Source of the DNA: Paenibacillus ihbetae
Lineage (GTDB): Bacteria; Bacillota; Bacilli; Paenibacillales; Paenibacillaceae
Assembly: GCF_002741055.1 (NCBI RefSeq)
Contig: NZ_CP016809.1
Location: forward strand, 930,001 to 994,000
Reading direction: 5' to 3'
DNA: 64,000 nucleotides
The position numbers and the translations under genes are program-made. Shown piece by piece: positions 1 through 64,000 of this stretch. A model generated the notes under the pieces. The model saw only the letters and a program-made list of their open reading frames with translations, ran no database searches and was not told the origin of the DNA. Position 1 is the first letter of the stretch. Every line of letters begins with the position of its first letter.

Positions 1-1069
1 CAGCCGATTCAAGGATAAGATCCGAATGCAAAGAGAGCTGCAGATCAATCTCCTGTTCCTTGGCTCTGACGGAGAACTTCCGGTAGACACGCTCGCACAG
101 CTCGCCCGCATCCACCTGTCTCAGCGACATTTCGGCGTGTCCTGCCTCCATTCGCGTCAGATCCAGCAAGTCCTTCACCAGACGGCCCATGCGCAGCGAC
201 TCTTCATGGATGACCTGAATCAGCTCCCGGCCTTCTTCAGGCGAAGCCGCCATTCCGTCGAGCAGCGCCTCGCTATATCCCTGCATCATCGACAGCGGAG
301 TCCGGATTTCATGCGATACGTTGGCGATGAAATCCGTCCGCATCTTCTCCAGCTTGACCTGTTCCGTAATATCCCGGAGCACGACGACAGCGCCCCTGAT
401 CACGTCATCGGAATAGAGCGGCGCCATGTGTGCCGACCAAATCCCCTGGTTCACATGCAGATCTGCGCTTTGATCCCTGCCTTCATTCACGGTGCTGTAG
501 AACAGCTCGCTCAGCGGCTTAGGCATCACGTCTGCCGCCCAGCCGCCCCCTTGCAAATCATCATCCCACTCAAGCCCCTTCCAGGTCTTCATGATTTCCT
601 GTCCGGGGGGGTTAACGAGAATTACCTGTCCGTGGTTATCGAACGTAATCACGGCGTCGCTCATGCTTCGAAGCACGCTGGACAAATGCTCCTTCTCGTG
701 ATTGAGATTGCGGATATTCGTCTCCAGCTCGGCGGCCATATGATTGAACGTATTCGCAAGCTCGCCGATTTCATCGCTCGTGACCAAATTGAGGCGGGTT
801 CCGTACTTCCCTTTGCGGATGTCATTGGCAGCCTCAATCAGCTGCTGCATCGGCTGCGTAATTTTCGTTAACAAGAAGAGCCCGAAAAAGGTCGTCATCG
901 AAAATCCGATGATCGACACATACGTAAACAAACGTTTGATAGCACTTGAATTTGTGAAGGTTGTATCAATGTAGGGGAGCAAAAATAATCCCAGCGTCAA
1001 CAGCACGCAGGCAACCAAGCACGTAATCGTGATCCACAGCTTGCCGACAAGCGATCTCCAGAAGTTCAC
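1..1069 (-). CDS. resE: Sensor histidine kinase ResE (C-terminus beyond window)
   Basis: Membrane sensor kinase of the ResDE system that activates respiration and anaerobic genes under oxygen limitation or nitric oxide. My translation from a GTG start shows TM1 at about residues 11-31, a loop of only about 15 residues, TM2 at about 47-68, a HAMP domain, a PAS-like region (about 130-240) and the dimerisation/phosphoacceptor box with SHEIRTP. The ATPase domain lies outside the window. The GTG sits one base after the resD stop and is preceded by GGAGGT inside the end of resD, so the two genes are translationally coupled. B. subtilis ResE has a much larger extracytoplasmic domain; here the signal must come mainly through the membrane or the PAS domain. 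Confidence 0.93.
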   Translation of the reverse strand, partial: MNFWRSLVGKLWITITCLVACVLLTLGLFLLPYIDTTFTNSSAIKRLFTYVSIIGFSMTTFFGLFLLTKITQPMQQLIEAANDIRKGKYGTRLNLVTSDEIGELANTFNHMAAELETNIRNLNHEKEHLSSVLRSMSDAVITFDNHGQVILVNPPGQEIMKTWKGLEWDDDLQGGGWAADVMPKPLSELFYSTVNEGRDQSADLHVNQGIWSAHMAPLYSDDVIRGAVVVLRDITEQVKLEKMRTDFIANVSHEIRTPLSMMQGYSEALLDGMAASPEEGRELIQVIHEESLRMGRLVKDLLDLTRMEAGHAEMSLRQVDAGELCERVYRKFSVRAKEQEIDLQLSLHSDLILESA

Positions 1070-1070
1070 G

Positions 1071-1787
1071 TTACTTCGGAACCTCCAGCTTGTAGCCTAC
1101 TCCCCATACGGTTGTGATCATGGCGGCGGCCTCCGAAGAAACCTTGTTCAGCTTCTCCCGCAGCCGTTTCACATGCGTATCGACGGTACGCAGATCACCG
1201 AAAAATTCATAATTCCAAACATCCTTCAGGAGCTCCTCCCGGGAAAACACTTTATCCGGCGAGGAGGCCAAATAGTGCAGCAGCTCATACTCCTTCGGCG
1301 TCAGACTGATTTCATGTCCCCCTGCCGTCACCCGGTGGGCGTCGTGCTCAATGACGAGATGAGGGAAGACAATGCTGTTGCTCGGGTTGGTTTCCTTGCT
1401 AAGATAAGCGGTAGCCGAGGAGCGGCGCAGAATCGCCTTGACCCGATAGATGACTTCCCGCGGGCTGAACGGCTTAACGACGTAATCGTCCGCGCCGACC
1501 TCGAAGCCTTGCACGCGGTTGATCTCCTCGCCCTTGGCAGTCAGCATCAGGATCGGCGTCGACTTCACCTGCCGAAGACGTGTACATACCTCCACCCCGT
1601 CCATACCCGGCAGCATCACATCCAATATAACCAATCCGTAATCCTCACCGGTTGCCTTGCGTAGGGCCGTTTCCCCGTCTTCAGCCTCGTCAATCTCATA
1701 TCCTTCCTTCTCCAGGTACATCTTCAACAAACGTCGAATACGCTCTTCATCATCGACTACGAGTATCCGGTTTCCATGCTCAGACAT
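1071..1787 (-). CDS. resD: Two-component response regulator ResD
   Basis: OmpR/PhoB-type response regulator, 238 aa. The receiver domain (about residues 6-120) carries the acidic pair D12-D13, phospho-acceptor D56 in the LDVMLPG strand, and the conserved T and K (LTAKGE, VKPFSP). The C-terminal winged helix ends in a typical DTHVKRLREKL recognition segment. It is the cognate partner of ResE and is known in Bacillus to control resA, ctaA, fnr and nitrate or nitrite respiration genes. I chose the ATG at 1787 because AAGGAG lies 9 bases before it; an in-frame ATG at 1805 has no such site. A terminator-like hairpin separates it from resC. Confidence 0.95.
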   Translation of the reverse strand: MSEHGNRILVVDDEERIRRLLKMYLEKEGYEIDEAEDGETALRKATGEDYGLVILDVMLPGMDGVEVCTRLRQVKSTPILMLTAKGEEINRVQGFEVGADDYVVKPFSPREVIYRVKAILRRSSATAYLSKETNPSNSIVFPHLVIEHDAHRVTAGGHEISLTPKEYELLHYLASSPDKVFSREELLKDVWNYEFFGDLRTVDTHVKRLREKLNKVSSEAAAMITTVWGVGYKLEVPK

Positions 1788-1816
1788 TGACAGCAGCTCC
1801 TTCATTGTTATAGGGG

Positions 1817-1859
1817 AAAATCAGAACGGCCCTCAAAACGTAAGGGCCCTCCTGATTTT
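1817..1859 (-). terminator. Attenuator-type hairpin between resC and resD
   Basis: On the minus strand AAAATCAG pairs with CTGATTTT and an inner GGCCCT pairs with AGGGCC around a 9-base loop, ending in TTTTC. It lies between the resC stop and the resD ribosome binding site. It probably reduces read-through so that resDE is made at a different level from resABC. Confidence 0.7.
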
Positions 1860-1886
1860 CTAATCCGTTGCTATTTAACTTCATTT

Positions 1887-3140
1887 TTAATCCGTTCCGG
1901 CATAGGAATGCAGACCGGCAATGATCAGGTTGACGCCAACCAGCGTAAACATGACGACGATAAATCCGATAACCGACAGCCAGGACGAGTATTTGCCCTG
2001 CCATCCGCGGGACAGCCGCAAATGCAGGTACACGCTGTAAAAGAGCCACGTAATCAGCGCCCAGACTTCCTTCGGATCCCAGCCCCAGAAGCGGCCCCAA
2101 GCAATCTCCGCCCAAATCATGGCGAAGATGAGTCCGCCCAGCGTGAATACCGGGAATCCGATCGCGATGGCACGGTAGCTGATTTCGTCCAGATCATCGG
2201 GATTCAGCTTGTTCAGTGCAGGCTGAATGAATTTCGCAATCGGTCTTCGGATGATGAGCCTCAGCAGTCCGTACAGGATGATGCCGCTCACCAGCGACCA
2301 GATCACGGTGTTGAGCTTCCTGCCCGCGTTCACGCCATGCATCCATGACGGAGCTTCGAACAGCGGGGCCTTCATGCCCAGGAATGATTGCATGCTCTCC
2401 GTCTCGCTCTGATACGGGGCTACAATCGGCGGCATGTTGTACTCCACTTTTACTATTTTACTGGTTTCCGTTTTAGGGTCAACTTGCGTTTGATTGAACA
2501 CGGCTTCGTAACCGGCTGTGCGGAAGCTGTAGACCGACAGGATGAAGCCGAGCAGAACGACGATCGCGAACATGCACAGCTCGAGCCAACGCTGTTCTCT
2601 CCGCGCGCCTTTGTCTGTAGCGGCGAAGTTGACCGTCCGCAGCAGGTGCATCAGACCTGCGATAAAGCCGACGGCGAAGAACGCATCGCCGAGCGCAGCC
2701 AGCGTGACGTGAATGCCGAGCCAATACGACTGCAGCGATGGAATCAACGGCTGCACTTCCTGAGGGAACACGGCCGCATACGCCATAATGAGAATGACGA
2801 GCGGCAGCGCGAACAGGCCGAGCAGCGATTTTTTATAAATAAAATACAGCACCAGAAATGCAATCATGATCGCCATGGCCAGGAACGACATAAACTCGTA
2901 CATGTTGCTCACCGGCACATGTCCGGAGCCTGCCCATCTGGTGAAGAAATACAGCAGATGGCCGATCAGGCCGATCGATGCCGTTACGAATGCGATCTTG
3001 CCCCATTTGGCAAGATGGGCTTCGGGCTCCCGCTTCCGGAAACGGCGGCCCATGACCGCAATGGCATACATGATAAACGATGCGCAATATAGCAAAAAGG
3101 ACACAACAAATGCATCACCGCTAAAATCGATTAGATTCAT
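1887..3140 (-). CDS. resC: Cytochrome c synthase subunit ResC (CcsA/CcsB-type)
   Basis: Polytopic membrane protein of the System II cytochrome c maturation complex. It moves heme outward and, with ResB, attaches it to CXXCH apocytochromes on the outer face of the membrane. The 417-aa protein has at least eight hydrophobic segments and the family signature WAEIAWGRFWGWDPKEVW (tryptophan-rich heme-handling WWD-type motif) at about residues 345-362, with later histidines flanking it. Its ATG overlaps the resB stop by 4 bases, so the two are translationally coupled. In other genomes the gene is called ccsB or ccsA. Confidence 0.95.
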   Translation of the reverse strand: MNLIDFSGDAFVVSFLLYCASFIMYAIAVMGRRFRKREPEAHLAKWGKIAFVTASIGLIGHLLYFFTRWAGSGHVPVSNMYEFMSFLAMAIMIAFLVLYFIYKKSLLGLFALPLVILIMAYAAVFPQEVQPLIPSLQSYWLGIHVTLAALGDAFFAVGFIAGLMHLLRTVNFAATDKGARREQRWLELCMFAIVVLLGFILSVYSFRTAGYEAVFNQTQVDPKTETSKIVKVEYNMPPIVAPYQSETESMQSFLGMKAPLFEAPSWMHGVNAGRKLNTVIWSLVSGIILYGLLRLIIRRPIAKFIQPALNKLNPDDLDEISYRAIAIGFPVFTLGGLIFAMIWAEIAWGRFWGWDPKEVWALITWLFYSVYLHLRLSRGWQGKYSSWLSVIGFIVVMFTLVGVNLIIAGLHSYAGTD

Positions 3141-4831
3141 GCTTGACTCCCCCTGTTATTCTCCAGCGACTTTTCGTCGACCTCGATATTCATCTGATTC
3201 AGGATGGCGGCGACTTCCCTGCGCAGACCGAACCAGTTCTTGTTCGTGTGGGCACCGAGCGTCAGCGTTCCGTCATCGATCCGCAGCCAAATCCGGCGAT
3301 GATGGAAATAGAAGCCCATGACCAGGCCGATCATGCCGATAAATGCGCCGACCCAGATGAACGGCATCGCCTTGTCCACGCGGATGTTCAAATACGTCGT
3401 TGACTCCGCAAAGTCGACGTCCTCCATGCTGAGTACGTCCAGCGTTATGAGATTCTCGCCTCCGGCAAGCTGCGCGTTGATCGCATCCTGCTGGAATCGC
3501 TCCTTGTCGACCTGTTTCGGGAAGTAGAAATATTGAATGCCTTCCTCCGGCAGGTTCGGTCCCTTGATCAGGAACAGGAACGCGGGTGCGTTCGGGTTCG
3601 GTGACAGATTGACGGGCTTTCCGTCGTCACCGAGACCGAAATCCGTAAACGTCTGCGTCAGCGTCAAGGTGTAATCCCCCGCCTTGTACTCTCTTACGGG
3701 ATCCTTGATCGACAGATCGATCTTTCCATATTGTTCCCCGGTTTTGCTGTCAATCAACATCGGGGATACGGTCCGGAGAATCGGAGTCAAATCATAATCG
3801 AATTGATATGCCTTCAGCCCCTTGTAGTTGAGCGGGTGGTTCACCTCGATGTTATGGCGGGTGACCTCTTTAAGCTGCGGCTCTTGGCCCGGTGTATCGC
3901 AATTGGACTCGCACACATACAGGATCGCCTCGGTTTCGAATTTCTTAGGCAGCACCTTGCCCTTGCCCTTGAATTCATTCGGCAAATCCTCTTCCGTATA
4001 GAATTCTACATTGAATCCGTCATTCATCAGATAATAACTCGTGTTCTTGATGTGCACGGGCTCGCCTTCCGGAAACGCCATATGCTCGTCCATATGAAGG
4101 CCCGGCAAATTCCGTCCGAGAACAGCCAGAAGAAAGATGATCAGGCCGATATGGAGCACATACGGCCCCCATCGGCTGAAACGCTGCTTCTCCGCAAGCA
4201 GCGTGCCCCCGTCCGTGCGGACGCGGTATCCTTTTTTCTTGATCAGCGGCTTAACCCGCTCAACCCACTCGGCTCCATCTTGCTCGACCGTTCCCTGGTA
4301 GACCACCCGCTGGCGGGTCAGAAACGACATATGCTTCGGGATGCGCTGTCTGCTTAGCGCCTTGTAAAGCGGCAGCACGCGGTCCAGGCTGCAGATGACC
4401 AAGGATGCGCCGATCATAACCAGCAGAAGCACGAACCACCAAGACGTATATGTATGGGACAGCCCGAGCAGATAATAAATATGCCCCAGCTGTCCGTACT
4501 CCTCTTTGTAGTAGACAGAGGGGTCAATGTTAAGGAATGTGCTCTCCTGCGGCAGGATGGTTCCGAGCGATGAGCCGATCAGCGTCAGCAGGATCAAATA
4601 GATCGCAACCTTCACCGAGGAGAAGAAATTCCAGACCTTGTCGATGAAGCCGGGGTTGGCTTTCTGCGAGCGGCGGGCCACCCCGTCGTAACGCATCTCC
4701 AGGATCGACTGGGCTTCCGCTTCCTTTGTCAGCGGTTTCCCGCAGGCTTCGCACAGGACGGTTCCGGGCGGGTTCTGATGTCCGCATTCACATTTCGTGT
4801 TTTGGATCAAAGGCTTGGAACCTTCACTCAT
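3137..4831 (-). CDS. resB: Cytochrome c biogenesis protein ResB with N-terminal zinc ribbon
   Basis: Partner of ResC in System II cytochrome c assembly, 564 aa. It shows membrane segments at roughly residues 75-95, 130-155 and 220-240, a large extracytoplasmic domain and a last membrane helix near 490-510, as in the ResB/Ccs1 family. The first 35 residues hold cysteines C14, C16, C27 and C30 in a small zinc-ribbon arrangement before the first helix, on the cytoplasmic side. I infer zinc binding from spacing only. It overlaps resA upstream and resC downstream by 4 bases each. Confidence 0.93.
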   Translation of the reverse strand: MSEGSKPLIQNTKCECGHQNPPGTVLCEACGKPLTKEAEAQSILEMRYDGVARRSQKANPGFIDKVWNFFSSVKVAIYLILLTLIGSSLGTILPQESTFLNIDPSVYYKEEYGQLGHIYYLLGLSHTYTSWWFVLLLVMIGASLVICSLDRVLPLYKALSRQRIPKHMSFLTRQRVVYQGTVEQDGAEWVERVKPLIKKKGYRVRTDGGTLLAEKQRFSRWGPYVLHIGLIIFLLAVLGRNLPGLHMDEHMAFPEGEPVHIKNTSYYLMNDGFNVEFYTEEDLPNEFKGKGKVLPKKFETEAILYVCESNCDTPGQEPQLKEVTRHNIEVNHPLNYKGLKAYQFDYDLTPILRTVSPMLIDSKTGEQYGKIDLSIKDPVREYKAGDYTLTLTQTFTDFGLGDDGKPVNLSPNPNAPAFLFLIKGPNLPEEGIQYFYFPKQVDKERFQQDAINAQLAGGENLITLDVLSMEDVDFAESTTYLNIRVDKAMPFIWVGAFIGMIGLVMGFYFHHRRIWLRIDDGTLTLGAHTNKNWFGLRREVAAILNQMNIEVDEKSLENNRGSQA

Positions 4832-5355
4832 TTTGCTTTCACCAACTGTTCGATTTGTTTATCCAGCGTATCCAGATCCAGCTCGCCGATGCGAATATGG
4901 TGAATCTTCCCGGAGGCCGTCACGAAGAAGGTCGTGGGCATCGGGCCAACGCCGTAGCTGGCCACCGCATCCCGATTCGGATCCATCAGGATCGGGAACT
5001 TCACGCCGGTCTGAGCCACAAAATTTTCCACCGTCATTTTGTTCTCGCCCACGTTGATCCCGACGATTTCGACCCCTTGATCCTTCCACTTCTCCCACTG
5101 CGCCTGCAGTGCCGGCATCTCCCGGACGCATGGTGGGCAGTAGGTCCCCCAGAAATTGATAACCCTGGCTTTGCCTTCGTATTCGTTCATGGTATGTACA
5201 TTGCCATCCATGCCCAGAAGCTCGAAATTCGCAGCCTTCTCACCGACCTTAGGCACCTCGTCAGAGCCGAATACAACGGTTGCAACGGCGTACGCGCCGA
5301 TCAGGACGATGGCAAGCAGTATAACGATCTGTATGCTTTTCTTCGATTTGCCCAT
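4828..5355 (-). CDS. resA: Thiol-disulfide oxidoreductase ResA
   Basis: Membrane-anchored, thioredoxin-like protein that reduces the CXXCH cysteines of apocytochrome c outside the cell so that heme can be attached. One uncleaved N-terminal helix (about residues 8-29) is followed by a TlpA/AhpC-TSA type domain. The active site is WGTYCPPC, with C73 and C76; the intervening PP differs from the EP of B. subtilis ResA. The glutamate seen in ResA-type sites and the cis-proline (GPMPTTF) are present. First gene of resABC(DE); AGGAAG precedes the ATG. Confidence 0.94.
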   Translation of the reverse strand: MGKSKKSIQIVILLAIVLIGAYAVATVVFGSDEVPKVGEKAANFELLGMDGNVHTMNEYEGKARVINFWGTYCPPCVREMPALQAQWEKWKDQGVEIVGINVGENKMTVENFVAQTGVKFPILMDPNRDAVASYGVGPMPTTFFVTASGKIHHIRIGELDLDTLDKQIEQLVKAK

Positions 5356-5479
5356 AGTGCAGCAGCTTCCTTTCTATGACTTTCATCATAAATGTGCAGG
5401 CGGGTGTGAACATCCTATGAACAATTATAACGAAATTCGTCATAAACGCCGCTCGCCATTTTGAATATTATGTGTCGGG

Positions 5480-6235
5480 TTACCGTTTTTTCTTCGGTTT
5501 GCCGCCTGGTTTCGCCGCCTTGGCCATCTGCTGCAGCTCATTGACTTCACTTGGCGTCAAATGACGGTACAGGCCCCGCTTTAGATTCTGAAGCAGCAAA
5601 TCGCCGTACGCGATCCGCTTCAGCCGGATTACCGGATGATTGATCGCTTCGAACATCCTCCGCACCTGGCGGTTGCGTCCCTCGTGAATCGTAATGGTGA
5701 TGACGGACTGCTTGTTTTCCGGGTCTACGTCACGGTATTCGACTTCGGCCGGGGCGGTCATCCCGTCCTCGAGCATGATGCCTTGGCGAAGCTTGTCCAG
5801 CTCGGATCCGTGGGGCACCCCTTTCACCGTCGCCAGGTAGGTTTTCGGCACATGATACTTGGGGTGGCTGAGCAGATTGGCGAATTCGCCGTCATTGGTC
5901 AGCAGCAGCAAGCCTTCCGTATCGTAATCCAGACGGCCGATCGGATAGACGCGCTCCTTTATGCCCTTGAGGTAGTCCGATACGATCTTTCGGCCTTCCG
6001 GATCCGATGCGCTCGTAATGACTCCCTTTGGTTTATTCAACATCAAATAGACCTTTTTCTCATGCTTGATCGGTTTCCCTGAAACCGTAATGATATCTTC
6101 GGCAGGGTCGGCCTTGGTCCCGAGCTCGGTAACGGTCACCCCGTTCACCTGCACCTTGCCCTCCAGAATCAGTTCCTCGCACTTTCGGCGGGATGCGACT
6201 CCGGCCTGTGCCATAATTTTCTGTAATCTCTCCAT
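5480..6235 (-). CDS. rluB: 23S rRNA pseudouridine synthase (RluB-type)
   Basis: RsuA/RluB family enzyme, 251 aa, that isomerises a uridine in helix 89 of 23S rRNA. An S4 RNA-binding domain covers about residues 1-60 (MERLQKIMAQAGVASRR). The synthase domain carries the catalytic motif GRLDYDTEGLLLLTNDG with the nucleophilic aspartate. The C-terminus is lysine-rich (GGKPKKKR). In B. subtilis this gene (ypuL) is also just upstream of resA. Family assignment is secure; the exact target uridine is inferred. Confidence 0.93.
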   Translation of the reverse strand: MERLQKIMAQAGVASRRKCEELILEGKVQVNGVTVTELGTKADPAEDIITVSGKPIKHEKKVYLMLNKPKGVITSASDPEGRKIVSDYLKGIKERVYPIGRLDYDTEGLLLLTNDGEFANLLSHPKYHVPKTYLATVKGVPHGSELDKLRQGIMLEDGMTAPAEVEYRDVDPENKQSVITITIHEGRNRQVRRMFEAINHPVIRLKRIAYGDLLLQNLKRGLYRHLTPSEVNELQQMAKAAKPGGKPKKKR

Positions 6236-6256
6236 GTTCGATAGGTCACCTCATCC

Positions 6257-6598
6257 CTAATGATAACCATCGACAGGATAAATCACAAGCGCGTTCCACG
6301 GAAAAGCCGCTCCCGGGCAGCTTTCTGCATGCGGAAACAGGTACAGCGGGGAAATATCATGCAATCTCGAAAGCTCCATAATGATTTTGCTGGCGGTAAA
6401 CAGCTGGGTTTTCTGTTCAAGGCTCATAAGCTCATAACGACGATTGAAATTGCCTTCCAAACAGATATGGATCAGTTTCTGATGCAGAAGCATCGGGGAG
6501 GACGTGACCGATCCGTCCGAATGAACCGTAAAATCGAACCCTACTCGCGTCTCCTGCTCGCATGCGGAATGATGGATCACAAAGCCTTCGAATTCCAT
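6257..6598 (-). CDS. Small peptidoglycan-recognition/amidase_2-like protein
   Basis: 113-aa protein with no signal peptide. It begins close to an IHHSA motif, continues with a HICLEGNFN strand and ends with PHAESCPG. This order of His, then His and Cys in a late loop, is the zinc-ligand pattern of N-acetylmuramoyl-L-alanine amidases of the amidase_2/PGRP fold, but the domain is compact and lacks export signals. The start is the ATG at 6598 preceded by GAGGTGAT. It sits between spmB and rluB, 21 bases upstream of rluB, and may be cotranscribed with it. A muropeptide-directed role, perhaps in sporulation, is inference. Confidence 0.65.
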   Translation of the reverse strand: MEFEGFVIHHSACEQETRVGFDFTVHSDGSVTSSPMLLHQKLIHICLEGNFNRRYELMSLEQKTQLFTASKIIMELSRLHDISPLYLFPHAESCPGAAFPWNALVIYPVDGYH

Positions 6599-6695
6599 AT
6601 CATCACCTCTGCCGCACAAGATTCATTCTTTTGATTCAGCAGTATATGACTGTGCGGATCCCCCGGTATAGGCGCCTGTTCCCATTACAGTAAAC

Positions 6696-6740
6696 AAAAA
6701 TCCCCGATTATCGCGCAGCCGCAAGCACGATATCGGGGTT
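6696..6740 (-). terminator. Intrinsic terminator after spmB
   Basis: Minus-strand stem CCCCGATATCG(TG) paired with CGCGATAATCGGGG and followed by ATTTTTG. It closes the dacB-spmA-spmB transcription unit. Confidence 0.8.
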
Positions 6741-6856
6741 ACGTATTGATCTTAGATGATGCATCTTCGTTTACCTCTTTTGACATGGGGCTCGGTCTGA
6801 TGCAAGCCCTTAAGCTCATACGAAGCTGATATATTCGCGCCTATATCGCGCCGTCG

Positions 6857-7390
6857 TCATCCAAATACGAGCAAGCATACGGCGATAGCGGCAATAAATC
6901 CGACCAGATCGGAGAACAGGCCGACCTTCAGCGCATATCTGCCGTTGCGGATGCCAACGGCTCCGAAATAGACGGTCAACACATACAATGTCGTGTCGGT
7001 GCTTCCTTGGATCGTGGAAGCGATTCGGCCGATCATTGAATCCGGCCCGTACGCGCGGATCAGCTCGGTTGTATAAGCCAGCGATCCTGTCCCAGTCAGC
7101 GGTCGAAGCAAGCCAAGCGGCAGAATTTCGCTCGGGACTCCGAGAGACTGCAGAAACGGGCCCGTCCATCCCACAAAGAACTCCAGCGCTCCGGAGGAGC
7201 GGAAGACGCTGATTGCCACCATCATGCCGACCAAATGGGGGATGATGCCGATCGCAGTGGAGAAGCCGCCCTTGGCTCCTTCCACAAACGATTCATATAC
7301 CGGTACTTTGCGGGTATAGGCATAAAGCGGGATGAACGCGACCATAATGGGAATAGACCAGGCCGAGATGACGCTAATCCATGACAGCAA
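6857..7390 (-). CDS. spmB: Spore maturation protein SpmB
   Basis: Integral membrane protein (177 aa) of the nucleoside-recognition/Gate domain family. Four or five hydrophobic helices are visible, with the conserved GLLRPLTGTGSLAYTTEL and STDTTLYVLTVYFGAVG segments typical of SpmB. In B. subtilis SpmA and SpmB are needed for normal spore core dehydration and heat resistance. It starts 6 bases after the spmA stop, so the pair is one unit. Confidence 0.95.
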   Translation of the reverse strand: MLSWISVISAWSIPIMVAFIPLYAYTRKVPVYESFVEGAKGGFSTAIGIIPHLVGMMVAISVFRSSGALEFFVGWTGPFLQSLGVPSEILPLGLLRPLTGTGSLAYTTELIRAYGPDSMIGRIASTIQGSTDTTLYVLTVYFGAVGIRNGRYALKVGLFSDLVGFIAAIAVCLLVFG

Positions 7391-7396
7391 TGTTCA

Positions 7397-8029
7397 TCAC
7401 CCTTTCATATCCGGATTCCTTCCAGCTCCGATTCCGGACGGCTGCTGGCGACGAATGGAACGCCTTCTATACCACCTGTCCGCTAGAATGGCCGCCGCTG
7501 TCGCGATTGCCGTAGCCAGCAGCGTCGTACCTACGATTTCCGCCGGATTCGCCGATTCGTAATTCAGGCGGATGGCAATCAGCGTTGTCGGGATCAACGT
7601 GATGCTGGCTGTGTTAAGCGCCAGCAGCGTGCACATCGCCGGTGTCGCGGTGTCTTTATCCGGATTCAGCTTCTGCAGCTCCTGCATCGCTTTGATTCCC
7701 ATCGGTGTCGCCGCATTGCCAAGACCGAACAAATTCGCGCTCATATTCGATAAAATATACCCGATCGCCGGATGATCCTTCGGCACGTCGGGGAACAGAA
7801 ATCTTACGACCGGTCCCAGCATGACTGCAACCTTCTTCAGAAGACCCGAATCCTCGGCAATCCGCATCATGCCCAGCCAAAAAACCAGGATGCTGATCAG
7901 CCCGAAAGACACGGTTACACCTGTTTGTGCTCCATCAAATACGGCTTTGGTTACCGCGTCGATATTTCCGTTCACCGCTGCAAAGCCAAACCCGATCAGG
8001 ATCATCCCCATCCAGATCATATTGATCAT
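7397..8029 (-). CDS. spmA: Spore maturation protein SpmA
   Basis: Membrane protein (210 aa) of the same Gate-domain family as SpmB, with the signatures GNAATPMGIKAMQ and NTASITLIPTTLIA. It acts with SpmB in spore core dehydration. The C-terminus is a short basic tail (RWYRRRSIRRQ). It follows dacB by about 60 bases, the same order as in B. subtilis, and probably shares its sigma-E promoter. Confidence 0.95.
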   Translation of the reverse strand: MINMIWMGMILIGFGFAAVNGNIDAVTKAVFDGAQTGVTVSFGLISILVFWLGMMRIAEDSGLLKKVAVMLGPVVRFLFPDVPKDHPAIGYILSNMSANLFGLGNAATPMGIKAMQELQKLNPDKDTATPAMCTLLALNTASITLIPTTLIAIRLNYESANPAEIVGTTLLATAIATAAAILADRWYRRRSIRRQQPSGIGAGRNPDMKG

Positions 8030-8089
8030 AGCTTTTCCACGCCCCCGTTCTTGACTCGCGATATCGAGAGTTCGCCATCTTAGCGAAAC

Positions 8090-9268
8090 CTAGTGATGAT
8101 TGGCCCGCACCAGATGCCTGAGCACTTCGGCGGCCGATTGCCATAAGGACAAGGCAGCTCCCTGCGCGGATGCGCTTCTTGACTTCTGCAAGGCAGTCGG
8201 CGGCTCGGGAAGTCTGGCTCCTTGCTCGTATACAGGAACTTTGCCGATGCTGATGCCGTCCAGCAGCAGCTCGATGTGTCCCCGCAGCCCGAAGGACACA
8301 TCCGGCGAGCTTTGTTTGTGAAGAACGAGCCTTTTGACTAGCCGGGCTTCCTCGTCATGGGTGAACGCATACTGAAATATGCTTCCTGTGACGAGTGTGT
8401 AACCTTGGATTTTTTGTCCTTTCTCGATCACCTGCTTTAGCGGAAAATGCTTGAAGCCGTAATCGAGCATATTGGCATGGTCATTCCAATCATTGCCGTC
8501 GTTAAGCGTAACCGCGGCGATCTGCTGACCGTTTCGCGTGGCAGAGCTGACCAGGCAGCGGAACGCTTTCTTCGTAAAACCGGTCTTAACACCGTCGGCC
8601 CCTTCGTAAAGGTGCAGCATTTTATTTTTGTTATCCCATTTGTAATCCCAGGACTCGTTCGGGTTCGGCGCCCGCTTGGTCGGGGTCTTCACGATTTCTT
8701 TGAACGTCGGGTTCTGAAGCGCATAGGCGGTCATCCTGGCGACATCGTTGGCGGAGGAATAGTGCTCGTCATGATCCAGCCCGTGCGGATTCATAAAATG
8801 CGTGTTGGTCAACCCGAGCTCCTGCGCCTTCTGATTCATCAGCAGGACGAAGCCTTCCTCCGTCCCCCCCACATGCTCTGCAATGGCGGTGGCGGCGTCA
8901 TTGCCCGAACGAAGCATTAAGCCGTAGAGCAGGTTTTCCAATGTCATCTCCTCGCCAAGCTTCAAGAAGAGGGAGGAGCCCTCCTTGGCAAATGCGTTCT
9001 TCGAAACCGTGACCCGGTCGCTCAGCTTGCCGTGCTCGATGGCAACGATCGCCGTCATGATTTTGGTAAGGCTGGCAATCCGCAGCCGCTTGTCCCCGTT
9101 CTTGCTGTACAGAAGCCTGCCGGATGTGACATCGATCAACGCGGCAGCCTGGGCGTGATTGGCCGGCCCCCCCTCATGATCCGCATAGGCAGGACCGGCG
9201 GCGGCCATTAGGCAAACCACCAGCAGTATGGATAACAAGGACTTGCATGTCGTCCGTTTCATTTTCAT
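8090..9268 (-). CDS. dacB: Sporulation D-alanyl-D-alanine carboxypeptidase (PBP5*)
   Basis: Exported class C low-molecular-weight penicillin-binding protein, 392 aa. A signal peptide with AYADHE cleavage context spans about residues 1-29. Active-site motifs are SLTK (S66-K69), SGN (121-123) and KTG (228-230), followed by the C-terminal PBP5 beta domain. Its position directly upstream of spmAB matches B. subtilis dacB, which trims cortex peptidoglycan cross-links during spore formation in the mother cell. GGAGG precedes the ATG, and a matching sigma-E promoter lies upstream. Confidence 0.9.
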   Translation of the reverse strand: MKMKRTTCKSLLSILLVVCLMAAAGPAYADHEGGPANHAQAAALIDVTSGRLLYSKNGDKRLRIASLTKIMTAIVAIEHGKLSDRVTVSKNAFAKEGSSLFLKLGEEMTLENLLYGLMLRSGNDAATAIAEHVGGTEEGFVLLMNQKAQELGLTNTHFMNPHGLDHDEHYSSANDVARMTAYALQNPTFKEIVKTPTKRAPNPNESWDYKWDNKNKMLHLYEGADGVKTGFTKKAFRCLVSSATRNGQQIAAVTLNDGNDWNDHANMLDYGFKHFPLKQVIEKGQKIQGYTLVTGSIFQYAFTHDEEARLVKRLVLHKQSSPDVSFGLRGHIELLLDGISIGKVPVYEQGARLPEPPTALQKSRSASAQGAALSLWQSAAEVLRHLVRANHH

Positions 9269-9302
9269 TATTTTTTCCTCCGGTGTTCAGAAATCTTGTA
9301 CA

Positions 9303-9331
9303 AGTATATGTTGTCCCACCCGAAAGTATGT
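9303..9331 (-). promoter_or_regulatory. Sigma-E promoter for dacB-spmAB
   Basis: Minus-strand ACATACT, 14 bases, then CATATACT; the -10 matches the sigma-E consensus CATAYAHT fully. It lies about 35 bases upstream of the dacB start. B. subtilis dacB is known to be sigma-E dependent. Confidence 0.7.
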
Positions 9332-9339
9332 CCACATGC

Positions 9340-9376
9340 AAAAATCCCCTGTTCGCTTCAAGCGAGAGGGGATTTG
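9340..9376 (-). terminator. Intrinsic terminator after ytfJ
   Basis: Minus-strand AATCCCCTCTCGCTT loops back to AAGCGAACAGGGGATT and is followed by TTTGC. It ends the ytfIJ unit before the dacB promoter. Confidence 0.8.
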
Positions 9377-9387
9377 CTAAGCGCCGT

Positions 9388-9837
9388 TTAGTACGCCGAC
9401 ACGTTACCGCCGTTGTTGGCATTGGCGTTGCTGCCTGATTGGAACATCGCCTGGATTTGCTCCAGCAAATACGGGGTCGCATCAATGATGCGCTCGAACA
9501 GATGCGTTTGATTGTCGAGCGGAACGATGTGGACGCCCTCCTTGCCTACGACAAGGAACGCAATCGGTCTGATGGATACGCCGCCGCCGCTTCCGCCGCC
9601 AAACGGATGCGTGGATGAATGGCCGTGCATCCCGTCTGCGGAATGGCGAGTGCCTCCGGCTTCAATGTTGTAGTCGCTTCCGCCGGCCGCAAAGCCAAAC
9701 GCCACTTTACTGATTGGCAAAATTACGCTGCCGTCAGGTGTGTTTACGGGGTCGCCAACGATCGTATTCACGTCCACCATTCCCTTGATGTTCTCCATCG
9801 CGGTTTGCATCAAGCCTTGAATAGGGTGTTCTGCCAT
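9388..9837 (-). CDS. ytfJ: Sporulation protein YtfJ (GerW family)
   Basis: 149-aa protein of the GerW/YtfJ family. It has the conserved core VGDPVNTPDGSVILPISKVAFGF, a glycine-rich stretch (GGGSGGG) and a hydrophobic SIRPIAFLVV strand. In B. subtilis the homologue is made in the forespore and is needed for a normal response to germinants. The Asn/Gly-rich C-terminal tail is low complexity. The gene overlaps the end of ytfI by 28 bases. Confidence 0.92.
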   Translation of the reverse strand: MAEHPIQGLMQTAMENIKGMVDVNTIVGDPVNTPDGSVILPISKVAFGFAAGGSDYNIEAGGTRHSADGMHGHSSTHPFGGGSGGGVSIRPIAFLVVGKEGVHIVPLDNQTHLFERIIDATPYLLEQIQAMFQSGSNANANNGGNVSAY

Positions 9838-10499
9838 GATCTAACTCCTCCTTTCACCTTTAACACGCGAACTATGAATACCAGTCCAGCAACCATAGCT
9901 TTTCCGAAGGAGATTTTCGCTATGCAGTTCAGCTCTGTGGAAAAATGCGGCGGGCCGTTAAAGCGGGGGACGACATCGACGGCCGGCTTCTCTTCCATAA
10001 TCAGACGGTAGGACAACCAGCCGAGCACGGTATGCTTGACGGCGTGCAGCAGCCCGGAAGCGACGGCCGTATCGGCAGCATGCTCAAGGGCCACCTCCGT
10101 CGACCACCGGATATCCCGAAGATGGACGTTTGCCAGCGTTTGCCGCACCCATTTCTTGAATCCTTTGGTGGCCATTATAGCGCTTGAATACTGCCGAAAC
10201 CGAATGGTTCGGCTTGCTGGTTTCTGATCCGCCTGTTCGTCCTCGTCCTGTCCAAATGTCATCCCCTGCTTGAATACCGATTCCTGGTTGAATTCAATAC
10301 CGCCGTTCGCCAGATGAAAGGGCAGATCATAGATCCGCTTGATCAATCCATAGACCATCTTTACCTCGGCATGCAGCTTGTATTCATTTTTTCGCATGAC
10401 CATGTCCAGCCGAATCGTCACGGCCGAGTTCAACAGGATGACAGCCAGTACAATGAGCAGCACCCCAAGTCCGATCGCAATATAAATCCAAATGCTCAC
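9810..10499 (-). CDS. ytfI: DUF2953 membrane-anchored protein YtfI
   Basis: 229-aa protein of the DUF2953 family with one N-terminal helix (about residues 4-26) and a soluble remainder. A second weak hydrophobic segment is present near the C-terminus. The GTG start has GGGGGTTACGCTT in front. The pairing with ytfJ is conserved in spore formers, which suggests a forespore role; the molecular function is unknown. Confidence 0.85.
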   Translation of the reverse strand: MSIWIYIAIGLGVLLIVLAVILLNSAVTIRLDMVMRKNEYKLHAEVKMVYGLIKRIYDLPFHLANGGIEFNQESVFKQGMTFGQDEDEQADQKPASRTIRFRQYSSAIMATKGFKKWVRQTLANVHLRDIRWSTEVALEHAADTAVASGLLHAVKHTVLGWLSYRLIMEEKPAVDVVPRFNGPPHFSTELNCIAKISFGKAMVAGLVFIVRVLKVKGGVRSWQNTLFKA

Positions 10500-10701
10500 A
10501 AGCGTAACCCCCAGAAACGAGCTTAATATAATGCATCCGCTTGGCTTAGTATGGCAAATCGCCAGGTAAATGATGCGAACCTGTTCCGTTCCTTCCCATC
10601 ACGTCGCAGGGGTAACCAATGGACCGTGCCCCAATTTAATCACTTGAGGTGGTTAAGCGGATCGAACCAACGGCTTGTGGGAAAGGAAAGCGATGCAACG
10701 T
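10500..10701. other. Intergenic region between ytfI and the scpB terminator
   Basis: About 200 bases with no convincing gene. The part next to ytfI has CATTATA about 45 bases before its start, which resembles a sigma-G/F -10 element, but no good -35 goes with it. The remainder shows nothing recognisable. Confidence 0.4.
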
Positions 10702-10734
10702 AAAAATCCCGAGCAGTTTTTCCGCTCGGGATTT
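10702..10734 (-). terminator. Intrinsic terminator after scpB
   Basis: Minus-strand AAATCCCGAGCGG and TGCTCGGGATTT form a stem followed by TTACG with a short T-run. It lies 30 bases past the scpB stop. Confidence 0.85.
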
Positions 10735-10763
10735 CAGTATCTTCATATAACGTCCATTGTCGA

Positions 10764-11369
10764 TCAATTCTCCACATCATCAAATGTCAGCTGGTGACCG
10801 TCCAGCTTATCAAACAGCAATTGCGTCTCTTCCTCAAGCGACTCCGCATCCTCAAATTGGGACGGCTCCGGCAAATCCTTAATGCTGGCAAGCCCGAAAT
10901 AGTCGAGGAATGATTTCGTCGTGCCGTACAAAATCGGTCTGCCGATCGCTTCTGCCCGGCCCACCTCCTCAATCAAGCCTTTGGTGGTCAGCGTATGAAT
11001 CGCCCGCTCGGATTTGACGCCGCGGATCTCCTCGATGTCAACCCGGGTGATCGGCTGTCTGTAAGCGACGATGGATAGCGTTTCGAGCGCCGCCTGGGAT
11101 AGGGAGGAGCGCGAAGGCGAATAGGCCAGACGTTCGAAGTATGGCGCATGCTCCGCCAGCGTCGCCATCTTGTAGCTGCCGGCGATCTGAACGATCTGCA
11201 AGCCCCGCTCCTGGCGCGCCCACTCCTCCTTCATATCCTCCAGCGCTTCCTCAACCAACCCCGTGGACTGCTCCGTAATCTCGGCGACCTGCTTGACCGA
11301 CAAACCTTCCTCGCCGGCCAAGAACAGCAGTCCCTCAATAATCGATTTCAGCTTCGGATAATCCATCAA
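10764..11369 (-). CDS. scpB: Segregation and condensation protein ScpB
   Basis: Winged-helix (kite) subunit of the SMC-ScpA-ScpB condensin, which organises and separates the chromosome origins. The 201-aa protein shows the family hallmarks SIIEGLLFLAGEEGLS at the N-terminus, LETLSIVAYRQPITRVDIEEIRG in the middle and a GRPILYGTT loop. A TTG at 11369 has GAGGGG 9 bases in front, while the next codon is an ATG; either may be used. It overlaps the end of scpA by 35 bases. Confidence 0.95.
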   Translation of the reverse strand: MMDYPKLKSIIEGLLFLAGEEGLSVKQVAEITEQSTGLVEEALEDMKEEWARQERGLQIVQIAGSYKMATLAEHAPYFERLAYSPSRSSLSQAALETLSIVAYRQPITRVDIEEIRGVKSERAIHTLTTKGLIEEVGRAEAIGRPILYGTTKSFLDYFGLASIKDLPEPSQFEDAESLEEETQLLFDKLDGHQLTFDDVEN

Positions 11370-12126
11370 TGCGTTCTTCCCCTCTCCATTCCATCACAAT
11401 ATCCTCAAAGAGCCGCTCCTGATAGCAAACGATCTGCTTCATCTTCATCAATTCCAATATCGCCAGGAAGGTAACCACGATTTCATGCCGCTCCATCTCC
11501 TCGTGAAGCAGCTTGGAGAAGAGCACCCTTCCCCCCGGCCCCGCCTGCTCGAGCGTATCGATCACCTGGCGGATCCGATCCTTAACCGATATTTCATCGC
11601 GCTGAATCCGGGCATACGACGTTCGTCTTACGGCTTTGCTTAAGGCTTTCTGGAATGCCCGGATCAAATCGGCAACGTGGAGCCCTTCGACCGGATTCTC
11701 TTGGGCTTCCGGCATGTAGGGCGTTAAATCCTCCGCCTCTTTCGAGTAAATCATGCTCCGCTCCCATTCTCTCTCGTGCAGATGCCGAGCAATTCCCTTA
11801 TATTTACGATATTCGATCAGCCGCTGAACGAGCTCCGCTCTCGGATCCACGTCTTCCTCTTCGTAAAAATCAAACTCGTCCATCTCGATAACCGGAGGCT
11901 TTGGAAGCAGCAGCTTCGATTTAATAGACAGCAGCGTCGCCGCCATCACCAGAAATTCACTTGTAATTTCAAGCTCCAATTCCTGCATGTTGTGCAGATA
12001 GGCCATGTATTGTTCGGTAATCTCGCTGACGGGGATATCCTGGATGTCGATTTCCGCTCTATCAATGAGGTGAAGCAGCAGATCGAGCGGTCCTTCAAAC
12101 GTCTCCAGCTTATATAATACGCTCAC
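11335..12126 (-). CDS. scpA: Segregation and condensation protein ScpA
   Basis: Kleisin subunit of bacterial condensin, bridging the SMC heads; 263 aa from a GTG at 12126 preceded by GGGAGG. The N-terminal YKLETFEGPLDLLLHLI motif and the C-terminal winged helix (VVTFLAILELMKMKQI) are typical. An acidic linker (FDFYEEEDVDPRAE) joins the halves. Longer readings upstream would run through the ribH terminator and are unlikely. Confidence 0.95.
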   Translation of the reverse strand: MSVLYKLETFEGPLDLLLHLIDRAEIDIQDIPVSEITEQYMAYLHNMQELELEITSEFLVMAATLLSIKSKLLLPKPPVIEMDEFDFYEEEDVDPRAELVQRLIEYRKYKGIARHLHEREWERSMIYSKEAEDLTPYMPEAQENPVEGLHVADLIRAFQKALSKAVRRTSYARIQRDEISVKDRIRQVIDTLEQAGPGGRVLFSKLLHEEMERHEIVVTFLAILELMKMKQIVCYQERLFEDIVMEWRGEERIDGLSEAEIDY

Positions 12127-12144
12127 GGTGAATCCTCCCGCCAT

Positions 12145-12184
12145 AAAAATAAAATGCAGTGCCCTGATGAAAAAGAGCACTACA
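12145..12184 (-). terminator. Intrinsic terminator after ribH
   Basis: Minus-strand TGTAGTGC pairs with GCACTGCA (one G-T pair) around a 14-base loop, followed by TTTTATTTTT. It ends the riboflavin operon just before scpA. Confidence 0.7.
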
Positions 12185-12195
12185 TTAAATAAGCA

Positions 12196-12663
12196 CTATT
12201 TTAAGCTTTTCGTCAAGTTTGCCATTTCGATCGCCGCCATCGCGGAATCCCAGCCTTTGTTGCCAGCCTTCGTTCCGGCGCGCTCGACCGCCTGCTCGAT
12301 GTTCTCCGTCGTCACGACGCCGAAGATGGTTGGCACGCCGGTCTTCAGGTTGATGGCCGACACGCCCTTCGCGACTTCATTGCAGACGTAATCGTAGTGG
12401 GTTGTCGATCCGCGGATGACGGTGCCCAAGGTGATGATCGCATCGTATTTGCCGCTTTCCGCCATTTTTTGGGCGATCAGCGGAATTTCGAATGCGCCCG
12501 GCACCCAAGCTACATCCACTTCATCATCCTGCACGCCGTGGCGCTTCAACGCGTCGAGCGCGCCGCTCAGCAGCTTGCTGGTAATAAATTCATTAAACCG
12601 TCCGACCACGATTCCGTATTTCAAGCCTTCCGATACTAAGTTGCCTTCAAAAATGTTTGCCAT
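12196..12663 (-). CDS. ribH: 6,7-dimethyl-8-ribityllumazine synthase
   Basis: Penultimate enzyme of riboflavin synthesis. It joins the ribityl-pyrimidine with dihydroxybutanone phosphate and forms icosahedral capsids in many bacteria. The 155-aa protein carries the FNEFIT substrate loop, [23 protein letters not shown] with the catalytic histidine, and the VVTTEN turn. The ATG at 12663 has AAAGGATG in front. It is last in ribD-ribE-ribBA-ribH and is separated from ribBA by 549 bases of repeats. Confidence 0.96.
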
Positions 12664-12756
12664 GGTTATGGACATCCTTTCAAATGGGAGTATTGTTATT
12701 GTTGATGCATGCTGCACTTTTGCGCTCGATGAGCGCTCGTTGATGCCTATCGATTT

Positions 12757-12889
12757 CTGTCCGCTGCGCGTCGGATGCAGCTTCCGATCGCTGTTGTCAC
12801 CGGATTCCCTGAACGACTCATATACAAGGTAGGAATCCGGCGGCAAAGGCGAACGCTTCGCTTCTTCTGCTGCATTCCGCCGCTCCGCT
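12757..12889. repeat. Structured intergenic repeat, copy 1
   Basis: 133 bases, about 95% identical to copy 2 (five substitutions and one single-base indel). On the minus strand the core GCCGCCGGATTCC pairs with GGAATCCGGTGAC, and an outer CGGAATGCAGC pairs with GCTGCATCCG. The whole unit could therefore fold into one long hairpin. Confidence 0.85.
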
Positions 12890-12986
12890 AGGTCCATTCT
12901 GGTAGCAAATGCGGGCTGACTCTTCGAGCTAGTCGGCGTTTGCGAATGCATCATGGACCATTACGCTTGCGGAGTTGGGGATTCGT

Positions 12987-13007
12987 GCCCACCCTAAATT
13001 GGTGGGC
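12987..13007. repeat. Short hairpin between the two repeat copies
   Basis: GCCCACC pairs perfectly with GGTGGGC around a 7-base loop. A weak T-run (CATTTTG) follows on the plus strand only, so it is not a clear terminator for the minus-strand operon. Confidence 0.6.
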
Positions 13008-13065
13008 GCATTTTGAATTGTCCGCTGCGCACCGGATGCAGGTCGCCTGCTTCGATGCTATTTCC

Positions 13066-13199
13066 CTGTCCGCCGCGCCTCGGATGCAGCTTCCGATCGC
13101 TGTTGCCACCGGATTCCCTGAACGACTCATTTACAAGGTAGGAATCCGGCGGCAAAGGGCGAACGCTTCGGTTCTTCTGCTGCATTCCGCCGCTCCGCT
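13066..13199. repeat. Structured intergenic repeat, copy 2
   Basis: 134 bases, same orientation as copy 1 and starting 14 bases past the ribBA stop. It has the same nested inverted arms; the inner arm (GCCGCCGGATTCC with GGAATCCGGTGGC) differs from perfect pairing by one position. Confidence 0.85.
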
Positions 13200-13212
13200 G
13201 GGGCATTTCCCT

Positions 13213-14454
13213 TTAAGAATTGGCGCTCTCGTTCTGCTCCAAATCGTCGAACTTCAGCATATGCCCTAGCTTAGCCTGCTTGGTATGCAGGTACCCGGTA
13301 TTGTCCTCGTTCTCCGGCATTTGGATCGGCACCCGCTCCACAACCTCAAGCCCATATCCCTCAAGGCCCTTGATCTTCCGCGGGTTGTTGGTAAGCAATC
13401 GGATCTTCCGGATGCCGAGATCCTTCAAAATTTGCGCGCCGATGCCGTAATCTCTCAAATCCGCCGGGAAGCCCAGCTTCAGGTTGGCATCGACCGTATC
13501 GAGGCCCTCCTCCTGCAGCTTATAAGCCTTCAGCTTGTTGATCAAGCCGATGCCCCGGCCCTCTTGGCGCATGTACAGCAGTACGCCGTTGCCGGCCTCC
13601 TCAATCTGCCGCAGCGCTGCCTCGAACTGCGGGCCGCAGTCGCAGCGGTGGGAGTGGAAAACATCGCCGGTCAAGCATTCGGAATGGACCCGAACCAGCA
13701 CCGGCTCATCGCCGTTGATCTCTCCTTTGACCAAAGCCACATGCTCTTTGTTGTCGACGTCGTTCGTGTAAGCCACGGCCTGGAATACCCCGTAATCCGT
13801 CGGCATCCGCACCGCCACTTCCCGGTGCACCAGCTTCTCCTTCTCATTGCGGTAATGAATCAGATCCTTGATGCTGATCAGCTTCATCCCGTGTTTCTTC
13901 GATATTTCGATCAGATCCGGCAAGCGCGCCATGGTTCCGTCTTCCTTGATGACTTCGCAGATGACACCGGCAGGATAAGAGCCGCATAGTTTCGCGAGAT
14001 CGACAGCCGCCTCCGTGTGACCTGCCCGGCGAAGGACGCCCCCTTCTTTGGCAATCAACGGAAACATATGGCCCGGCCTGCGGAAATCCGCTGCGGTCGC
14101 ATCCGGATCCATAATGCCGCGAACCGTTACGGAGCGCTCATAGGCCGAAATGCCGGTTGTCGTATCTTTATGGTCAATGGAGACGGTGAAGGCCGTTCCG
14201 TGATAGTCCGTATTTTGGCTTACCATCGGTTTCAGATCCAGCTCCTGAGCCCGCGACTGCGTCATCGGGAGACACACCAGCCCACGCCCTTCCGTAATCA
14301 TGAAATTGATCACCTCGGGGGTTGCCTTGTCGGCCAGAGCGATAAAATCCCCTTCATTCTCGCGGTCCTCATCGTCAACGACGATAACGATCTTCCCTTC
14401 CTTTAAATCCTGCAATGCCTCTTCTATGGGATGAAAAGAAAATCGTTCTTCCAT
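13213..14454 (-). CDS. ribBA: Bifunctional DHBP synthase / GTP cyclohydrolase II
   Basis: Fusion enzyme supplying both riboflavin precursors, 413 aa. The N-terminal RibB half (about residues 1-205) converts ribulose 5-phosphate to dihydroxybutanone phosphate and contains [12 protein letters not shown] and GHTEAAVDL. The C-terminal RibA half (about 206-400) opens GTP and has the zinc cysteines in [17 protein letters not shown] plus QEGRGIG. The ATG at 14454 follows AGGAGGAGTAGGA. Both active sites look intact. It lies 50 bases after ribE. Confidence 0.96.
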
Positions 14455-14504
14455 TCCTACTCCTCCTTCTCGTAAATCCGGTTCGGGTCCGTCGGATGCT
14501 CGAA

Positions 14505-15170
14505 TCAAGCAAAGCCGTGCTCGGCTAAATAATCCCGGCTGATCCCCGCTTTGCTCCTTCTTGAGCTGTTTCCGTCGCTGCCGTAATTCAGCAGATGCTC
14601 TACGTATTTGCCCAAAATGTCGCACTCGATGTTAATCGTGTCTCCCGGTCCCTTATAAGCCAGTACCGTTTCGGCAAGCGTGTGGGGAATGATGGAGACG
14701 GTAAAGGAATGCTCCGTCGTTCGAACGACGGTCAGACTGATTCCATCCAGCGTTACGGACCCTTTCGGAAGGATATATTTGAACACATCGTCGTCCGACG
14801 GGGCAATTTCATAGACGACCGCATTCTGGTCGGATCTCACGCTTCGAATCACGCCGACCCCGTCCACATGGCCCTGTACAATATGACCGCCGAATCGTCC
14901 GCCGGCTGCCATGGCCCGTTCCAGATTGACTTTGCTGCCCGGTTGAAGCTGCTTCAGGTTCGTGTTTCGATACGTTTCCGGCATGACATCCACGGTAAAG
15001 CTGTCTTTGTCGATCGTTGTCGCAGTCAAGCAAACACCATTGACGGCGACACTGTCACCAAGCTTTAGATCATCCAGGATCTTCCTTGCCGAAATGCTGA
15101 GCACCATCGCTTCACCTTGGCGGCCGATTCGTCTCATCTCGCCGATCTCTTCAATCAGCCCTGTAAACAT
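14505..15170 (-). CDS. ribE: Riboflavin synthase alpha subunit
   Basis: Disproportionates two lumazine molecules to riboflavin and the ribityl-pyrimidine; 221 aa. Two tandem lumazine-binding barrels are visible: [10 protein letters not shown] with VNGVCLTAT in the first and [12 protein letters not shown] with DGISLTVV in the second. The C-terminal helix (KYVEHLL) serves trimer formation in the family. The B. subtilis gene is also called ribB or ribE. Strong GAAAGGAGG precedes the ATG; the gene is 27 bases after ribD. Confidence 0.96.
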
Positions 15171-15197
15171 ATCCTGTCCCTCCTTTCATTCAATCGT

Positions 15198-16310
15198 TTA
15201 CGACTTCCATACCGGCTGGCCGGTCACATAAATATTGTCGCCAAGTCTTTGGGTCTCAAGTCCTGTCAGCTCAATCGCTTCGCTCATCAACTCAAACCCG
15301 CTGAACATATAGTTTCCCGGTGCATCGTACCCTCCAATAATCTTCGGGGCAATGAATTGGATAATGCGATCCACCAGTTTGTTTTCCAGCAAGCTTCCGC
15401 TTAAGGTGCCTCCTCCTTCAACAAGAATGGAGGCGATGCCCATGCGACCAAGCTCCATAAGCGCAGCCTTCAGGTCGACTCTAGGGCCAGGGCCACAGAC
15501 CAGAATTTGCACTCCCTGTCCTTCCAGCGCGCTCCGTTTCGCGTTGTCGGCCAGCTCCGTCGTCAGCACCACTGTTTTGGCGGCGCCATCACGCGCTACC
15601 CGACTATCCAAAGGGATGCGAAGCTGCGAGTCCACGATAATTCGTACAGGCTGGAGACCGTCTACGCGGAGTCTCGTCGTCAGCGCTGGGTCGTCCGCAA
15701 TCACGGTGGCCACTCCTACCATGATCCCCTGGTGACGATGCCGGAGGGAGTGCACCAGCTCACGGGACTCCTCATTGGATATCCATTTGCTGTCACCGGT
15801 CTTTGAGGCGATTTTCCCGTCCAGCGTACTGGCTGTTTTTAAGGTGATAAAAGGCAGTCCGGTCGTAATGAACTTGTTGAAGGCTTCATTCAACCGGATC
15901 GCACGCTCTTCGAGGACGCCGGTCGTTACTTCAATGCCCGCAGCCCGCAGCATCTGCAGCCCACGGCCGGCAACCAGCGGATTGGGATCCTGGCAGGCGA
16001 CGACGACACGCTTAACGCCTTCCGCTATGAGTCTTTCGCTGCATGGGGGAGTTGCCCCGTAATGGCTGCAGGGCTCAAGGGTCACGTATACGGTGCTTCC
16101 CGCAGCCTTGCTTCCGGCCATATTCAATGCATGGACCTCAGCATGCGGCATTCCCCGCTCCAGATGGGTCCCGACGCCCGCAAGGGCTCCGTCCTTCACG
16201 ACGACGCAGCCTACGACCGGGTTTATGCCGGTCTGCCCTTGAGCCCGTTCCGCCATATCCAGTGCAAGCGACATATAAAATTCATCGTTGATGATCTCCA
16301 TGACCCCCAT
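15198..16310 (-). CDS. ribD: Riboflavin deaminase/reductase RibD
   Basis: Bifunctional enzyme acting on the GTP cyclohydrolase product: an N-terminal cytidine-deaminase-like zinc domain (HAEVHAL and PCSHYGATPPC) and a C-terminal DHFR-like reductase (KTASTLDGKIA, VEGGGTLSGSLL). About 370 aa. The start is probably the ATG at 16310 preceded by GAAAGGGG; a second ATG at 16301 is also possible. First enzyme gene of the riboflavin operon, directly after the riboswitch terminator. Confidence 0.94.
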   Translation of the reverse strand: MGVMEIINDEFYMSLALDMAERAQGQTGINPVVGCVVVKDGALAGVGTHLERGMPHAEVHALNMAGSKAAGSTVYVTLEPCSHYGATPPCSERLIAEGVKRVVVACQDPNPLVAGRGLQMLRAAGIEVTTGVLEERAIRLNEAFNKFITTGLPFITLKTASTLDGKIASKTGDSKWISNEESRELVHSLRHRHQGIMVGVATVIADDPALTTRLRVDGLQPVRIIVDSQLRIPLDSRVARDGAAKTVVLTTELADNAKRSALEGQGVQILVCGPGPRVDLKAALMELGRMGIASILVEGGGTLSGSLLENKLVDRIIQFIAPKIIGGYDAPGNYMFSGFELMSEAIELTGLETQRLGDNIYVTGQPVWKS

Positions 16311-16325
16311 GCCCCTTTCCAGAAT

Positions 16326-16368
16326 AAAAAAGCCCTGTTTTCGGATTAGCATTCATCCAAAACAGGGC
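16326..16368 (-). terminator. Riboswitch-controlled terminator before ribD
   Basis: Minus-strand GCCCTGTTTT pairs with AAAACAGGGC; a second GGAT/ATCC stack closes the loop, and TTTTTTATT follows. It lies between the FMN aptamer and ribD, so it is the likely expression platform, about 200 bases downstream of the aptamer. Confidence 0.85.
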
Positions 16369-16394
16369 GTAATAAACCAGTTCACTTTACGACA

Positions 16395-16559
16395 TCATAA
16401 ATAACCGTTCGTTCCGAGATTCTCATACAACGACCAAAGAAGCGGCATTAACCTATACACACCCGCTCCGAACATCGTCATATGTGAAAAACTCCACATA
16501 ACGCATGACATCAGAAAGCTAAGACAAGAGATACCTATGGTAAGTGCTCTCAAGTCCAC
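16395..16559 (-). CDS. Possible small membrane protein in the ribD leader
   Basis: A 54-codon frame begins with GTG at 16559, with AGAAGGAACGAAA in front, and ends before the terminator. The product would have a hydrophobic stretch (about residues 6-40, rich in Met, Leu, Ser and Phe) consistent with one helix. The AGAAGGA that would serve as ribosome binding site is the 3' end of the FMN aptamer. I do not recognise a family. It may be a real leader gene, or chance. Confidence 0.3.
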   Translation of the reverse strand: MDLRALTIGISCLSFLMSCVMWSFSHMTMFGAGVYRLMPLLWSLYENLGTNGYL

Positions 16560-16566
16560 TTTCGTT

Positions 16567-16710
16567 CCTTCTCCCATCCAGACTATACTGTCGGTCCCGG
16601 AATTTCACCAGGTCCACCGCATACGATACGTATCCGGGTCACGGACTAAGACGCAGCCGGAGCTGCGATCATCACCGCCGGTAGGGAATTTCACCCTGCC
16701 CCGAAGGATT
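16567..16710 (-). ncRNA. FMN riboswitch (RFN element)
   Basis: On the minus strand the conserved blocks appear in order: CTTCGGGGCAGGGTGAAATT, CCTACCGGCGGTGAT, a variable stem (CAGCTCCGGCTG), AGTCCGTGACCCG, GGTGGACCTGGTGAAATTCC and CCGACAGTATAGTCTGGATG. This is the full RFN aptamer, lying between a sigma-A promoter and ribD. Binding of FMN is known to favour termination. Confidence 0.97.
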
Positions 16711-16739
16711 CATATGAAATTAGCTGTTACTTACGATGA

Positions 16740-16768
16740 ATCTTAACACTCCAAAGACGAAAATGCAA
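16740..16768 (-). promoter_or_regulatory. Sigma-A promoter of the riboflavin operon
   Basis: Minus-strand TTGCAT, 17 bases, TAAGAT. The predicted start point is about 20 bases upstream of the FMN aptamer. Confidence 0.8.
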
Positions 16769-16925
16769 GATAAATAACTCACTTTTATTTAGTCAGTAAC
16801 TTTTCCGCTGCATTTTTTTATCCCTGTTCCTGTCCCGGAAGGAAATTGCTGCGCTCAAGGAGAACCCAATAATGCTGAAGAAAAACCAAGTACGTATTTG
16901 TATCGTGGTAAAGGAGATCAAGCAA

Positions 16926-17330
16926 ATGAAAACGTCGCTTAACATCATCGTAAGACCGACGGAAATCGATGTGAACGGTCATGTCAATAACGCCAAATAC
17001 CTGGAGTACCTGGAATGGGGAAGAGAAGAATGGTACGAGGCGGGAAATCTGCACTACGATGTGCTGAAAGAACTGGGTGTGCAGACCGTCACGGTCAACA
17101 TTAATATTAATTACAGGAAGGAATGCAGACAGGGAGAGCGGCTGACCATCACAACCGAGTCCCACAAGCTTGGAAGCAGCAGCCTGGTGCTCCTGCAGCA
17201 GATCCATAACGCTGACGGCGAGCTTTGCGCCGATGCCGCTGTAACGATCGTGACGATCGATATTCACTCCCGCAAGAGCCGGCCTGTTCCGGATGAATTA
17301 CGGGCGTTGTTTCAACGAGCCTCGACATAA
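16926..17330 (+). CDS. Acyl-CoA thioesterase, 4-hydroxybenzoyl-CoA thioesterase fold
   Basis: Single hot-dog domain protein, 134 aa, one of few plus-strand genes here. The motif PTEIDVNGHVNNAKYLEYLEWGREEW matches the YbgC/FadM type, in which an early aspartate or histidine region is catalytic and the long helix follows. It probably hydrolyses an acyl-CoA or acyl-ACP. The ATG at 16926 is preceded by AAAGGAGATCAAGCAA; the frame extends further upstream without a site. The substrate cannot be told from sequence. Confidence 0.85.
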   Translation: MKTSLNIIVRPTEIDVNGHVNNAKYLEYLEWGREEWYEAGNLHYDVLKELGVQTVTVNININYRKECRQGERLTITTESHKLGSSSLVLLQQIHNADGELCADAAVTIVTIDIHSRKSRPVPDELRALFQRAST

Positions 17331-17425
17331 TTTTGGAATAACCAGCCATTACACGGGTTTAGCCCAGTTAAACCGCCGACTATCGACGGCTACAAGCTTC
17401 GCCTATGGCTTTACCCGACCGCATA

Positions 17426-17455
17426 AAAAACAGGCCTCCGCAAGGGAGGCCTGTC
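17426..17455 (-). terminator. Intrinsic terminator after ppiB
   Basis: Minus-strand ACAGGCCTCC pairs with GGAGGCCTGT around a 5-base loop and is followed by TTTTTAT. Confidence 0.88.
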
Positions 17456-17472
17456 CATCCAATACTTACATA

Positions 17473-17904
17473 TTACGCTTCGAATACTTCGACCTTTTCC
17501 ATTTTGTCACGGCCTTTAAAAGCATCGATGTGCTCCATGCCTTCAACCACCTTGCCGAATACGGTATGCTGTCCGTCCAGGTGAGGCTGCGGCTCATAGC
17601 ATACATAGAACTGGCTTCCGCCCGTATTGCGTCCGGCATGCGCCATAGCCAAGCTTCCACGCTCATGCTTGTTCGGGTTGATCTCGCAATCGATCGTGTA
17701 GCCCGGTCCGCCTGTACCTGTTCCGTTCGGGCAGCCGCCTTGAGCAACGAAGCCCGGAATGACACGGTGGAATACTAGACCGTTATAGAAGCCGGAATTC
17801 GCGAGCTTCTCAAAATTTGCAACCGTGTTCGGTGCATCCTTTTCAAACAGATCGAGCAGTACCTCTTTACCGTTTTCCAATGTAATTCTCGCTTTTTTTG
17901 CCAT
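17473..17904 (-). CDS. ppiB: Cyclophilin-type peptidyl-prolyl isomerase PpiB
   Basis: Cytoplasmic prolyl isomerase of 143 aa with the cyclophilin motifs [32 protein letters not shown] (catalytic Arg, Gln and Phe region) and [11 protein letters not shown]. There is no signal peptide. The ATG at 17904 has GGAGATATTCGAT in front. B. subtilis ppiB also lies between lysA and the rib operon. Confidence 0.95.
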
Positions 17905-18053
17905 ATCGAATATCTCCTTTCGATGTACATTCCCTAAGATACGCATTTCATAAAACATGCAACTTCTAGTTTACTATGAAATAACTTGGGACGCAAAATG
18001 AACCTGCATCTTGCAGCGTCCATCCATCGTCCCGTGAAGACCCGGCAGTCCTT

Positions 18054-18097
18054 AAAAAAGCCCGGCCAAACCGATCGTACCGGCATGGCGGGCTTTG
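18054..18097 (-). terminator. Intrinsic terminator after lysA
   Basis: Minus-strand AAAGCCCGCCA pairs with TGGCCGGGCTTT (one bulge) around an inner CCGGTACGATCGG hairpin, followed by TTTT. Confidence 0.85.
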
Positions 18098-18161
18098 CAC
18101 AGGAATCGTCGGCTGTTGATTCACACCCTGTAAGGTGCAATTTGTGCCGATGGAAACGACT

Positions 18162-19493
18162 TTAGCTTGTAACGGTTTCTTTAGCGATCCGCGCAGGAAC
18201 GACGTCATTGCTGATAATATCCTGAAGCGACTCGCGTCGAACGACAAGCCGGCTCTGGCCATCCTTAACAAAAACGACGGCAGGTCTGCGGATCCGGTTG
18301 TAGTTGCTAGCCATGGAATAGTTGTACGCGCCCGTGCAGGATACGGCCAGCAGGTCTCCCGTGTTGACCTTAGGCAGATCCAGGTCCCAGATCAGCATGT
18401 CGCCGCTCTCGCAGCACTTGCCGGCAATCGAAACCGTCTCCTCCGGCTTCTCGTTGGCACGGTTGGCCAGCATGGCTTCATATTTCGATTCGTATAGGGC
18501 CGGTCTCGGGTTATCAGTCATCCCGCCGTCTACGGCAACGTATTTCCGTACCCCCGGAATGTCTTTGCTGGTGCCTACTGTATACAGCGTGGTGCCTGCC
18601 TCACCCACGATGCTGCGGCCAGGCTCTACCCAAATCTCTGGCAGCTCGCTGTCAATGCCGGCAAAATGGGTTTTCACCGCATCCGTAATCGCTTTAACGT
18701 AGTCGGATACATGAAGCGGGGTATCCCCGTCGACATAACGAATTCCGAAGCCGCCGCCAAGATTGACGACCTTGAAGGTGACGCCAAGATCCGCCTTGAC
18801 CTTCGCCGCAAATTCGGCAACGCGCGAAACGGCCATCTGGAAGCCTTCGACTTCGAAAATCTGCGAGCCGATATGGGAATGGATGCCGATCAATTGAAGA
18901 TTGTTCTGGGCGGCTGCCAGCTTCACCGCTTCAAAAGCCGAGCCGTTTCCGATATCGAATCCGAATTTGGAATCGGTTTGGCCTGTCGAGATATATTCAT
19001 GGGTATGCGCCTCAACGCCCGGCGTTAACCGAAGGAGAATGTTCACCTTCCGGTTCTTCTCGGCAGCAATGGCCTGGAGCATATGCAGCTCGACTACATT
19101 GTCCACGACGAAGCAGCCGATTTCGGCATCAATGGCCATTTCGATTTCTTCAGGCGTCTTGTTGTTGCCGTGAAAATGGATCCGCTGCACCGGAAAGCCG
19201 GCCTGCAGCGCCGTATACAGCTCCCCGTCGGAAACGACGTCCAGCGACATTCCTTCCTCATCGGCCAGCTGGCACATAGCCATTACGCAGAACGCCTTGC
19301 TGGCGTACGCGACTTGAAACTTCAAGCCGGATGCCTTAAAGGCTTCAATATATTCCCGGCAGCGGTTCCGGACCGCTTGCTCGTCCACAATATATAGAGG
19401 CGTACCGTACTGGGCTTTCAATTCGGATGTGTCGCATCCGCCGATCTCCAAGTGTCCCTGTTCGTTTATCTTGCTGGTACCGTGTAGAAACAT
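18162..19493 (-). CDS. lysA: Diaminopimelate decarboxylase
   Basis: PLP enzyme of the last step of lysine synthesis, 443 aa. The fold III barrel has the lysine Schiff-base segment YASKAF, then GSQIFE, the phosphate-binding NLGGGFGIRY and EPGRSIV. The C-terminal barrel brings the catalytic cysteine (GKCCESGD) and GAYNYSMASNYN. The ATG at 19493 follows GGAGG by 10 bases. Adjacent to spoVAF as in B. subtilis. No lysine riboswitch is visible in the leader. Confidence 0.96.
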   Translation of the reverse strand: MFLHGTSKINEQGHLEIGGCDTSELKAQYGTPLYIVDEQAVRNRCREYIEAFKASGLKFQVAYASKAFCVMAMCQLADEEGMSLDVVSDGELYTALQAGFPVQRIHFHGNNKTPEEIEMAIDAEIGCFVVDNVVELHMLQAIAAEKNRKVNILLRLTPGVEAHTHEYISTGQTDSKFGFDIGNGSAFEAVKLAAAQNNLQLIGIHSHIGSQIFEVEGFQMAVSRVAEFAAKVKADLGVTFKVVNLGGGFGIRYVDGDTPLHVSDYVKAITDAVKTHFAGIDSELPEIWVEPGRSIVGEAGTTLYTVGTSKDIPGVRKYVAVDGGMTDNPRPALYESKYEAMLANRANEKPEETVSIAGKCCESGDMLIWDLDLPKVNTGDLLAVSCTGAYNYSMASNYNRIRRPAVVFVKDGQSRLVVRRESLQDIISNDVVPARIAKETVTS

Positions 19494-19549
19494 GCTTACA
19501 ATTCCTCCGATCGCTTTATCAAAAATAGGATAATCGAATAATTGTTCAC

Positions 19550-19577
19550 AGTATAGCAGACAACGAAACGTAAGCAA
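19550..19577 (-). promoter_or_regulatory. Sigma-A promoter of lysA
   Basis: Minus-strand TTGCTT, 16 bases, TATACT, about 55 bases before the lysA start. It lies just downstream of spoVAF. Confidence 0.7.
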
Positions 19578-19610
19578 AATGGATTTTTCAACACATCATT
19601 TGTGTTATTA

Positions 19611-21248
19611 TCAATGCCTTCTTTTGGAATTCATTTCAGTTCCCATTTTGGTGTGATCCCTTGTTTTGTTAAGGGCCGGGCGTCTCGTTGACGTCAGCAG
19701 CGGTTTGCGGAACAAAATCTCGCCCATGGCCTTTGCACTAAATGGTATAAAAGGCCATAAATATGACGAGTTATAGGACCGGTGCGTCGTTAAGGATAGA
19801 ATCAGCAGCGTGCTGCCGATAACGAACCCTTTCACACCGAACAGCGCGGTCGCCACAAGCAGAACGAGCCGGACCATCCGGTTGGCCAGCCCGAGCTCAT
19901 AGCTTGGTGTGGCGAACATGCCGATAGCCGCCACGGCCATATAAAGCACCACCTCGTTGACAAACAGCCCGGTTTTGACGGCGATATCGCCGATCAGAAT
20001 CGCGGCAATCAGGCCCATGGCCGAGGCAAGCGGTGTCGGCGTATGAACGGCAGCCAAGCGCAGCAAATCCACGCCGAATTCGACGATCAGAAACTGTCCG
20101 ATAATCGGAATCTTGGCGTTCTCCTGCGGCCCGAGGATGTCCAGCGCCGGCGGTTTCAGCTCCGGATGGACGACGAGCAGCATCCAGAGCGGCAGCAGAA
20201 ACATCGAGGCAAAGATGCCCCCAAACCGGATCCATCTTAAATAGGTGCCCATGAACGCGGTCTGCCGGTTCTCCTCGGCATGCTGGCATAGATCGAAGAA
20301 GGTCGTCGGCATGATCATCACGCTGGGCGATGTATCGACCATGACGACGATCCGTCCCTCCAGCAGGTGAGAGGCCACCACGTCCGGCCGTTCGGAATAT
20401 CGGACGAGCGGGTACGGATGCCAGCCCTTATTCACGATTGCTTCCTCCAGCTGCTTGTCGCCAAGGGGCAGCCCTTCGAGATCGAGCTGCTTGATTTTCC
20501 GGCGAATCGCTTCTACCTGCACGCGATCAACGATATCGTCGATGAAGAGCAGGCTCACATCCGTCTTGGTCCGTCTTCCGACCTTCATCGTCTCCACATG
20601 AAGCCCCGGGTCACGGACCCGGCGCCGCACGAGATTGATATTGGTTACGATCGTCTCCGTAAACCCGTCCCTCGCCCCCCGAACGACGCGTTCGACCGCC
20701 GGCTCTTCCAGCCCGCGTACGGGATACTTCCGGGTATCCAGCAGGATGGCGGTGCTTGAGCCCTCGATGAACAACGCGCATATTCCGCATAACACGTCAT
20801 TGATCACCTTGCTCAGCTTCGACACCTGCTCGACCTGAACATGAGGAATATACGCCTTCATCATGTCGTTCAGCGCGTGGCCGTCCCTGACATCCTCCGG
20901 CTTCAGGTAGGTAAGACGGGTTAATATTTCGGAAACGATGACGTCGTTCGTGAAGCCGTTCAGGAACAGAAGCGCTGCCGGCCTCCCTGCAAAGGTCATC
21001 TCGCGAATGATGACGTCAAAGGACACGCCGTAGCCCATCACTTCCTTCAGCGTCTCTTTCAGGACGCTGATCTTCTCCGGCACGCGGTCCTCACCCTGCC
21101 AGTATATGACCGATTCCTCCGTGCTGTCCGAGGTTTCCGCATTTCTCTTTTCCTTAAGCGCCTCCTCCTCCAGCTCCTTGATTTCGGGAGGCGGGATCAC
21201 CGGGATGTCCGGTTCTATGCCGTCGTTATAGGTTCTATTCTCGTCCAT
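19611..21248 (-). CDS. spoVAF: Spore germination protein SpoVAF (GerA family)
   Basis: 545-aa GerA/GerKA-like membrane protein. A long soluble N-terminal region (about residues 1-330), beginning with an acidic, proline-rich stretch, contains EVMGYGVSFDVIIREMTF and the typical VDTSPSVMIMPTTFFDL entry to the membrane. About four to five helices follow (roughly 335-500). SpoVAF is known to sit in the spore inner membrane and to help germination. It follows spoVAB by 25 bases; spoVAC, D and E are absent from this cluster. Confidence 0.92.
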   Translation of the reverse strand: MDENRTYNDGIEPDIPVIPPPEIKELEEEALKEKRNAETSDSTEESVIYWQGEDRVPEKISVLKETLKEVMGYGVSFDVIIREMTFAGRPAALLFLNGFTNDVIVSEILTRLTYLKPEDVRDGHALNDMMKAYIPHVQVEQVSKLSKVINDVLCGICALFIEGSSTAILLDTRKYPVRGLEEPAVERVVRGARDGFTETIVTNINLVRRRVRDPGLHVETMKVGRRTKTDVSLLFIDDIVDRVQVEAIRRKIKQLDLEGLPLGDKQLEEAIVNKGWHPYPLVRYSERPDVVASHLLEGRIVVMVDTSPSVMIMPTTFFDLCQHAEENRQTAFMGTYLRWIRFGGIFASMFLLPLWMLLVVHPELKPPALDILGPQENAKIPIIGQFLIVEFGVDLLRLAAVHTPTPLASAMGLIAAILIGDIAVKTGLFVNEVVLYMAVAAIGMFATPSYELGLANRMVRLVLLVATALFGVKGFVIGSTLLILSLTTHRSYNSSYLWPFIPFSAKAMGEILFRKPLLTSTRRPALNKTRDHTKMGTEMNSKRRH

Positions 21249-21273
21249 CGTATACCTCCTGATCGTGTAACTA

Positions 21274-21702
21274 TCATTGATTGTATATAAGCCAATCGAA
21301 CAGCGAGCCGGCGACCTTTCCGGCGACCATCGCCATCAGGAGCCCGAATAAATAACCGGTTAAACGAAGCCGCTTCGCCAAAATCGGCAGAACATTCAAC
21401 ACCTCGGTCAGTGCGGCTGCCAGCATGCCGATAAAGATGCCGCACATCAGCCCGATCACCGTGCTCACAACCGGTCCGAGCGGAATCGACCAATGCCAAA
21501 AGTCGGCAAGCGTGCCGACGAAGGAGCCGGAAATCAGCGCTCCCTCATACCAATGAACCCGACGGTAGGTCGAGGTTAGCTGGGACAGCCGCGGAATGAT
21601 ATCGAGCACGATAATCAGGGCAATGACCCCGCCTCCGACCGCGATTCCCCCGGCCACGCCGAGCATGCACGTAAATATCCCTTGGAGTATGGAAGTCATC
21701 AC
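21274..21702 (-). CDS. spoVAB: Stage V sporulation protein AB
   Basis: Small hydrophobic protein (142 aa) with four predicted helices and glycine-rich packing segments (GVAGGIAVGGGVIA, STVIGLMCGIFIGMLAAAL). It belongs to the SpoVA system linked to dipicolinate movement and germination. The coding region starts with GTG immediately followed by ATG and overlaps the spoVAA stop, so it is translationally coupled. Confidence 0.92.
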   Translation of the reverse strand: MMTSILQGIFTCMLGVAGGIAVGGGVIALIIVLDIIPRLSQLTSTYRRVHWYEGALISGSFVGTLADFWHWSIPLGPVVSTVIGLMCGIFIGMLAAALTEVLNVLPILAKRLRLTGYLFGLLMAMVAGKVAGSLFDWLIYNQ

Positions 21703-22343
21703 GATTCATTCCCGCGCCCTTCAGCCGCTTTGTTCATTTTGCGGTATTCTTCAGCCACGACATATTGATCGAGGTTTTCCTGATACAAATACATCTCGAC
21801 CTCCAGCGGTGTCGGCTCCTCATTCCATTTTTTCTTGAACAAATGATTGAAGAATACCGTCATGCCGAACCCAAGACCGAGGGAATAGGCAATTTGGAAC
21901 AGGTAAGGATGCTCATCCCTTTCTCCCGTTACCATCTCGACTATTCGTATCTGCACCTCGAGCATATTGACGTCCGCATGGAAATTCATGATCGTAAGCG
22001 CCGATCCGAAGAACAGCAGCAGCCAAACGAGAGGGAACCACAGCCTGGAGCCTCTGCTCTCCGGTCCGGTAAGCTCGACGAGCGTATGATGATTGCCCAT
22101 CGGCTCGATATGAACGTCCGGAATGAGCTGCCGGATCCTCGGTATGATCTGGATCAAGTCCATCACCATCCGATTGCCGTCCATGTCCTTCGGCTGCACG
22201 AGGGGAAGGGCGGCTAACCGATCTTCCCATTCCGGATCGCAGACGATGAAAGCGACATCGCCAAGCTTAACGGTTTGGTCTTTCGGAATACGAATGCGGC
22301 TTCGCAGCTGCAGAAACACCGTCGGAGTGGGATTGACCTTCAT
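21699..22343 (-). CDS. spoVAA: Stage V sporulation protein AA
   Basis: 214-aa protein with a soluble N-terminal domain (KVNPTPTVFLQLRSRI onward, about 90 residues) and two hydrophobic helices around residues 95-115 and 140-165. It is the first gene of the reduced spoVA cluster. The ATG at 22343 follows AAAGGAG, and a sigma-G promoter lies just upstream, in agreement with forespore expression. Confidence 0.92.
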   Translation of the reverse strand: MKVNPTPTVFLQLRSRIRIPKDQTVKLGDVAFIVCDPEWEDRLAALPLVQPKDMDGNRMVMDLIQIIPRIRQLIPDVHIEPMGNHHTLVELTGPESRGSRLWFPLVWLLLFFGSALTIMNFHADVNMLEVQIRIVEMVTGERDEHPYLFQIAYSLGLGFGMTVFFNHLFKKKWNEEPTPLEVEMYLYQENLDQYVVAEEYRKMNKAAEGRGNES

Positions 22344-22375
22344 CCAGAAACACTCCTTTACTGCTAAATTACCGT

Positions 22376-22405
22376 TAGTATGGGAAATCCCTGTGAATTC
22401 TACTC
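22376..22405 (-). promoter_or_regulatory. Sigma-G promoter of spoVAA
   Basis: Minus-strand GAGTA, 18 bases, CATACTA. The -10 fits the sigma-G form CATNNTA completely and the -35 fits GHATR at 4 of 5 positions. The start point would be about 25 bases before spoVAA. Confidence 0.7.
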
Positions 22406-22502
22406 CAATTCCCCAAAAAGACTGCTGTGTCAACTGAAAAATCATGCAGCATTCCCGCGATTAGAATCACGGCCTGTACCTCTTTGCGGTCAGGAGGACA
22501 TG

Positions 22503-22535
22503 AAAAAGCGCCTCTTCAATTATGAAAGAGGCGCT
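22503..22535 (-). terminator. Intrinsic terminator after sigF
   Basis: Minus-strand AGCGCCTCTT pairs exactly with AAGAGGCGCT, followed by TTTTC. It separates the spoIIA operon from spoVA. Confidence 0.88.
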
Positions 22536-22573
22536 CCTTCCGAGCACATCGCATTCCGGAATCGGCAATTACG

Positions 22574-23329
22574 CTACTGCGCGATTTCATTCCGTATGCT
22601 CTGCAGTATTTTTTTCTCCAGCCTCGACACCTGGACCTGGGAGATCCCGAGCCGGGTTGCCACCTCTGATTGCGTCTGATCGCGGTAATACCGCAAATAG
22701 ACGATAAGGCGTTCCCGTTCGGTCAAGCTTCCGATCGCTTCATTCAAAGCCAGCTTGTCGAACCAGCGCTCCTGCGAATCATCGGCAATCTGATCCATCA
22801 GCGTAATCGGATCCCCGTCATTTTCAAATACCGTTTCGTGAATGGAGGTCGGCGGCTTGTTGGCTTCCTGGGCAAACACCACGTCCTCCGGCGTTACCCC
22901 CAGCTCCTCGGCAACCTCCTTCACCGTCGGCAGACGGTCGAGCTGCTTGGACAGCTCGTCCCGCTTCTTCCTGACTTTATTGGCCATTTCCTTGAGGGAG
23001 CGGCTGACCTTCAAGGTCCCGTCATCCCGCAGGAAGCGCTGAATCTCCCCGATAATCATCGGCACGGCATAGGTAGAGAACTTTACGTCATAACTGAGAT
23101 CGAACTTGTCCACGGACTTCAGGAGACCGATACAGCCGATTTGAAAAAGATCATCCGGCTCATACCCCCGGTTCATAAACCGCTGAACGACAGACCAGAC
23201 AAGCCGAATATTACAATTGACAAGCGTATCCCGGGCAACATGATCCCCGTTTTGGCTGAGTGCAATGAGTCGTTTGACCTCCGCGTCGTCCAAATAAGTC
23301 TGCGAAGTTTTTTTCACATCGGCATCCAT
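22574..23329 (-). CDS. sigF: RNA polymerase sigma-F factor
   Basis: First forespore-specific sigma factor, 251 aa. Region 2 (DDLFQIGCIGLLKSVDKFD, FSTYAVPMIIGEIQRFLRDD), region 3 (LPTVKEVAEELGVTPEDV) and region 4 (RERLIVYLRYYRDQTQSEVATRLGISQVQVSRLEKKIL) are complete. It is held inactive by SpoIIAB until SpoIIAA is dephosphorylated by SpoIIE. Last gene of spoIIAA-spoIIAB-sigF, 11 bases after spoIIAB. Confidence 0.97.
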   Translation of the reverse strand: MDADVKKTSQTYLDDAEVKRLIALSQNGDHVARDTLVNCNIRLVWSVVQRFMNRGYEPDDLFQIGCIGLLKSVDKFDLSYDVKFSTYAVPMIIGEIQRFLRDDGTLKVSRSLKEMANKVRKKRDELSKQLDRLPTVKEVAEELGVTPEDVVFAQEANKPPTSIHETVFENDGDPITLMDQIADDSQERWFDKLALNEAIGSLTERERLIVYLRYYRDQTQSEVATRLGISQVQVSRLEKKILQSIRNEIAQ

Positions 23330-23340
23330 TTGTCCAACCC

Positions 23341-23799
23341 CTAATTATATAAAGCTTTCTTAGATTCGATCCTCTTTTTCATTTTGATCGAGGTGCCGCT
23401 GCCCGGCTGGCTGACCACTTCAAATTCATCCATGAAGTTCTCCATAATCGTGAACCCCATACCGGACCGCTCCAGCTCAGGCTTGGACGTATACAGCGGC
23501 TGCTTGGCCATTTCAAGATCCTCGATGCCCCTGCCGTCATCTTCAATGCAGAGGGTGATGACATCTCCGTCAATCGAAGCCTCGATCTTCACGATCCCCT
23601 CCGGATTGCTGTCATAGCCGTGAATGATGCAGTTGGTCACCGCTTCGGAAACGACCGTCTTCAGGTCGCTCAGCTCATCCATCGTCGGATCCAGCTGCGA
23701 GATGAACGCTGCCACGGCAACACGGGCAAAGGATTCGTTCTCCGACTTGGCGGCAAACTGCAGAGTCATAAAATTATGCTGCGACTTACCTTCACTCAT
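23341..23799 (-). CDS. spoIIAB: Anti-sigma-F factor / serine kinase SpoIIAB
   Basis: GHKL-fold protein of 152 aa that binds sigma-F and also phosphorylates SpoIIAA. The ATP-binding boxes are visible: [11 protein letters not shown] (N box), DDGRGIEDL (G1), and [14 protein letters not shown] (G2). Its start overlaps the spoIIAA stop by 4 bases, so production of partner proteins is coupled. Confidence 0.97.
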
Positions 23800-24149
23800 G
23801 ACACTACCTCCAAACCCGAGAGCGCCGTACCCTCGTTCTCATAGATCGGCATGATCTTGAACAAGCCCGACATTTCAAGCAGACGATAAACCTGCGGTTT
23901 GACGTCGCAGACCGCCATCTTGCCGCCTTTTTGCTTGATGAATTTATAGCGTCCCAGAATGACGCCAAGACCCGAGCTGTCCATAAACTCCAGATCCTTC
24001 AAGCTCAGCACCAGGTGCTCGGTTTGCCGCCGCTGGATTGCCTCATCCAGCTGAAGGCGAACCGAATCGGCCGTGTGATGGTCAAGTTCCCCCGACAAGC
24101 GGACGATCAGCACATGCCTGTGATGCTCCATATCAACATGCAGATTCAT
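23796..24149 (-). CDS. spoIIAA: Anti-anti-sigma factor SpoIIAA
   Basis: STAS-domain protein of 117 aa. The phosphorylated serine lies in [16 protein letters not shown]; by position it is S58, as in B. subtilis. Unphosphorylated SpoIIAA displaces sigma-F from SpoIIAB. First gene of the operon, with GGGAGGAG before the ATG and a sigma-H promoter upstream. Confidence 0.97.
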
Positions 24150-24181
24150 GTTTGCTCACTCTCCTCCCTGACATGAACAAA

Positions 24182-24211
24182 GATTTCTACAATGGAAAAA
24201 GACTTTCCTGC
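24182..24211 (-). promoter_or_regulatory. Sigma-H promoter of the spoIIA operon
   Basis: Minus-strand GCAGGAAAG, 12 bases, GTAGAAATC, close to the sigma-H form RNAGGAWWW - RNNGAATWW. It sits about 35 bases before spoIIAA and downstream of dacF. The B. subtilis operon uses sigma-H with Spo0A. I do not see a perfect 0A box next to it. Confidence 0.65.
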
Positions 24212-24240
24212 CCCCCGACAAAACTAGAAGAAAACTCCTA

Positions 24241-25428
24241 TCAATCTACATGAAACAACTTGCCTGTCGTCCGTTTAAACAGCTTCCAGAATCCGGCTTT
24301 CTTCACCTCGACCGGTGATGTCAGTTCAAATTCCTTCACCAGCGCGTCCCCTTGATAAACCGACAGCTTCCCGATCACTTGCCCGGCAGCAACCGGAGCC
24401 TTCAGACCCTCGTTCCACTGAAGCTCATGCCGGATATCCTCGGTTTTCGCAGTCTTTTTAACCAGCACGTTGTACTCTTTGTCCGCCTGAATGGTAATCT
24501 CCGGCACGCTGCCCTTCTCCACCTTCAGGACGCCGAGCACTTCGCCCGGCTTATAAATGGAATGCATCGCATATTGGGAGAACGCATAATCGAATAACCG
24601 GGATACTTCATTGTTGCGGGTCTTCGTATCCGGAGCTCCCATCACCACCGCGATCGTGCGCAGCCCGTCCCGCTTGGCCGTTGCCGACAAGCAGAATTTG
24701 GCCTCCGAGGTGTAGCCGGTCTTCAAACCGTCCGCCCCCGTGTAAAAACGGACCAGCTTGTTCGTATTGACCAGCCAGAACGGCTTTGGCGTATCTTTCC
24801 GCAAATAATCCTGATAGGCGCCGGTATACTTCGTAATACCCTCATACTTCAGCAGCTCGCGGCTCATCACGGCGATGTCATGCGCCGAAGTGTAATGATT
24901 GTCTGCCGGCAATCCGTTGCAGTTGACGAAATGCGTATCCTTCATACCGAGCTCCGCCGCCTTCTCGTTCATCAGCTTGACAAAGGCTTCCTCCGTGCCT
25001 GCAATCTTCTCCGCCATCGCTACGGAAGCGTCGTTGCCGGATGCCATAGCGATCCCCTTGAGCATCTCTTCGACGGTCATTTCTTCCCCGGGCTCGAGGA
25101 AGATTTGGGATCCCCCCATCGAAGCGGCATATTCGCTGGTGCGAACCTTATCGGTCAACTTCAAGCGCCCTTCGTCAATGGCCTCCATCGTCAGCAGCAT
25201 CGTCATAATCTTTGTGATGCTCGCCGGAGGCAGCTTATCATGGCTGTTTTTTTCGTAAATGATGGTTCCGGTATCCGCATCAAGCAAGATGGCGGAACGG
25301 GCACTAGGCGCCAGCTCCCCCTGGGATGATCCGCCGGTATTGATGTTTTCCTCGGCATAGCTTGGTACTGCCGCACTGGACCATCCCATAACGAAAGCAA
25401 GCAATCCAGCAATTAACGCTTTTTTCAA
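24241..25428 (-). CDS. dacF: D-alanyl-D-alanine carboxypeptidase DacF
   Basis: Exported penicillin-binding protein, about 395 aa, with a signal peptide ending near SYAEEN. Active-site motifs: SITK (S70-K73), SGNDAS and KTG in the GADGLKTGYTSEA segment, then a PBP5-type C-terminal domain and an amphipathic end (FWKLFKRTTGKLF) suited to membrane attachment. It is the forespore homologue placed upstream of spoIIAA in spore formers and shapes cortex cross-linking. I chose the TTG at 25428 because AGGAGGGG lies 6 bases before it. Confidence 0.92.
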   Translation of the reverse strand: MKKALIAGLLAFVMGWSSAAVPSYAEENINTGGSSQGELAPSARSAILLDADTGTIIYEKNSHDKLPPASITKIMTMLLTMEAIDEGRLKLTDKVRTSEYAASMGGSQIFLEPGEEMTVEEMLKGIAMASGNDASVAMAEKIAGTEEAFVKLMNEKAAELGMKDTHFVNCNGLPADNHYTSAHDIAVMSRELLKYEGITKYTGAYQDYLRKDTPKPFWLVNTNKLVRFYTGADGLKTGYTSEAKFCLSATAKRDGLRTIAVVMGAPDTKTRNNEVSRLFDYAFSQYAMHSIYKPGEVLGVLKVEKGSVPEITIQADKEYNVLVKKTAKTEDIRHELQWNEGLKAPVAAGQVIGKLSVYQGDALVKEFELTSPVEVKKAGFWKLFKRTTGKLFHVD

Positions 25429-25533
25429 TTCCGTCCCCTCCTGACTTCGTAATGGCATCCCGTATGTATACGGGTCTCTCTAACCATTGTCGTCAGGTTG
25501 GAAACAAATTATTCCAGTATTTAGGCTGGATGC

Positions 25534-25586
25534 AAAAAAAGACCCGTCCTTGCCGACAGCGTTATTCACGCTCGCAAGTACAGGTC
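25534..25586 (-). terminator. Intrinsic terminator after punA
   Basis: Minus-strand GACCTGTACTTGC pairs with GCAAGGACGGGTC, enclosing a loop, and is followed by TTTTTTT. It lies 24 bases past the punA stop. Confidence 0.85.
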
Positions 25587-25609
25587 TCTGTAGCGCTTGG
25601 GAAGATAGA

Positions 25610-26434
25610 TTACATTTTCGGGATAATCGCCATGACCAAACCGAGGAACTTCTCCCGCACCTTCTCCGCGGTCTCCATAACCTCGTCATGGGAAAGCGGC
25701 TGATCCAAAATTCCCGCCGCCATGTTACTGATGCAGGAAATACCCAGCACCTCTAGTCCGGCATGTCTTGCAACGATCACTTCGGAAACGGTCGACATGC
25801 CAACCGCGTCGGCGCCAAGGGTACGCAGCATCCGGATTTCGGCCGGGGTTTCATAGGTAGGACCCAGCAAGCCGGCATATACCCCTTCCCGGAGGACAAC
25901 GCTCTGGCTTACCGCAACTTCCTTCGCCAGCTGACGCAGTCTGCGGCTGTAAGCCTCGGACATGTCCGGGAACCGGACGCCCAGGGCCGGATCGTTAGGT
26001 CCGATCAGCGGATTTTTCCCCGTCATATTCAGATGATCCGAGATCAGCATGAGATCTCCCGGCTCGAAAGACGTGTTGATGCCGCCGGCGGCATTGGTGA
26101 CAAGCAGGCTCTGCACCCCAAGCTCCTTCATGACCCGGACAGGGAAAGCAGTCAGCTCGGGACCATAGCCCTCATACATATGAAACCGGCCCTTCATCAG
26201 CACGACGCTGCGGCCGTGAATCGTTCCCAGCAGCAGCTCGCCTTCGTGGCCTTCAACCGTCGATACCGGAAAATGCGGGATGTCTTGATAGTTGATCGAT
26301 ACCGCATTCTCCATTAGATCCGCCAGGACGCCGAGACCCGAGCCCAGGATGAGACCCACCTCGGGCTTGACGTCATGCTGCCCGCGGATATAATCCGCGG
26401 CTTCTTTAATGCTTGCTTGGTTTACTGAACTCAT
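25610..26434 (-). CDS. punA: Purine nucleoside phosphorylase
   Basis: Trimeric class I phosphorylase for guanosine and inosine, 274 aa. Motifs: GSGLG phosphate loop, GRFHMYEGY, LLVTNAAGGIN and GADAVGMSTVSEVIVARH. B. subtilis calls it pupG and has the phosphopentomutase drm next to it; drm is absent here, and a XerD-like gene is the next one upstream. GGAGAGAACGAG precedes the ATG. Confidence 0.95.
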   Translation of the reverse strand: MSSVNQASIKEAADYIRGQHDVKPEVGLILGSGLGVLADLMENAVSINYQDIPHFPVSTVEGHEGELLLGTIHGRSVVLMKGRFHMYEGYGPELTAFPVRVMKELGVQSLLVTNAAGGINTSFEPGDLMLISDHLNMTGKNPLIGPNDPALGVRFPDMSEAYSRRLRQLAKEVAVSQSVVLREGVYAGLLGPTYETPAEIRMLRTLGADAVGMSTVSEVIVARHAGLEVLGISCISNMAAGILDQPLSHDEVMETAEKVREKFLGLVMAIIPKM

Positions 26435-26499
26435 CTCGTTCTCTCCTAACTGTAAGGTTATCGATAAAGTTGCCGTTCACAACCAACGCTTGTCTAGAG

Positions 26500-27384
26500 T
26501 CAAGCCCTGGGATGAAAATGGTCGTAAACTTCCTTCATGCTCTTCTTGGCCGATTGATACATGCCTGTCGTCGACAGGGCCGAATGCCCGAGCATTTCCT
26601 GTACCGAGCGAAGATCGGCACCATTCTGCAGCAGATGGACCGCGAAGGAATGCCGGAGCGTGTGCGGCGTTATCTCCTCCTCGATACCGGCCGACTTGCC
26701 GTATTTTTTGATGATTTTCCAGAAGCCTTGTCTCGACAGGCGTTTGCCCTGCGTATTCAGGAACAGGCCGTCTTCTCCAGGATCCTTGAGCAGCTTGTCC
26801 CTCATTTCAAGAACATAAAACTCCACATGCCGGGCGGCGGTTCTGGTAATCGGCAAAATCCGTTCCTTGCCCCCGGCAGCCGCGCAGCGCAAAAACCGCA
26901 TCCGAAGATCCACATCGGCCAAGCTCAGCGACACCAGCTCCGAAACTTTAATTCCGGAGGCATAGAGAAGCTCTAGCATCGCTTTATCCCTTGCCCCTTG
27001 TGGAGAATCGCAATCGGGAGCCGCCAGCAGCTTGTCCACCTGCTCCTCCTCAAGAGCCTTTGGAGGCTTGCGCTCCGGCTTGGGCGATTCCAGCAGCAGG
27101 GTGGGATCCTGGATCATGACGGCCTGACGAACCAAATATTGAAAAAAAGACCGGAGCGATGCGATGCAGCGCAGCTGGGTTGAAACCGCTCTCCCCTGCT
27201 GGCGCATTCGTGCAAGATATATTCCGAGCAGCGCACGGTTTACATCCCCGGGTTCCGTGACCTCCCTCTCGGCCGCAAAAGCGATAAAGCTGGTGATGTC
27301 CGTCCGGTACGACTCGATCGTCCGCGGCGACAATCGTTTGGTTTCTTCCAGGTATTCTAAGTATTCATCTACATATTGAAGCAT
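26500..27384 (-). CDS. xerD: XerD-like tyrosine recombinase with a Lys at the first catalytic Arg
   Basis: 294-aa site-specific recombinase, the size and domain plan of XerC/XerD: SAM-like N-terminal core-binding domain (about 1-90) and C-terminal catalytic domain. Catalytic residues K173, H241, R244, H267 and Y276 are all in place. The arginine expected in the YASGxRVSEL motif is K146 (codon AAA). Position next to punA and fur equals B. subtilis ripX/xerD, which resolves chromosome dimers at dif. Whether K146 lowers activity is unknown. Confidence 0.88.
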   Translation of the reverse strand: MLQYVDEYLEYLEETKRLSPRTIESYRTDITSFIAFAAEREVTEPGDVNRALLGIYLARMRQQGRAVSTQLRCIASLRSFFQYLVRQAVMIQDPTLLLESPKPERKPPKALEEEQVDKLLAAPDCDSPQGARDKAMLELLYASGIKVSELVSLSLADVDLRMRFLRCAAAGGKERILPITRTAARHVEFYVLEMRDKLLKDPGEDGLFLNTQGKRLSRQGFWKIIKKYGKSAGIEEEITPHTLRHSFAVHLLQNGADLRSVQEMLGHSALSTTGMYQSAKKSMKEVYDHFHPRA

Positions 27385-27418
27385 CGTTTACACCTGACCC
27401 CGCATGCCCATGAAACAT

Positions 27419-27652
27419 CTACTCGCCATACCAGTAATATAAACGTAGACGTTCCATCGGCGAATATCTAGCATCTAACGTGCTCTCCGGCTGAAATGCC
27501 TTTACGGCATGACCGGTCGGCGTACGGTAAGGGTCGGATGGGGTTAACCAATCTCCCACCCATCCAAGGATATAATAGAAAAACATCGTTAATAAGGCGA
27601 ACATGGAAATGAAGCGGATCCATGCGGCGATTTTACGGACCGAAATAATCAT
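27419..27652 (-). CDS. DUF4227 family small membrane protein (YqzK-like)
   Basis: 77-aa protein with one N-terminal helix (about residues 10-30, RFISMFALLTMFFYYIL) and a soluble end LDARYSPMERLRLYYWYGE. Similar proteins occupy the same place between xerD and fur in B. subtilis (yqzK). The role is unknown. I prefer the ATG at 27652, 10 bases after GAGGGG; another ATG at 27658 is only 4 bases away from it. Confidence 0.8.
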   Translation of the reverse strand: MIISVRKIAAWIRFISMFALLTMFFYYILGWVGDWLTPSDPYRTPTGHAVKAFQPESTLDARYSPMERLRLYYWYGE

Positions 27653-27824
27653 GATCATGCGTCCCCTCATTATGGTCTTTGTGCGTCCGAGCCTAAAAAG
27701 CTCGTATCACATAAAGACTATGATGCCGTCCAGATATTTATACCGGCACCGGGTAGAGGCTAGGCGCAATGCGCCATGATTCCTTGAATGGAGTATGTAC
27801 TAATGCCCATTCCATCCCCAAATG
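27653..27824. other. Spacer between DUF4227 gene and the fur terminator
   Basis: About 170 bases with no gene. It contains a weak AAGCTCG/CGAGCCT-like inverted pair near 27695-27710 and nothing else that I can support. Confidence 0.4.
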
Positions 27825-27862
27825 AAAAGCCCTCCCGGCTGTATGCGTTAAAGAGGGCTTTG
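27825..27862 (-). terminator. Intrinsic terminator after fur
   Basis: Minus-strand AAAGCCCTC pairs with GAGGGCTTT around a 19-base loop, followed by TCATTT. Confidence 0.8.
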
Positions 27863-27901
27863 CCGTGATGAATCATCACGCCATATGATGTTGGTTATAA
27901 G

Positions 27902-28366
27902 TTAAGATTTATCAGGGTCGTTCTTGCCCTTCTCCTTGCAACGGTAGCATATGCCGTGGAAATCAAGCCGATGGTCGTGCACGGTGAAATTAAATTCGCG
28001 CTCCAGCCGTTCCTCTAGGGGACCGAGCCAATCCTCGCGTATTTCATCCATGCTTCCACATTGAGTGCATATTAGATGATGGTGATGATGCTTCGAAGTA
28101 TCTGTTCGAAGGTCGTATCTTGCGACACCATCGCCGAAATTGATCTTCTCTACGACATGAAGCTCACTCAGCAGCTCCAGGGTACGGTATACGGTTGCCA
28201 GACCGATCTCCGGAGCTTTCTCTTTTACGAGCATAAATACATCTTCTGCGCTAAGGTGGTCGTCTTCATTCTCCAACAACACGCTAACCGTGGCTTCCCG
28301 CTGGGGCGTTAATTTGTAACCTTGGGATTGCAGCTGCTGCTTAATTTTGTCGATCCGCGCTTCCAT
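27902..28366 (-). CDS. fur: Ferric uptake regulator family protein
   Basis: 154-aa Fur-family repressor. The N-terminal winged helix contains KLTPQREATV and GLATVYRTLELL. The metal region has a five-histidine run (HHHHHLICTQCG) followed by a second CxxC pair (CYRC), the structural zinc cysteines. Position between spoIIM and xerD matches B. subtilis fur rather than perR or zur, so iron sensing is the best inference. GGGAGGGAAAC lies before the ATG. Confidence 0.92.
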   Translation of the reverse strand: MEARIDKIKQQLQSQGYKLTPQREATVSVLLENEDDHLSAEDVFMLVKEKAPEIGLATVYRTLELLSELHVVEKINFGDGVARYDLRTDTSKHHHHHLICTQCGSMDEIREDWLGPLEERLEREFNFTVHDHRLDFHGICYRCKEKGKNDPDKS

Positions 28367-28414
28367 CGTTTCCCTCCCCCTTGGAAATCACTGCACGTCA
28401 TTGTCACTTCCTTC

Positions 28415-28445
28415 ATTATAGGGGGATTTGACAAACAAAGTCAAA
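28415..28445 (-). promoter_or_regulatory. Sigma-A promoter of fur with an inverted repeat
   Basis: Minus-strand TTGACT, 18 bases, TATAAT. TTTGAC and GTCAAA form a 6-bp inverted repeat with a 7-base spacer across the -35 region (28427-28445). It does not match the 19-bp Fur box well; it may bind another repressor or be chance. Confidence 0.65.
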
Positions 28446-28475
28446 CGCTTTTACTCTCCGCTAAAACTCGCGGCA

Positions 28476-29099
28476 TTACAGCAGCATCGGGGTTACCCAC
28501 TGCATCATCGCCGGCGTTACCCACGTCTCAAAGGACGAAATGCTTAGCGCCAAAACCACCATGCAGAGCGTTATCAGCGCATAAGATGCCAGCGGCCTGA
28601 CCATGCTGCCTCCGCGATGCATCAGAAATCGATTCCTGATGATATATAGGGAGAACGAGATGGCAGCAACGCTGCACATCATCAGCATCGGGATAATGAC
28701 CAGGTTTTGCGGCGCGATGGATACCAGCGCGAATAGCAGACCGGTCCAGGAGTATTGCCCGACCAAATACCCGACGGTAAAGCCGATCAACACCCCCTTC
28801 AGAAAATCGAGGATGAGAATGCCCGGCAGGCCGATCACCGACAGGCCCAAAATCCATATTAATCCGATCCACTTCAGATGAAGACCCGCTATGCTCCAGT
28901 AGGAGGACTGCATCATGGTTTCGCCGCTGTCCTGCACGCTGATAAAAAAGTGGTTCAAGTGCCTGGCCATGTCCTGCTGCTGCTCCAACGACAGCGCATT
29001 GACCATCAGCGCCCCGAAGAGCACGCCGACCAGAAACAAGACAGCAACAAATACATAGAGCGGTGTCTGATCCTTTAACGTCTGGCGAAAAAATTGCAT
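28476..29099 (-). CDS. spoIIM: Stage II sporulation protein M
   Basis: Integral membrane component of the SpoIIDMP engulfment complex, 207 aa. Five or six helices are visible, including LYVFVAVLFLVGVLFGALMV near the start and GLPGILILDFLKGVLIGFTVGYLVGQ, the conserved core. It recruits SpoIIP and SpoIID to the septum for peptidoglycan hydrolysis in the mother cell. Directly upstream of fur as in B. subtilis. AAAGGAGACTCTATTCT precedes the ATG. Confidence 0.95.
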   Translation of the reverse strand: MQFFRQTLKDQTPLYVFVAVLFLVGVLFGALMVNALSLEQQQDMARHLNHFFISVQDSGETMMQSSYWSIAGLHLKWIGLIWILGLSVIGLPGILILDFLKGVLIGFTVGYLVGQYSWTGLLFALVSIAPQNLVIIPMLMMCSVAAISFSLYIIRNRFLMHRGGSMVRPLASYALITLCMVVLALSISSFETWVTPAMMQWVTPMLL

Positions 29100-29130
29100 A
29101 GAATAGAGTCTCCTTTCCTGTCTCTACTCT

Positions 29131-29159
29131 ACTCTATGATCCCCTCTCGGATTCTATGA
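29131..29159 (-). promoter_or_regulatory. Possible sigma-E promoter of spoIIM
   Basis: Minus-strand TCATAGA, 14 bases, CATAGAGT. Six of eight -10 positions fit the sigma-E form. B. subtilis spoIIM is sigma-E dependent, which supports the reading. Confidence 0.45.
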
Positions 29160-29195
29160 CTGGAAGAAAGGTTCCGGGGCGAGCCTCGGAGTTTC

Positions 29196-30416
29196 TTATT
29201 TCATTACCTTGCCATAGGTCCCTCCGCCGCCCGAGGACAGGGCCAGCGTTCCGTTCCTTGCCTTGACAATGCTGGCGGCTAGAGCCTCTCCTGCGACCTC
29301 CGCAAGCTCCGATTCGGTAGCTTGATGAAGAATCGCCATCTCGGTCCCGAAGGCGGCCAGCAGCTTCCCCATCGCCGATTTGCCGAGCCCCGGGATGAAC
29401 TCAAGCGGAACCTGATAGTGGTACGGCGGCCGGGTCGGCGGTATTAGCGGTTCCTCACGGTCTGCAACATCAAGAATCCGGTCAAGGACGCCCTGGACCA
29501 GTTTGGTGCTGCCGCAGTACGGGCATCTTGGCGGCCCGGTTTCAGCAGCCAGATGCTCCTCGTCAAGGATGCTCTCGCATCCGCCGCAATAGGTCCGGTG
29601 GTATTTCCCAAGCTTCGGGTTCAGGCCATAGTTTGCGGACACCCTCCGTCCGTCCTTCATTTGAAGCGCCAATTTGAATTCCTCAAACGATAGGCCGGCC
29701 ATATCGATCCGGTTGTATTCCCTGCCGATCTTCCCCAGCGAATGCGCGTCCGAATTGGTCAGAAAGGTGTAGCGGTCTAGCTCGCTGATCAATCCCGCCA
29801 TCGAGGAATCGGCGCTGAGACCAAGCTCGATGCCTGCAATCCCTTCAAGATCAAACACATCGCTCATCCGATCCGCCATGCTGCCATACAGCCCTTTATG
29901 AGGCGTAAATACATGCGCGGGAATGAGCAGCCCTCCGCGGCCGATGATTTCCTGCTGCAGCTGTCGCGGAGACACATAGATTCGCTGCGAGCTCAACTGG
30001 ACATTTTTCATATAACGGGACATCCAGTCCGTGAACTCGCGCATGGTGCCCAAATCCGGAAAATACGCCAGCACATGCGCCGCTCCCATACCCGGCTCTC
30101 GAATTTCGATCTCGCTGCCGAGCAGGATGACCGTATCCCGGTAGGCGATGCCCCCGCCCTCGATTTCCTCCATGACCCCGCTGTCCAGGCAGCGGGTGAT
30201 ATCGTCCTGCACGGAAGGAGAGTGGCAGTCGATTATGCCGATCATGCGGATTCCCTTCCGCTCGGAAGCTTCCGCCGCAATGTTCTCGAATGTCAGGTTG
30301 TTGCTTGCGCTAATTTTGACAGCTTGTCCGCTGTCCGTGCGGCCGATATGAATATGCATATCGCAATAGTAGCTTTGCAGGCTCTGCTGTTGGTCAAGCT
30401 TTTTACCCGAACTCAT
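29196..30416 (-). CDS. Endonuclease Q-like PHP-domain nuclease
   Basis: 406-aa protein. The N-terminal PHP domain shows CDMHIHIGR and GIIDCHSPSV metal-binding strands, later PAHVFTPHKG and NSDAHS. A zinc finger (CGGCESIL ... CPYCGSTK) and a helix-hairpin-helix-like C-terminus (LEFIPGLGKSAMGKLLAAFG) follow. This domain order matches endonuclease Q, described in archaea and some Bacillus, which nicks DNA 5' of deaminated bases. It ends one base before nudF's neighbourhood and may be cotranscribed with nudF. Substrate specificity is inferred. Confidence 0.82.
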   Translation of the reverse strand: MSSGKKLDQQQSLQSYYCDMHIHIGRTDSGQAVKISASNNLTFENIAAEASERKGIRMIGIIDCHSPSVQDDITRCLDSGVMEEIEGGGIAYRDTVILLGSEIEIREPGMGAAHVLAYFPDLGTMREFTDWMSRYMKNVQLSSQRIYVSPRQLQQEIIGRGGLLIPAHVFTPHKGLYGSMADRMSDVFDLEGIAGIELGLSADSSMAGLISELDRYTFLTNSDAHSLGKIGREYNRIDMAGLSFEEFKLALQMKDGRRVSANYGLNPKLGKYHRTYCGGCESILDEEHLAAETGPPRCPYCGSTKLVQGVLDRILDVADREEPLIPPTRPPYHYQVPLEFIPGLGKSAMGKLLAAFGTEMAILHQATESELAEVAGEALAASIVKARNGTLALSSGGGGTYGKVMK

Positions 30417-30417
30417 G

Positions 30418-30999
30418 TCAGATCGTTCCCGTCATCGTATACATTTTCCATGCATACACCGCCAAAATCGTTTTGGCATCGCTGATTCTTTCTTCCTTTA
30501 TAAGCTCAAAGGCTTCCTCCAGCGTGACTTCCATCAATTGGAGAAATTCATCCTCATCCGGGTTCATGGCTCCGCTCACAAGGTCTTCGGCCAGATAAAG
30601 ATGAATGATTTCGTCGGCAAAGCCCGGGGACGTATAAAAGGAGTGCAGCTTGCGGATCGAACCACATGCATAGCCTGTCTCTTCCTGCAGCTCCCGCTTT
30701 GCAGCTTCCAGGGGATCCTCGCCGCGCTCCAGCTTGCCCGCAGGTATCTCGACCTCACAGCGCCCCAGCGGCTGCCTGAACTGGTCGACGACCAGCATTT
30801 TATCTCCTTTTAGCGCAAGGACCGCGACGGCACCGGGATGCCTTACCACTTCCCGCGTTGCGGTCTGCCCGTCCGGAAGCCGGACGGTATCCACCTGAAG
30901 GGAAATGATCTTCCCGTCGAATACAGGCTTTGTCGATAAAGTCGTTTCTTCCAGCATTTTATTTGAAGTTTCGCGGTTGCTGCTGCCGGTCACGTTCAT
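30418..30999 (-). CDS. nudF: ADP-ribose pyrophosphatase (Nudix)
   Basis: Nudix hydrolase of 193 aa that splits ADP-ribose to AMP and ribose 5-phosphate. The Nudix box is GEDPLEAAKRELQEETGY (metal-binding REXXEE present). The N-terminal strands (TREVVRHPGAVAVLAL) and SPGFADE are typical of the NudF group. The ATG at 30999 follows AAGGAGG; a longer reading lacks a site. Same neighbourhood as in B. subtilis. The stop is followed one base later by the endonuclease Q-like gene. Confidence 0.93.
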   Translation of the reverse strand: MNVTGSSNRETSNKMLEETTLSTKPVFDGKIISLQVDTVRLPDGQTATREVVRHPGAVAVLALKGDKMLVVDQFRQPLGRCEVEIPAGKLERGEDPLEAAKRELQEETGYACGSIRKLHSFYTSPGFADEIIHLYLAEDLVSGAMNPDEDEFLQLMEVTLEEAFELIKEERISDAKTILAVYAWKMYTMTGTI

Positions 31000-31094
31000 A
31001 GATTTAGCCTCCTTAAGTTTAAAAACGGCATGTCTGCCCATGCTAGTGCATAAGGTGTATTATATCAAAATTTCCGAGAAAGAAGGAACGCGCG

Positions 31095-31259
31095 ATGAAG
31101 AGCTATCAAGGGGAGCAATCGATTCATATGGTGGGACGAGCCTGGCAGATCCGCATTATGCTCAAGCAGTGGCAGAATCAGTGGGGGCCGGAGGCAACCA
31201 TTGCGGATATCCTTTCCACCAAAAGATTGAATAAACACGCAAACTCTCATCATGACTAG
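31095..31259 (+). CDS. mciZ: MciZ-like FtsZ assembly inhibitor
   Basis: A 54-codon gene on the plus strand, divergent from nudF. The product has HMVGRAWQIRIMLKQW; B. subtilis MciZ, a 40-aa mother-cell peptide that caps FtsZ filaments, has VLVGKAWEIRAKLKEY at the same place, and mciZ also lies beside nudF there. AGAAGGA sits 7 bases before the ATG. The tail (residues 30-54) is longer than in B. subtilis. A possible sigma-E promoter, GCATGTC-N14-CATAAGGT, ends near 31056. The assignment rests on this short match and on gene order. Confidence 0.7.
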   Translation: MKSYQGEQSIHMVGRAWQIRIMLKQWQNQWGPEATIADILSTKRLNKHANSHHD

Positions 31260-31356
31260 GACTTCAGACTCTTTTTTCGACTTTTTTCTCTTTTTTTCGA
31301 ATTTCGACCATGACTTTCACACCCGAACCTGTGTTATTACATTGGGAGGCTTCGAC

Positions 31357-32574
31357 ATGCGACATATACCTTTTATTGAAACCGAACCAATTACAAGCCC
31401 GCCTTCTACGATCTATGAACGCGGGAAGTGGTACGAAAGACGCGGATATCTTGAGGAAGCGCTTGTGAGCTTCAGGGAGGCGGCGCTATCCTCTCCATTG
31501 AATAGAGACCAAGGGGCCCAAACCGACTGGAAGGATTCAGATCTGATCTGGCTGGAGTATGGTCTATTAAGCATGCGTCTTCGATCTTTCCAGGATGCGG
31601 AGCGTGCGTTTCGGACCGTTCTCTCGAAGAAGGGAGTTTATGCGCAGGAGGCATTGAACCACTGGGCTGCCCTCCTCCATGCACAGGGATCGGCGGATCC
31701 CGATATTTACGCTTCCCTCGCACGGGAAGTTGAAGGCTGTCCGAATTCGGAAGCTATGCTGGGCAAGGCACTGAATTATATCGGCTCCTACTCATTTGCC
31801 GCTGAATGTTTCTCGCGCCTGGATGGTTTAAGCCACGAACAATGGCATATGTACATATGCAGCCTGATCCGGAGCGAACATATCTCCGAAGCGCTGCAGC
31901 TTATGAGGCGTGGGTACAATTCTGCGGAGCGCGGCGAAGGGCGGAAGGAGCTCACGGACCGGATGCGCAAGCAGCGGATCATACAGCTTCTTTGTGAACG
32001 AAAGCTGAATCATACGCAGCTCGAGGCGAGTCTCGGCTTGACCGAGCGGATCGAATGGGCTGACATCGCCGTATCGCTCGGCATGATCGATGCGGCCGAG
32101 GAACTGCTGTCCGAATACGGCGATCATGCTTATTATGCGCTGATTTGTCTATTATATCAGGAAGGATATAAGTCGCTTGCAGCGACAAAAATCCACGCGC
32201 TCGAAGAACTGCCCCTGCAGGATCCGGGCGTGTACAGCACCGACCTGATTTTTGTAGCGGCAGAGCGTCTGTACGACCAAGGCTCCTATGAAGAGTCGGC
32301 GGAATTATTCGCTCAGCTTCGCAGCCATCGGCCCTCCTTTGCTGCGGCTCGGTTCGGCGAAGCGGCCTGTTATTTGCAGTCCACCTTGATCTCGCTCTCC
32401 GGAAGGCTGGAAAGAGTGTATGCCTCGGCTGAAGCCAGAACAGAAATCGAGGCCTATCTGGGCAAAATTAATGCGGCGCTCCACGTGGTCGAGAGCACGG
32501 GCTGGCACACATCCTGGTCACCGGCGCAGCAGCGGAACGATCCCTTTGAGGCTGAACGTTCGCTGGTCAATTAG
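31357..32574 (+). CDS. TPR-like repeat protein of unknown role
   Basis: 405-aa protein made almost entirely of helices. Pairs such as YERGKWYERRGYLEEALVSFREAAL, LRSFQDAERAFRTVL and ERLYDQGSYEESAELFAQL look like tetratricopeptide units near both ends. No signal peptide or membrane helix is present. The ATG at 31357 follows GGGAGG by 7 bases. It is followed by a terminator shared with the convergent M20 peptidase. Scaffolding or protein binding is likely; no more can be said. Confidence 0.75.
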   Translation: MRHIPFIETEPITSPPSTIYERGKWYERRGYLEEALVSFREAALSSPLNRDQGAQTDWKDSDLIWLEYGLLSMRLRSFQDAERAFRTVLSKKGVYAQEALNHWAALLHAQGSADPDIYASLAREVEGCPNSEAMLGKALNYIGSYSFAAECFSRLDGLSHEQWHMYICSLIRSEHISEALQLMRRGYNSAERGEGRKELTDRMRKQRIIQLLCERKLNHTQLEASLGLTERIEWADIAVSLGMIDAAEELLSEYGDHAYYALICLLYQEGYKSLAATKIHALEELPLQDPGVYSTDLIFVAAERLYDQGSYEESAELFAQLRSHRPSFAAARFGEAACYLQSTLISLSGRLERVYASAEARTEIEAYLGKINAALHVVESTGWHTSWSPAQQRNDPFEAERSLVN

Positions 32575-32664
32575 GGTTCATGTAAGGACGACGGGAATCC
32601 CTCGAAGAGTTAAGCAGCTTTAAGGTACGCTCCCTCTTCTTTAGCCGAGGCGCCTCAGCCTAAT

Positions 32665-32702
32665 AAAAAAGTCCGCAGCGGGTGATGCCCGCTGCGGACT
32701 TT
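32665..32702. terminator. Bidirectional terminator between convergent genes
   Basis: GTCCGCAGCGGG pairs with CCCGCTGCGGAC around a 5-base loop. A-run and T-run flanks (AAAAAA before, TTTATT after) let it work in both directions. Confidence 0.9.
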
Positions 32703-32709
32703 ATTGGTA

Positions 32710-33837
32710 TTAGGATTTGGCTGTTTCTTGCACGATGGCTACAACGATCTGTGCGGCCTTGACCAGGTCCTCGGCCTTAATCCGTTCCTTGGTAGTATGA
32801 ATGTCGCGGTACCCGATCGCCAAATTAACGGTCGGAATACCGAGTCCGTTGAAAATGTTGGCATCACTGCCCCCTCCGGACGTAAACGTATCCGCCTGCA
32901 TGCCAAGGCCGCGGATCGCCCGCTGTGCAAGCTGCACAAGCGCATCATGCTCGTTAAAGCTGTATGCAGGATATACAATCTCGCTAATAAACTCGCAATT
33001 CGCATTGTACTCCCGGACCGTGGTTTCAAGCGCTTCCCGCATTTCGCCAACTTGCTTATCCACCTTCTCCTGCACGATGCTTCTTGCTTCGGCGTCGATC
33101 TCGACGTAATCGCACACGATGTTGGTAGCTCCGCCGCCCTGGAACTTGCCGATATTCGCTGTCGTTTCTTGATCGATACGCCCCAGCTTCATTTTGGATA
33201 TCGCTTTGGAGGCGACCTGAATGGCACTGATGCCATCCTCCGGGTTCACGCCGGCATGCGCCGATTTCCCCTTAATGATCATCTTGATCTTTGCTTGGGT
33301 CGGAGCCGCAACGACGATGGAGCCGAGCTCTCCGTTCGAATCGAGCGCAAATCCCATTTCCGCTTCCAGGTATTTCGGATCGAGCGCTCGAGCTCCGACC
33401 AAACCGGACTCCTCGCCGACGGTGATGACGAATTGGATCTGGCCATGCGGAACCTTGTTCTCCTGGATTACCCGGATCGCTTCGAGTAAAGCGGCGATTC
33501 CGGCCTTATCGTCCGCGCCGAGAATCGTAGTTCCGTCACTGCGTATCCAGCCGTCCTCCCCGAGCGCCGGCTTAATTCCCCGTCCCGGTGTAACGGTATC
33601 CATATGGCAGGTAAACAGCACCTTCGGCGCTTGCTCTACCCCTTCCGCCTTCCAGGTTATAATCAGGTTGCCGGCCCCGTGCCCGGTCTTTTCCTTGGCG
33701 TCGTCTTCGAACACTTCGAGCCCGAGGCCTACGAATTTTTCCTTTAATACGCCGGATATCGTCTCTTCATGCTTCGTTTCACTGTCCACCTGAACCAGTT
33801 CCATAAACTCTTGAATGATTCGTTCTCTTGAGATCAC
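32710..33837 (-). CDS. M20 family metallopeptidase (PepT/YqjE-like)
   Basis: Cytoplasmic dizinc aminopeptidase of the tripeptidase group, 375 aa. Zinc-site motifs: FTCHMDTVTPG, GADDKAGIAALLEAI and VGEESGLVGAR; the dimerisation domain begins near GKSAHAGVNPEDG. The final metal histidine is in IGYRDIHTTKERI. The start is GTG at 33837, preceded by GAGGGAAGTCCA. B. subtilis yqjE has the same family traits. Peptide specificity unknown. Confidence 0.9.
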   Translation of the reverse strand: MISRERIIQEFMELVQVDSETKHEETISGVLKEKFVGLGLEVFEDDAKEKTGHGAGNLIITWKAEGVEQAPKVLFTCHMDTVTPGRGIKPALGEDGWIRSDGTTILGADDKAGIAALLEAIRVIQENKVPHGQIQFVITVGEESGLVGARALDPKYLEAEMGFALDSNGELGSIVVAAPTQAKIKMIIKGKSAHAGVNPEDGISAIQVASKAISKMKLGRIDQETTANIGKFQGGGATNIVCDYVEIDAEARSIVQEKVDKQVGEMREALETTVREYNANCEFISEIVYPAYSFNEHDALVQLAQRAIRGLGMQADTFTSGGGSDANIFNGLGIPTVNLAIGYRDIHTTKERIKAEDLVKAAQIVVAIVQETAKS

Positions 33838-33949
33838 TGGACTTCCCTCTCTTTCACAGTTACGATACAATGGGCTTATAGCCTTTTAAACGAAATAAAT
33901 GCTACGATAAAGATCGTATATCATTAAACTTTTTCAAAGGAGCTGCACC

Positions 33950-34051
33950 ATGCAACGTAAAAAATGGTTTCGAGTGTTTATCTATCTCATGCTGATCGCC
34001 ATGATCGGATCCACACTGCTTATTGTCCTGGAGCCCCTTCTCTTGCGTTAA
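33950..34051 (+). CDS. Prli42-like stressosome-associated membrane peptide
   Basis: 33-codon gene with AAAGGAG 7 bases before its ATG. The product is a basic N-terminus (MQRKKW) and a single helix with the IYLMLIAMIGSTLL core. Listeria Prli42, a membrane miniprotein that anchors the stressosome, has the same basic start and a YLML-type helix. The assignment is by this short pattern. It lies between the M20 peptidase and lipB. Confidence 0.65.
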   Translation: MQRKKWFRVFIYLMLIAMIGSTLLIVLEPLLLR

Positions 34052-34059
34052 GCGAGGGC

Positions 34060-34755
34060 TTATGACCAGACTTTATCCGGCCAATGCGCCTTATAGGGAA
34101 ATACCTTGGTGAAGTAGGGCACGATCTCCCGGGCCACTTCCTCTACTTCGAAGGTGCGGCCGGTGCAATCCTCCAGCGATGTCACGCCATACTCCTGAAT
34201 CCCGCATGGAATGATTCCCGTGAAGCCGGATTCGGCTATGCCTGCTTTAATGTTAAAGGCGAAGCCGTGGCTCGTGACAAATCCCCGGTCATGACGGCGC
34301 TTGTTGAATTTCACGCCGATCGCGCATATTTTGCGGTCGCCGACCCACACGCCCGTATACTCCGGCTTGCGGCCTGCTTCGATTTGATGCGCCGCCAAAT
34401 AATCAATGATGACTTGTTCCACGCTGCGAAGAAACCCGTGTAAATCGAGCCCCTTGCCGCCTTCCAGCACCAACAGCGGATACCCGACCAGCTGTCCGGG
34501 TCCATGATATGTAATATCCCCTCCGCGATCGATCTCGAACAGGCCAATGCCCTTCTTCTCCAGCTCTTCCTTGCTGAGCAGCAAATGCTCCGGATGACGC
34601 TGCGAGCCTATCGTATAGGTAGGCGGATGTTGGAGGAGCATCAGGCTTTCGTGACGCTCCCCTTTGTCGATTTCCACCACATGGAGCTTTTGCAGCTCCC
34701 AGGCCATGCCGTAATCGAGCATCGGCGTATACGAGACATTTAACGGTTTCGTCAT
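34060..34755 (-). CDS. lipB: Octanoyl-[ACP]:protein octanoyltransferase LipB
   Basis: Moves octanoate from acyl carrier protein to lipoyl domains, 231 aa. Signatures: GGDITYHGPGQLVGYPLL, ICAIGVK with the lysine, and GIIPCGI with the catalytic cysteine. Bacillus uses LipM/LipL for this job, so a LipB-type enzyme here is a family difference. Being just downstream of bkdB, whose product needs lipoate, fits the role. The ATG at 34755 follows GAAGGGTGAG. Confidence 0.92.
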   Translation of the reverse strand: MTKPLNVSYTPMLDYGMAWELQKLHVVEIDKGERHESLMLLQHPPTYTIGSQRHPEHLLLSKEELEKKGIGLFEIDRGGDITYHGPGQLVGYPLLVLEGGKGLDLHGFLRSVEQVIIDYLAAHQIEAGRKPEYTGVWVGDRKICAIGVKFNKRRHDRGFVTSHGFAFNIKAGIAESGFTGIIPCGIQEYGVTSLEDCTGRTFEVEEVAREIVPYFTKVFPYKAHWPDKVWS

Positions 34756-34815
34756 TGTGCTCACCCTTCTCTCCACTGGGGTCCGGCATCCGAAATGAAT
34801 GCCATGATCACAACA

Positions 34816-34837
34816 GCCCGTGAGCGTACGCACGGGC
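34816..34837. repeat. Hairpin between bkdB and lipB
   Basis: GCCCGTG pairs with CACGGGC around an 8-base loop. On the plus strand it is followed by ATTTTAC; on the minus strand no T-run follows, so read-through from bkdB to lipB remains possible. Confidence 0.6.
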
Positions 34838-34894
34838 ATTTTACAAAGTGTTACTCTGTCAATTATCAGGTCCTACCACCGGATCAGCTCCGGT

Positions 34895-36289
34895 TTAGTA
34901 TAGCTTCGTGTCCATGCTGAAGCCTTCGAGATTATCCTTCACCCGCTGCAGGAAGCGGCCGCAGATGACGCCGTCCAATATCCGGTGATCCAGTGACAGA
35001 CACAGGTTCGCCATGGAGCGGACTGCGATCATGTCATTGATCACGACCGGTTTCTTCACGATCGATTCGAACGTCAGAATCGCTGCCTGCGGATAGTTGA
35101 TAATCGGATAGGAAAGGATGGAGCCGAAGGAGCCCGTATTGTTGACCGTAAAAGTGCCGCCCTGCATGTCATCGAGCGTCAGCTTGCCTTCGCGGGTTTT
35201 GCGCGCAAGCTCGTCGATCTCTCTCGCAAGACCGGCGATATTCTTCTGGTCAGCGCGGTGGATGACCGGTGTAAGCACCGAATCCTCCGTACCCACGGCG
35301 AGCGACAGATTGATATCACGTTTAACGACGATTTTATCGACAGCCCAGAAGGAATTCATAATCGGGTAATCCTTTATCGCATTGACAACTGCCTTCAGCA
35401 GGAATGCCAGATAGGTGAGATTGACCCCTTCCTTCCGTTTGAATTCATCCTTCAGCTTGTTCCGCAGCAGGACGACGTTGGTGACATCCACCTCGATCAT
35501 GGTCCAGGCATGCGGGATTTCAGACACGCTTTGACGCATATTTCTTGCAATTGCATTACGAATCGGCGTAACATCAATAAAATATTCCGAGCGCCCGTTT
35601 TCCATACCTTCCACCTCGATGGTCGGAATCTTCGGCGTTTCGGTCAAATGAAGACCGGAATGACGCACATCCGGGATGGCTGTTCCAGGCGGCGGCGTCG
35701 GCGCGGCAGGCGTCTGGCGCTGCATGCCTTCAAACGGCGAAGGCGACTGTTGCGCCGTGGTCTGGGCTTCATTCGAGACCATGCCCGAGGCTCGGTTGGC
35801 GGCAGCAGCCGGCCGTCCCTGCCCGATATAGGCCAGAACGTCTTTACGGGTAATTCTGCCGCCCATTCCGGTACCTTGAACCTGGTTTAGATCTATCTGG
35901 TGCTCAGCCGCCAGGCTTTGGACTGCAGGAGAATACCGGTGACGCATGGATTCTCCCTCCGTTGAAACCGTACTGCTATGGGAAGCCTGTGCGGATAAGC
36001 CCGCAGGCTGGGCGGATGGCGTGCTTTCCGGAGCAGACGCGGTTGCGATCCGACATATAATTTCACCGACGTTCACCGTCTGTCCTTCCTGGGCCAACCA
36101 TTCACCCATTACGCCATCCATCGTCGACGGAATCTCGGCATTCACTTTATCCGTGATGACCTCGCAGATCGGTTCATACTGCTCGATCGGATCCCCCGGC
36201 TTCTTCAACCACTTGGCAATCGTTGCGGAAACTAGGGATTCCGCTAGCTGAGGCATCGCAACATCGGTCAATTTCTGTTTATCGGACAT
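34895..36289 (-). CDS. bkdB: Branched-chain 2-oxoacid dehydrogenase E2 (dihydrolipoyl acyltransferase)
   Basis: 464-aa core enzyme of the branched-chain 2-oxoacid dehydrogenase complex. Lipoyl domain at about residues 8-85 with lipoyl lysine K48 in VITDKVNAE. A linker leads to a peripheral subunit-binding domain (RYSPAVQSLAAEH ... GGRITRKDVL), a second Ala/Pro/Gln-rich linker, and a C-terminal catalytic domain with DHRILDG. The TDKVNAE sequence is typical of BkdB rather than PdhC. It produces the short branched acyl-CoAs used as fatty acid primers. Confidence 0.94.
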   Translation of the reverse strand: MSDKQKLTDVAMPQLAESLVSATIAKWLKKPGDPIEQYEPICEVITDKVNAEIPSTMDGVMGEWLAQEGQTVNVGEIICRIATASAPESTPSAQPAGLSAQASHSSTVSTEGESMRHRYSPAVQSLAAEHQIDLNQVQGTGMGGRITRKDVLAYIGQGRPAAAANRASGMVSNEAQTTAQQSPSPFEGMQRQTPAAPTPPPGTAIPDVRHSGLHLTETPKIPTIEVEGMENGRSEYFIDVTPIRNAIARNMRQSVSEIPHAWTMIEVDVTNVVLLRNKLKDEFKRKEGVNLTYLAFLLKAVVNAIKDYPIMNSFWAVDKIVVKRDINLSLAVGTEDSVLTPVIHRADQKNIAGLAREIDELARKTREGKLTLDDMQGGTFTVNNTGSFGSILSYPIINYPQAAILTFESIVKKPVVINDMIAVRSMANLCLSLDHRILDGVICGRFLQRVKDNLEGFSMDTKLY

Positions 36290-36307
36290 GCTCACAACTC
36301 CCTGTTC

Positions 36308-37294
36308 TTAGTAAAGCGCCAGCTGACGCATGGATTCTTTGACCTTATCTTTGTTCAGCATAAAAAACTTCTCCATCGGCGGACTAATCGGCATCGCCGG
36401 CACATCCGGTCCGCACAGGCGCATAATCGGCGCATCCAGATCGTACAAGCAGTGCTCGGCAATGATCGCCGCTACTTCAGCGCCGACACCGCCGGTTTTG
36501 TTGTCCTCATGCACGATCAGCACCTTCCCTGTCTGGCGGGCTGCATCTATGATCGCCTGCTGATCCAGCGGCTGCAGGGTGCGCAGATCGAGCACGTGGG
36601 CGGTGATGCCCTCTTCCTTCTCCAGCTCCTCAGCGGCCTGCATGACAAAATGCAGCGGCTGACTATAGCCGATCACCGTAATGTCGGCCCCTTCCCGAAG
36701 CAGGTTGGCCTTCCCGATCGGTACGACGTAATCGTCATCCGGAACCTCGCCCTTGATCAGCTTGTAGCACTTTTTGTTCTCGAAGAACAGGACCGGATCC
36801 GGATCGCGCACCGCCGCCTTCAGCAGTCCCTTCGCATCATACGCCGAGAAAGGGGCGACAATCTTAAGTCCCGGCGTCCCGACGAATATCGATTCCGGAC
36901 ACTGGGAATGGTACAGTCCGCCGAATATTCCCCCTCCGATCGGCGCACGGATAACCACCGGACAGCTCCAGTCGTTATTCGAGCGGTAACGGATCTTGGC
37001 AGCTTCACTGATGATCTGGTTGGTCGCCGGAAGCATAAAATCCGAATACTGCATCTCCGCAATCGGCTTCATGCCATACATGGCGGCCCCGATGGCTACG
37101 CCGGCGATCGCCGACTCCGAGAGCGGAGTATCCATTACGCGCATTTCTCCGAACTGCTCCATCAGGCCTTTCGTTGTGGTGAACACGCCGCCCTTTACGC
37201 CAACGTCCTCACCGAGGACGAATACGGCTTCATCCCGTTCCATCTCTTCCTTCATTGCAAGACGAATTGCATCAATATACTCCATTACCGCCAT
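36308..37294 (-). CDS. bkdAB: Branched-chain 2-oxoacid dehydrogenase E1 beta subunit
   Basis: 328 aa, transketolase-type pyrimidine-binding half of the E1 heterotetramer. Motifs: VFVLGEDVGVKGGVF, MDTPLSESAIAGVAIGAA with the catalytic glutamate and C-terminal HEDNKTGGVGAEVAA. Overlaps the end of bkdAA by 10 bases and is followed after 18 bases by bkdB, so it is part of one operon. Confidence 0.95.
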   Translation of the reverse strand: MAVMEYIDAIRLAMKEEMERDEAVFVLGEDVGVKGGVFTTTKGLMEQFGEMRVMDTPLSESAIAGVAIGAAMYGMKPIAEMQYSDFMLPATNQIISEAAKIRYRSNNDWSCPVVIRAPIGGGIFGGLYHSQCPESIFVGTPGLKIVAPFSAYDAKGLLKAAVRDPDPVLFFENKKCYKLIKGEVPDDDYVVPIGKANLLREGADITVIGYSQPLHFVMQAAEELEKEEGITAHVLDLRTLQPLDQQAIIDAARQTGKVLIVHEDNKTGGVGAEVAAIIAEHCLYDLDAPIMRLCGPDVPAMPISPPMEKFFMLNKDKVKESMRQLALY

Positions 37295-38325
37295 GCTTGA
37301 GCCCCTCCTTCATCACTGGCATATACGTGAAGAAGCGTATCTTCCGGCTTAGGAAACGGCGCATTGTCTGCGGATTCAGTCGCTTCTTTTATTTCCAGAT
37401 TCAATTGTGCGATCAGGTCCTGATCCCGCGTTTCGTCCCACAATCCGCAATCGATCAGATAATTCTTGAACCGGGCGACGCCATCCTTCTTCCAGTTCTC
37501 TTCGACCTCCTCTTTCGTACGATAAGCCAAATCATTATCGGAGGTGGAATGCGGGGACAGACGATACATCATCGATTCGATCAGCGTCGGCCCTTCGCCG
37601 CGGATGGCCCGCTCACGCGCTTCTTTGACCGCCGCATACACGGCGAGAGCATCATTGCCGTCTACCCGAATGCCCGGGAAGCCGTATCCCAGCGCCCGGT
37701 CGCTCACTTTGCCGCTGAGCTGCTTGTGAATCGGAACCGAAATCGCGTATTGGTTGTTCTCGCACATCAAAATGACCGGAAGCTTATGAACACCGGCAAA
37801 GTTGCAGCCCTCATGGAAATCTCCCTGGTTGCTCGAGCCTTCGCCGAACGTAACAAATGTCACAAAATCCTTCTTCTGCATCTTCGCCGCCAGCGCGATC
37901 CCTACTGCATGCGGAACCTGCGTTGTAACCGGGCTGGACCCTGTCACGATGCGCAGCCGCTTGCTCCCGAAATGCCCGGGCATTTGCCGGCCGCCGCTGT
38001 TCGGATCCTCCGCCTTCGCAAATGCCGACAGCATAAGCTCCCGAGGGGTCATACCGACAGCCATCACAAATCCGTAATCACGGTAGTATGGCAGGAAATA
38101 ATCCTTCTCCCTGTCGAGAGCAAAAGCCGCAGCGACCTGGCAAGCCTCCTGTCCGATCCCGGATACGTGAAAGTTAATTTTGCCGGCACGCTGCAGCAGC
38201 AGGTTGCGCTCATCGAACTTGCGCGCCAGCACCATATATTTGTACATGTCCAGAACCTGTCCGTCAGTAAGCCCAAGCTGTTCATGCCGATTGGTCTTTG
38301 AAGTCATCGTTTCTTGTTCTTTCAT
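37285..38325 (-). CDS. bkdAA: Branched-chain 2-oxoacid dehydrogenase E1 alpha subunit
   Basis: 346 aa, TPP-binding half of E1. The TPP motif appears as FGEGSSNQGDFHEG followed by CENNQYAIS, the form normal for branched-chain E1 alpha. The phosphorylation-loop-like region RLSPHSTSDND is also present. AAAGGAGGGATCTCC precedes the ATG. The leader holds a near-consensus FapR box, which would couple this operon to malonyl-CoA. Confidence 0.95.
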   Translation of the reverse strand: MKEQETMTSKTNRHEQLGLTDGQVLDMYKYMVLARKFDERNLLLQRAGKINFHVSGIGQEACQVAAAFALDREKDYFLPYYRDYGFVMAVGMTPRELMLSAFAKAEDPNSGGRQMPGHFGSKRLRIVTGSSPVTTQVPHAVGIALAAKMQKKDFVTFVTFGEGSSNQGDFHEGCNFAGVHKLPVILMCENNQYAISVPIHKQLSGKVSDRALGYGFPGIRVDGNDALAVYAAVKEARERAIRGEGPTLIESMMYRLSPHSTSDNDLAYRTKEEVEENWKKDGVARFKNYLIDCGLWDETRDQDLIAQLNLEIKEATESADNAPFPKPEDTLLHVYASDEGGAQAWR

Positions 38326-38406
38326 GGAGATCCCTCCTTTATCATGAGCCGCGCCCTCCAGGTTCGGTGCGTTAGCACCGTCATCAACGGCATATCAGAG
38401 CAAGTA

Positions 38407-38423
38407 TTAAAACCTGGTACTAA
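38407..38423. promoter_or_regulatory. Candidate FapR operator in the bkdAA leader
   Basis: TTAAAACCTGGTACTAA matches the FapR consensus TTAGTACCTGGTACTAA at 15 of 17 positions. It lies about 10-25 bases downstream of the likely transcription start, which is where FapR sites often sit. FapR itself is not in this window. Binding is inference. Confidence 0.6.
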
Positions 38424-38439
38424 GACTTGGCTTAATGTT

Positions 38440-38468
38440 ATTATAATCCCTTTTTAACCAAAAAGAAA
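38440..38468 (-). promoter_or_regulatory. Probable promoter of bkdAA-bkdAB-bkdB
   Basis: Minus-strand TATAAT (38440-38445) with a weak -35 (TTTCTT, 17 bases away). It lies in the 173-base gap between lpd and bkdAA, so the dehydrogenase E1/E2 genes can be transcribed separately from lpd. Confidence 0.5.
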
Positions 38469-38498
38469 TGAGGGATTCCACAAAGGAAGCCTTAAGGC

Positions 38499-39920
38499 CT
38501 ATAAACCGATCGATTTTCCGTCCACGGCCAGCATCGCTTCGCCTATGATTTCCGACAAAGACGGGTGCGCATGAACCGCTGCTCCTACTTCCCAAGGCGT
38601 GGCATCCAGCACCTGCGCAAGGGCTGCTTCCCCGATCAGCTCCGTGACATGCGGACCGATCATATGAACGCCCAAAATATCCTGTGTCTCCTGGTCAGCA
38701 ATCACCTTAACAAAGCCTTCCTGCACCCCGTTGACCAGCGCCTTGCCGATCGCGGAGAAAGGAAACTTGCCGACCTTGACCGCATGTCCGCGCTCCCGGG
38801 CTTCCTTCTCCGTAAGGCCTACGCTGGCCGCCTCGGGACGGGAATAAATGCAGCGCGGGATCCACTCTTTGCGATAAGTCACCTGAGCCTCGCCGGCCAG
38901 ATGATTCACGGCAGTGATCCCCTCATGGCTGGCGGCATGTGCAAGCTGAAGACCCCCGATGCAGTCGCCGATCGCATAAATATGCGGTTCGGTCGTTTGC
39001 ATGTTCGCATTCACGGCAATCATTCCGTTCTCCACGCGGACATCGGTGTTCTCCAGGCCGATCTGATCGGTATTACCAATCCTTCCTACGGACATCAGAA
39101 GCTTATCCGCGGTCAGCACCCTGGTCTCGCCGTTATGCAGGGCCGTAACCGTAACGCTGCCTTCTTGAATCTCGCAGGTTTCGAGCAGCAGCTTGGCGTC
39201 CGTCAGGATGTCAACGCCCCTTCCGGCAAGCTGCTTTTTAAGCTCCCGCCCGATTTCTTCATCCTCTGCTGGCAAAAGCTGCGGCGCCGCCTCGATCACG
39301 GTGACGTTCACACCGAAATCATTCAGCATCGAAGCCCATTCCACGCCGATGACGCCGCCACCGACAATGAGGATGGATTCGGGAAGCTCCTCCAGCCGGA
39401 GCGCATGGTCGCTGGTCAGGATATGTACGCCGTCCGGCTCTAACCCGGGCAGATGGCGCGGTCTGGAGCCCGTGGCAATAATCAAATGGGTTGGAACGAC
39501 CGTCTCCATCTCGCCGTCCGGAAGCTCTACGGCGACCGCCCCGCTCCGCGGCGAGAAAATGGAAGGACCGATGACTCTCCCTTTTCCTTGGACCACGGTA
39601 ATTTTATTTTTCCGCATCAAATATTGAACGCCTTGATACAGTTTATCAACGATCCCTTCTTTGCGCTGCTGCACTTTGCCAAACGATAAACGGACGCCGT
39701 CCGCCTCGATGCCGTAGCGCTCGCTGTCCTTCATCTCTGCAAAAAGCTCGGCGCTCCGGAGCAAGGCTTTGCTCGGAATACAGCCGCGATGCAGGCAGGT
39801 TCCTCCCAGCTTGTCCTGTTCAATGATGACCACATTTTTTCCAAGCTGGGCCGCCCGGATGGCAGCAACATATCCTCCGGTCCCCCCGCCAAGTATCGCT
39901 ACATCACATGTAATTGCCAC
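38499..39920 (-). CDS. lpdV: Dihydrolipoyl dehydrogenase (E3)
   Basis: FAD enzyme that reoxidises lipoyl groups, 473 aa. It has the GGGTGGYVAAIRAAQLG dinucleotide fold, the redox pair in GGTCLHRGCIPSK, a second NAD fold GGGVIGVEWAS and the C-terminal HAHPSLSE with catalytic His and Glu. The GTG at 39920 follows GGAGG by 8 bases. Located upstream of bkdAA, it corresponds to the branched-chain lpdV/bkdE of B. subtilis. Confidence 0.94.
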   Translation of the reverse strand: MAITCDVAILGGGTGGYVAAIRAAQLGKNVVIIEQDKLGGTCLHRGCIPSKALLRSAELFAEMKDSERYGIEADGVRLSFGKVQQRKEGIVDKLYQGVQYLMRKNKITVVQGKGRVIGPSIFSPRSGAVAVELPDGEMETVVPTHLIIATGSRPRHLPGLEPDGVHILTSDHALRLEELPESILIVGGGVIGVEWASMLNDFGVNVTVIEAAPQLLPAEDEEIGRELKKQLAGRGVDILTDAKLLLETCEIQEGSVTVTALHNGETRVLTADKLLMSVGRIGNTDQIGLENTDVRVENGMIAVNANMQTTEPHIYAIGDCIGGLQLAHAASHEGITAVNHLAGEAQVTYRKEWIPRCIYSRPEAASVGLTEKEARERGHAVKVGKFPFSAIGKALVNGVQEGFVKVIADQETQDILGVHMIGPHVTELIGEAALAQVLDATPWEVGAAVHAHPSLSEIIGEAMLAVDGKSIGL

Positions 39921-39958
39921 AATCGGCACCTCCAACATAAGTCCAGTTATTCTCTATC

Positions 39959-39986
39959 ATTGTACTCTCTTTTTAGCTGAACACAA
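39959..39986 (-). promoter_or_regulatory. Promoter of lpdV
   Basis: Minus-strand TTGTGT, 16 bases, TACAAT, about 40 bases before the lpdV start codon. Confidence 0.55.
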
Positions 39987-40080
39987 AATCGAAACCGCCT
40001 TAAACCAAATAGACATCTCCTATGGAAAAAGGTATGATAAACGATAGAACTTTACATCAGTCTCAGGAAGGAATCTCCTT

Positions 40081-40386
40081 ATGAAAATGATTATTTCGCG
40101 GTTTATCGCCATCCTTATTTTGGTTATTCCCGGCTTTATGGCGATGAAAGGCTTCTTAATGATGAAAGATGCGGTGTTTCTATATATCGCCGTCCATGGG
40201 GATGATCGCGTGACCGATCCCTCCTTCGGCTGGCTTCCGTTCCTTGGCGGTCTTGCGCTCTTTGTGCTGGGGATTGGCTTTCTTGGCGGCTGGATTCTGT
40301 TCCGTGACCGTAAGCGCAATTATGTCGGCCCTCGGTTTAAGAAGAAGCGTTCTACACCGAAGCCGGGAACCTCATCCGGAAGCTGA
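40081..40386 (+). CDS. DUF2627 membrane protein (YqzF-like)
   Basis: 101-aa protein with two helices (about residues 5-30 and 50-75) and a basic tail starting RDRKRNYVGPRFKKK. This is the pattern of DUF2627; B. subtilis yqzF lies at the upstream end of its bkd operon, and here the gene is divergent from lpdV. GGAATCTCCTT precedes the ATG. Role unknown. Confidence 0.8.
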   Translation: MKMIISRFIAILILVIPGFMAMKGFLMMKDAVFLYIAVHGDDRVTDPSFGWLPFLGGLALFVLGIGFLGGWILFRDRKRNYVGPRFKKKRSTPKPGTSSGS

Positions 40387-40408
40387 CTTTAGGCACAGTC
40401 AACTGCTT

Positions 40409-40457
40409 AAAGGGGATGCCCTTAAGATCAATCAGATCTTGGGGGCATCCCCTTTAG
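40409..40457. terminator. Terminator between convergent DUF2627 and 40527 genes
   Basis: AAAGGGGATGCCC pairs with GGGGGCATCCCCTTT, with an inner AAGATC/GATCTT arm. Both ends are A- or T-rich, so it could act in both directions. Confidence 0.8.
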
Positions 40458-40526
40458 CTAGGGCAAACTTCGTTAATGAACATTAACTTTTACCTTACGG
40501 CCGAGCGTTCATACAAAGAACCTGGC

Positions 40527-40739
40527 TCACTCCATAAGCGCATCCTTCAGCCTGCTGGACATCCTATCCTGCTTCGATACCGCCTTAAGGGCCGTCTTTC
40601 TCAGGTTCAGGTTCTGCTTATAGGCCGCCTCAAGCTCCACAACCATATCGTCGATCAGCGCTGCAGCCTCGGGGGAGCACTTTCCGTCAGCCGTCAACTG
40701 CTGGATTCGTATCTTGAAAGCTTCGATTTTGTCATTCAT
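40527..40739 (-). CDS. Small helical protein of unknown function
   Basis: 70-aa protein, almost all helix, with a coiled-coil-like spacing (KIEAFKIRIQQLTADG, MVVELEAAYKQNLNLRKTALKAV). There is no signal or metal site. AAAGGAAGAAACACC precedes the ATG. It lies 41 bases after the epimerase gene and may be cotranscribed with it. I do not recognise the family. Confidence 0.6.
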   Translation of the reverse strand: MNDKIEAFKIRIQQLTADGKCSPEAAALIDDMVVELEAAYKQNLNLRKTALKAVSKQDRMSSRLKDALME

Positions 40740-40779
40740 GGTGTTTCTTCCTTTCTGTATAGCCTTACCCGAGCTTAAG

Positions 40780-41667
40780 CTAAGATAACCTCACCTCGGT
40801 GGATAGCTCGGATATTAACCGCGGCATCCAATCCCGCAAGTTCCAAAACCGGAAGCCGGCCTCGGACGCCTTCGAGTTGTCCATCGTCCAGTTGTCCGGA
40901 ATTCCGAACGGAGACATATGCTCGGGAGATGCTGACGGCATAAGCGGCGCCGACCTGCCGATCTCCTTCTCGATCAAGACCATAATTTCTCTAACCGTTA
41001 TCGTTCCATTGGAGCAGGCATTAATCGGCCCTTCGAACCTCGCTGCCCCTGCCCATTGGAGGAACTCGGCAGCCTCCTCGGCATGAATGAACGATATTTC
41101 CGCATCAGGCGCCGGCAATCCGATCGGCTCGCCGGCAGCGGCATGCTCGATATGAAACAGCAGCCGCTTGGTATAGTCGTCGGGGCCGAGCACGATCGGA
41201 AGCCGCACTGCCGTAACATTCAAATTATGCCTCCCGAACAACACCGCTTCAGCCTGCCGCTTTCCTTCCTTATAGCTGTAGTCCTGCTGGTCGTTCATAA
41301 TAATCGGATACCGGTACGGATCGAAATCCTCCTCGCGGAGCGAATGATCGGCAAAATCATAAACCGACAGCGTCGATGTCAGCACGTAATGGCCCGTTCG
41401 ATCTGCAAATATATCGGCGGCTTGCCTGGCTTCCTCCGGCGTGTAACATATATTATCATACACGATATCCCAATCCGATTCACCGGCAGCCTGCTTCAGC
41501 GCGCCCGGATCCTTCCGATCCGCCGCAATCCGCCGCACATGCCGGCCGAACGGGTCCTCATGGTTGCCCCGCGTAAGAATGGTGACCTCGTCCCCGTTAT
41601 CGATCAGGCGCTGGACCAGTCTTTTGCCAAAAAAACGGGTTCCGCCCAAGACCAATACATTAGCCAT
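40780..41667 (-). CDS. NAD-dependent epimerase/dehydratase family protein
   Basis: Extended short-chain dehydrogenase, 295 aa, with the Rossmann motif VLVLGGTRFFGKRLV at the start. A tyrosine-lysine pair appears in DYSYKEGKRQAE. The segment FIHAEEAAEFLQWAG resembles the region of sugar-nucleotide epimerases. Closely related genes occur in many Firmicutes as reductases of unknown substrate. The ATG at 41667 has GGGAGGAATATGC in front. Confidence 0.82.
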   Translation of the reverse strand: MANVLVLGGTRFFGKRLVQRLIDNGDEVTILTRGNHEDPFGRHVRRIAADRKDPGALKQAAGESDWDIVYDNICYTPEEARQAADIFADRTGHYVLTSTLSVYDFADHSLREEDFDPYRYPIIMNDQQDYSYKEGKRQAEAVLFGRHNLNVTAVRLPIVLGPDDYTKRLLFHIEHAAAGEPIGLPAPDAEISFIHAEEAAEFLQWAGAARFEGPINACSNGTITVREIMVLIEKEIGRSAPLMPSASPEHMSPFGIPDNWTMDNSKASEAGFRFWNLRDWMPRLISELSTEVRLS

Positions 41668-41851
41668 TGCATATTCCTCCCACACGATTTAATGAACCGA
41701 AAATTCGCACTTTACCTTTGTTCTCCATCGCGGGTCGATATTCCTTCTAAGCCATCCATCCGGGCTCCGATTTAAAGCTGCTATCCCGTCGTTTGGCTAT
41801 ACTTCGACAAGAATCGTCCAGGATGAACCTGCCCTATTGGCTCCTTTATGA

Positions 41852-41901
41852 AAAAAGCGGCCAGCATTCCATTGCGCTTAGCAATGGTCGCTGGCCGCTC
41901 T
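41852..41901 (-). terminator. Terminator after the GH43 gene
   Basis: Minus-strand AGCGGCCAGC pairs with GCTGGCCGCT, with an inner CCATTGC/GCAATGG stem, and is followed by TTTTTT. Confidence 0.88.
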
Positions 41902-41916
41902 TATGCTTCAGTTGAA

Positions 41917-42891
41917 TCAGTCTGCATTAACGAGCTTCGTATCCGGGCGCGGCACGCCGAAGTCTGGCGTACCGTCCTCATGCCACCGGATCAGCTGCAC
42001 CCGGGTATGGCGGTTCGGGTCATACAGCGGATCGCCTTCGATCTCTTTGTAGCTTCGCGCGTGATAGACAAGAATATCCTGCGTGCCGTCTTCCGAGACG
42101 GTGAAGCTGTTATGCCCGGGTCCATACTGGCCGTTGGCCTCCGAGGTAGTGAATACCGGCTTCGGCGACTTGCTCCATGAGTTCGGATTCAGCAAATCAC
42201 TGCTCTCATCCGCTGTTAACAACCCCATACAATAATTATGGTCAGTTGCACTTGCTGAATACGTCATGAAGATCCGGCCGTTCCGCTTCAAGATCGCCGC
42301 GCCCTCATTGACTAAATATCCTTGCTTCTCCCAATCATATTCAGGCTTGGAGATCAGGACCTGATCTCCCTTGAGCGTCCAAGGGTTCTCCATTTCCGAA
42401 ATATACAGATTGGAGTTTCCGGGAATGCCCGGGTCCTTCTGGGCCCACACATAGTACCGAGTACCGCGATGCTCAAACGTAGTTGCGTCCAGGGCAAAGG
42501 ACTCCCATTTCGTCACGACCTGCCCTTTTTCGACCCACTCGCCTTCAAGGGGGTTGGCCGCTTCATTCTCGATGACAAACATGCGATGATCGAATAATCC
42601 GTCCCTTGTCTCGGATGTATGTGCAGCGGCATAATACACATACCACTTGCCGTCGATGTAATGAATTTCCGGTGCCCAGATGTTCGCGCTCATCCATCCG
42701 GTTTCATGCTTCACCCAGATCGTCTTCGCCTCCGCTTCCGCCAAACCGGCGATGGTACGGGCGCGACGCAGCTCAATCCGGTCGTATTCGGGAACCGAAG
42801 CCGTAAAATAATAATAACCGTCGGTATGCTTATAAATCCAAGGATCTGCCCTCTGCTCGATGAGGGGATTGTTCAATTTCAATTCTGACAT
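41917..42891 (-). CDS. Glycoside hydrolase family 43 protein
   Basis: 324-aa intracellular five-bladed beta-propeller glycosidase (no signal peptide). Catalytic candidates: Asp D16 in the early DPWIY strand, an Asp in SFALDATTF (pKa modulator) and Glu in LVNEGAAIL (acid). Substrate is likely arabinose- or xylose-containing oligosaccharides, as is usual in the family, but cannot be fixed from sequence. It ends the sugar operon SBP-permease-permease-GH43. Confidence 0.88.
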   Translation of the reverse strand: MSELKLNNPLIEQRADPWIYKHTDGYYYFTASVPEYDRIELRRARTIAGLAEAEAKTIWVKHETGWMSANIWAPEIHYIDGKWYVYYAAAHTSETRDGLFDHRMFVIENEAANPLEGEWVEKGQVVTKWESFALDATTFEHRGTRYYVWAQKDPGIPGNSNLYISEMENPWTLKGDQVLISKPEYDWEKQGYLVNEGAAILKRNGRIFMTYSASATDHNYCMGLLTADESSDLLNPNSWSKSPKPVFTTSEANGQYGPGHNSFTVSEDGTQDILVYHARSYKEIEGDPLYDPNRHTRVQLIRWHEDGTPDFGVPRPDTKLVNAD

Positions 42892-42960
42892 GATGATAAC
42901 TCCTATCCAAGTATGATGATTTTTATATTTATTGGTTGGGACCCGCAGGTTTGTGTCGTA

Positions 42961-43875
42961 TTAACCTTTAATCCCGGCATTCAGATTTATGGACTGCACA
43001 AAATACTTCTGGGCAAAAAGGAACAGCAGCAAGGTCGGAATGATGGCCAGAATAGCCGACCCCATCAATTGCCCGATCATGCGATAGTTTCCGTAAATAT
43101 CCTGCAGCAGCAGCAGTCCCGCAGTAACCGGCATCTTCTCGACATCGGTGTATACGATGACCGGCCAGAGAAAATCATTCCACGAGCCGGTGAAAGAAAA
43201 CAGCCCGCACACGATCAGCACCGGTTTGATGAGCGGCAAGATAACGGAATAATAAATCCGGAAGTCACCTGCGCCGTCCACCCGGGCAGATTCGTCGAGA
43301 TCCTTCGGGATGCCTTTCATAAACTGGCGGACGAGAAAAATATTCCCCATACCCGCAAGCCCGGGAATAATCATCGCCCAGGACGTATTCACCCAGCCCA
43401 AGGCATCGATGATTTTATAGGATGGGATGAGGTTGACGACGCCTGGAAAGAACGAAATGCCCAGCAGCGTGAAGAACAGCGTGTCCCTTCCCTTAAAGCT
43501 CATGCGGGAGTATCCGTAACCCGTGATGGATATCACGACAATGACAAGCAGCGTGTGCAGCGTCGCAATAAAGACCGAGTTCATCAGCCAGCGCAGGATC
43601 GGCGCAGTTGACGTATTTTCCAGGATCGCTACGTAGTTATCGAAGATCCAGCTTTCCGGCAGCAGCCGAAAACCGGTGGTTACAACCTCCGTTTGGGAAC
43701 GGAAGGATGTCGTTATGCCGAAAATAACGGGAATGACCCATATGACGCACAGAATGATAAGAAACAAATAAGCTAAGTATTTCGATATGTTCAAGCTGGA
43801 TGAGGATGACCGGACGCCTTTGCGGCTAGCCGCCCTTGGAGCCGCCTCCGCATCCTTCAACACCGGGTTCGACAT
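42961..43875 (-). CDS. Carbohydrate ABC transporter permease (MalG-type)
   Basis: Inner-membrane permease of 304 aa with about six helices and the EAA loop ESARVDGAGDFRIYYSVILPLIKPVL that contacts the ATPase. N-terminal basic, serine-rich cytoplasmic stretch (residues 1-30). It pairs with the permease at 43940, upstream. The operon has no ATPase gene, so a shared MsmX-like ATPase probably serves it. Confidence 0.92.
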   Translation of the reverse strand: MSNPVLKDAEAAPRAASRKGVRSSSSSLNISKYLAYLFLIILCVIWVIPVIFGITTSFRSQTEVVTTGFRLLPESWIFDNYVAILENTSTAPILRWLMNSVFIATLHTLLVIVVISITGYGYSRMSFKGRDTLFFTLLGISFFPGVVNLIPSYKIIDALGWVNTSWAMIIPGLAGMGNIFLVRQFMKGIPKDLDESARVDGAGDFRIYYSVILPLIKPVLIVCGLFSFTGSWNDFLWPVIVYTDVEKMPVTAGLLLLQDIYGNYRMIGQLMGSAILAIIPTLLLFLFAQKYFVQSINLNAGIKG

Positions 43876-43939
43876 GTACAGTACACCTACCTTTTAACGT
43901 TTGGCGTTCGAATAGCCGGCCGCAGTTTGCTCAAGGCGG

Positions 43940-44815
43940 CTATGAAGCATTCCGATTCATCACGTAATACTGGAATGCCGAGATGACGAGAATGACCAGT
44001 CCGAGCAACACCGCCATGGCGGATGCCATGCCGGCGATGGATTCCCCATGACCGAAGGCAAGCTGACGGATGTACATCATTAATACGGTGGTGCTTTGTC
44101 TTGGCCCGCCGTCAGTCATCATTAACGGCTGTCCGAACACGTTGAATGCCCCGGCCGTTGTCATCACGAAGGTATAAATCAGCGGGAAACGGATCGACGG
44201 CAGGGTAATGCTTGAGAATCTCCGGATGGGACCGGCCCCGTCCATTTCGGCCGACTCATACAGATCCTTGGATACGCCGCTGATCGAAGCACGGTAGATG
44301 ATCATATTGCCCCCAACTCCGCCCCATACCGTGATGATGATAATAATTAGCCAGGCGTACGGCTGATTGGCCGCCCATACCGTATCCGAACCGAAAAGGT
44401 TGTTCGTAATGCCGAGCTGCTTGTTGAAGATCAGCGACCAGATCAGCGCTGCGGCGGAAATCGAAATCAAGCCCGGGATATACAGAATGGACTGCATAAG
44501 CCCTTTCATCTTTACCTTCTTATGCTCCAGCGCCACCGCGATCAAGAGCGGGATGATGATCAGAATCGGAACGCTTAAGACAACGAAAATCAAAGTGTTC
44601 TTGATCCCGTTAAAAAATTGCGTGTAAAACGTAGACTCCGTATCAAACAAAATCGTCTTGTAGTTGGCCAGTCCGACCCATACCGGGTCGTTGATAAGGT
44701 TCCACTGGGTGAATGACGCATAGATACCGTAGATGGTCGGTAAGAAAATAAATACGGCAAACAGAATCAAGTGTGGACCTACAAAGAAATAAGGTGTCAA
44801 CGACTTCTTTTTCAT
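43940..44815 (-). CDS. Carbohydrate ABC transporter permease (MalF-type)
   Basis: 291 aa, six helices; the EAA loop is ESAEMDGAGPIRRFSSITLPSIRFPL. It forms the channel with the other permease. The start follows the SBP-permease attenuator hairpin; AAAGGAG is present before the ATG. Confidence 0.93.
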   Translation of the reverse strand: MKKKSLTPYFFVGPHLILFAVFIFLPTIYGIYASFTQWNLINDPVWVGLANYKTILFDTESTFYTQFFNGIKNTLIFVVLSVPILIIIPLLIAVALEHKKVKMKGLMQSILYIPGLISISAAALIWSLIFNKQLGITNNLFGSDTVWAANQPYAWLIIIIITVWGGVGGNMIIYRASISGVSKDLYESAEMDGAGPIRRFSSITLPSIRFPLIYTFVMTTAGAFNVFGQPLMMTDGGPRQSTTVLMMYIRQLAFGHGESIAGMASAMAVLLGLVILVISAFQYYVMNRNAS

Positions 44816-44837
44816 ACCCTTTCATTTCTCCTTTGGG

Positions 44838-44877
44838 AAAAGCAATGCGCCATGATCGGATGGCACATTGCTTTTTT
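44838..44877 (-). terminator. Partial terminator between SBP and permeases
   Basis: Minus-strand AAAAAAGCAATGTGCCAT pairs with ATGGCGCATTGCTTTT around 6 bases, with a T-run after. Placed inside the operon, it would let the substrate-binding protein be made in excess over the permeases. Confidence 0.75.
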
Positions 44878-44899
44878 GCTATCTGTTCATGCGCACGGC

Positions 44900-46141
44900 C
44901 TATTCCGCTGCCTTACTGCCCTCAGCGATCTTATCCTCGACGAACTTTTGCATCGTTTGGAGAGTCTCATCAATATCAACGTTTCCGCGCACGATATCAG
45001 CGGCATACGTATCAACGGCTTCAGCTACGTAAGGGTAGTATTCGTAAGTATAAATGTACAAGGACTCAATTTGTTTATCGCTCGCTGTAAAGAAGGACTG
45101 GATGTAATTGTTGTATTCCGGATTTTCAATGACCTGCTTACTTGCAACGATCTGTCCTGCCTTCGCCCACTCCATCGAGTTCTGGCGAATAAACTCCAGG
45201 AATTGACCGATTCCGGCTTCCTTCTCATCCGTTCGCTTGTCGTTCTTCAGCATCGCGAACAGATGGGAGGAGGCGCGGTTGGTGAACTTGTCCGCATTTG
45301 CAGAGTAGATGTTTGTTACGCCGAAATTCAGGTTCTCTACGGTTGCGTGAGCGGTCGAGCTCCATGTTCCGTCTGTCGAGAACATCACGTTGCCGGATTG
45401 GAACATCAAGTAGCCGTCCTCGCCGAACGGTGTCATCAGACCGGCATCGGCAATCTTTTTAATTTCTTGGAACGCCTGCTTCATCACTTCCGTATTCACG
45501 GCCGGCTTGCCTTCCTGCTGAATATCGCCGCCGAGGTTTTGAATCTGTGCCAGTACGACCCATCCTAACAAGGCATCGTTAACGACATAATCCCCTTCGT
45601 CCAGCTTACCTTGGAGGGACAGCATTTCATCGATTGTTACGACATCATCGTCCAGGAAGCTTTCCACATTGTACTTCTTGAGCAAATCCTTGTTGTAGTA
45701 CATCGCATTGCTGTGAATATCCAGGGGAACCGTGTACTGGGTACCGTCGATATTGCCCGTGTTCCAAGCCTGCGGCAAATAATTCTCTTCCTTCAGCTCT
45801 GGTTGCGCTTGCATAACACCGGTCATTGGCTCCAGTACCCCTTGCTTGACAAAGCCGGGAACACGATCGGCATGGATGATGGCCAGGTCGGGAACGCCCT
45901 TGCCGGAGTTGAGAACCGTAGAAATCTTCGTATACATGTCTGATGTGATTACGTGCTTAACCTTGTATTCCGGATTCGTGGCATTGTAGTCCTTCACCAG
46001 TTGATCCATGTACGCGCCGTCATCCCCTGTGAGAGGCGTCCAGAAGGTTATCGTATTTTTGTCCCCGCTGCCGCAGCCGGATAATACGGATACGGCCAAC
46101 AATACAAGTATTAATGAAACCCCCATTTTTTTCTTCAACAC
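44900..46141 (-). CDS. Extracellular sugar-binding lipoprotein of an ABC importer
   Basis: 413 aa. A signal peptide ends in a lipobox (VLSGCGSG, Cys near residue 23), and the mature part begins TITFWTPLTGDDGAYMDQLV, typical of solute-binding family 1 proteins. It delivers oligosaccharides to the two permeases. First gene of the operon. The promoter carries a cre site, suggesting CcpA control, and an inverted repeat that may bind the neighbouring regulator. Confidence 0.93.
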   Translation of the reverse strand: MLKKKMGVSLILVLLAVSVLSGCGSGDKNTITFWTPLTGDDGAYMDQLVKDYNATNPEYKVKHVITSDMYTKISTVLNSGKGVPDLAIIHADRVPGFVKQGVLEPMTGVMQAQPELKEENYLPQAWNTGNIDGTQYTVPLDIHSNAMYYNKDLLKKYNVESFLDDDVVTIDEMLSLQGKLDEGDYVVNDALLGWVVLAQIQNLGGDIQQEGKPAVNTEVMKQAFQEIKKIADAGLMTPFGEDGYLMFQSGNVMFSTDGTWSSTAHATVENLNFGVTNIYSANADKFTNRASSHLFAMLKNDKRTDEKEAGIGQFLEFIRQNSMEWAKAGQIVASKQVIENPEYNNYIQSFFTASDKQIESLYIYTYEYYPYVAEAVDTYAADIVRGNVDIDETLQTMQKFVEDKIAEGSKAAE

Positions 46142-46167
46142 GTTCTCCTCCTGTTACAATTCATTTC

Positions 46168-46205
46168 GTTAACCGTTTCATTCAAAGGCTATGGAAACGA
46201 TTAAC
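46168..46205. promoter_or_regulatory. Inverted repeat at the SBP operon start
   Basis: GTTAACCGTTTC and GAAACGATTAAC form an inverted repeat (11 of 12 positions) with a 14-base spacer. It overlaps the predicted transcription start of the SBP gene. A likely binding site for the divergent ArsR-type regulator or another repressor. Confidence 0.6.
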
Positions 46206-46213
46206 TGTGATTC

Positions 46214-46243
46214 AGTATACATGCATTATGAAAACGGTGTCAA
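46214..46243 (-). promoter_or_regulatory. Sigma-A promoter of the sugar operon with cre site
   Basis: Minus-strand TTGACA, 18 bases, TATACT. The plus-strand TGAAAACGGTGTCA (46229-46242) overlaps the -35 and fits the CcpA cre consensus TGWAANCGNTNWCA at every position. CcpA should repress this promoter when glucose is available. Confidence 0.8.
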
Positions 46244-46340
46244 TAACATTTGTATAAATTTAATTATATAATTTTAGTCTTAATTAATGTTTTAGTTAAT
46301 TAAATTAGCGAAATTTTCAGTCATTATTTTGATTGATTTA

Positions 46341-46370
46341 TGTACAGGTTAACCATAATTGTGGTATCAT
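46341..46370 (+). promoter_or_regulatory. Promoter of the ArsR-type regulator with GGTTAACC
   Basis: TGTACA, 18 bases, then TGG-TATCAT, an extended -10 element. GGTTAACC (46347-46354) in the spacer repeats the GTTAACC half of the operator in front of the SBP gene, which suggests autoregulation. Confidence 0.5.
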
Positions 46371-46424
46371 TCATATTAGTTAAGAAAGCCAGGAAATCAA
46401 ATCCAATTGAAAGAAGTGGGATCA

Positions 46425-47327
46425 ATGCAGTTGGAAATAGACAAATCCTCGCTTGTCGTCTATGAAGCGCTGGCGAGTGAAGTTCGAATTCGGATTATCC
46501 AGCTTCTCTCCAAAAATAAAATGAACATCAAGGACCTCGCCCATGAGCTTCAGCTCAGCAGCGCAATTGTCACCAAGCATATCAAAAAGCTGGAGGATGC
46601 CGGAATCATCAAGACCGAGAAGGTGCCGGGGAAATCGGGTCAGCAGAAAATATCGATACTGAAGGTCGATCATATCGAAATTAATTTTCCTAAGAAAATC
46701 TTCCATTCCTTCGCCTCTTACGAGACCTCGGTGCCAATCGGGCACTACACGGACTATGATCTTAAGCCGACCTGCGGTCTGGCAACCGATAAGGAGTTCA
46801 TCGGAAGAGTCGACGAACCGAAATATTTTATGGATCCGAAACGAGTGGACGCGGAGATTCTATGGTTTACCGAGGGCTTCATTCAATACAACATCCCGAA
46901 CTTCCTCAAGAAGGACGAGAAGCTGCAGCAGTTCGAGATCAGCTTGGAAATCTCCTCTGAATTTCCGTTCTCCAATGACGTCTGGCCTTCGGACATTACG
47001 TTTTCGCTTAATGGAATCGAGCTCGGCACCTGGACGAGTCCCGGTGACTTCGCTGATACGAGAGGGAAGCTTACGCCGGACTGGTGGCCGCACAATCTTA
47101 ACCAATATGGGCTGCTGAAGACCATACGGATTACATCGCACGGCTCTTACATTGATGGGGATCCGCTGTCCGCGATTTCCGTTCAGGACCTGGATACCAC
47201 ATGCGACCGGTGGACTTTTCGGATCGAGGTTAAAGAGGATGCCGAGCATGTCGGCGGAGCTACGATCTTTGGCAAAAAATTCGGCAATCACAATCAGGAT
47301 ATCGAGTTTAAGCTCTATTATCTGTAA
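46425..47327 (+). CDS. ArsR-type winged-helix regulator with large C-terminal domain
   Basis: 300-aa regulator. A winged-helix domain covers about residues 5-75 (EALASEVRIRIIQLLSK, AHELQLSSAIVTKHIKKLEDAGII). The rest, about 215 residues, contains no cysteines arranged for metal binding and is rich in aromatic residues and strands (SNDVWPSDITFSLNGIELGTWTS, DTTCDRWTFRIEV). This suggests a carbohydrate-binding sensor instead of a metal sensor. It is divergent from the sugar operon, which it probably controls. The ATG at 46425 follows AAGAAGTGGG. Confidence 0.8.
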   Translation: MQLEIDKSSLVVYEALASEVRIRIIQLLSKNKMNIKDLAHELQLSSAIVTKHIKKLEDAGIIKTEKVPGKSGQQKISILKVDHIEINFPKKIFHSFASYETSVPIGHYTDYDLKPTCGLATDKEFIGRVDEPKYFMDPKRVDAEILWFTEGFIQYNIPNFLKKDEKLQQFEISLEISSEFPFSNDVWPSDITFSLNGIELGTWTSPGDFADTRGKLTPDWWPHNLNQYGLLKTIRITSHGSYIDGDPLSAISVQDLDTTCDRWTFRIEVKEDAEHVGGATIFGKKFGNHNQDIEFKLYYL

Positions 47328-47351
47328 TTATTGCCCGGGAAACGATGAATT

Positions 47352-47398
47352 AGGGGTCCTCCCTGAAGGTCTTCAGACCAGAGGGGAGGGCCCCTTTT
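47352..47398 (+). terminator. Intrinsic terminator after the ArsR-type regulator
   Basis: AGGGGTCCTCCC pairs with GGGAGGGCCCCT with an inner GGTCTTCAGACC hairpin, and CTTTTC follows. Confidence 0.8.
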
Positions 47399-47433
47399 CT
47401 CGTTTCGGAAGCTGTGCCTTCATGTGTCATAAG

Positions 47434-47491
47434 AAAAAGCCCATAACTCGATATCCCTAACAGCAGTAAGGGACCCGGCTATGAGCTTTTC
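47434..47491 (-). terminator. Probable terminator downstream of spo0A
   Basis: Minus-strand AAAAGCTCATA pairs with TATGGGCTTTT, with an inner TCCCTTA/TTAGGGA stem, and the 3' arm runs into TTTTTC. It lies about 210 bases past the spo0A stop. Confidence 0.65.
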
Positions 47492-47703
47492 ATTGGATGG
47501 TAAGGAAGGTTTGCAAAGTTACTTCGTATTTCAGCTTAAAAACATCCGATCAATAAGGCTGTGCAGCTTGAGGTGAATACGGAAAGCACCGGAGGATGAA
47601 GGAAGCCGCGTGCCGATTTATGAGACATACAAAGTCATGTCCGATATAAGGCTAACGGACACCCGTTCTAATCCCCGTCCGATTTCCGCGTTACACCGTC
47701 ATT

Positions 47704-48507
47704 TCAAGAAACCTTATGCTCGATTCTCAGCTTGTCAGCGACCATCGCAATGAATTCGCTGTTGGTCGGCTTGGATTTGCTAATGTTGATCGTGTAGCCG
47801 AACAGATGCGAGATGCTGTCGATGTTGCCGCGCGTCCAGGCAACCTCGATAGCATGACGAATCGCGCGCTCCACGCGGGATGGCGTTGTTTTGAATTTCT
47901 CGGCGATGGCCGGGTACAGCGTCTTCGTGATCGCGCCGAGAATTTCAATATTGTTGTACACCATCGTAATGGCCTCGCGCAGATATTGATATCCCTTAAT
48001 ATGCGCAGGCACGCCGATTTCATGTATGATCGAGGTGATGTTCGCATCCAGATTTTTGCCCTTGCCCATCGGCACGACATTGGATTTCACATTCGTATAC
48101 GGCGTGCTGGACGACAGGTTGCTTGGAGAACCGACCAGCTGGCGGATCCGGCTTGCCAGCACTTCCATATCGAAAGGCTTCAAAATGTAATAGGAAGCTC
48201 CCAATTGAACGGCCCGCTGGGTGATGTTCTCCTGACCGAATGCGGTCAGCATGATCACTTTCGGCTGCGGGGACAGATTCATATCACGGAGACGCTCAAG
48301 GACGCCGAGACCGTCCAAATGCGGCATAATAATATCAAGGATCAGCACATCCGGTACTTTTCCCGTTTCCTCGATCATGCTCAGTACTTCTTCCCCGTTA
48401 TAAGCGATTCCGGAAACCACCATATCGGGTTGATCCGAAATGTATTCGCCGAGCAAATTCGTAAATTCACGGTTGTCGTCTGCCAATAATACTTCAATCT
48501 TTTGCAA
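47704..48507 (-). CDS. spo0A: Sporulation master regulator Spo0A
   Basis: 267 aa. The receiver domain has D10, D11, phospho-acceptor D58 (LILDIIMPH) and the LKPF lysine. The C-terminal DNA-binding domain contains [36 protein letters not shown], the recognition helix of 0A boxes. It starts with TTG preceded by GGAGGAGCACGAA. Followed upstream by spoIVB, the standard spore-former order. Confidence 0.97.
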
Positions 48508-48567
48508 TTCGTGCTCCTCCTTTATCCGATCACTTAGGATTTTTTGGTTATTTTTCTTGTGTATATG

Positions 48568-48603
48568 GTTTTCGACAGACGGATTTAAATTCCTTCTGTC
48601 GAA
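48568..48603 (-). promoter_or_regulatory. Sigma-H promoter of spo0A flanked by inverted 0A boxes
   Basis: Minus-strand GAAGGAATT, 11 bases, GTCGAAAAC fits sigma-H. TTCGACA (48571-48577) and TGTCGAA (48597-48603) are 0A boxes in opposite orientation overlapping both ends of the promoter. A third, weaker box TACGACA lies at 48684-48690. The arrangement agrees with Spo0A feedback on its own gene. Confidence 0.8.
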
Positions 48604-48689
48604 AATTATTTTTTCTTTATTTTTTTTTGAAGTTGATTTATAATTAAATATTTTATTTCAAATTAGTATGTATTTCGTCGTATTACGAC

Positions 48690-48725
48690 AAAAAATCTCA
48701 AGGCATCAACCTGCCTTAAGATTTT
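48690..48725 (-). terminator. Intrinsic terminator after spoIVB
   Basis: Minus-strand AAAATCTTAAGGC pairs with GCCTTGAGATTTTT around 8 bases. It partly overlaps the spoIVB stop region and the weak 0A box. Confidence 0.85.
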
Positions 48726-50043
48726 GTGTTGGTTTTGATTCTGTAGAAGGTAACACGCCGGAGTCCTGAAGCATCCACTCGATAAAGCAGCCGTAGCCGG
48801 ATTTCGGATCATTCACAAATACATGGGTAACCGCCCCGACCAGCTTGCCGTCTTGAACGATGGGACTGCCGCTCATGCCTTGCACGATCCCGCCGGTCTT
48901 CTTGAGAAGCCTAGGATCGGTGATGCGCAGCACAAGCCCTTTGGTTGCGGGCGTATCCTGCTTGGAGACATGAACGATCTCAACGGTGAAACGCTCGACC
49001 GCCTGGCCTTCCACCACGGTCAGTATTTCAGCCGGGCCTTCCTTCACCTCATGGGACATGGCGATTGGAATCGGCTCCGTGTACAGGCCATGCTCCGGCA
49101 GATCCTTCATTTTACCGAAAATGCCGAAATGGGTGTTGCGTTCAACATTACCAAGCACCTTGCCGTCTTTGGAAAAGGTCGCCCGTTTCTCCCCTGGTTC
49201 CCCTTCTTCGCTTCTTGAAATCGATGTGACATTGGATTGTACGATTTGCCCGCTGCCCACTTCAATAGGGGTCTGGGTATTCATGTCGGTAATGACGTGG
49301 CCGAGCGCACCATAGACCTTTTGATGCGGGGCATAGAAGGTTAACGTGCCTACCCCGGCTGCTGAATCGCGAATATAAAGCCCAAGACGCCAGCTTTTAT
49401 CGTCCTCGTCGAAAGCGGGACTCAGCTTGGTCTTCATGACCTTGCCGCTTCGTTTGAACGTGATGTCAAGCGGTCGTTTGGCTTTCCCCGCCTTCTCCAC
49501 GATCTCGGCGACCTTCGTTACATCGTTCAGCGGTTTGCCGTCCATGGCGGTGAGCAGATCTCCAAGCTTGAGACCGGCAGCCTCGCCGGGAGATACCTTT
49601 GCCCCGTTTGAAGCGCGGACGAGATGATGTCCGACCACCAGGATGCCGGAGGATTTAACCTTAACGCCAATTGTCTGCCCGCCAGGGAATACCTTCAGCT
49701 CCGGCATCACGTTGACATGGACTGTCTTCAAAGGAATTTTACCGAATAATTTCAGGGTAACTTCTGCTGTGCCGCTTTGCTGGGGATTTAGCTGGAGCGG
49801 CTGCTTTAATGATACTCGGAGCTTCGATTCCCGGGAGCCGTTTAACTGCACCACATCGGGACGATCGACTGAAGCGAGGGCTTGGACGGGCATCGCCACG
49901 TCCAGGCGGGCCTGCCGGCCGGCAATCAACCTAAGCTCATCAGGCAATGACGCAAAAGATTGGACAGGCTCAGCAGTTCCAAGGTAACAAAGAAGGAAAG
50001 CAAGAACGAAACCGAGCAGTTTTCTCCTGAGGTTGGGCTTCAA
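48706..50043 (-). CDS. spoIVB: SpoIVB serine peptidase
   Basis: Forespore-secreted protease that starts activation of pro-sigma-K by cleaving SpoIVFA; 445 aa. The N-terminus has a signal-anchor helix (residues 7-29). A PDZ domain is visible around residues 125-215 (GEAAGLKLGDLLTAMDGKPL), and the S55 peptidase domain carries the catalytic His (ALGHVITD) and Ser (GMSGSPI). It directly precedes spo0A. Confidence 0.95.
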   Translation of the reverse strand: MKPNLRRKLLGFVLAFLLCYLGTAEPVQSFASLPDELRLIAGRQARLDVAMPVQALASVDRPDVVQLNGSRESKLRVSLKQPLQLNPQQSGTAEVTLKLFGKIPLKTVHVNVMPELKVFPGGQTIGVKVKSSGILVVGHHLVRASNGAKVSPGEAAGLKLGDLLTAMDGKPLNDVTKVAEIVEKAGKAKRPLDITFKRSGKVMKTKLSPAFDEDDKSWRLGLYIRDSAAGVGTLTFYAPHQKVYGALGHVITDMNTQTPIEVGSGQIVQSNVTSISRSEEGEPGEKRATFSKDGKVLGNVERNTHFGIFGKMKDLPEHGLYTEPIPIAMSHEVKEGPAEILTVVEGQAVERFTVEIVHVSKQDTPATKGLVLRITDPRLLKKTGGIVQGMSGSPIVQDGKLVGAVTHVFVNDPKSGYGCFIEWMLQDSGVLPSTESKPTQNLKAG

Positions 50044-50143
50044 TGGCTGTCACGCTCCCTTTTTCTTCTTTCGCTTGACGAAAAGGTGGTCGCCAATTGC
50101 GTACCTTTAAGTTACCCTGCCCCCTGGCTTTTATAACTGTCAA

Positions 50144-51886
50144 TCATTGACCCGAAGCCGTTCTGGAAGCCTTTTGCGCCGCCGCCAGATTGAGCATTTC
50201 CTGGGCATGATGAAGTGTCTTTTCGGTAATTTCGACCCCGCCGAGCATCCGTGCCAGCTCCTTGATCCGCCCCTCTTCGCTTAAATTCTCCACCTGGGTC
50301 ATCGTTCTTGAAGATACGACCTTCTTCTCGATCAGGTATTGATGATCGGCCATGCATGCCACTTGCGGCAAGTGCGTGATCGAGAATACCTGGCATGTCT
50401 TGGCCAGCAGGTACAGCTTCTCCGCGATCGATTGGGCGGCCCTGCCGCTAACGCCGGTATCCACCTCGTCAAAGATCAAAACCGGGATTTGATCATGCCG
50501 GGCGAAAATGCTTTTCATGGCGAGCATGATTCTGGACATTTCGCCGCCGGACGCAATTTTGGCGAGCGGACGCAGCGGCTCGCCCGGGTTCGCCGATATC
50601 AGAAATTCCGCGGTATCGATCCCTTGTCTCGTCAACCGGATGCGTTGTCCTTCATATTCGTAACCGTCCGGCGCATCCTGAAGCTCCAGACGGACCTCGA
50701 ACCTTGTTCGTTCCATTTGAAGGTCCTTCAGCTCACGCTCCACCTGGGTCGCCAAATCCCGTGCGCACCGCTTACGGGCATCGCTTAGCTTCTTGGCGGC
50801 TTCCAAAGCTACAGTGAGCAGCTCGTCCCGCCGCTTCTCCAAGCTCTGGATGAATTCGTCCTTGTTCTCCAGCATGTCGGTTTCCTGCTGGATTCTCCCG
50901 TAGTATTCCAGAATTTGCTCCACATTATCCCCATATTTCCGCCGCAAACCGGAGATCATATCTAAACGAAGCTCAATCTCGTTCAGCCGCTCCGGGTTGA
51001 ATTCAATCCCGTCCCGGTAATCCCGGAGCTGGAATACGGCATCCTCCAGCTGGTAATAAGCTGATTGCAGCTGCTCCACGAGCGGCTTCAGCCCTTTCTC
51101 GTCATATGCCGAGACATCTTCCAGCCTGCTGAGCGCCCGGCTGACCGCCTCCAAGCCTGATGAACCCCCATATAACAGCTCGTAGGCGCCTGCGACGGAG
51201 TCCATCATTTTCTCGCTGTGGGACAGCTTGACCCGCTCTTCGGACAGCTCCTCGTCCTCTCCAGGCTTCAGCTGGGCTGCCGCAATTTCCTCCAGCTGGA
51301 ACCGGTACATGTCGAGCATCTGATATGCCTTCTGGCTCGTCTCCTGCAATTCCTTGAGCTCCTGCTCCACCTTGCTGAATTCCGAATACAGCTCCTGATA
51401 TCTTCGCTTTGCCGGACCGATGATCTTGTCCCCGTACGTATCGAGCAGGCTCATGTGCTGCTCCGAACGCAGCAGGCTCTGATGCTCATGCTGGCCGTGA
51501 ATGTTGATCAGCTTCTCCCCTACTTCACGGAGCATACTCAAGTTCACAAGCTGACCGTTAATCCGGGATGTGCTTTTGCCTTGCGACGTCAGCTCTCTCC
51601 GAATCAGCAGATGCTCCTCGGCATCCGCCTCAATGCCTAGATGCGTTAATGTTTGCCACACCGGATGTGCCGGGGGGAGATCAAACAGCGCCTCAATCTC
51701 CGCTTTATCGCAGCCGTACCGGATCAGATCCGCCGATCCGCGCCCGCCGGCAATCAGCCCCAGCGCATCAATGATGATGGATTTCCCTGCTCCTGTCTCC
51801 CCCGTAAGAACATGAAAGCCCGGATAGAATTGAGCATCCACGCTTTCAACAACCGCCAAATTCCGAATGGATAACGTATTTAACAT
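50144..51886 (-). CDS. recN: DNA repair protein RecN
   Basis: 580-aa SMC-like ATPase that works early in double-strand break repair. Walker A LTGETGAGKSI is near residue 28; the coiled-coil arms span roughly 160-400; the signature LSGGE-like region reads ASGGEMSRIMLAMK, and Walker B is VLIFDEVDTG. The ATG at 51886 follows GAGGGGG. It precedes spoIVB after 100 bases and follows argR, as in B. subtilis. Confidence 0.96.
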   Translation of the reverse strand: MLNTLSIRNLAVVESVDAQFYPGFHVLTGETGAGKSIIIDALGLIAGGRGSADLIRYGCDKAEIEALFDLPPAHPVWQTLTHLGIEADAEEHLLIRRELTSQGKSTSRINGQLVNLSMLREVGEKLINIHGQHEHQSLLRSEQHMSLLDTYGDKIIGPAKRRYQELYSEFSKVEQELKELQETSQKAYQMLDMYRFQLEEIAAAQLKPGEDEELSEERVKLSHSEKMMDSVAGAYELLYGGSSGLEAVSRALSRLEDVSAYDEKGLKPLVEQLQSAYYQLEDAVFQLRDYRDGIEFNPERLNEIELRLDMISGLRRKYGDNVEQILEYYGRIQQETDMLENKDEFIQSLEKRRDELLTVALEAAKKLSDARKRCARDLATQVERELKDLQMERTRFEVRLELQDAPDGYEYEGQRIRLTRQGIDTAEFLISANPGEPLRPLAKIASGGEMSRIMLAMKSIFARHDQIPVLIFDEVDTGVSGRAAQSIAEKLYLLAKTCQVFSITHLPQVACMADHQYLIEKKVVSSRTMTQVENLSEEGRIKELARMLGGVEITEKTLHHAQEMLNLAAAQKASRTASGQ

Positions 51887-51939
51887 CCCTATAACCCCCT
51901 CAACCCGCAAATCGAATGAATGCCTCGTGAATACGAGTC

Positions 51940-52389
51940 TTACGATATATAGCTCTTGATCTGAGATACAACGTGCTCCCCGTCCTCCTCCGTGCGGCAT
52001 ATCAGCAAAATCGTGTCGTCCCCGCATATCGTGCCCATAATCTGGCTCCATTCCATATTGTCGAGGAGCACGGCTACCGAATTCGCGGTGCCCGGCAAGC
52101 ATTTCATCACAACGAGGTTGCCGGCCCGGTCAATATATACGAAATTGTCCACCAACGCCCGCTTCAGCTTCTGTACCGGATTATAACGCTGATCCGTCGG
52201 CATGGAATATTTATACCTTCCATCGTCGGTCGGAACCTTGATCAGCAGCAGTTCCTTTATATCTCTGGATATCGTAGCCTGGGTCACCTGAAAACCTTCG
52301 GCACGGAGAGCATCAACCAGCTCGTCCTGCGTTTCGATGTCCTGGTGGGTAATGATATCCCTGATTTTAATATGGCGTTGTCCCTTCAT
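51940..52389 (-). CDS. argR: Arginine repressor ArgR (AhrC)
   Basis: 149-aa hexameric arginine-responsive regulator. The N-terminal winged helix has [41 protein letters not shown]; the C-terminal arginine-binding domain includes [14 protein letters not shown]. The start at 52389 gives the usual family length and is preceded by GGGAGG. Just upstream of recN. Confidence 0.96.
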
Positions 52390-52411
52390 ATTCGTAAAAG
52401 CCTCCCGAAAT

Positions 52412-52903
52412 TTAGGTGTTATATTCATCATTTCCATTCCATTCTTCATCGGACCAATCCATGGTGAGTCGGTGCACTTCCCCCTCGTTCATGTCTACAT
52501 ACAGGAGCCCGGCGCACTCGGGGTACAGCAGCAGGTATGGCATCAGCCGATCCCGGATTCCGGCCCCCGTCCAGTCCACCGGCATCCGTTCACGCGCCAG
52601 CTTGACCATATACAGCTCCCCGTTGCTGCCGGATGCGACGTAATCAATGAATAGCCTGCTGCGGATCGGCTTGTGCCCCGCGTCAAACGACAGATTTACC
52701 TTTACTTTGCCCCCGACGACCTCATATCCTTCCTGTTCGAGCAACCCAATGGCTGGGTGATCCGGAATTCGGTCATTAATCGGGATTCCCGGCAGCAGGT
52801 CAGGCTGCGGTGACATCAGCCAGCGGTTGACCCTGTAGCCGATCAAGAGCACGATAACGATGCCGAGCAGCACCATCAACAATCCATCATAACGCTCATT
52901 CAT
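52412..52903 (-). CDS. Membrane-anchored protein of unknown function
   Basis: 163 aa with one helix at about residues 7-26 ([18 protein letters not shown]) and a soluble domain. The soluble part has [40 protein letters not shown] and [15 protein letters not shown]. The order of an acidic residue, then E-x-Y-M-V-K resembles the core of PD-(D/E)XK nuclease-like folds, but that is weak. It lies between tlyA and argR. I cannot name a family. Confidence 0.65.
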
Positions 52904-52959
52904 CCTCTCACCTCGAATTTGATATTCGCGGATGGGAACATAAATTCCTCTTTTTCAGC

Positions 52960-52987
52960 AAAAGAAACCCATCATTTCGATGAGTTT
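52960..52987 (-). terminator. Intrinsic terminator overlapping the tlyA end
   Basis: Minus-strand AAACTCATC pairs with GATGGGTTT-type arm (GATGATGGGTTTC) and ends in CTTTT. The upstream arm includes the last codons of tlyA. Confidence 0.65.
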
Positions 52988-53838
52988 CCCGTAAATGTAT
53001 GAGCTGCTTGCTTAACAATGCTGTCGATCCATTGATCCAGCTCGGACGAATCCATTCGCTGTACCGGTTCTTCCGTTTCAGCCGCGTCCTCCGGCTCAAG
53101 CCGCCAGTGGGCCAGGAATTCAATATTGCCTTCCCCGCCCGTGATGGGCGAGAAGGTCAGGTTGTTCAGCCTGAATCCGATTTCTTCGGCAAAATGAAGC
53201 ACCTGCGTAAGAACTTCCTTGTGGACCTTCGGATCTCGGACAACGCCGGATTTGCCGACCTTGTCCCGTCCTGCCTCAAACTGCGGCTTGATTAACGCCG
53301 CCACATCTCCGGGTCTGTCCAGAAGCGTCTTGAGCGTCGGCAAAATAATTCGCAGCGATATAAAGGATACATCGATGCTGGCGATATCCGGCCGGGGGCC
53401 CTTGAGATCCTCGGGCGTCATATAGCGGAAATTCGTCCGCTCCATAACGCATACGCGTTCATCATTCCGAAGCGACCAATCAAGCTGATTGTATCCGACA
53501 TCGATCGCATAGACGTAGCTTGCTCCGTGCTGAAGCGCACAATCGGTAAAGCCGCCGGTGGACGAGCCGATATCCAGCATCGTTCTGCCCTTCATATCCA
53601 GACCGAAGTGAGAGATCGCCTTCTCAAGCTTGAGGCCGCCCCGGCTTACATAAGGATGGACAGAGCCCTTAACTTTCAGCTCCGTCGTACGCGGGATTTT
53701 CATGCCGGCTTTCTCGATGCGCTCGGTTCCGGCATAGACCAGACCCGCCATAATGGCGGATTTGGCTTTCTCCCTGCTATCATAAAATCCCTGCTCCACA
53801 AGCAGGACATCAACACGTTCCTTGTGAGATGATTCCAT
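52972..53838 (-). CDS. tlyA: TlyA family rRNA (cytidine-2'-O)-methyltransferase
   Basis: 288-aa methyltransferase/hemolysin-A-like protein (YqxC in B. subtilis). S4 domain at about 1-65 (RVDVLLVEQGFYDSREKAKSAIMAG), then an FtsJ-type Rossmann fold with SAM motif LDIGSSTGGFTDCALQ and a lysine in LIKPQFEAGR. It modifies ribosomal RNA in known family members; the precise sites are inferred. It follows dxs by 20 bases. Confidence 0.92.
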   Translation of the reverse strand: MESSHKERVDVLLVEQGFYDSREKAKSAIMAGLVYAGTERIEKAGMKIPRTTELKVKGSVHPYVSRGGLKLEKAISHFGLDMKGRTMLDIGSSTGGFTDCALQHGASYVYAIDVGYNQLDWSLRNDERVCVMERTNFRYMTPEDLKGPRPDIASIDVSFISLRIILPTLKTLLDRPGDVAALIKPQFEAGRDKVGKSGVVRDPKVHKEVLTQVLHFAEEIGFRLNNLTFSPITGGEGNIEFLAHWRLEPEDAAETEEPVQRMDSSELDQWIDSIVKQAAHTFTGNSSK

Positions 53839-53857
53839 AAAACACTCCTGATGGTTT

Positions 53858-55765
53858 CTAAGACGTAAAACTTCTCTTCCCGAGCGCTGCCGTCCGTGCA
53901 GACTTGAGGCTCCGGATTTCGCTGCATACCGCCTCCAGCGTCAAGCCGACCTCTTCCCGCTGCTCTTGGATGCTGCCGTGCTCAATGAACCGGTCCTCAA
54001 TCCCCATTAACGAAACAACCGCATCATGAATTCCCTGTTCGGCAAAGTACTCCAGCACGCTGCTGCCAAGGCTGCCGGCCTGCGAAGTCTCTTCCAGAAC
54101 GACCATGCTCGTTCCGGATGCCGCCAGCTTCTTCAGCATATCGCCGTCAAGCGGCTTCAGGAAGCGCGCATTCACGACCTCAACGGAAATGCCTTCCCGC
54201 TTCAGCTGATCGGCCGCTTCTTCGGCCAGCTGCACCATCGGACCGGCAGCCAAGATCGCATAGCCTTCGCCGCGGCGGACCGTTTCCCATGTACCGATCG
54301 GGATCGGTACGAGCTCCGGATCTAATGGAACGCCGCGAACATTGTTCCGCGGGTAACGATAGGCGATCGGTCCGTCGTTATAGTCGAGCGCCGTCTTCAT
54401 CATATGGCGAAGCTCATTCTCGTCCTTCGGCATCATAATGACAATGTTCGGAATGTGGCGCATAAAGGCCACATCGTACACCCCTTGGTGGGTTTCGCCG
54501 TCAGCGCCGACAAAGCCCGCACGGTCGATGGCGATCATCACGTTGGCATTGTGGCGGCAGATGTCGTGCACGATCTGGTCGTATGCCCGCTGCATGAAGG
54601 TGGAATAAACCGCAAATACCGGCTTCAAGCCTTCCATGGCCAGCGCGGCGCAAAGCGTCGCCGCATGCTGCTCGGCGATGCCGACGTCAATCATCCGGTC
54701 CGGGAATTTCTTGCCGAACGGAATCAAGCCCGAGCCTCCCGGCATTGCCGGCGTAACGGCGACAATACGCTCATCCTGTTCGCCGAGCTCTACGAGCGTT
54801 TGCCCGAATACTTCCGTATACATCGGATTGCCTACCGCTTTCAACACCTGTCCGGATTCGATCTTGTACGGCGTGATGCCGTGCCATTTATGGGAATCCG
54901 ACTCGGCTGGGCGGTAGCCTTTGCCTTTGGTGGTTACCGCGTGAATCAGCACCGGTCCGTCGACATTGTCGGCCTGCTGCAGCGTGTCGATCAGCTTGCC
55001 CAAATCATGACCGTCCACCGGTCCCAGGTAGGTAAAGCCAAGCTCCTCGAACAGAACGCCGGGAACCATCATATATTTGAGGCTGTCCTTCATTTTCTCC
55101 GCGGTCTTCGCCAGCTTGCCGCCGATCGCCGGAATTTTCTTGAGCAGCATCTCGACCTCGTCCTTCGCCCGTAAATAATAGCGGTCCGAGCGGATCTTGC
55201 TCAAATAGTTATGCATCGCCCCGACATTCGGAGCAATCGACATTTCATTATCGTTCAGGATGACCATCAGCTTCTTTCGCTCATGGCCGATATGATTCAG
55301 GGCCTCAAACGCCATCCCGCCCGTAAGGGCGCCATCGCCGATGAGCGCGATCACCCGGTTGTCGTCGCCTTTCAGATCCCGCGCCATCGCCATGCCCATC
55401 GCTGCCGAGAGGGAAGTGCTGCTATGACCGGCTTCCCAGACGTCATGCTCGCTTTCCGCGCGTTTCACAAAACCGCATAGCCCCTTGTATTTGCGCAAGG
55501 TGTCGAATTTATCCATCCGTCCCGTCAATATTTTATGGACATAGGCTTGATGGCCCACGTCAAAAATCATCTTGTCACGAGGGCTGTCAAAGCAATAGTG
55601 CAAGGCCAGCGTGAGTTCAACCACTCCCAGATTCGGTGCAAGATGACCGCCGGTCACGGACAGCTTTTCAATCAGAAACTGACGGATTTGTACCGCCAGG
55701 TCCTCAAGTTCGTCCACCGACAGGTTTTTCAGTTGGTTGGGATGTTTGATATTTGGAAGCAGCAC
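53858..55765 (-). CDS. dxs: 1-deoxy-D-xylulose-5-phosphate synthase
   Basis: First enzyme of the MEP isoprenoid pathway, 635 aa. TPP motif [15 protein letters not shown] ... [12 protein letters not shown]; transketolase centre [24 protein letters not shown]-terminal binding domain with the [15 protein letters not shown] motif. Follows ispA by 117 bases, and shares its pathway. Confidence 0.97.
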
Positions 55766-55882
55766 GAAGAATCTCCCCGCTTTCCTTGATAAAGTAAAGT
55801 TAACGAATACATGAAGGCTGCGCTATCATCAGCCACATAAAGACATTATATCACAAATAACTTGGGTGCAAGTAACCCCGCT

Positions 55883-56788
55883 CTAGTGGTCGCGGGCCAA
55901 CAGGAAGTCCGCAATTTCATGCAGTCTGGACGGGTCCGGAAAATTCCCTTCGGAGATGGCGCTCTTCGCTTCGGCGGTCAGACGCTCAACCTCCCGCTTC
56001 GAGGCCTCCAAGCCGATAAAAAACGGATACGTCACCTTCTCCTGCTTCACGTCACTTTGCGTCCGCTTGCCGAGCTTGGCCTCATCGCCGATCAAATCGA
56101 GGATGTCGTCCTGGATTTGGAAAGCCAGCCCGATGTGCTTGCCGAAGGAGCGCAGCGACGCGATCTGGGCTTCGGAGCAGCCTGCTACCCGTCCACCAGC
56201 CATGAGGGAGAACATGATCAGATCACTCGTTTTATGCAGATGAATATACTCCAGCTGCTCGAGGCTGGTTAATCCCTGCTCACCTTCCATATCGGCCACT
56301 TGGCCGCCAACCATGCCCCGGGGACCGGCATATTCCGCTAGGTCCTCAACAATCGACAGCACCCGATCGGCAGGAATCCCGTGCTTGCGGGAAGACTGCA
56401 CAATGCTGTAGAAAGCATGCGTCAGCAGCGCATCGCCTGCCAGAATCGCCGCTGCTTCACCGAATACTTTATGATTCGTAGGCTTCCCCCGCCGGAAATC
56501 ATCATCGTCCATCGCAGGCAGATCGTCATGGATGAGCGAGTATGTATGCACCATCTCAACGGCGCACGCCACCGGCATAGCCGCTTCTCTGCTCCCGCCG
56601 GCTGCTTCGCAAGCCGCGATGACCAGCAGCGGGCGCAGACGCTTTCCGCCTGCCATTAAGGAATACGTCATCGACCGATGAAGGGTTTCAGGAACTTTCC
56701 ACCCCTCCGGAAAAAGGGCGGCAAGCTCGCTGTCCAGCCTGTCGCAGATGTCATTCATATATTGCTGAAAAGGAAGTCTGTTATTCAC
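55883..56788 (-). CDS. ispA: Geranyl/farnesyl diphosphate synthase
   Basis: 301-aa polyprenyl synthase. First Asp-rich motif DDLPAMDDDD with the two extra residues typical of bacterial FPP synthases, second motif QIQDDILD. The GTG start overlaps the xseB stop by 8 bases; no strong Shine-Dalgarno is visible, so translation is probably coupled. Makes C15 precursors for undecaprenol, quinones and hopanoids. Confidence 0.95.
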   Translation of the reverse strand: MNNRLPFQQYMNDICDRLDSELAALFPEGWKVPETLHRSMTYSLMAGGKRLRPLLVIAACEAAGGSREAAMPVACAVEMVHTYSLIHDDLPAMDDDDFRRGKPTNHKVFGEAAAILAGDALLTHAFYSIVQSSRKHGIPADRVLSIVEDLAEYAGPRGMVGGQVADMEGEQGLTSLEQLEYIHLHKTSDLIMFSLMAGGRVAGCSEAQIASLRSFGKHIGLAFQIQDDILDLIGDEAKLGKRTQSDVKQEKVTYPFFIGLEASKREVERLTAEAKSAISEGNFPDPSRLHEIADFLLARDH

Positions 56789-57050
56789 TCAATTCACCTG
56801 TCTCATCAAGCGCACCGCCAAAGGGCTTCCGCTTGAGTTCCCCGCCTTCTTCGACGATCATCTCGATTTTCTGTTCAACCTGCTCCAGCTTTTGGCTGCA
56901 CATTTGAGACAGCTTCATCCCTTGCTGGAACAAGTCGATCGCCTTCTCCAAAGGGACGTCTCCGTCCTCCAGCTGCTCGACGATCCGTTCAAGCTGTGCC
57001 ATCGCCTCTTCAAAGCTGATCTCCATCAAGTCGTTTGTCTCATTAGCCAC
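56781..57050 (-). CDS. xseB: Exodeoxyribonuclease VII small subunit
   Basis: 89-aa helical subunit of the ExoVII complex. The core motif SFEEAMAQLERIVEQLEDGDVPLEKAIDLFQQGM is typical. I chose GTG at 57050 since AAGGAGG lies 9 bases before it; an ATG at 57059 would abut the site. It overlaps xseA by 8 bases. Confidence 0.93.
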   Translation of the reverse strand: MANETNDLMEISFEEAMAQLERIVEQLEDGDVPLEKAIDLFQQGMKLSQMCSQKLEQVEQKIEMIVEEGGELKRKPFGGALDETGELSE

Positions 57051-58410
57051 GTTCTTCATCCTCCTTCATTCCCCACACTTGACACTGCAGCCGGCCATCA
57101 TTGACCCTCACTTGAACCAAATCGCCGAGCTGCACATCTTCCACTGATTTGATCAGCCTTTGTTCCTGCTCGTCATAAACCAGGCTGTACCCTCGGGACA
57201 TGATCTTAAGCGGGCTGAGCGCGTCCAGATGGCGAATCTCCGTCTGCAGCTGGGACAGCTTCGATCTGCGGATCGATTGCATGGCAAGCATCAGCCGCCG
57301 CTTCGCCTGTTCCTTTCGCACCCCGGCCTGCTCGACCTGGGCGCGCGGATTGAATCTGACCAGTCCCTGATGCAGCGACCGCTGCCGCTGTCGGTAGAAG
57401 GAAAGCTGCGACTTGAGCGTTCCTTGCAGACGGTAGGACAGCATGTCCAAGCGCTCGGCATGCTGAAGCATGTAGCGGCGAGGATGGTTCAGCACGGGCG
57501 AGCGCTGAAGTCTCGCTAGGCGTTCCCGGCTCCGCTGAAGCCGCTGCTGCAGCCCTTGATTGAGCTGCCGTTGGCGCTGCATGATCTGTCCCTTCAGCTC
57601 CGCACGGCTCGGAACCGCAAGCTCGGCTGCCGCTGTCGGCGTTGCTGCCCGCACATCAGCCACAAAATCGGCGATCGTAAAGTCCGTCTCATGGCCGACG
57701 GCCGAGATCACCGGAATCTTCGATTGATGGATCGCCCTGGCGACGATCTCCTCATTGAACGCCCACAGCTCCTCCAACGAGCCTCCGCCCCGGCCGACAA
57801 TAAGCACATCCGCTTCGGCAAGCTCGTTCATCGCACGGATCCCCTTCACAATGGAGGGGGCTGCCGACTTTCCCTGAACCAGGACCGGATACAGCTGAAC
57901 GGTCGCTTGCGGATAGCGTCTCTGGATCGTAGTTATAATATCGCGAACCGCAGCCCCGGTCGGTGAGGTAATGACCCCGATCGTCTTCGGATAGCTCGGC
58001 AGCGGACGTTTAAGCTCCTGGGCAAACAAGCCCTCTTCTTCAAGCCTTGACTTGAGCTGCTCGTACGCGAGATACAGGCTGCCGATTCCGTCCGGCTGCA
58101 TCTGAATGGCGTAAAACTGATATTGACCGTCCCGTTCATAGACGGAGACATTGCCTCTGGCTATCACCCTCGAGCCTTCTCTGGGGATAAACGGCAAACG
58201 CTGATTATGGCTCGCAAACATGATCGCCCGGATTCGGCTGCCTTCATCCTTCAACGTAAAGTACATATGTCCGCTGGAATGATGCGTAAAATTCGAAATT
58301 TCTCCGCGAATCCAGACGTCGGACAGTCTGGAGTCGCCTTCCATTTTCATTCGAATGTATCGGTTCAAATCCTTAACGGACAGGACGCGTCCCGGATCCA
58401 CGGATTTCAT
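57043..58410 (-). CDS. xseA: Exodeoxyribonuclease VII large subunit
   Basis: 455-aa catalytic subunit. The N-terminal OB fold (RGEISNFTHHSSGHMYFTLKDEGS) is followed by the active-site region (VITSPTGAAVRDIITTIQRRYP, VGRGGGSLEELWAFNEE, AVGHETDFTIADFVAD) and a long coiled region about 285-410 where XseB binds. The ATG at 58410 lies one base after the folD stop. Confidence 0.95.
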   Translation of the reverse strand: MKSVDPGRVLSVKDLNRYIRMKMEGDSRLSDVWIRGEISNFTHHSSGHMYFTLKDEGSRIRAIMFASHNQRLPFIPREGSRVIARGNVSVYERDGQYQFYAIQMQPDGIGSLYLAYEQLKSRLEEEGLFAQELKRPLPSYPKTIGVITSPTGAAVRDIITTIQRRYPQATVQLYPVLVQGKSAAPSIVKGIRAMNELAEADVLIVGRGGGSLEELWAFNEEIVARAIHQSKIPVISAVGHETDFTIADFVADVRAATPTAAAELAVPSRAELKGQIMQRQRQLNQGLQQRLQRSRERLARLQRSPVLNHPRRYMLQHAERLDMLSYRLQGTLKSQLSFYRQRQRSLHQGLVRFNPRAQVEQAGVRKEQAKRRLMLAMQSIRRSKLSQLQTEIRHLDALSPLKIMSRGYSLVYDEQEQRLIKSVEDVQLGDLVQVRVNDGRLQCQVWGMKEDEERG

Positions 58411-58411
58411 A

Positions 58412-59272
58412 TTATTCAATGCCGCTCAGCCGTTTGGCGGCCAGCAGCGTATTCTTCATCAGCATCGTGATGGTCATCGGACCGACGCCTCCGGGAACTG
58501 GCGTAATCGGACCCGAAATCGCCTTGACGCTCGCAAAATCGACGTCACCTGCAAGCTTGCCGTTCTCCAGCCGGTTCATTCCGACATCGATCACGACGGC
58601 GCCCGGCTTGACATAGCTGGCGTCAATCATATTCGCCCGACCGATGGCGACGACCAGAATATCGGCCTGCTTCGCGATCTCCCGCATGTTGCTCGTTCTG
58701 GAATGGCACATCGTTACGGTCGCGTTTTCCCGCTGCAGCAGCAGCGAAACCGGCTTGCCTACTATATTGGATCTGCCGATCACGACGGCATGCTTGCCCG
58801 ATATTTCGACGCCTGTCCGTTTAATCAACTCAATGACGCCCGCCGGGGTACATGGCAGCAGGCTGTCGTCCCCGATGACCAGGTTCCCCACATTGACCGG
58901 GTGAAACCCGTCCACATCCTTCTCAACGGCAATCGCATCGATCACCGCTTTCTCTTGAATATGGCCCGGGAGCGGAAGCTGAACGAGAATCCCGTGAATG
59001 GACGATTGCTTATTCAGCTTGTCCACCAGAGCGAGCACCTCGTCCTGGCTGGAATCCGCAGGAAGTCGATGCACCTCGGAATAGAAGCCGAGATCATGGC
59101 ACGCTTTTTCCTTATTTCGGACATAGACATGGGAAGCGGGATCGTCTCCGACCAGCACGACCGCCAGGCCCGGGCGCACGCCCTGCTTCGACAGCTGCTG
59201 CACCTCCAGCGCGATTCCTTCGCGAATTTCTTCGGATATCAGTTTACCATTAATGATCGTTGCTGCTGTCAT
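58412..59272 (-). CDS. folD: Methylenetetrahydrofolate dehydrogenase / cyclohydrolase FolD
   Basis: 286 aa. Motifs: [15 protein letters not shown] (catalytic Lys), [17 protein letters not shown]-type [21 protein letters not shown] for NADP binding and the final [18 protein letters not shown]. Supplies formyl- and methylene-THF. Upstream of xseA with no spare bases. Confidence 0.97.
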
Positions 59273-59332
59273 CCTAATCTCTCCTCACTATGATTTGAAT
59301 GATCTGACCGCCTGCCATTGTTGGGCGCAGGA

Positions 59333-59791
59333 TTATGATTGATGCAACTTCGCTTTGACTTGATCCAGCTCCTGGATAATGCGGCCTAATACGCCGTTTA
59401 CGAATTTGCCCGATTCCTCGGTACCGAAATGCTTCGATAGCTCGATCGCTTCGTTGACGGCCACCTTGCCGGGCACGTCATCACGGTACCCGAGCTCGTA
59501 TACAGCCAGACGGAGAATCTGGCGATCCACGCGGGAAAGGCGGCTAACCTGCCAGCCCTTTAAGTAATGAGCGAGCAGCTCATCGATCGCTTCCCTTGAG
59601 CCCCATGTTCCGTTGACCAGCTCCAGCACATACTCCTTCATCTGAACCTCGTCGCCGATCACACGCTCCGTCTCATTCTCTTCGGCCGCCTCCGAGAGCA
59701 GCATCGATACAGCCTCCAGGCTGTCGACATCGTTCATTTCCATCTGATACAGGCTTTGAACGGCGATCTCCCTAGCTACACGTCTTTTCAT
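59333..59791 (-). CDS. nusB: Transcription antitermination factor NusB
   Basis: 152-aa all-helical factor needed in rRNA antitermination complexes. Motifs: REIAVQSLYQME near the start, SRVDRQILRLAVYEL, and VAVNEAIELSKHFGTEESGKFVNGVLGRI at the end. Start at 59791 follows AGGAGGAACAAG. Precedes folD by 60 bases. Confidence 0.95.
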   Translation of the reverse strand: MKRRVAREIAVQSLYQMEMNDVDSLEAVSMLLSEAAEENETERVIGDEVQMKEYVLELVNGTWGSREAIDELLAHYLKGWQVSRLSRVDRQILRLAVYELGYRDDVPGKVAVNEAIELSKHFGTEESGKFVNGVLGRIIQELDQVKAKLHQS

Positions 59792-60013
59792 CTTGTTCCT
59801 CCTGTGGACCCTGCCTGAATCCATTTTTCTGATTAGTATTATCAATTTTCCATAAAGTTTTGACCAGGATTTCGCAAAGTTCGATTCCAGCTGCTCCAAG
59901 GGAACGGTTTTATTGACGAACCGAACGGTTTTATTGACGAACCGAACGGTTTCCCTCTATGATATCGCGCACCGAAAGGTCCCTCATTGGAATCCATGGC
60001 ATGATCTTCACAA
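59792..60013. other. nusB upstream spacer with short tandem repeats
   Basis: About 220 bases with no credible gene. It includes a 21-base tandem repeat and TATCAATTTTC-type AT-rich sequence that may hold the nusB promoter, which I cannot define. Confidence 0.5.
59904..59953. repeat. 21-bp tandem repeat
   Basis: Two exact copies of AACGGTTTTATTGACGAACCG (59904-59924 and 59925-59945) and the first 8 bases of a third. Copy number could vary between strains. Confidence 0.9.
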
Positions 60014-60103
60014 TAAAAAAACCTGTGAACCGCTGCTTTCCGCAAAAAAGGCATGATTAACCTGTCCTTTAGCTTTTTTGCCGAAAGAAGCATATCACAG
60101 GGT
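60014..60103 (-). terminator. Long hairpin terminator after DUF2273
   Basis: Arms of about 30 bases, interrupted: CCTGTGA with TCACAGG outside, and TGCTT-CTTTC-GCAAAAAAG with CTTTTTTGC-GAAAGCA inside, with a 22-base loop. A T-run of seven follows on the minus strand. Larger than usual for a terminator. Confidence 0.75.
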
Positions 60104-60337
60104 TCATTTAAACGGCCGCCAACGCTCGGACAACCAGCGCGCCCATTCCTGGAAGTGGAAGATGGAGCCTTGGTTCAAATCCTTGCGCTTGCCAAATATA
60201 TAGCCGATAAAAACCACTAATGCAAAGAACAGCATATCCCAAAAACCGGATAATAGATAAATCAGTCCGCACACAAGTCCGCCGGCGACGCCGACGATCC
60301 GCCCTCTGTGACTCTCCCATATTTCTTTCCAAGGCAT
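60104..60337 (-). CDS. DUF2273 small membrane protein
   Basis: 77 aa with two helices (about residues 12-30 and 35-50) and a polar end. DUF2273 proteins accompany Asp23/AmaP in envelope stress modules of Firmicutes. It follows amaP by 15 bases and closes the module before the long hairpin. Confidence 0.88.
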   Translation of the reverse strand: MPWKEIWESHRGRIVGVAGGLVCGLIYLLSGFWDMLFFALVVFIGYIFGKRKDLNQGSIFHFQEWARWLSERWRPFK

Positions 60338-60352
60338 TTGGGAAATTCACCT

Positions 60353-60892
60353 CTATTCCACGCGGCTCTTGAAGCTAGGCGCCTGAACCACGTTAGCGAT
60401 ATACACGGATACGGACGAGACTGGAATGCCCGTCGTCTCTTCAACGAAATCATGCACCTGCTTCTGCACCTCGGTCGTCAGCGCCGGAATGGATTCCTCA
60501 CCGTCCACCACGGCACGGATAGCAATCTCAAGCCCCGATTGGGATACCTTGATCCGGGACTTCAGGTCCTTCACGCCTCGCACCTTGGACGCTGCCTTCA
60601 GGCACAGATTTTCAATCGTTTCCACCGAAATCTGAATGTCTCCAAACTCCGTGCGCTGATCGATCGAATTCAGCGTGGAGCGGTCGCGCCGTACCGAAAT
60701 GTAAAAGAACCGGATGCTGAGCAGAAACCATACGGCAGCAATGATTATTCCCGCCAGGATGAGCTGCTGCTCCTGGGCAAACGTCAATTGATACGGAACC
60801 GCACCGCTTAACAGGAGGATGGCAATTACAGATATAACACCGATACTTAAGCTGTATATAAACAGCAGAAGTCTGTCCATGATTTTGGCCAC
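60353..60892 (-). CDS. amaP: Asp23 membrane anchor protein AmaP
   Basis: 179 aa with two N-terminal helices (about 5-30 and 45-70) and a C-terminal Asp23/Gls24-like segment (ENLCLKAASKVRGVKDLKSRIKV ... VYIANVVQ). In Staphylococcus aureus AmaP anchors Asp23 at the membrane. A GTG at 60892 gives the family-like start VAKIMDRLLLF; GGGAGG lies 11 bases before it, and an earlier GTG at 60901 is too close to that site. Confidence 0.88.
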   Translation of the reverse strand: MAKIMDRLLLFIYSLSIGVISVIAILLLSGAVPYQLTFAQEQQLILAGIIIAAVWFLLSIRFFYISVRRDRSTLNSIDQRTEFGDIQISVETIENLCLKAASKVRGVKDLKSRIKVSQSGLEIAIRAVVDGEESIPALTTEVQKQVHDFVEETTGIPVSSVSVYIANVVQAPSFKSRVE

Positions 60893-60963
60893 GACCCGCA
60901 CAGCCTCCCTTAAATTAGATTAAACCCTCGACATTGCTGCCGGGGGCTATGAAATGATTCATT

Positions 60964-61380
60964 TTATTTCACGCGCTGCACCAGATCCAGATCGTCGTTC
61001 TTCTCGCTTGTCTTCATGAAATGCACATCATGAATATGTACGTTGACTTCAACGACGGTAAGACCTGTCATATTCTCGATGGACCGCTTCACGTTACGCT
61101 GGATTTCCCCAGCGACTTCCGGAAGACGATGTCCGTACTCGACGATAACGGATACATCAACAGCCGCCTCGCGTTGTCCGACTTCAACCTTGACGCCTTT
61201 GGACAGATTCTTCCGGCCAAGCAGCTCGGCGATGCCGCCGGCAAAGCCGCCGCTCATTCCTGCAACCCCGCGGACTTCTACCGTTGCAAGCCCTGCGATA
61301 ACTTCGATGACTTCGGGCGCAATCTGAATTTCACCGATATCCGTACGTTCAAATTCTGTAGTTGGCAATGTCTCAGCCAT
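60964..61380 (-). CDS. Asp23/Gls24 family envelope stress protein (YqhY-like)
   Basis: 138 aa. The family core is visible: GEIQIAPEVIEVIAGLATVEVRGVAGMSGG and VVEYGHRLPEVAGEIQRNVKRSIENMTGL. The B. subtilis counterpart YqhY is also downstream of accBC, and mutations there are linked to acetyl-CoA carboxylase activity. First gene of the Asp23-AmaP-DUF2273 module; a strong promoter with a palindrome is upstream. Confidence 0.93.
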   Translation of the reverse strand: MAETLPTTEFERTDIGEIQIAPEVIEVIAGLATVEVRGVAGMSGGFAGGIAELLGRKNLSKGVKVEVGQREAAVDVSVIVEYGHRLPEVAGEIQRNVKRSIENMTGLTVVEVNVHIHDVHFMKTSEKNDDLDLVQRVK

Positions 61381-61456
61381 AGTCTCAACACACCTTTCGG
61401 GAATAAGTTTGCGGATGCTCGAGGGACTGCTTGAGGCATGCGCTCTTATTACTCAT

Positions 61457-61496
61457 ACTATACCATTTGGCCAAGTTTATGACAAACTTGGCCAAA
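61457..61496 (-). promoter_or_regulatory. Sigma-A promoter of asp23 with 31-bp palindromic operator
   Basis: Minus-strand TTGTCA, 17 bases, TATAGT, with TGG in front of the -10 (extended -10). A perfect inverted repeat, TTTGGCCAAGTTT - 5 bases - AAACTTGGCCAAA (61466-61496), covers the -35 and spacer. It has no T-run, so it is more likely an operator than a terminator for accC. The cognate regulator is unknown. Confidence 0.75.
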
Positions 61497-61500
61497 CGTT

Positions 61501-62844
61501 TTAAACCTCATTTTCTTCCAAAAACTTAATATCGAAATCGCCTTTGATAAAGGTTGGATGGTTCATCAGTTTTTGGTGGAACGGTATGGTGGAATAGATG
61601 CCTTCAATCTCGAACTCGGAAAGCGCGCGCTTCATCTTCGCAATCGCTTCGTTCCGGGTCGGCGCCCATACGATCAGCTTCGCGATCATGGAATCGTAAT
61701 ACGGCGAAATGGTATAGCCCGGATAAGCCGCGCTGTCCACGCGCACGCCAGGACCTCCCGGAGGCAGGTAGAATTGAATCGTACCCGGTGCCGGCATAAA
61801 GCCTTTGTCAGGATTCTCGGCATTGATCCGGCACTCAATCGACCAACCATTGATCACGATATCCTCTTGGGTGAAGGAGAGCGGATTGCCTTCAGCCACC
61901 GAAATCATCTCCTGGATCAGGTCAACGCCGGTTACCATCTCGGTCACCGGATGCTCCACCTGGATCCGGGTATTCATCTCCATGAAATAGAACTGCCCGT
62001 CCGGACCGAGCAAGAACTCCAGCGTTCCCGCTCCGGAGTACTGAACCGCCTTGGCTGCACGCACGGCCGCTTCTCCCATCCGGGTACGGACCTCGTCCGT
62101 GATCACCGGACAAGGCGCTTCCTCGACGAGCTTCTGTCTCCGGCGCTGAACGGAACAGTCCCGCTCTCCGAGATGGACCGCGTTACCGTGCTTGTCCGCG
62201 ATAATTTGAATTTCGACGTGCTTCATGCCCGTCAAATATTTCTCCAGATAAACGCCGGCATTGCCGAAGGCTTTCTGAGCTTCCTGCTGGGCCGTCGTAA
62301 TCTGCTTGATCAGCGCTTCCTCGTCCTCGGCGATCCGGATGCCCTTGCCTCCGCCGCCTGCGGTGGCTTTGATAATCACTGGATAGCCGATATCGCGGGC
62401 CAGCATAACCGCTTCATTCAGATCCTCGATCAGCCCGTCGGAGCCGGGGATAACCGGTACGCCGGCATCCTTCATCGTCTGCTTGGCTACCGCCTTATCA
62501 CCCATGCGGTTGATGGCATCGGCTGACGGACCGATAAAGGTGATGTTGCAGGATTCGCAAATTTCGGCGAAGTCGGCATTCTCGGCAAGGAAGCCGTATC
62601 CCGGATGGACGGCATCGCATTCGGTCAAGGTCGCCACGCTCATAATATTCGTAAAGTTCAGATAGCTGTCCTTCGATAACGTCGGACCGATACAATAAGC
62701 TTCATCCGCCAGGCGAACATGCAGCGAGTCCCGGTCAGGCTCGGAATATACCGCAACCGTCGAGATGCCGAGCTCCCGGCAGGCACGGATGATGCGGACT
62801 GCAATTTCGCCGCGGTTTGCGATTAAGACTTTTTGAAATGTCAT
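61501..62844 (-). CDS. accC: Biotin carboxylase subunit of acetyl-CoA carboxylase
   Basis: 447-aa ATP-grasp enzyme that carboxylates biotin on AccB. ATP-binding loop [28 protein letters not shown] with catalytic residues, and the C-terminal cap ([14 protein letters not shown]). It follows accB by 55 bases, and its stop is 4 bases before the Asp23 promoter palindrome. Confidence 0.97.
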
Positions 62845-62899
62845 GAAGTAACCTCCTTCGGACTCATAAGACTCCCGCTCATGGCGAGTACAGCGTGCA

Positions 62900-63400
62900 C
62901 TACTCCGGCTTCACCAGGAACAGTGGCTGCCCGAACTCGACCAGCTGGCCGTTCTCGACGAGGACTTCAACGATCTCCCCTTTAACCTCGGCCTCCAGCT
63001 CGTTCATCAGCTTCATCGCCTCAATGATGCAGACCGTTGTCTTTTCGCTTACCTTGTCGCCGGGGCTGACGAAAGACGGCGCTTCAGGCGAAGGGGCGCG
63101 GTAGAAGGTCCCTACCATCGGCGATACAATCTTATGTAATGAGCTGTTGACCTCCGCTGCTTCCTGTGGGGCTGCTGCTGCAGGAGCCTGGTTGACCGCG
63201 GCTTGCTGCTGTACGGCTTGCGGTGCTACGGCCTGAGGCGCAGCAATGTAGGCTTGCGGCGCTACCTGCTGAATGACGGCCTCGGCAGGGTTTGGCTTCT
63301 TAATAGACAAACGCGTGCCTTCATTTTCAATTTCCAACTCATGTACGGATGTTTCATCCACCAGTTTAATAAGCTCTTTAATCTCGTTTAATTTAAACAT
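62900..63400 (-). CDS. accB: Biotin carboxyl carrier protein of acetyl-CoA carboxylase
   Basis: 166 aa. N-terminal [20 protein letters not shown], an Ala/Gln/Pro-rich linker (about 45-80) and a biotinyl domain with EAMKLMN, where K130 carries biotin. AccB and AccC form the biotin carboxylase half of fatty acid synthesis. No FapR box is evident in the short leader. Confidence 0.96.
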
Positions 63401-63468
63401 AATCAGTCGTTCACTCCTTCACTTTCTGTAGAAGCCCTGATTCGGACAGTCAGTCGATAGCTTAGAGT

Positions 63469-63477
63469 ATTATATCA
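63469..63477 (-). promoter_or_regulatory. Extended -10 promoter of accBC
   Basis: Minus-strand TGA-TATAAT, an extended -10 element about 70 bases before the accB start. The -35 region (CTTTCT) is poor. Confidence 0.55.
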
Positions 63478-63491
63478 CAATCGAGCGAAAT

Positions 63492-63519
63492 AGAAAGAGT
63501 CCAGGATAATCCCGGACTC
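63492..63519 (-). terminator. Terminator at the end of the spoIIIA operon
   Basis: Minus-strand GAGTCCGGGA pairs with TCCTGGACTC around a 3-base loop, followed by TTTCTATTTC. The weak T-run may allow some read-through into accBC. Confidence 0.7.
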
Positions 63520-63570
63520 CGCAATGTTTATCATATAAAGGTGGTTTATGTTGAAAAACTGCGGATGCTT

Positions 63571-64000
63571 TTACGGGGCAACATATTGAACCGTAACCTT
63601 ATCCTGCGATACTTTCAGCTCTTTCATGACGAGGCCGACGATATCGGCGGCGCCTTTGGCGTCAAGCTTGTCGCTGAGCACGACGACATTGTATTTTTCG
63701 CTCTCTTCTTTCACGACGGCATTGCCGAACTGCTGCTGCAGCTGCGCCTCGATGTTGAGAATGATCTCCTCTTTTTCCTCCGCTTCTTTTAATTGCTCCG
63801 AAGCTTGGGCGGTCTCCTCCGGCTTGCTCTCATGGTTGTCGATCTTCGAAATCAGTTCGTCATATAATTTCATGTTCTTCTGTTCCCGGTCCAGCTTATA
63901 GGCATCCAGCTGAGCTCGAGCCGAGGAGGCTTGGGCCGCTACTTCCTCGAGCACCTGCTGCTCGGTTTTGCCGCCTTGCGTGCTGCTTGTTTCTGCAGGA
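63571..64000 (-). CDS. spoIIIAH: Stage III sporulation protein AH (N-terminus beyond window)
   Basis: C-terminal 142 residues of SpoIIIAH, which forms the channel with SpoIIQ between mother cell and forespore. The segment has a coiled region rich in Gln, Glu and Ala and the YscJ-like ring-building end NIEAQLQQQFGNAVVKEESEKYNVVVLSDKLDAKGAADIVGLVMKEL. The membrane helix and the other spoIIIA genes are outside the window. Its position before accB matches B. subtilis. Confidence 0.93.
   Translation of the reverse strand, partial: PAETSSTQGGKTEQQVLEEVAAQASSARAQLDAYKLDREQKNMKLYDELISKIDNHESKPEETAQASEQLKEAEEKEEIILNIEAQLQQQFGNAVVKEESEKYNVVVLSDKLDAKGAADIVGLVMKELKVSQDKVTVQYVAP

Follow-up and report, generated by a model that had tools for sequence, protein, structure and literature searches.

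The repressor FapR and the branched-chain 2-oxoacid dehydrogenase, Bkd, have been described as parts of separate systems (papers cited here by PMC number are drawn on in excerpt throughout). The listed fap regulon comprises fapR-plsX-fabD-fabG, fabHA-fabF, fabI, fabHB, yhfC and plsC (PMC4525379), its sites lie within promoters or just downstream of them (PMC5052256), and the B. subtilis operator, fapO, is printed as TTAGTATCAGGTACTAA (PMC7372789). In S. aureus two FapR dimers occupy one operator, with Kd values of 0.5 and 51 nM, and the repeat makes up half of the FapR footprint (PMC3536700), while in Exiguobacterium FapR failed to bind a fapR-promoter probe that reached no further than the palindrome (PMC5028935). 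B. subtilis bkd is laid out as ptb-bcd-buk-lpdV-bkdAA (PMC2743287), and the S. aureus BCKD transcript is reported to change with AhrC (PMC7392221). A B. subtilis study has the Bkd enzymes up 2.8- to 8.3-fold under one of its conditions (PMC7243436). Published FapR regulons, as these excerpts present them, consist of elongation and phospholipid steps, and bkd is ascribed to amino-acid regulators. Is there any report that links the two, or that links FapR to MbcS, which in S. aureus makes 2-methylbutyryl-CoA and isobutyryl-CoA for FabH (PMC10026030)? No FapR-bkd or FapR-mbcS link was found among the open-access papers listed, the excerpts being from PMC5052256, PMC3536700, PMC4525379, PMC4742526, PMC2743287, PMC7392221, PMC7243436, PMC10983992, PMC7372789, PMC5028935 and PMC10026030, the last of which, the S. 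aureus MbcS paper, has no mention of FapR; regulon databases, e.g., RegPrecise, may list one.

The window, i.e., the whole 64,000-nucleotide stretch that was analysed, is part of a single 6.59-Mb contig of a Paenibacillus-type genome. On its minus strand lpd, for dihydrolipoyl dehydrogenase (38499..39938), is followed by bkdAA, for the E1 alpha of a 2-oxoacid dehydrogenase (37285..38325; nearest named record Paenibacillus lactis, 99% identity), bkdAB, for E1 beta (36308..37294), bkdB, for an E2 acyltransferase with lipoyl and E3-binding domains (34895..36295), and lipB, for octanoyl transferase (34060..34839). Is the complex Bkd or pyruvate dehydrogenase? As far as sequence scores go, family models do not settle the matter: E1 alpha does not reach the cut-off of either pyruvate dehydrogenase E1 alpha model, E1 beta is above that of a subfamily model that bears the name of pyruvate dehydrogenase (336 versus 321 bits), and human BCKDH and a bacterial pyruvate dehydrogenase match E1 alpha equally well, at 234 bits each. 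Among solved structures the best match of E1 alpha, at 259 bits, is 1um9, a 2-oxo acid dehydrogenase from what we take to be a Thermus-type source. The assignment as Bkd comes from orthology: in genome G322 (locus L365) an E1 alpha 64% identical to that of the window stands behind lpd, buk, bcd and ptb (named by eye) together with a sigma-54 activator, which is the gene layout of B. subtilis bkd. In 76 of 80 named loci (two of the other four are short contigs) bkdB is followed by lipB in the same orientation, so that lipoylation may, through putative co-transcription of lipB, come under the same control as bkd.

Between lpd and bkdAA, at 38407..38423, pattern and matrix matches both locate a FapR-like operator, TTAAAACCTGGTACTAA on the plus strand and TTAGTACCAGGTTTTAA on the minus strand from which bkd is read. 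The preliminary description had counted 15 positions in agreement with the FapR operator that it quoted, and the count is right: there are two mismatches over the 17 bp, and against the printed B. subtilis fapO of PMC7372789 three of 17 positions differ. Within three mismatches of the quoted operator the window has no other place on either strand, and shuffling leads one to expect 0.03. With a matrix trained on 49 fapR-promoter sites, bkd sites excluded (48 sites in later scans), it scores 26.5 bits (16.5 in the reverse reading), and the next place in the 64 kb scores 6.54. The 17-mer begins 16 nt past a TATAAT (38440..38445, minus strand), which, in view of a TATAAT-like box that precedes the site in most aligned leaders, is the likely −10 element of a bkdAA promoter; the site is thus just downstream of it as had been claimed, a position which agrees with that of known fap sites. 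The same account placed the operator before the bkd operon, which holds for bkdAA and needs amending for the operon as a whole, as the promoter is internal and lpd is upstream of the operator, not behind it. No FapR-like site was found upstream of lpd itself, so that lpd would stay on, as would suit an E3 shared among complexes. A consensus promoter scan found no promoter at the bkdAA leader, i.e., there is no good −35 before bkdAA. A pyrimidine run, TTTCTTTTT (window 38446-38475), lies 5′ of the TATAAT in most genus leaders, at about the place where a −35 would be expected.

The reading that we prefer, with a probability of roughly 0.88 and with comparison of sequences as its ground, is that the promoter between lpd and bkdAA would have the 17-mer as its FapR operator, from which bkd would be repressed until malonyl-CoA brings release. 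What else could account for it? That bkd is mainly under CodY or a distant BkdR and sigma-54, the FapR site being a minor or decayed input, seems unlikely to us, though it is the strongest of the other explanations. Such control is known for B. subtilis bkd (PMC4525379, PMC2743287), and the genome encodes RpoN, which makes sigma-54 control elsewhere possible. However, the bkdAA leader has its TATAAT and is without the −24/−12 signature GG-N10-GC, of which one instance was found in the 322 nt upstream of lpd. That no bkdR stands next to these genes had been remarked before, and the search bears it out: at E 1e-10 neither the window nor 80 Paenibacillus-type loci (13 kb at most) yielded a homologue of bkdR, ptb, bcd or buk, so that in this order bkd is separate both from BkdR and from the genes that are its partners in catabolism. 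This is quite a contrast to 50 loci outside the order, of which 36 have a homologue of the sigma-54 activator, 45 one of bcd, 19 one of ptb and 18 one of buk. CodY may add to FapR at bkd.

Decay is also hard to reconcile with how well the site has been kept. The order referred to here is that of the window's genome, and the named genomes and the 100 genomes of the genus are sets that share species. All 80 named genomes have the site before bkdAA, 79 of them with two mismatches within 260 bp, and the remaining one (L073) 281 bp upstream; every one of 382 control windows of 260 bp has at least five mismatches. In matrix terms the bkd site ranks first in each of the 80 named loci, most of them of 13 kb, the lowest bkd score being 21.98 bits and the highest elsewhere 17.66. 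Within the genus, bkdAA was found at E 1e-100 or better in 98 of 100 genomes, the two without it being 71-72% complete, and the site is upstream of bkdAA in all 98. For 31 of these the evidence is from loci L087-L116 and L300, for 43 from the 44 loci L310-L353 (three mismatches in 13 of the 44, two in the others), for nine from L157-L161, L163, L168, L172 and L173, and for 15 from pattern rows compared by eye; in one genome, G029, the bkd site, TTAGTACCTGGTTATAG, is outside the fixed pattern. A two-mismatch site was present in 44 of 44 further loci (L146-L189), which include genus genomes already counted. A looser pattern gave one to seven matches per genome in the 100 genus genomes, palindromes counted twice, and a reversed-pattern control gave any match in nine of the 100. 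On a contig of one genus genome (G064, C1 1048573-1052221; L328, L329) two equal-scoring E1 alpha matches lie about 2.6 kb apart, each with an upstream site, and represent either a duplication or an assembly artefact. A plasmid search with the leader gave nothing useful.

Beyond the genus, 55 of 58 loci from other genera and families of the order (L190-L247) have the site, 54 within four mismatches and one (L242) within five at a similar place; L217, L219 and L241 are without it. Genome G220 has a five-mismatch site only, and the second E1 alpha copies of G128 and G195 (L248, L249) have none. Conservation that is specific to the site can be seen in 45 genus representatives, where, location by operator similarity favouring the site somewhat, eight of its 17 positions are invariant, an argument against a decayed input, and of the 28 columns that start at the third base beyond it 27 hold less than 0.25 bits. 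Comparison of relatives, which the preliminary description had proposed, thus finds the 17-mer kept and its 3′ surroundings not; loss of the 17-mer with retention of the promoter, named there as the outcome adverse to its proposal, is the opposite of what came out. The position-by-position conservation of the bkd and fapR sites is similar (Pearson 0.79, Spearman 0.63). Persistence across nearly the whole order suggests that starter supply is tied directly to malonyl-CoA.

Which protein reads the site? One FapR is encoded in the window's genome (277 bits, cut-off 183), and its own gene is preceded by TTAGTACCAGGTTCTAA, which differs from the bkd site by one base. In that genome a third site, TTAGTACCAAGTCCTAA, is 44 bases before an open reading frame that passes FabH models. 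Two further matches there, L004 and L005, were rejected as targets, L005 having three mismatches and the 17-mer of L004 recurring, among the matches listed, only in G030. The L004 sequence, TTAGAACCTAGTACTAA (G000 C1 3624773), is near the start of an oxidoreductase-like open reading frame; among the matches listed it occurs only in the window's genome and in G030 (C1 283667), a near twin of that genome. In a hand-read alignment with S. aureus FapR (4a0x) the base-contacting Q41 and R56 are identical in the genome's own FapR, the phosphate-contacting K10 and R13 are kept, and R110, G111 and L132, where mutants of S. aureus FapR are impaired in malonyl-CoA binding, are identical as well. Likeness of motif alone cannot name a protein, and another transcription factor with the same motif, e.g., a branched-chain or lipid regulator, could in principle be the reader. 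We regard that as improbable. Across the genus the motif precedes fapR and fabH, known FapR targets, as well as bkdAA, and over 55 genomes of the order, three of them of the genus, the site follows FapR: FapR was found in 52, the bkd site is in 51 of these 52 and in none of the three without FapR (Fisher p 1.5e-4, a value resting on those three genomes), and this ties the site to FapR, not just to bkd. The FapR-less genomes (G208, G213 and G216, of families f3, f8 and f11) have no bkd site, their best matches in the stretches examined around bkdAA having at least six mismatches. On the side of another factor, these three may have lost further regulators too, and one genome, G210, has FapR and nothing better than six mismatches in 6.1 kb around and upstream of bkdAA (C1 105500-111600, L298).

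The conservation in front of bkdAA is not confined to the 17-mer, CAAGT at −6 to −2 and a T at −12 before it being conserved also. When a symmetrised matrix was applied at every offset in the bkd leaders of the 45 genus representatives, there was a peak at −13, with a mean of −0.8 versus −22.5 in shuffled flanks (z 16; the next, −6, had z 7.3); in fapR leaders the highest offset was +13 (z 8.6), followed by −12 (6.0) and −13 (5.9). As the shuffles ignore relatedness, it is the offset and not the z value that is the evidence. The conserved flank probably fits, by this profile, a weak site for a second FapR dimer 13 bp upstream, which in the window would be ATTAAGCCAAGTCTTAG (38420..38436, minus strand).

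Could the conserved leader be an RNA element instead of a DNA operator? Being downstream of the −10 it would be transcribed, and the CAAGT of the flank is conserved too; we nonetheless think this very improbable, as the palindrome is common to the unrelated leaders of fapR, fabH and mbcS and, before mbcS, is upstream of the −10 (by eye) and so would be left untranscribed. The mbcS gene itself was found at E 1e-150 or better in 56 of 149 genomes of the order, 24 of them above the model cut-off, and at that threshold there is none in the window's genome. A perfect palindrome precedes an MbcS homologue in G018 and G022 (836 and 830 bits, cut-off 850; L412, L413), and in G009 a site is about 60 bases before mbcS. 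Thirty of the 56 mbcS leaders were covered (L414-L443), and 28 of the 30 have a site of at least 14 bits 61-73 bases before the matched start; since 21 of the 30 are from one genus (g7), they are not independent. L442 has 12.7 bits at the usual place and L424 has no site. In controls, four of 2278 tiles of 400 bp reach 14 bits and 21 of 3000 shuffled leaders reach 12. That chance, or the shared ancestry of close relatives, explains the bkd site is hardly credible: the nearest relatives do share most of the leader, but the control windows, the first rank of the site in every named locus, and its retention in the 45 genus representatives where nearly all similarity 3′ of it has been lost all go against it.

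Outside the order the picture is sporadic. Of 51 genomes of the class 33 have sites with the exact pattern, and by eye none of these sites is closer than 10 kb to the E1 alpha gene. When 3.1-9.1 kb upstream of E1 alpha was scanned with the matrix in each of 56 class genomes, 11 had at least 14 bits, and in six of the 56 the site is at the bkd operon promoter: L382, L391 and L392 (genus g97), L386 (25.5 bits), L389 and L398, i.e., four genera outside the order, some with the site beside a sigma-54 activator. A fourth g97 genome, L390, has no site, and in L382 the site precedes the −10 instead of following it. The matches in L365, L370, L372, L375 and L388 were set aside as being in coding sequence, or taken to be: in family f26 a 17.8-bit match near bkd is inside a buk-like reading frame in L365, the identical 17-mer is at a like distance in L370, L372 and L375, and an 11.2-bit version in L371, L373 and L374 was also taken to be at the L365 place; the 18.0-bit match of L388 is in the start of lpd.

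How would FapR control of bkd operate? A FapR dimer would bind the 17-mer and a second would probably bind the weaker one, which is 13 bp closer to the −10; bound FapR would then cover the start of transcription and block bkdAA-bkdAB-bkdB and perhaps lipB. Malonyl-CoA, on binding FapR, would release it from the DNA, and with the promoter so freed branched acyl-CoA primers would be made when the extender is abundant. FapR would, in this order, take the place that BkdR and sigma-54 have in other Bacilli. A wider proposal, one to which we lean with a good deal less assurance than to the operator itself, is that FapR would hold FabH, Bkd and, where present, MbcS, that bkd would have moved from catabolism to membrane synthesis with a double operator, and that the sites elsewhere would have been acquired independently. 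With FapR over FabH and both primer sources, malonyl-CoA would set the supply of primers and their use; if Bkd and MbcS too are under FapR, starter and extender units would be matched in one step. The balance of branched and straight chains in the membrane should then answer predictably to inhibitors of fatty-acid synthesis, and a catabolic operon would have been moved into a biosynthetic regulon.

What this would amount to is a new target set for a regulator that is already known, as opposed to a system of a new kind, and an earlier prediction of it may exist. In comparison with the fap regulon of B. subtilis and S. aureus, there is here likewise a 17-bp inverted repeat in or just after a promoter, a FapR with the same contact residues, and sites before its targets fapR and fabH; the difference is that bkd, which is absent from the regulon as listed in the excerpt of PMC4525379, here has a FapR-like site. 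In comparison with B. subtilis bkd, which is under BkdR, sigma-L and CodY, the E1 alpha is orthologous, whereas here bkdR, ptb, bcd and buk are not nearby, a TATAAT promoter is between lpd and bkdAA, and the promoter has its FapR-like site. In S. aureus two routes, Bkd and MbcS, provide FabH with branched primers (PMC10026030), as in the relatives considered here.
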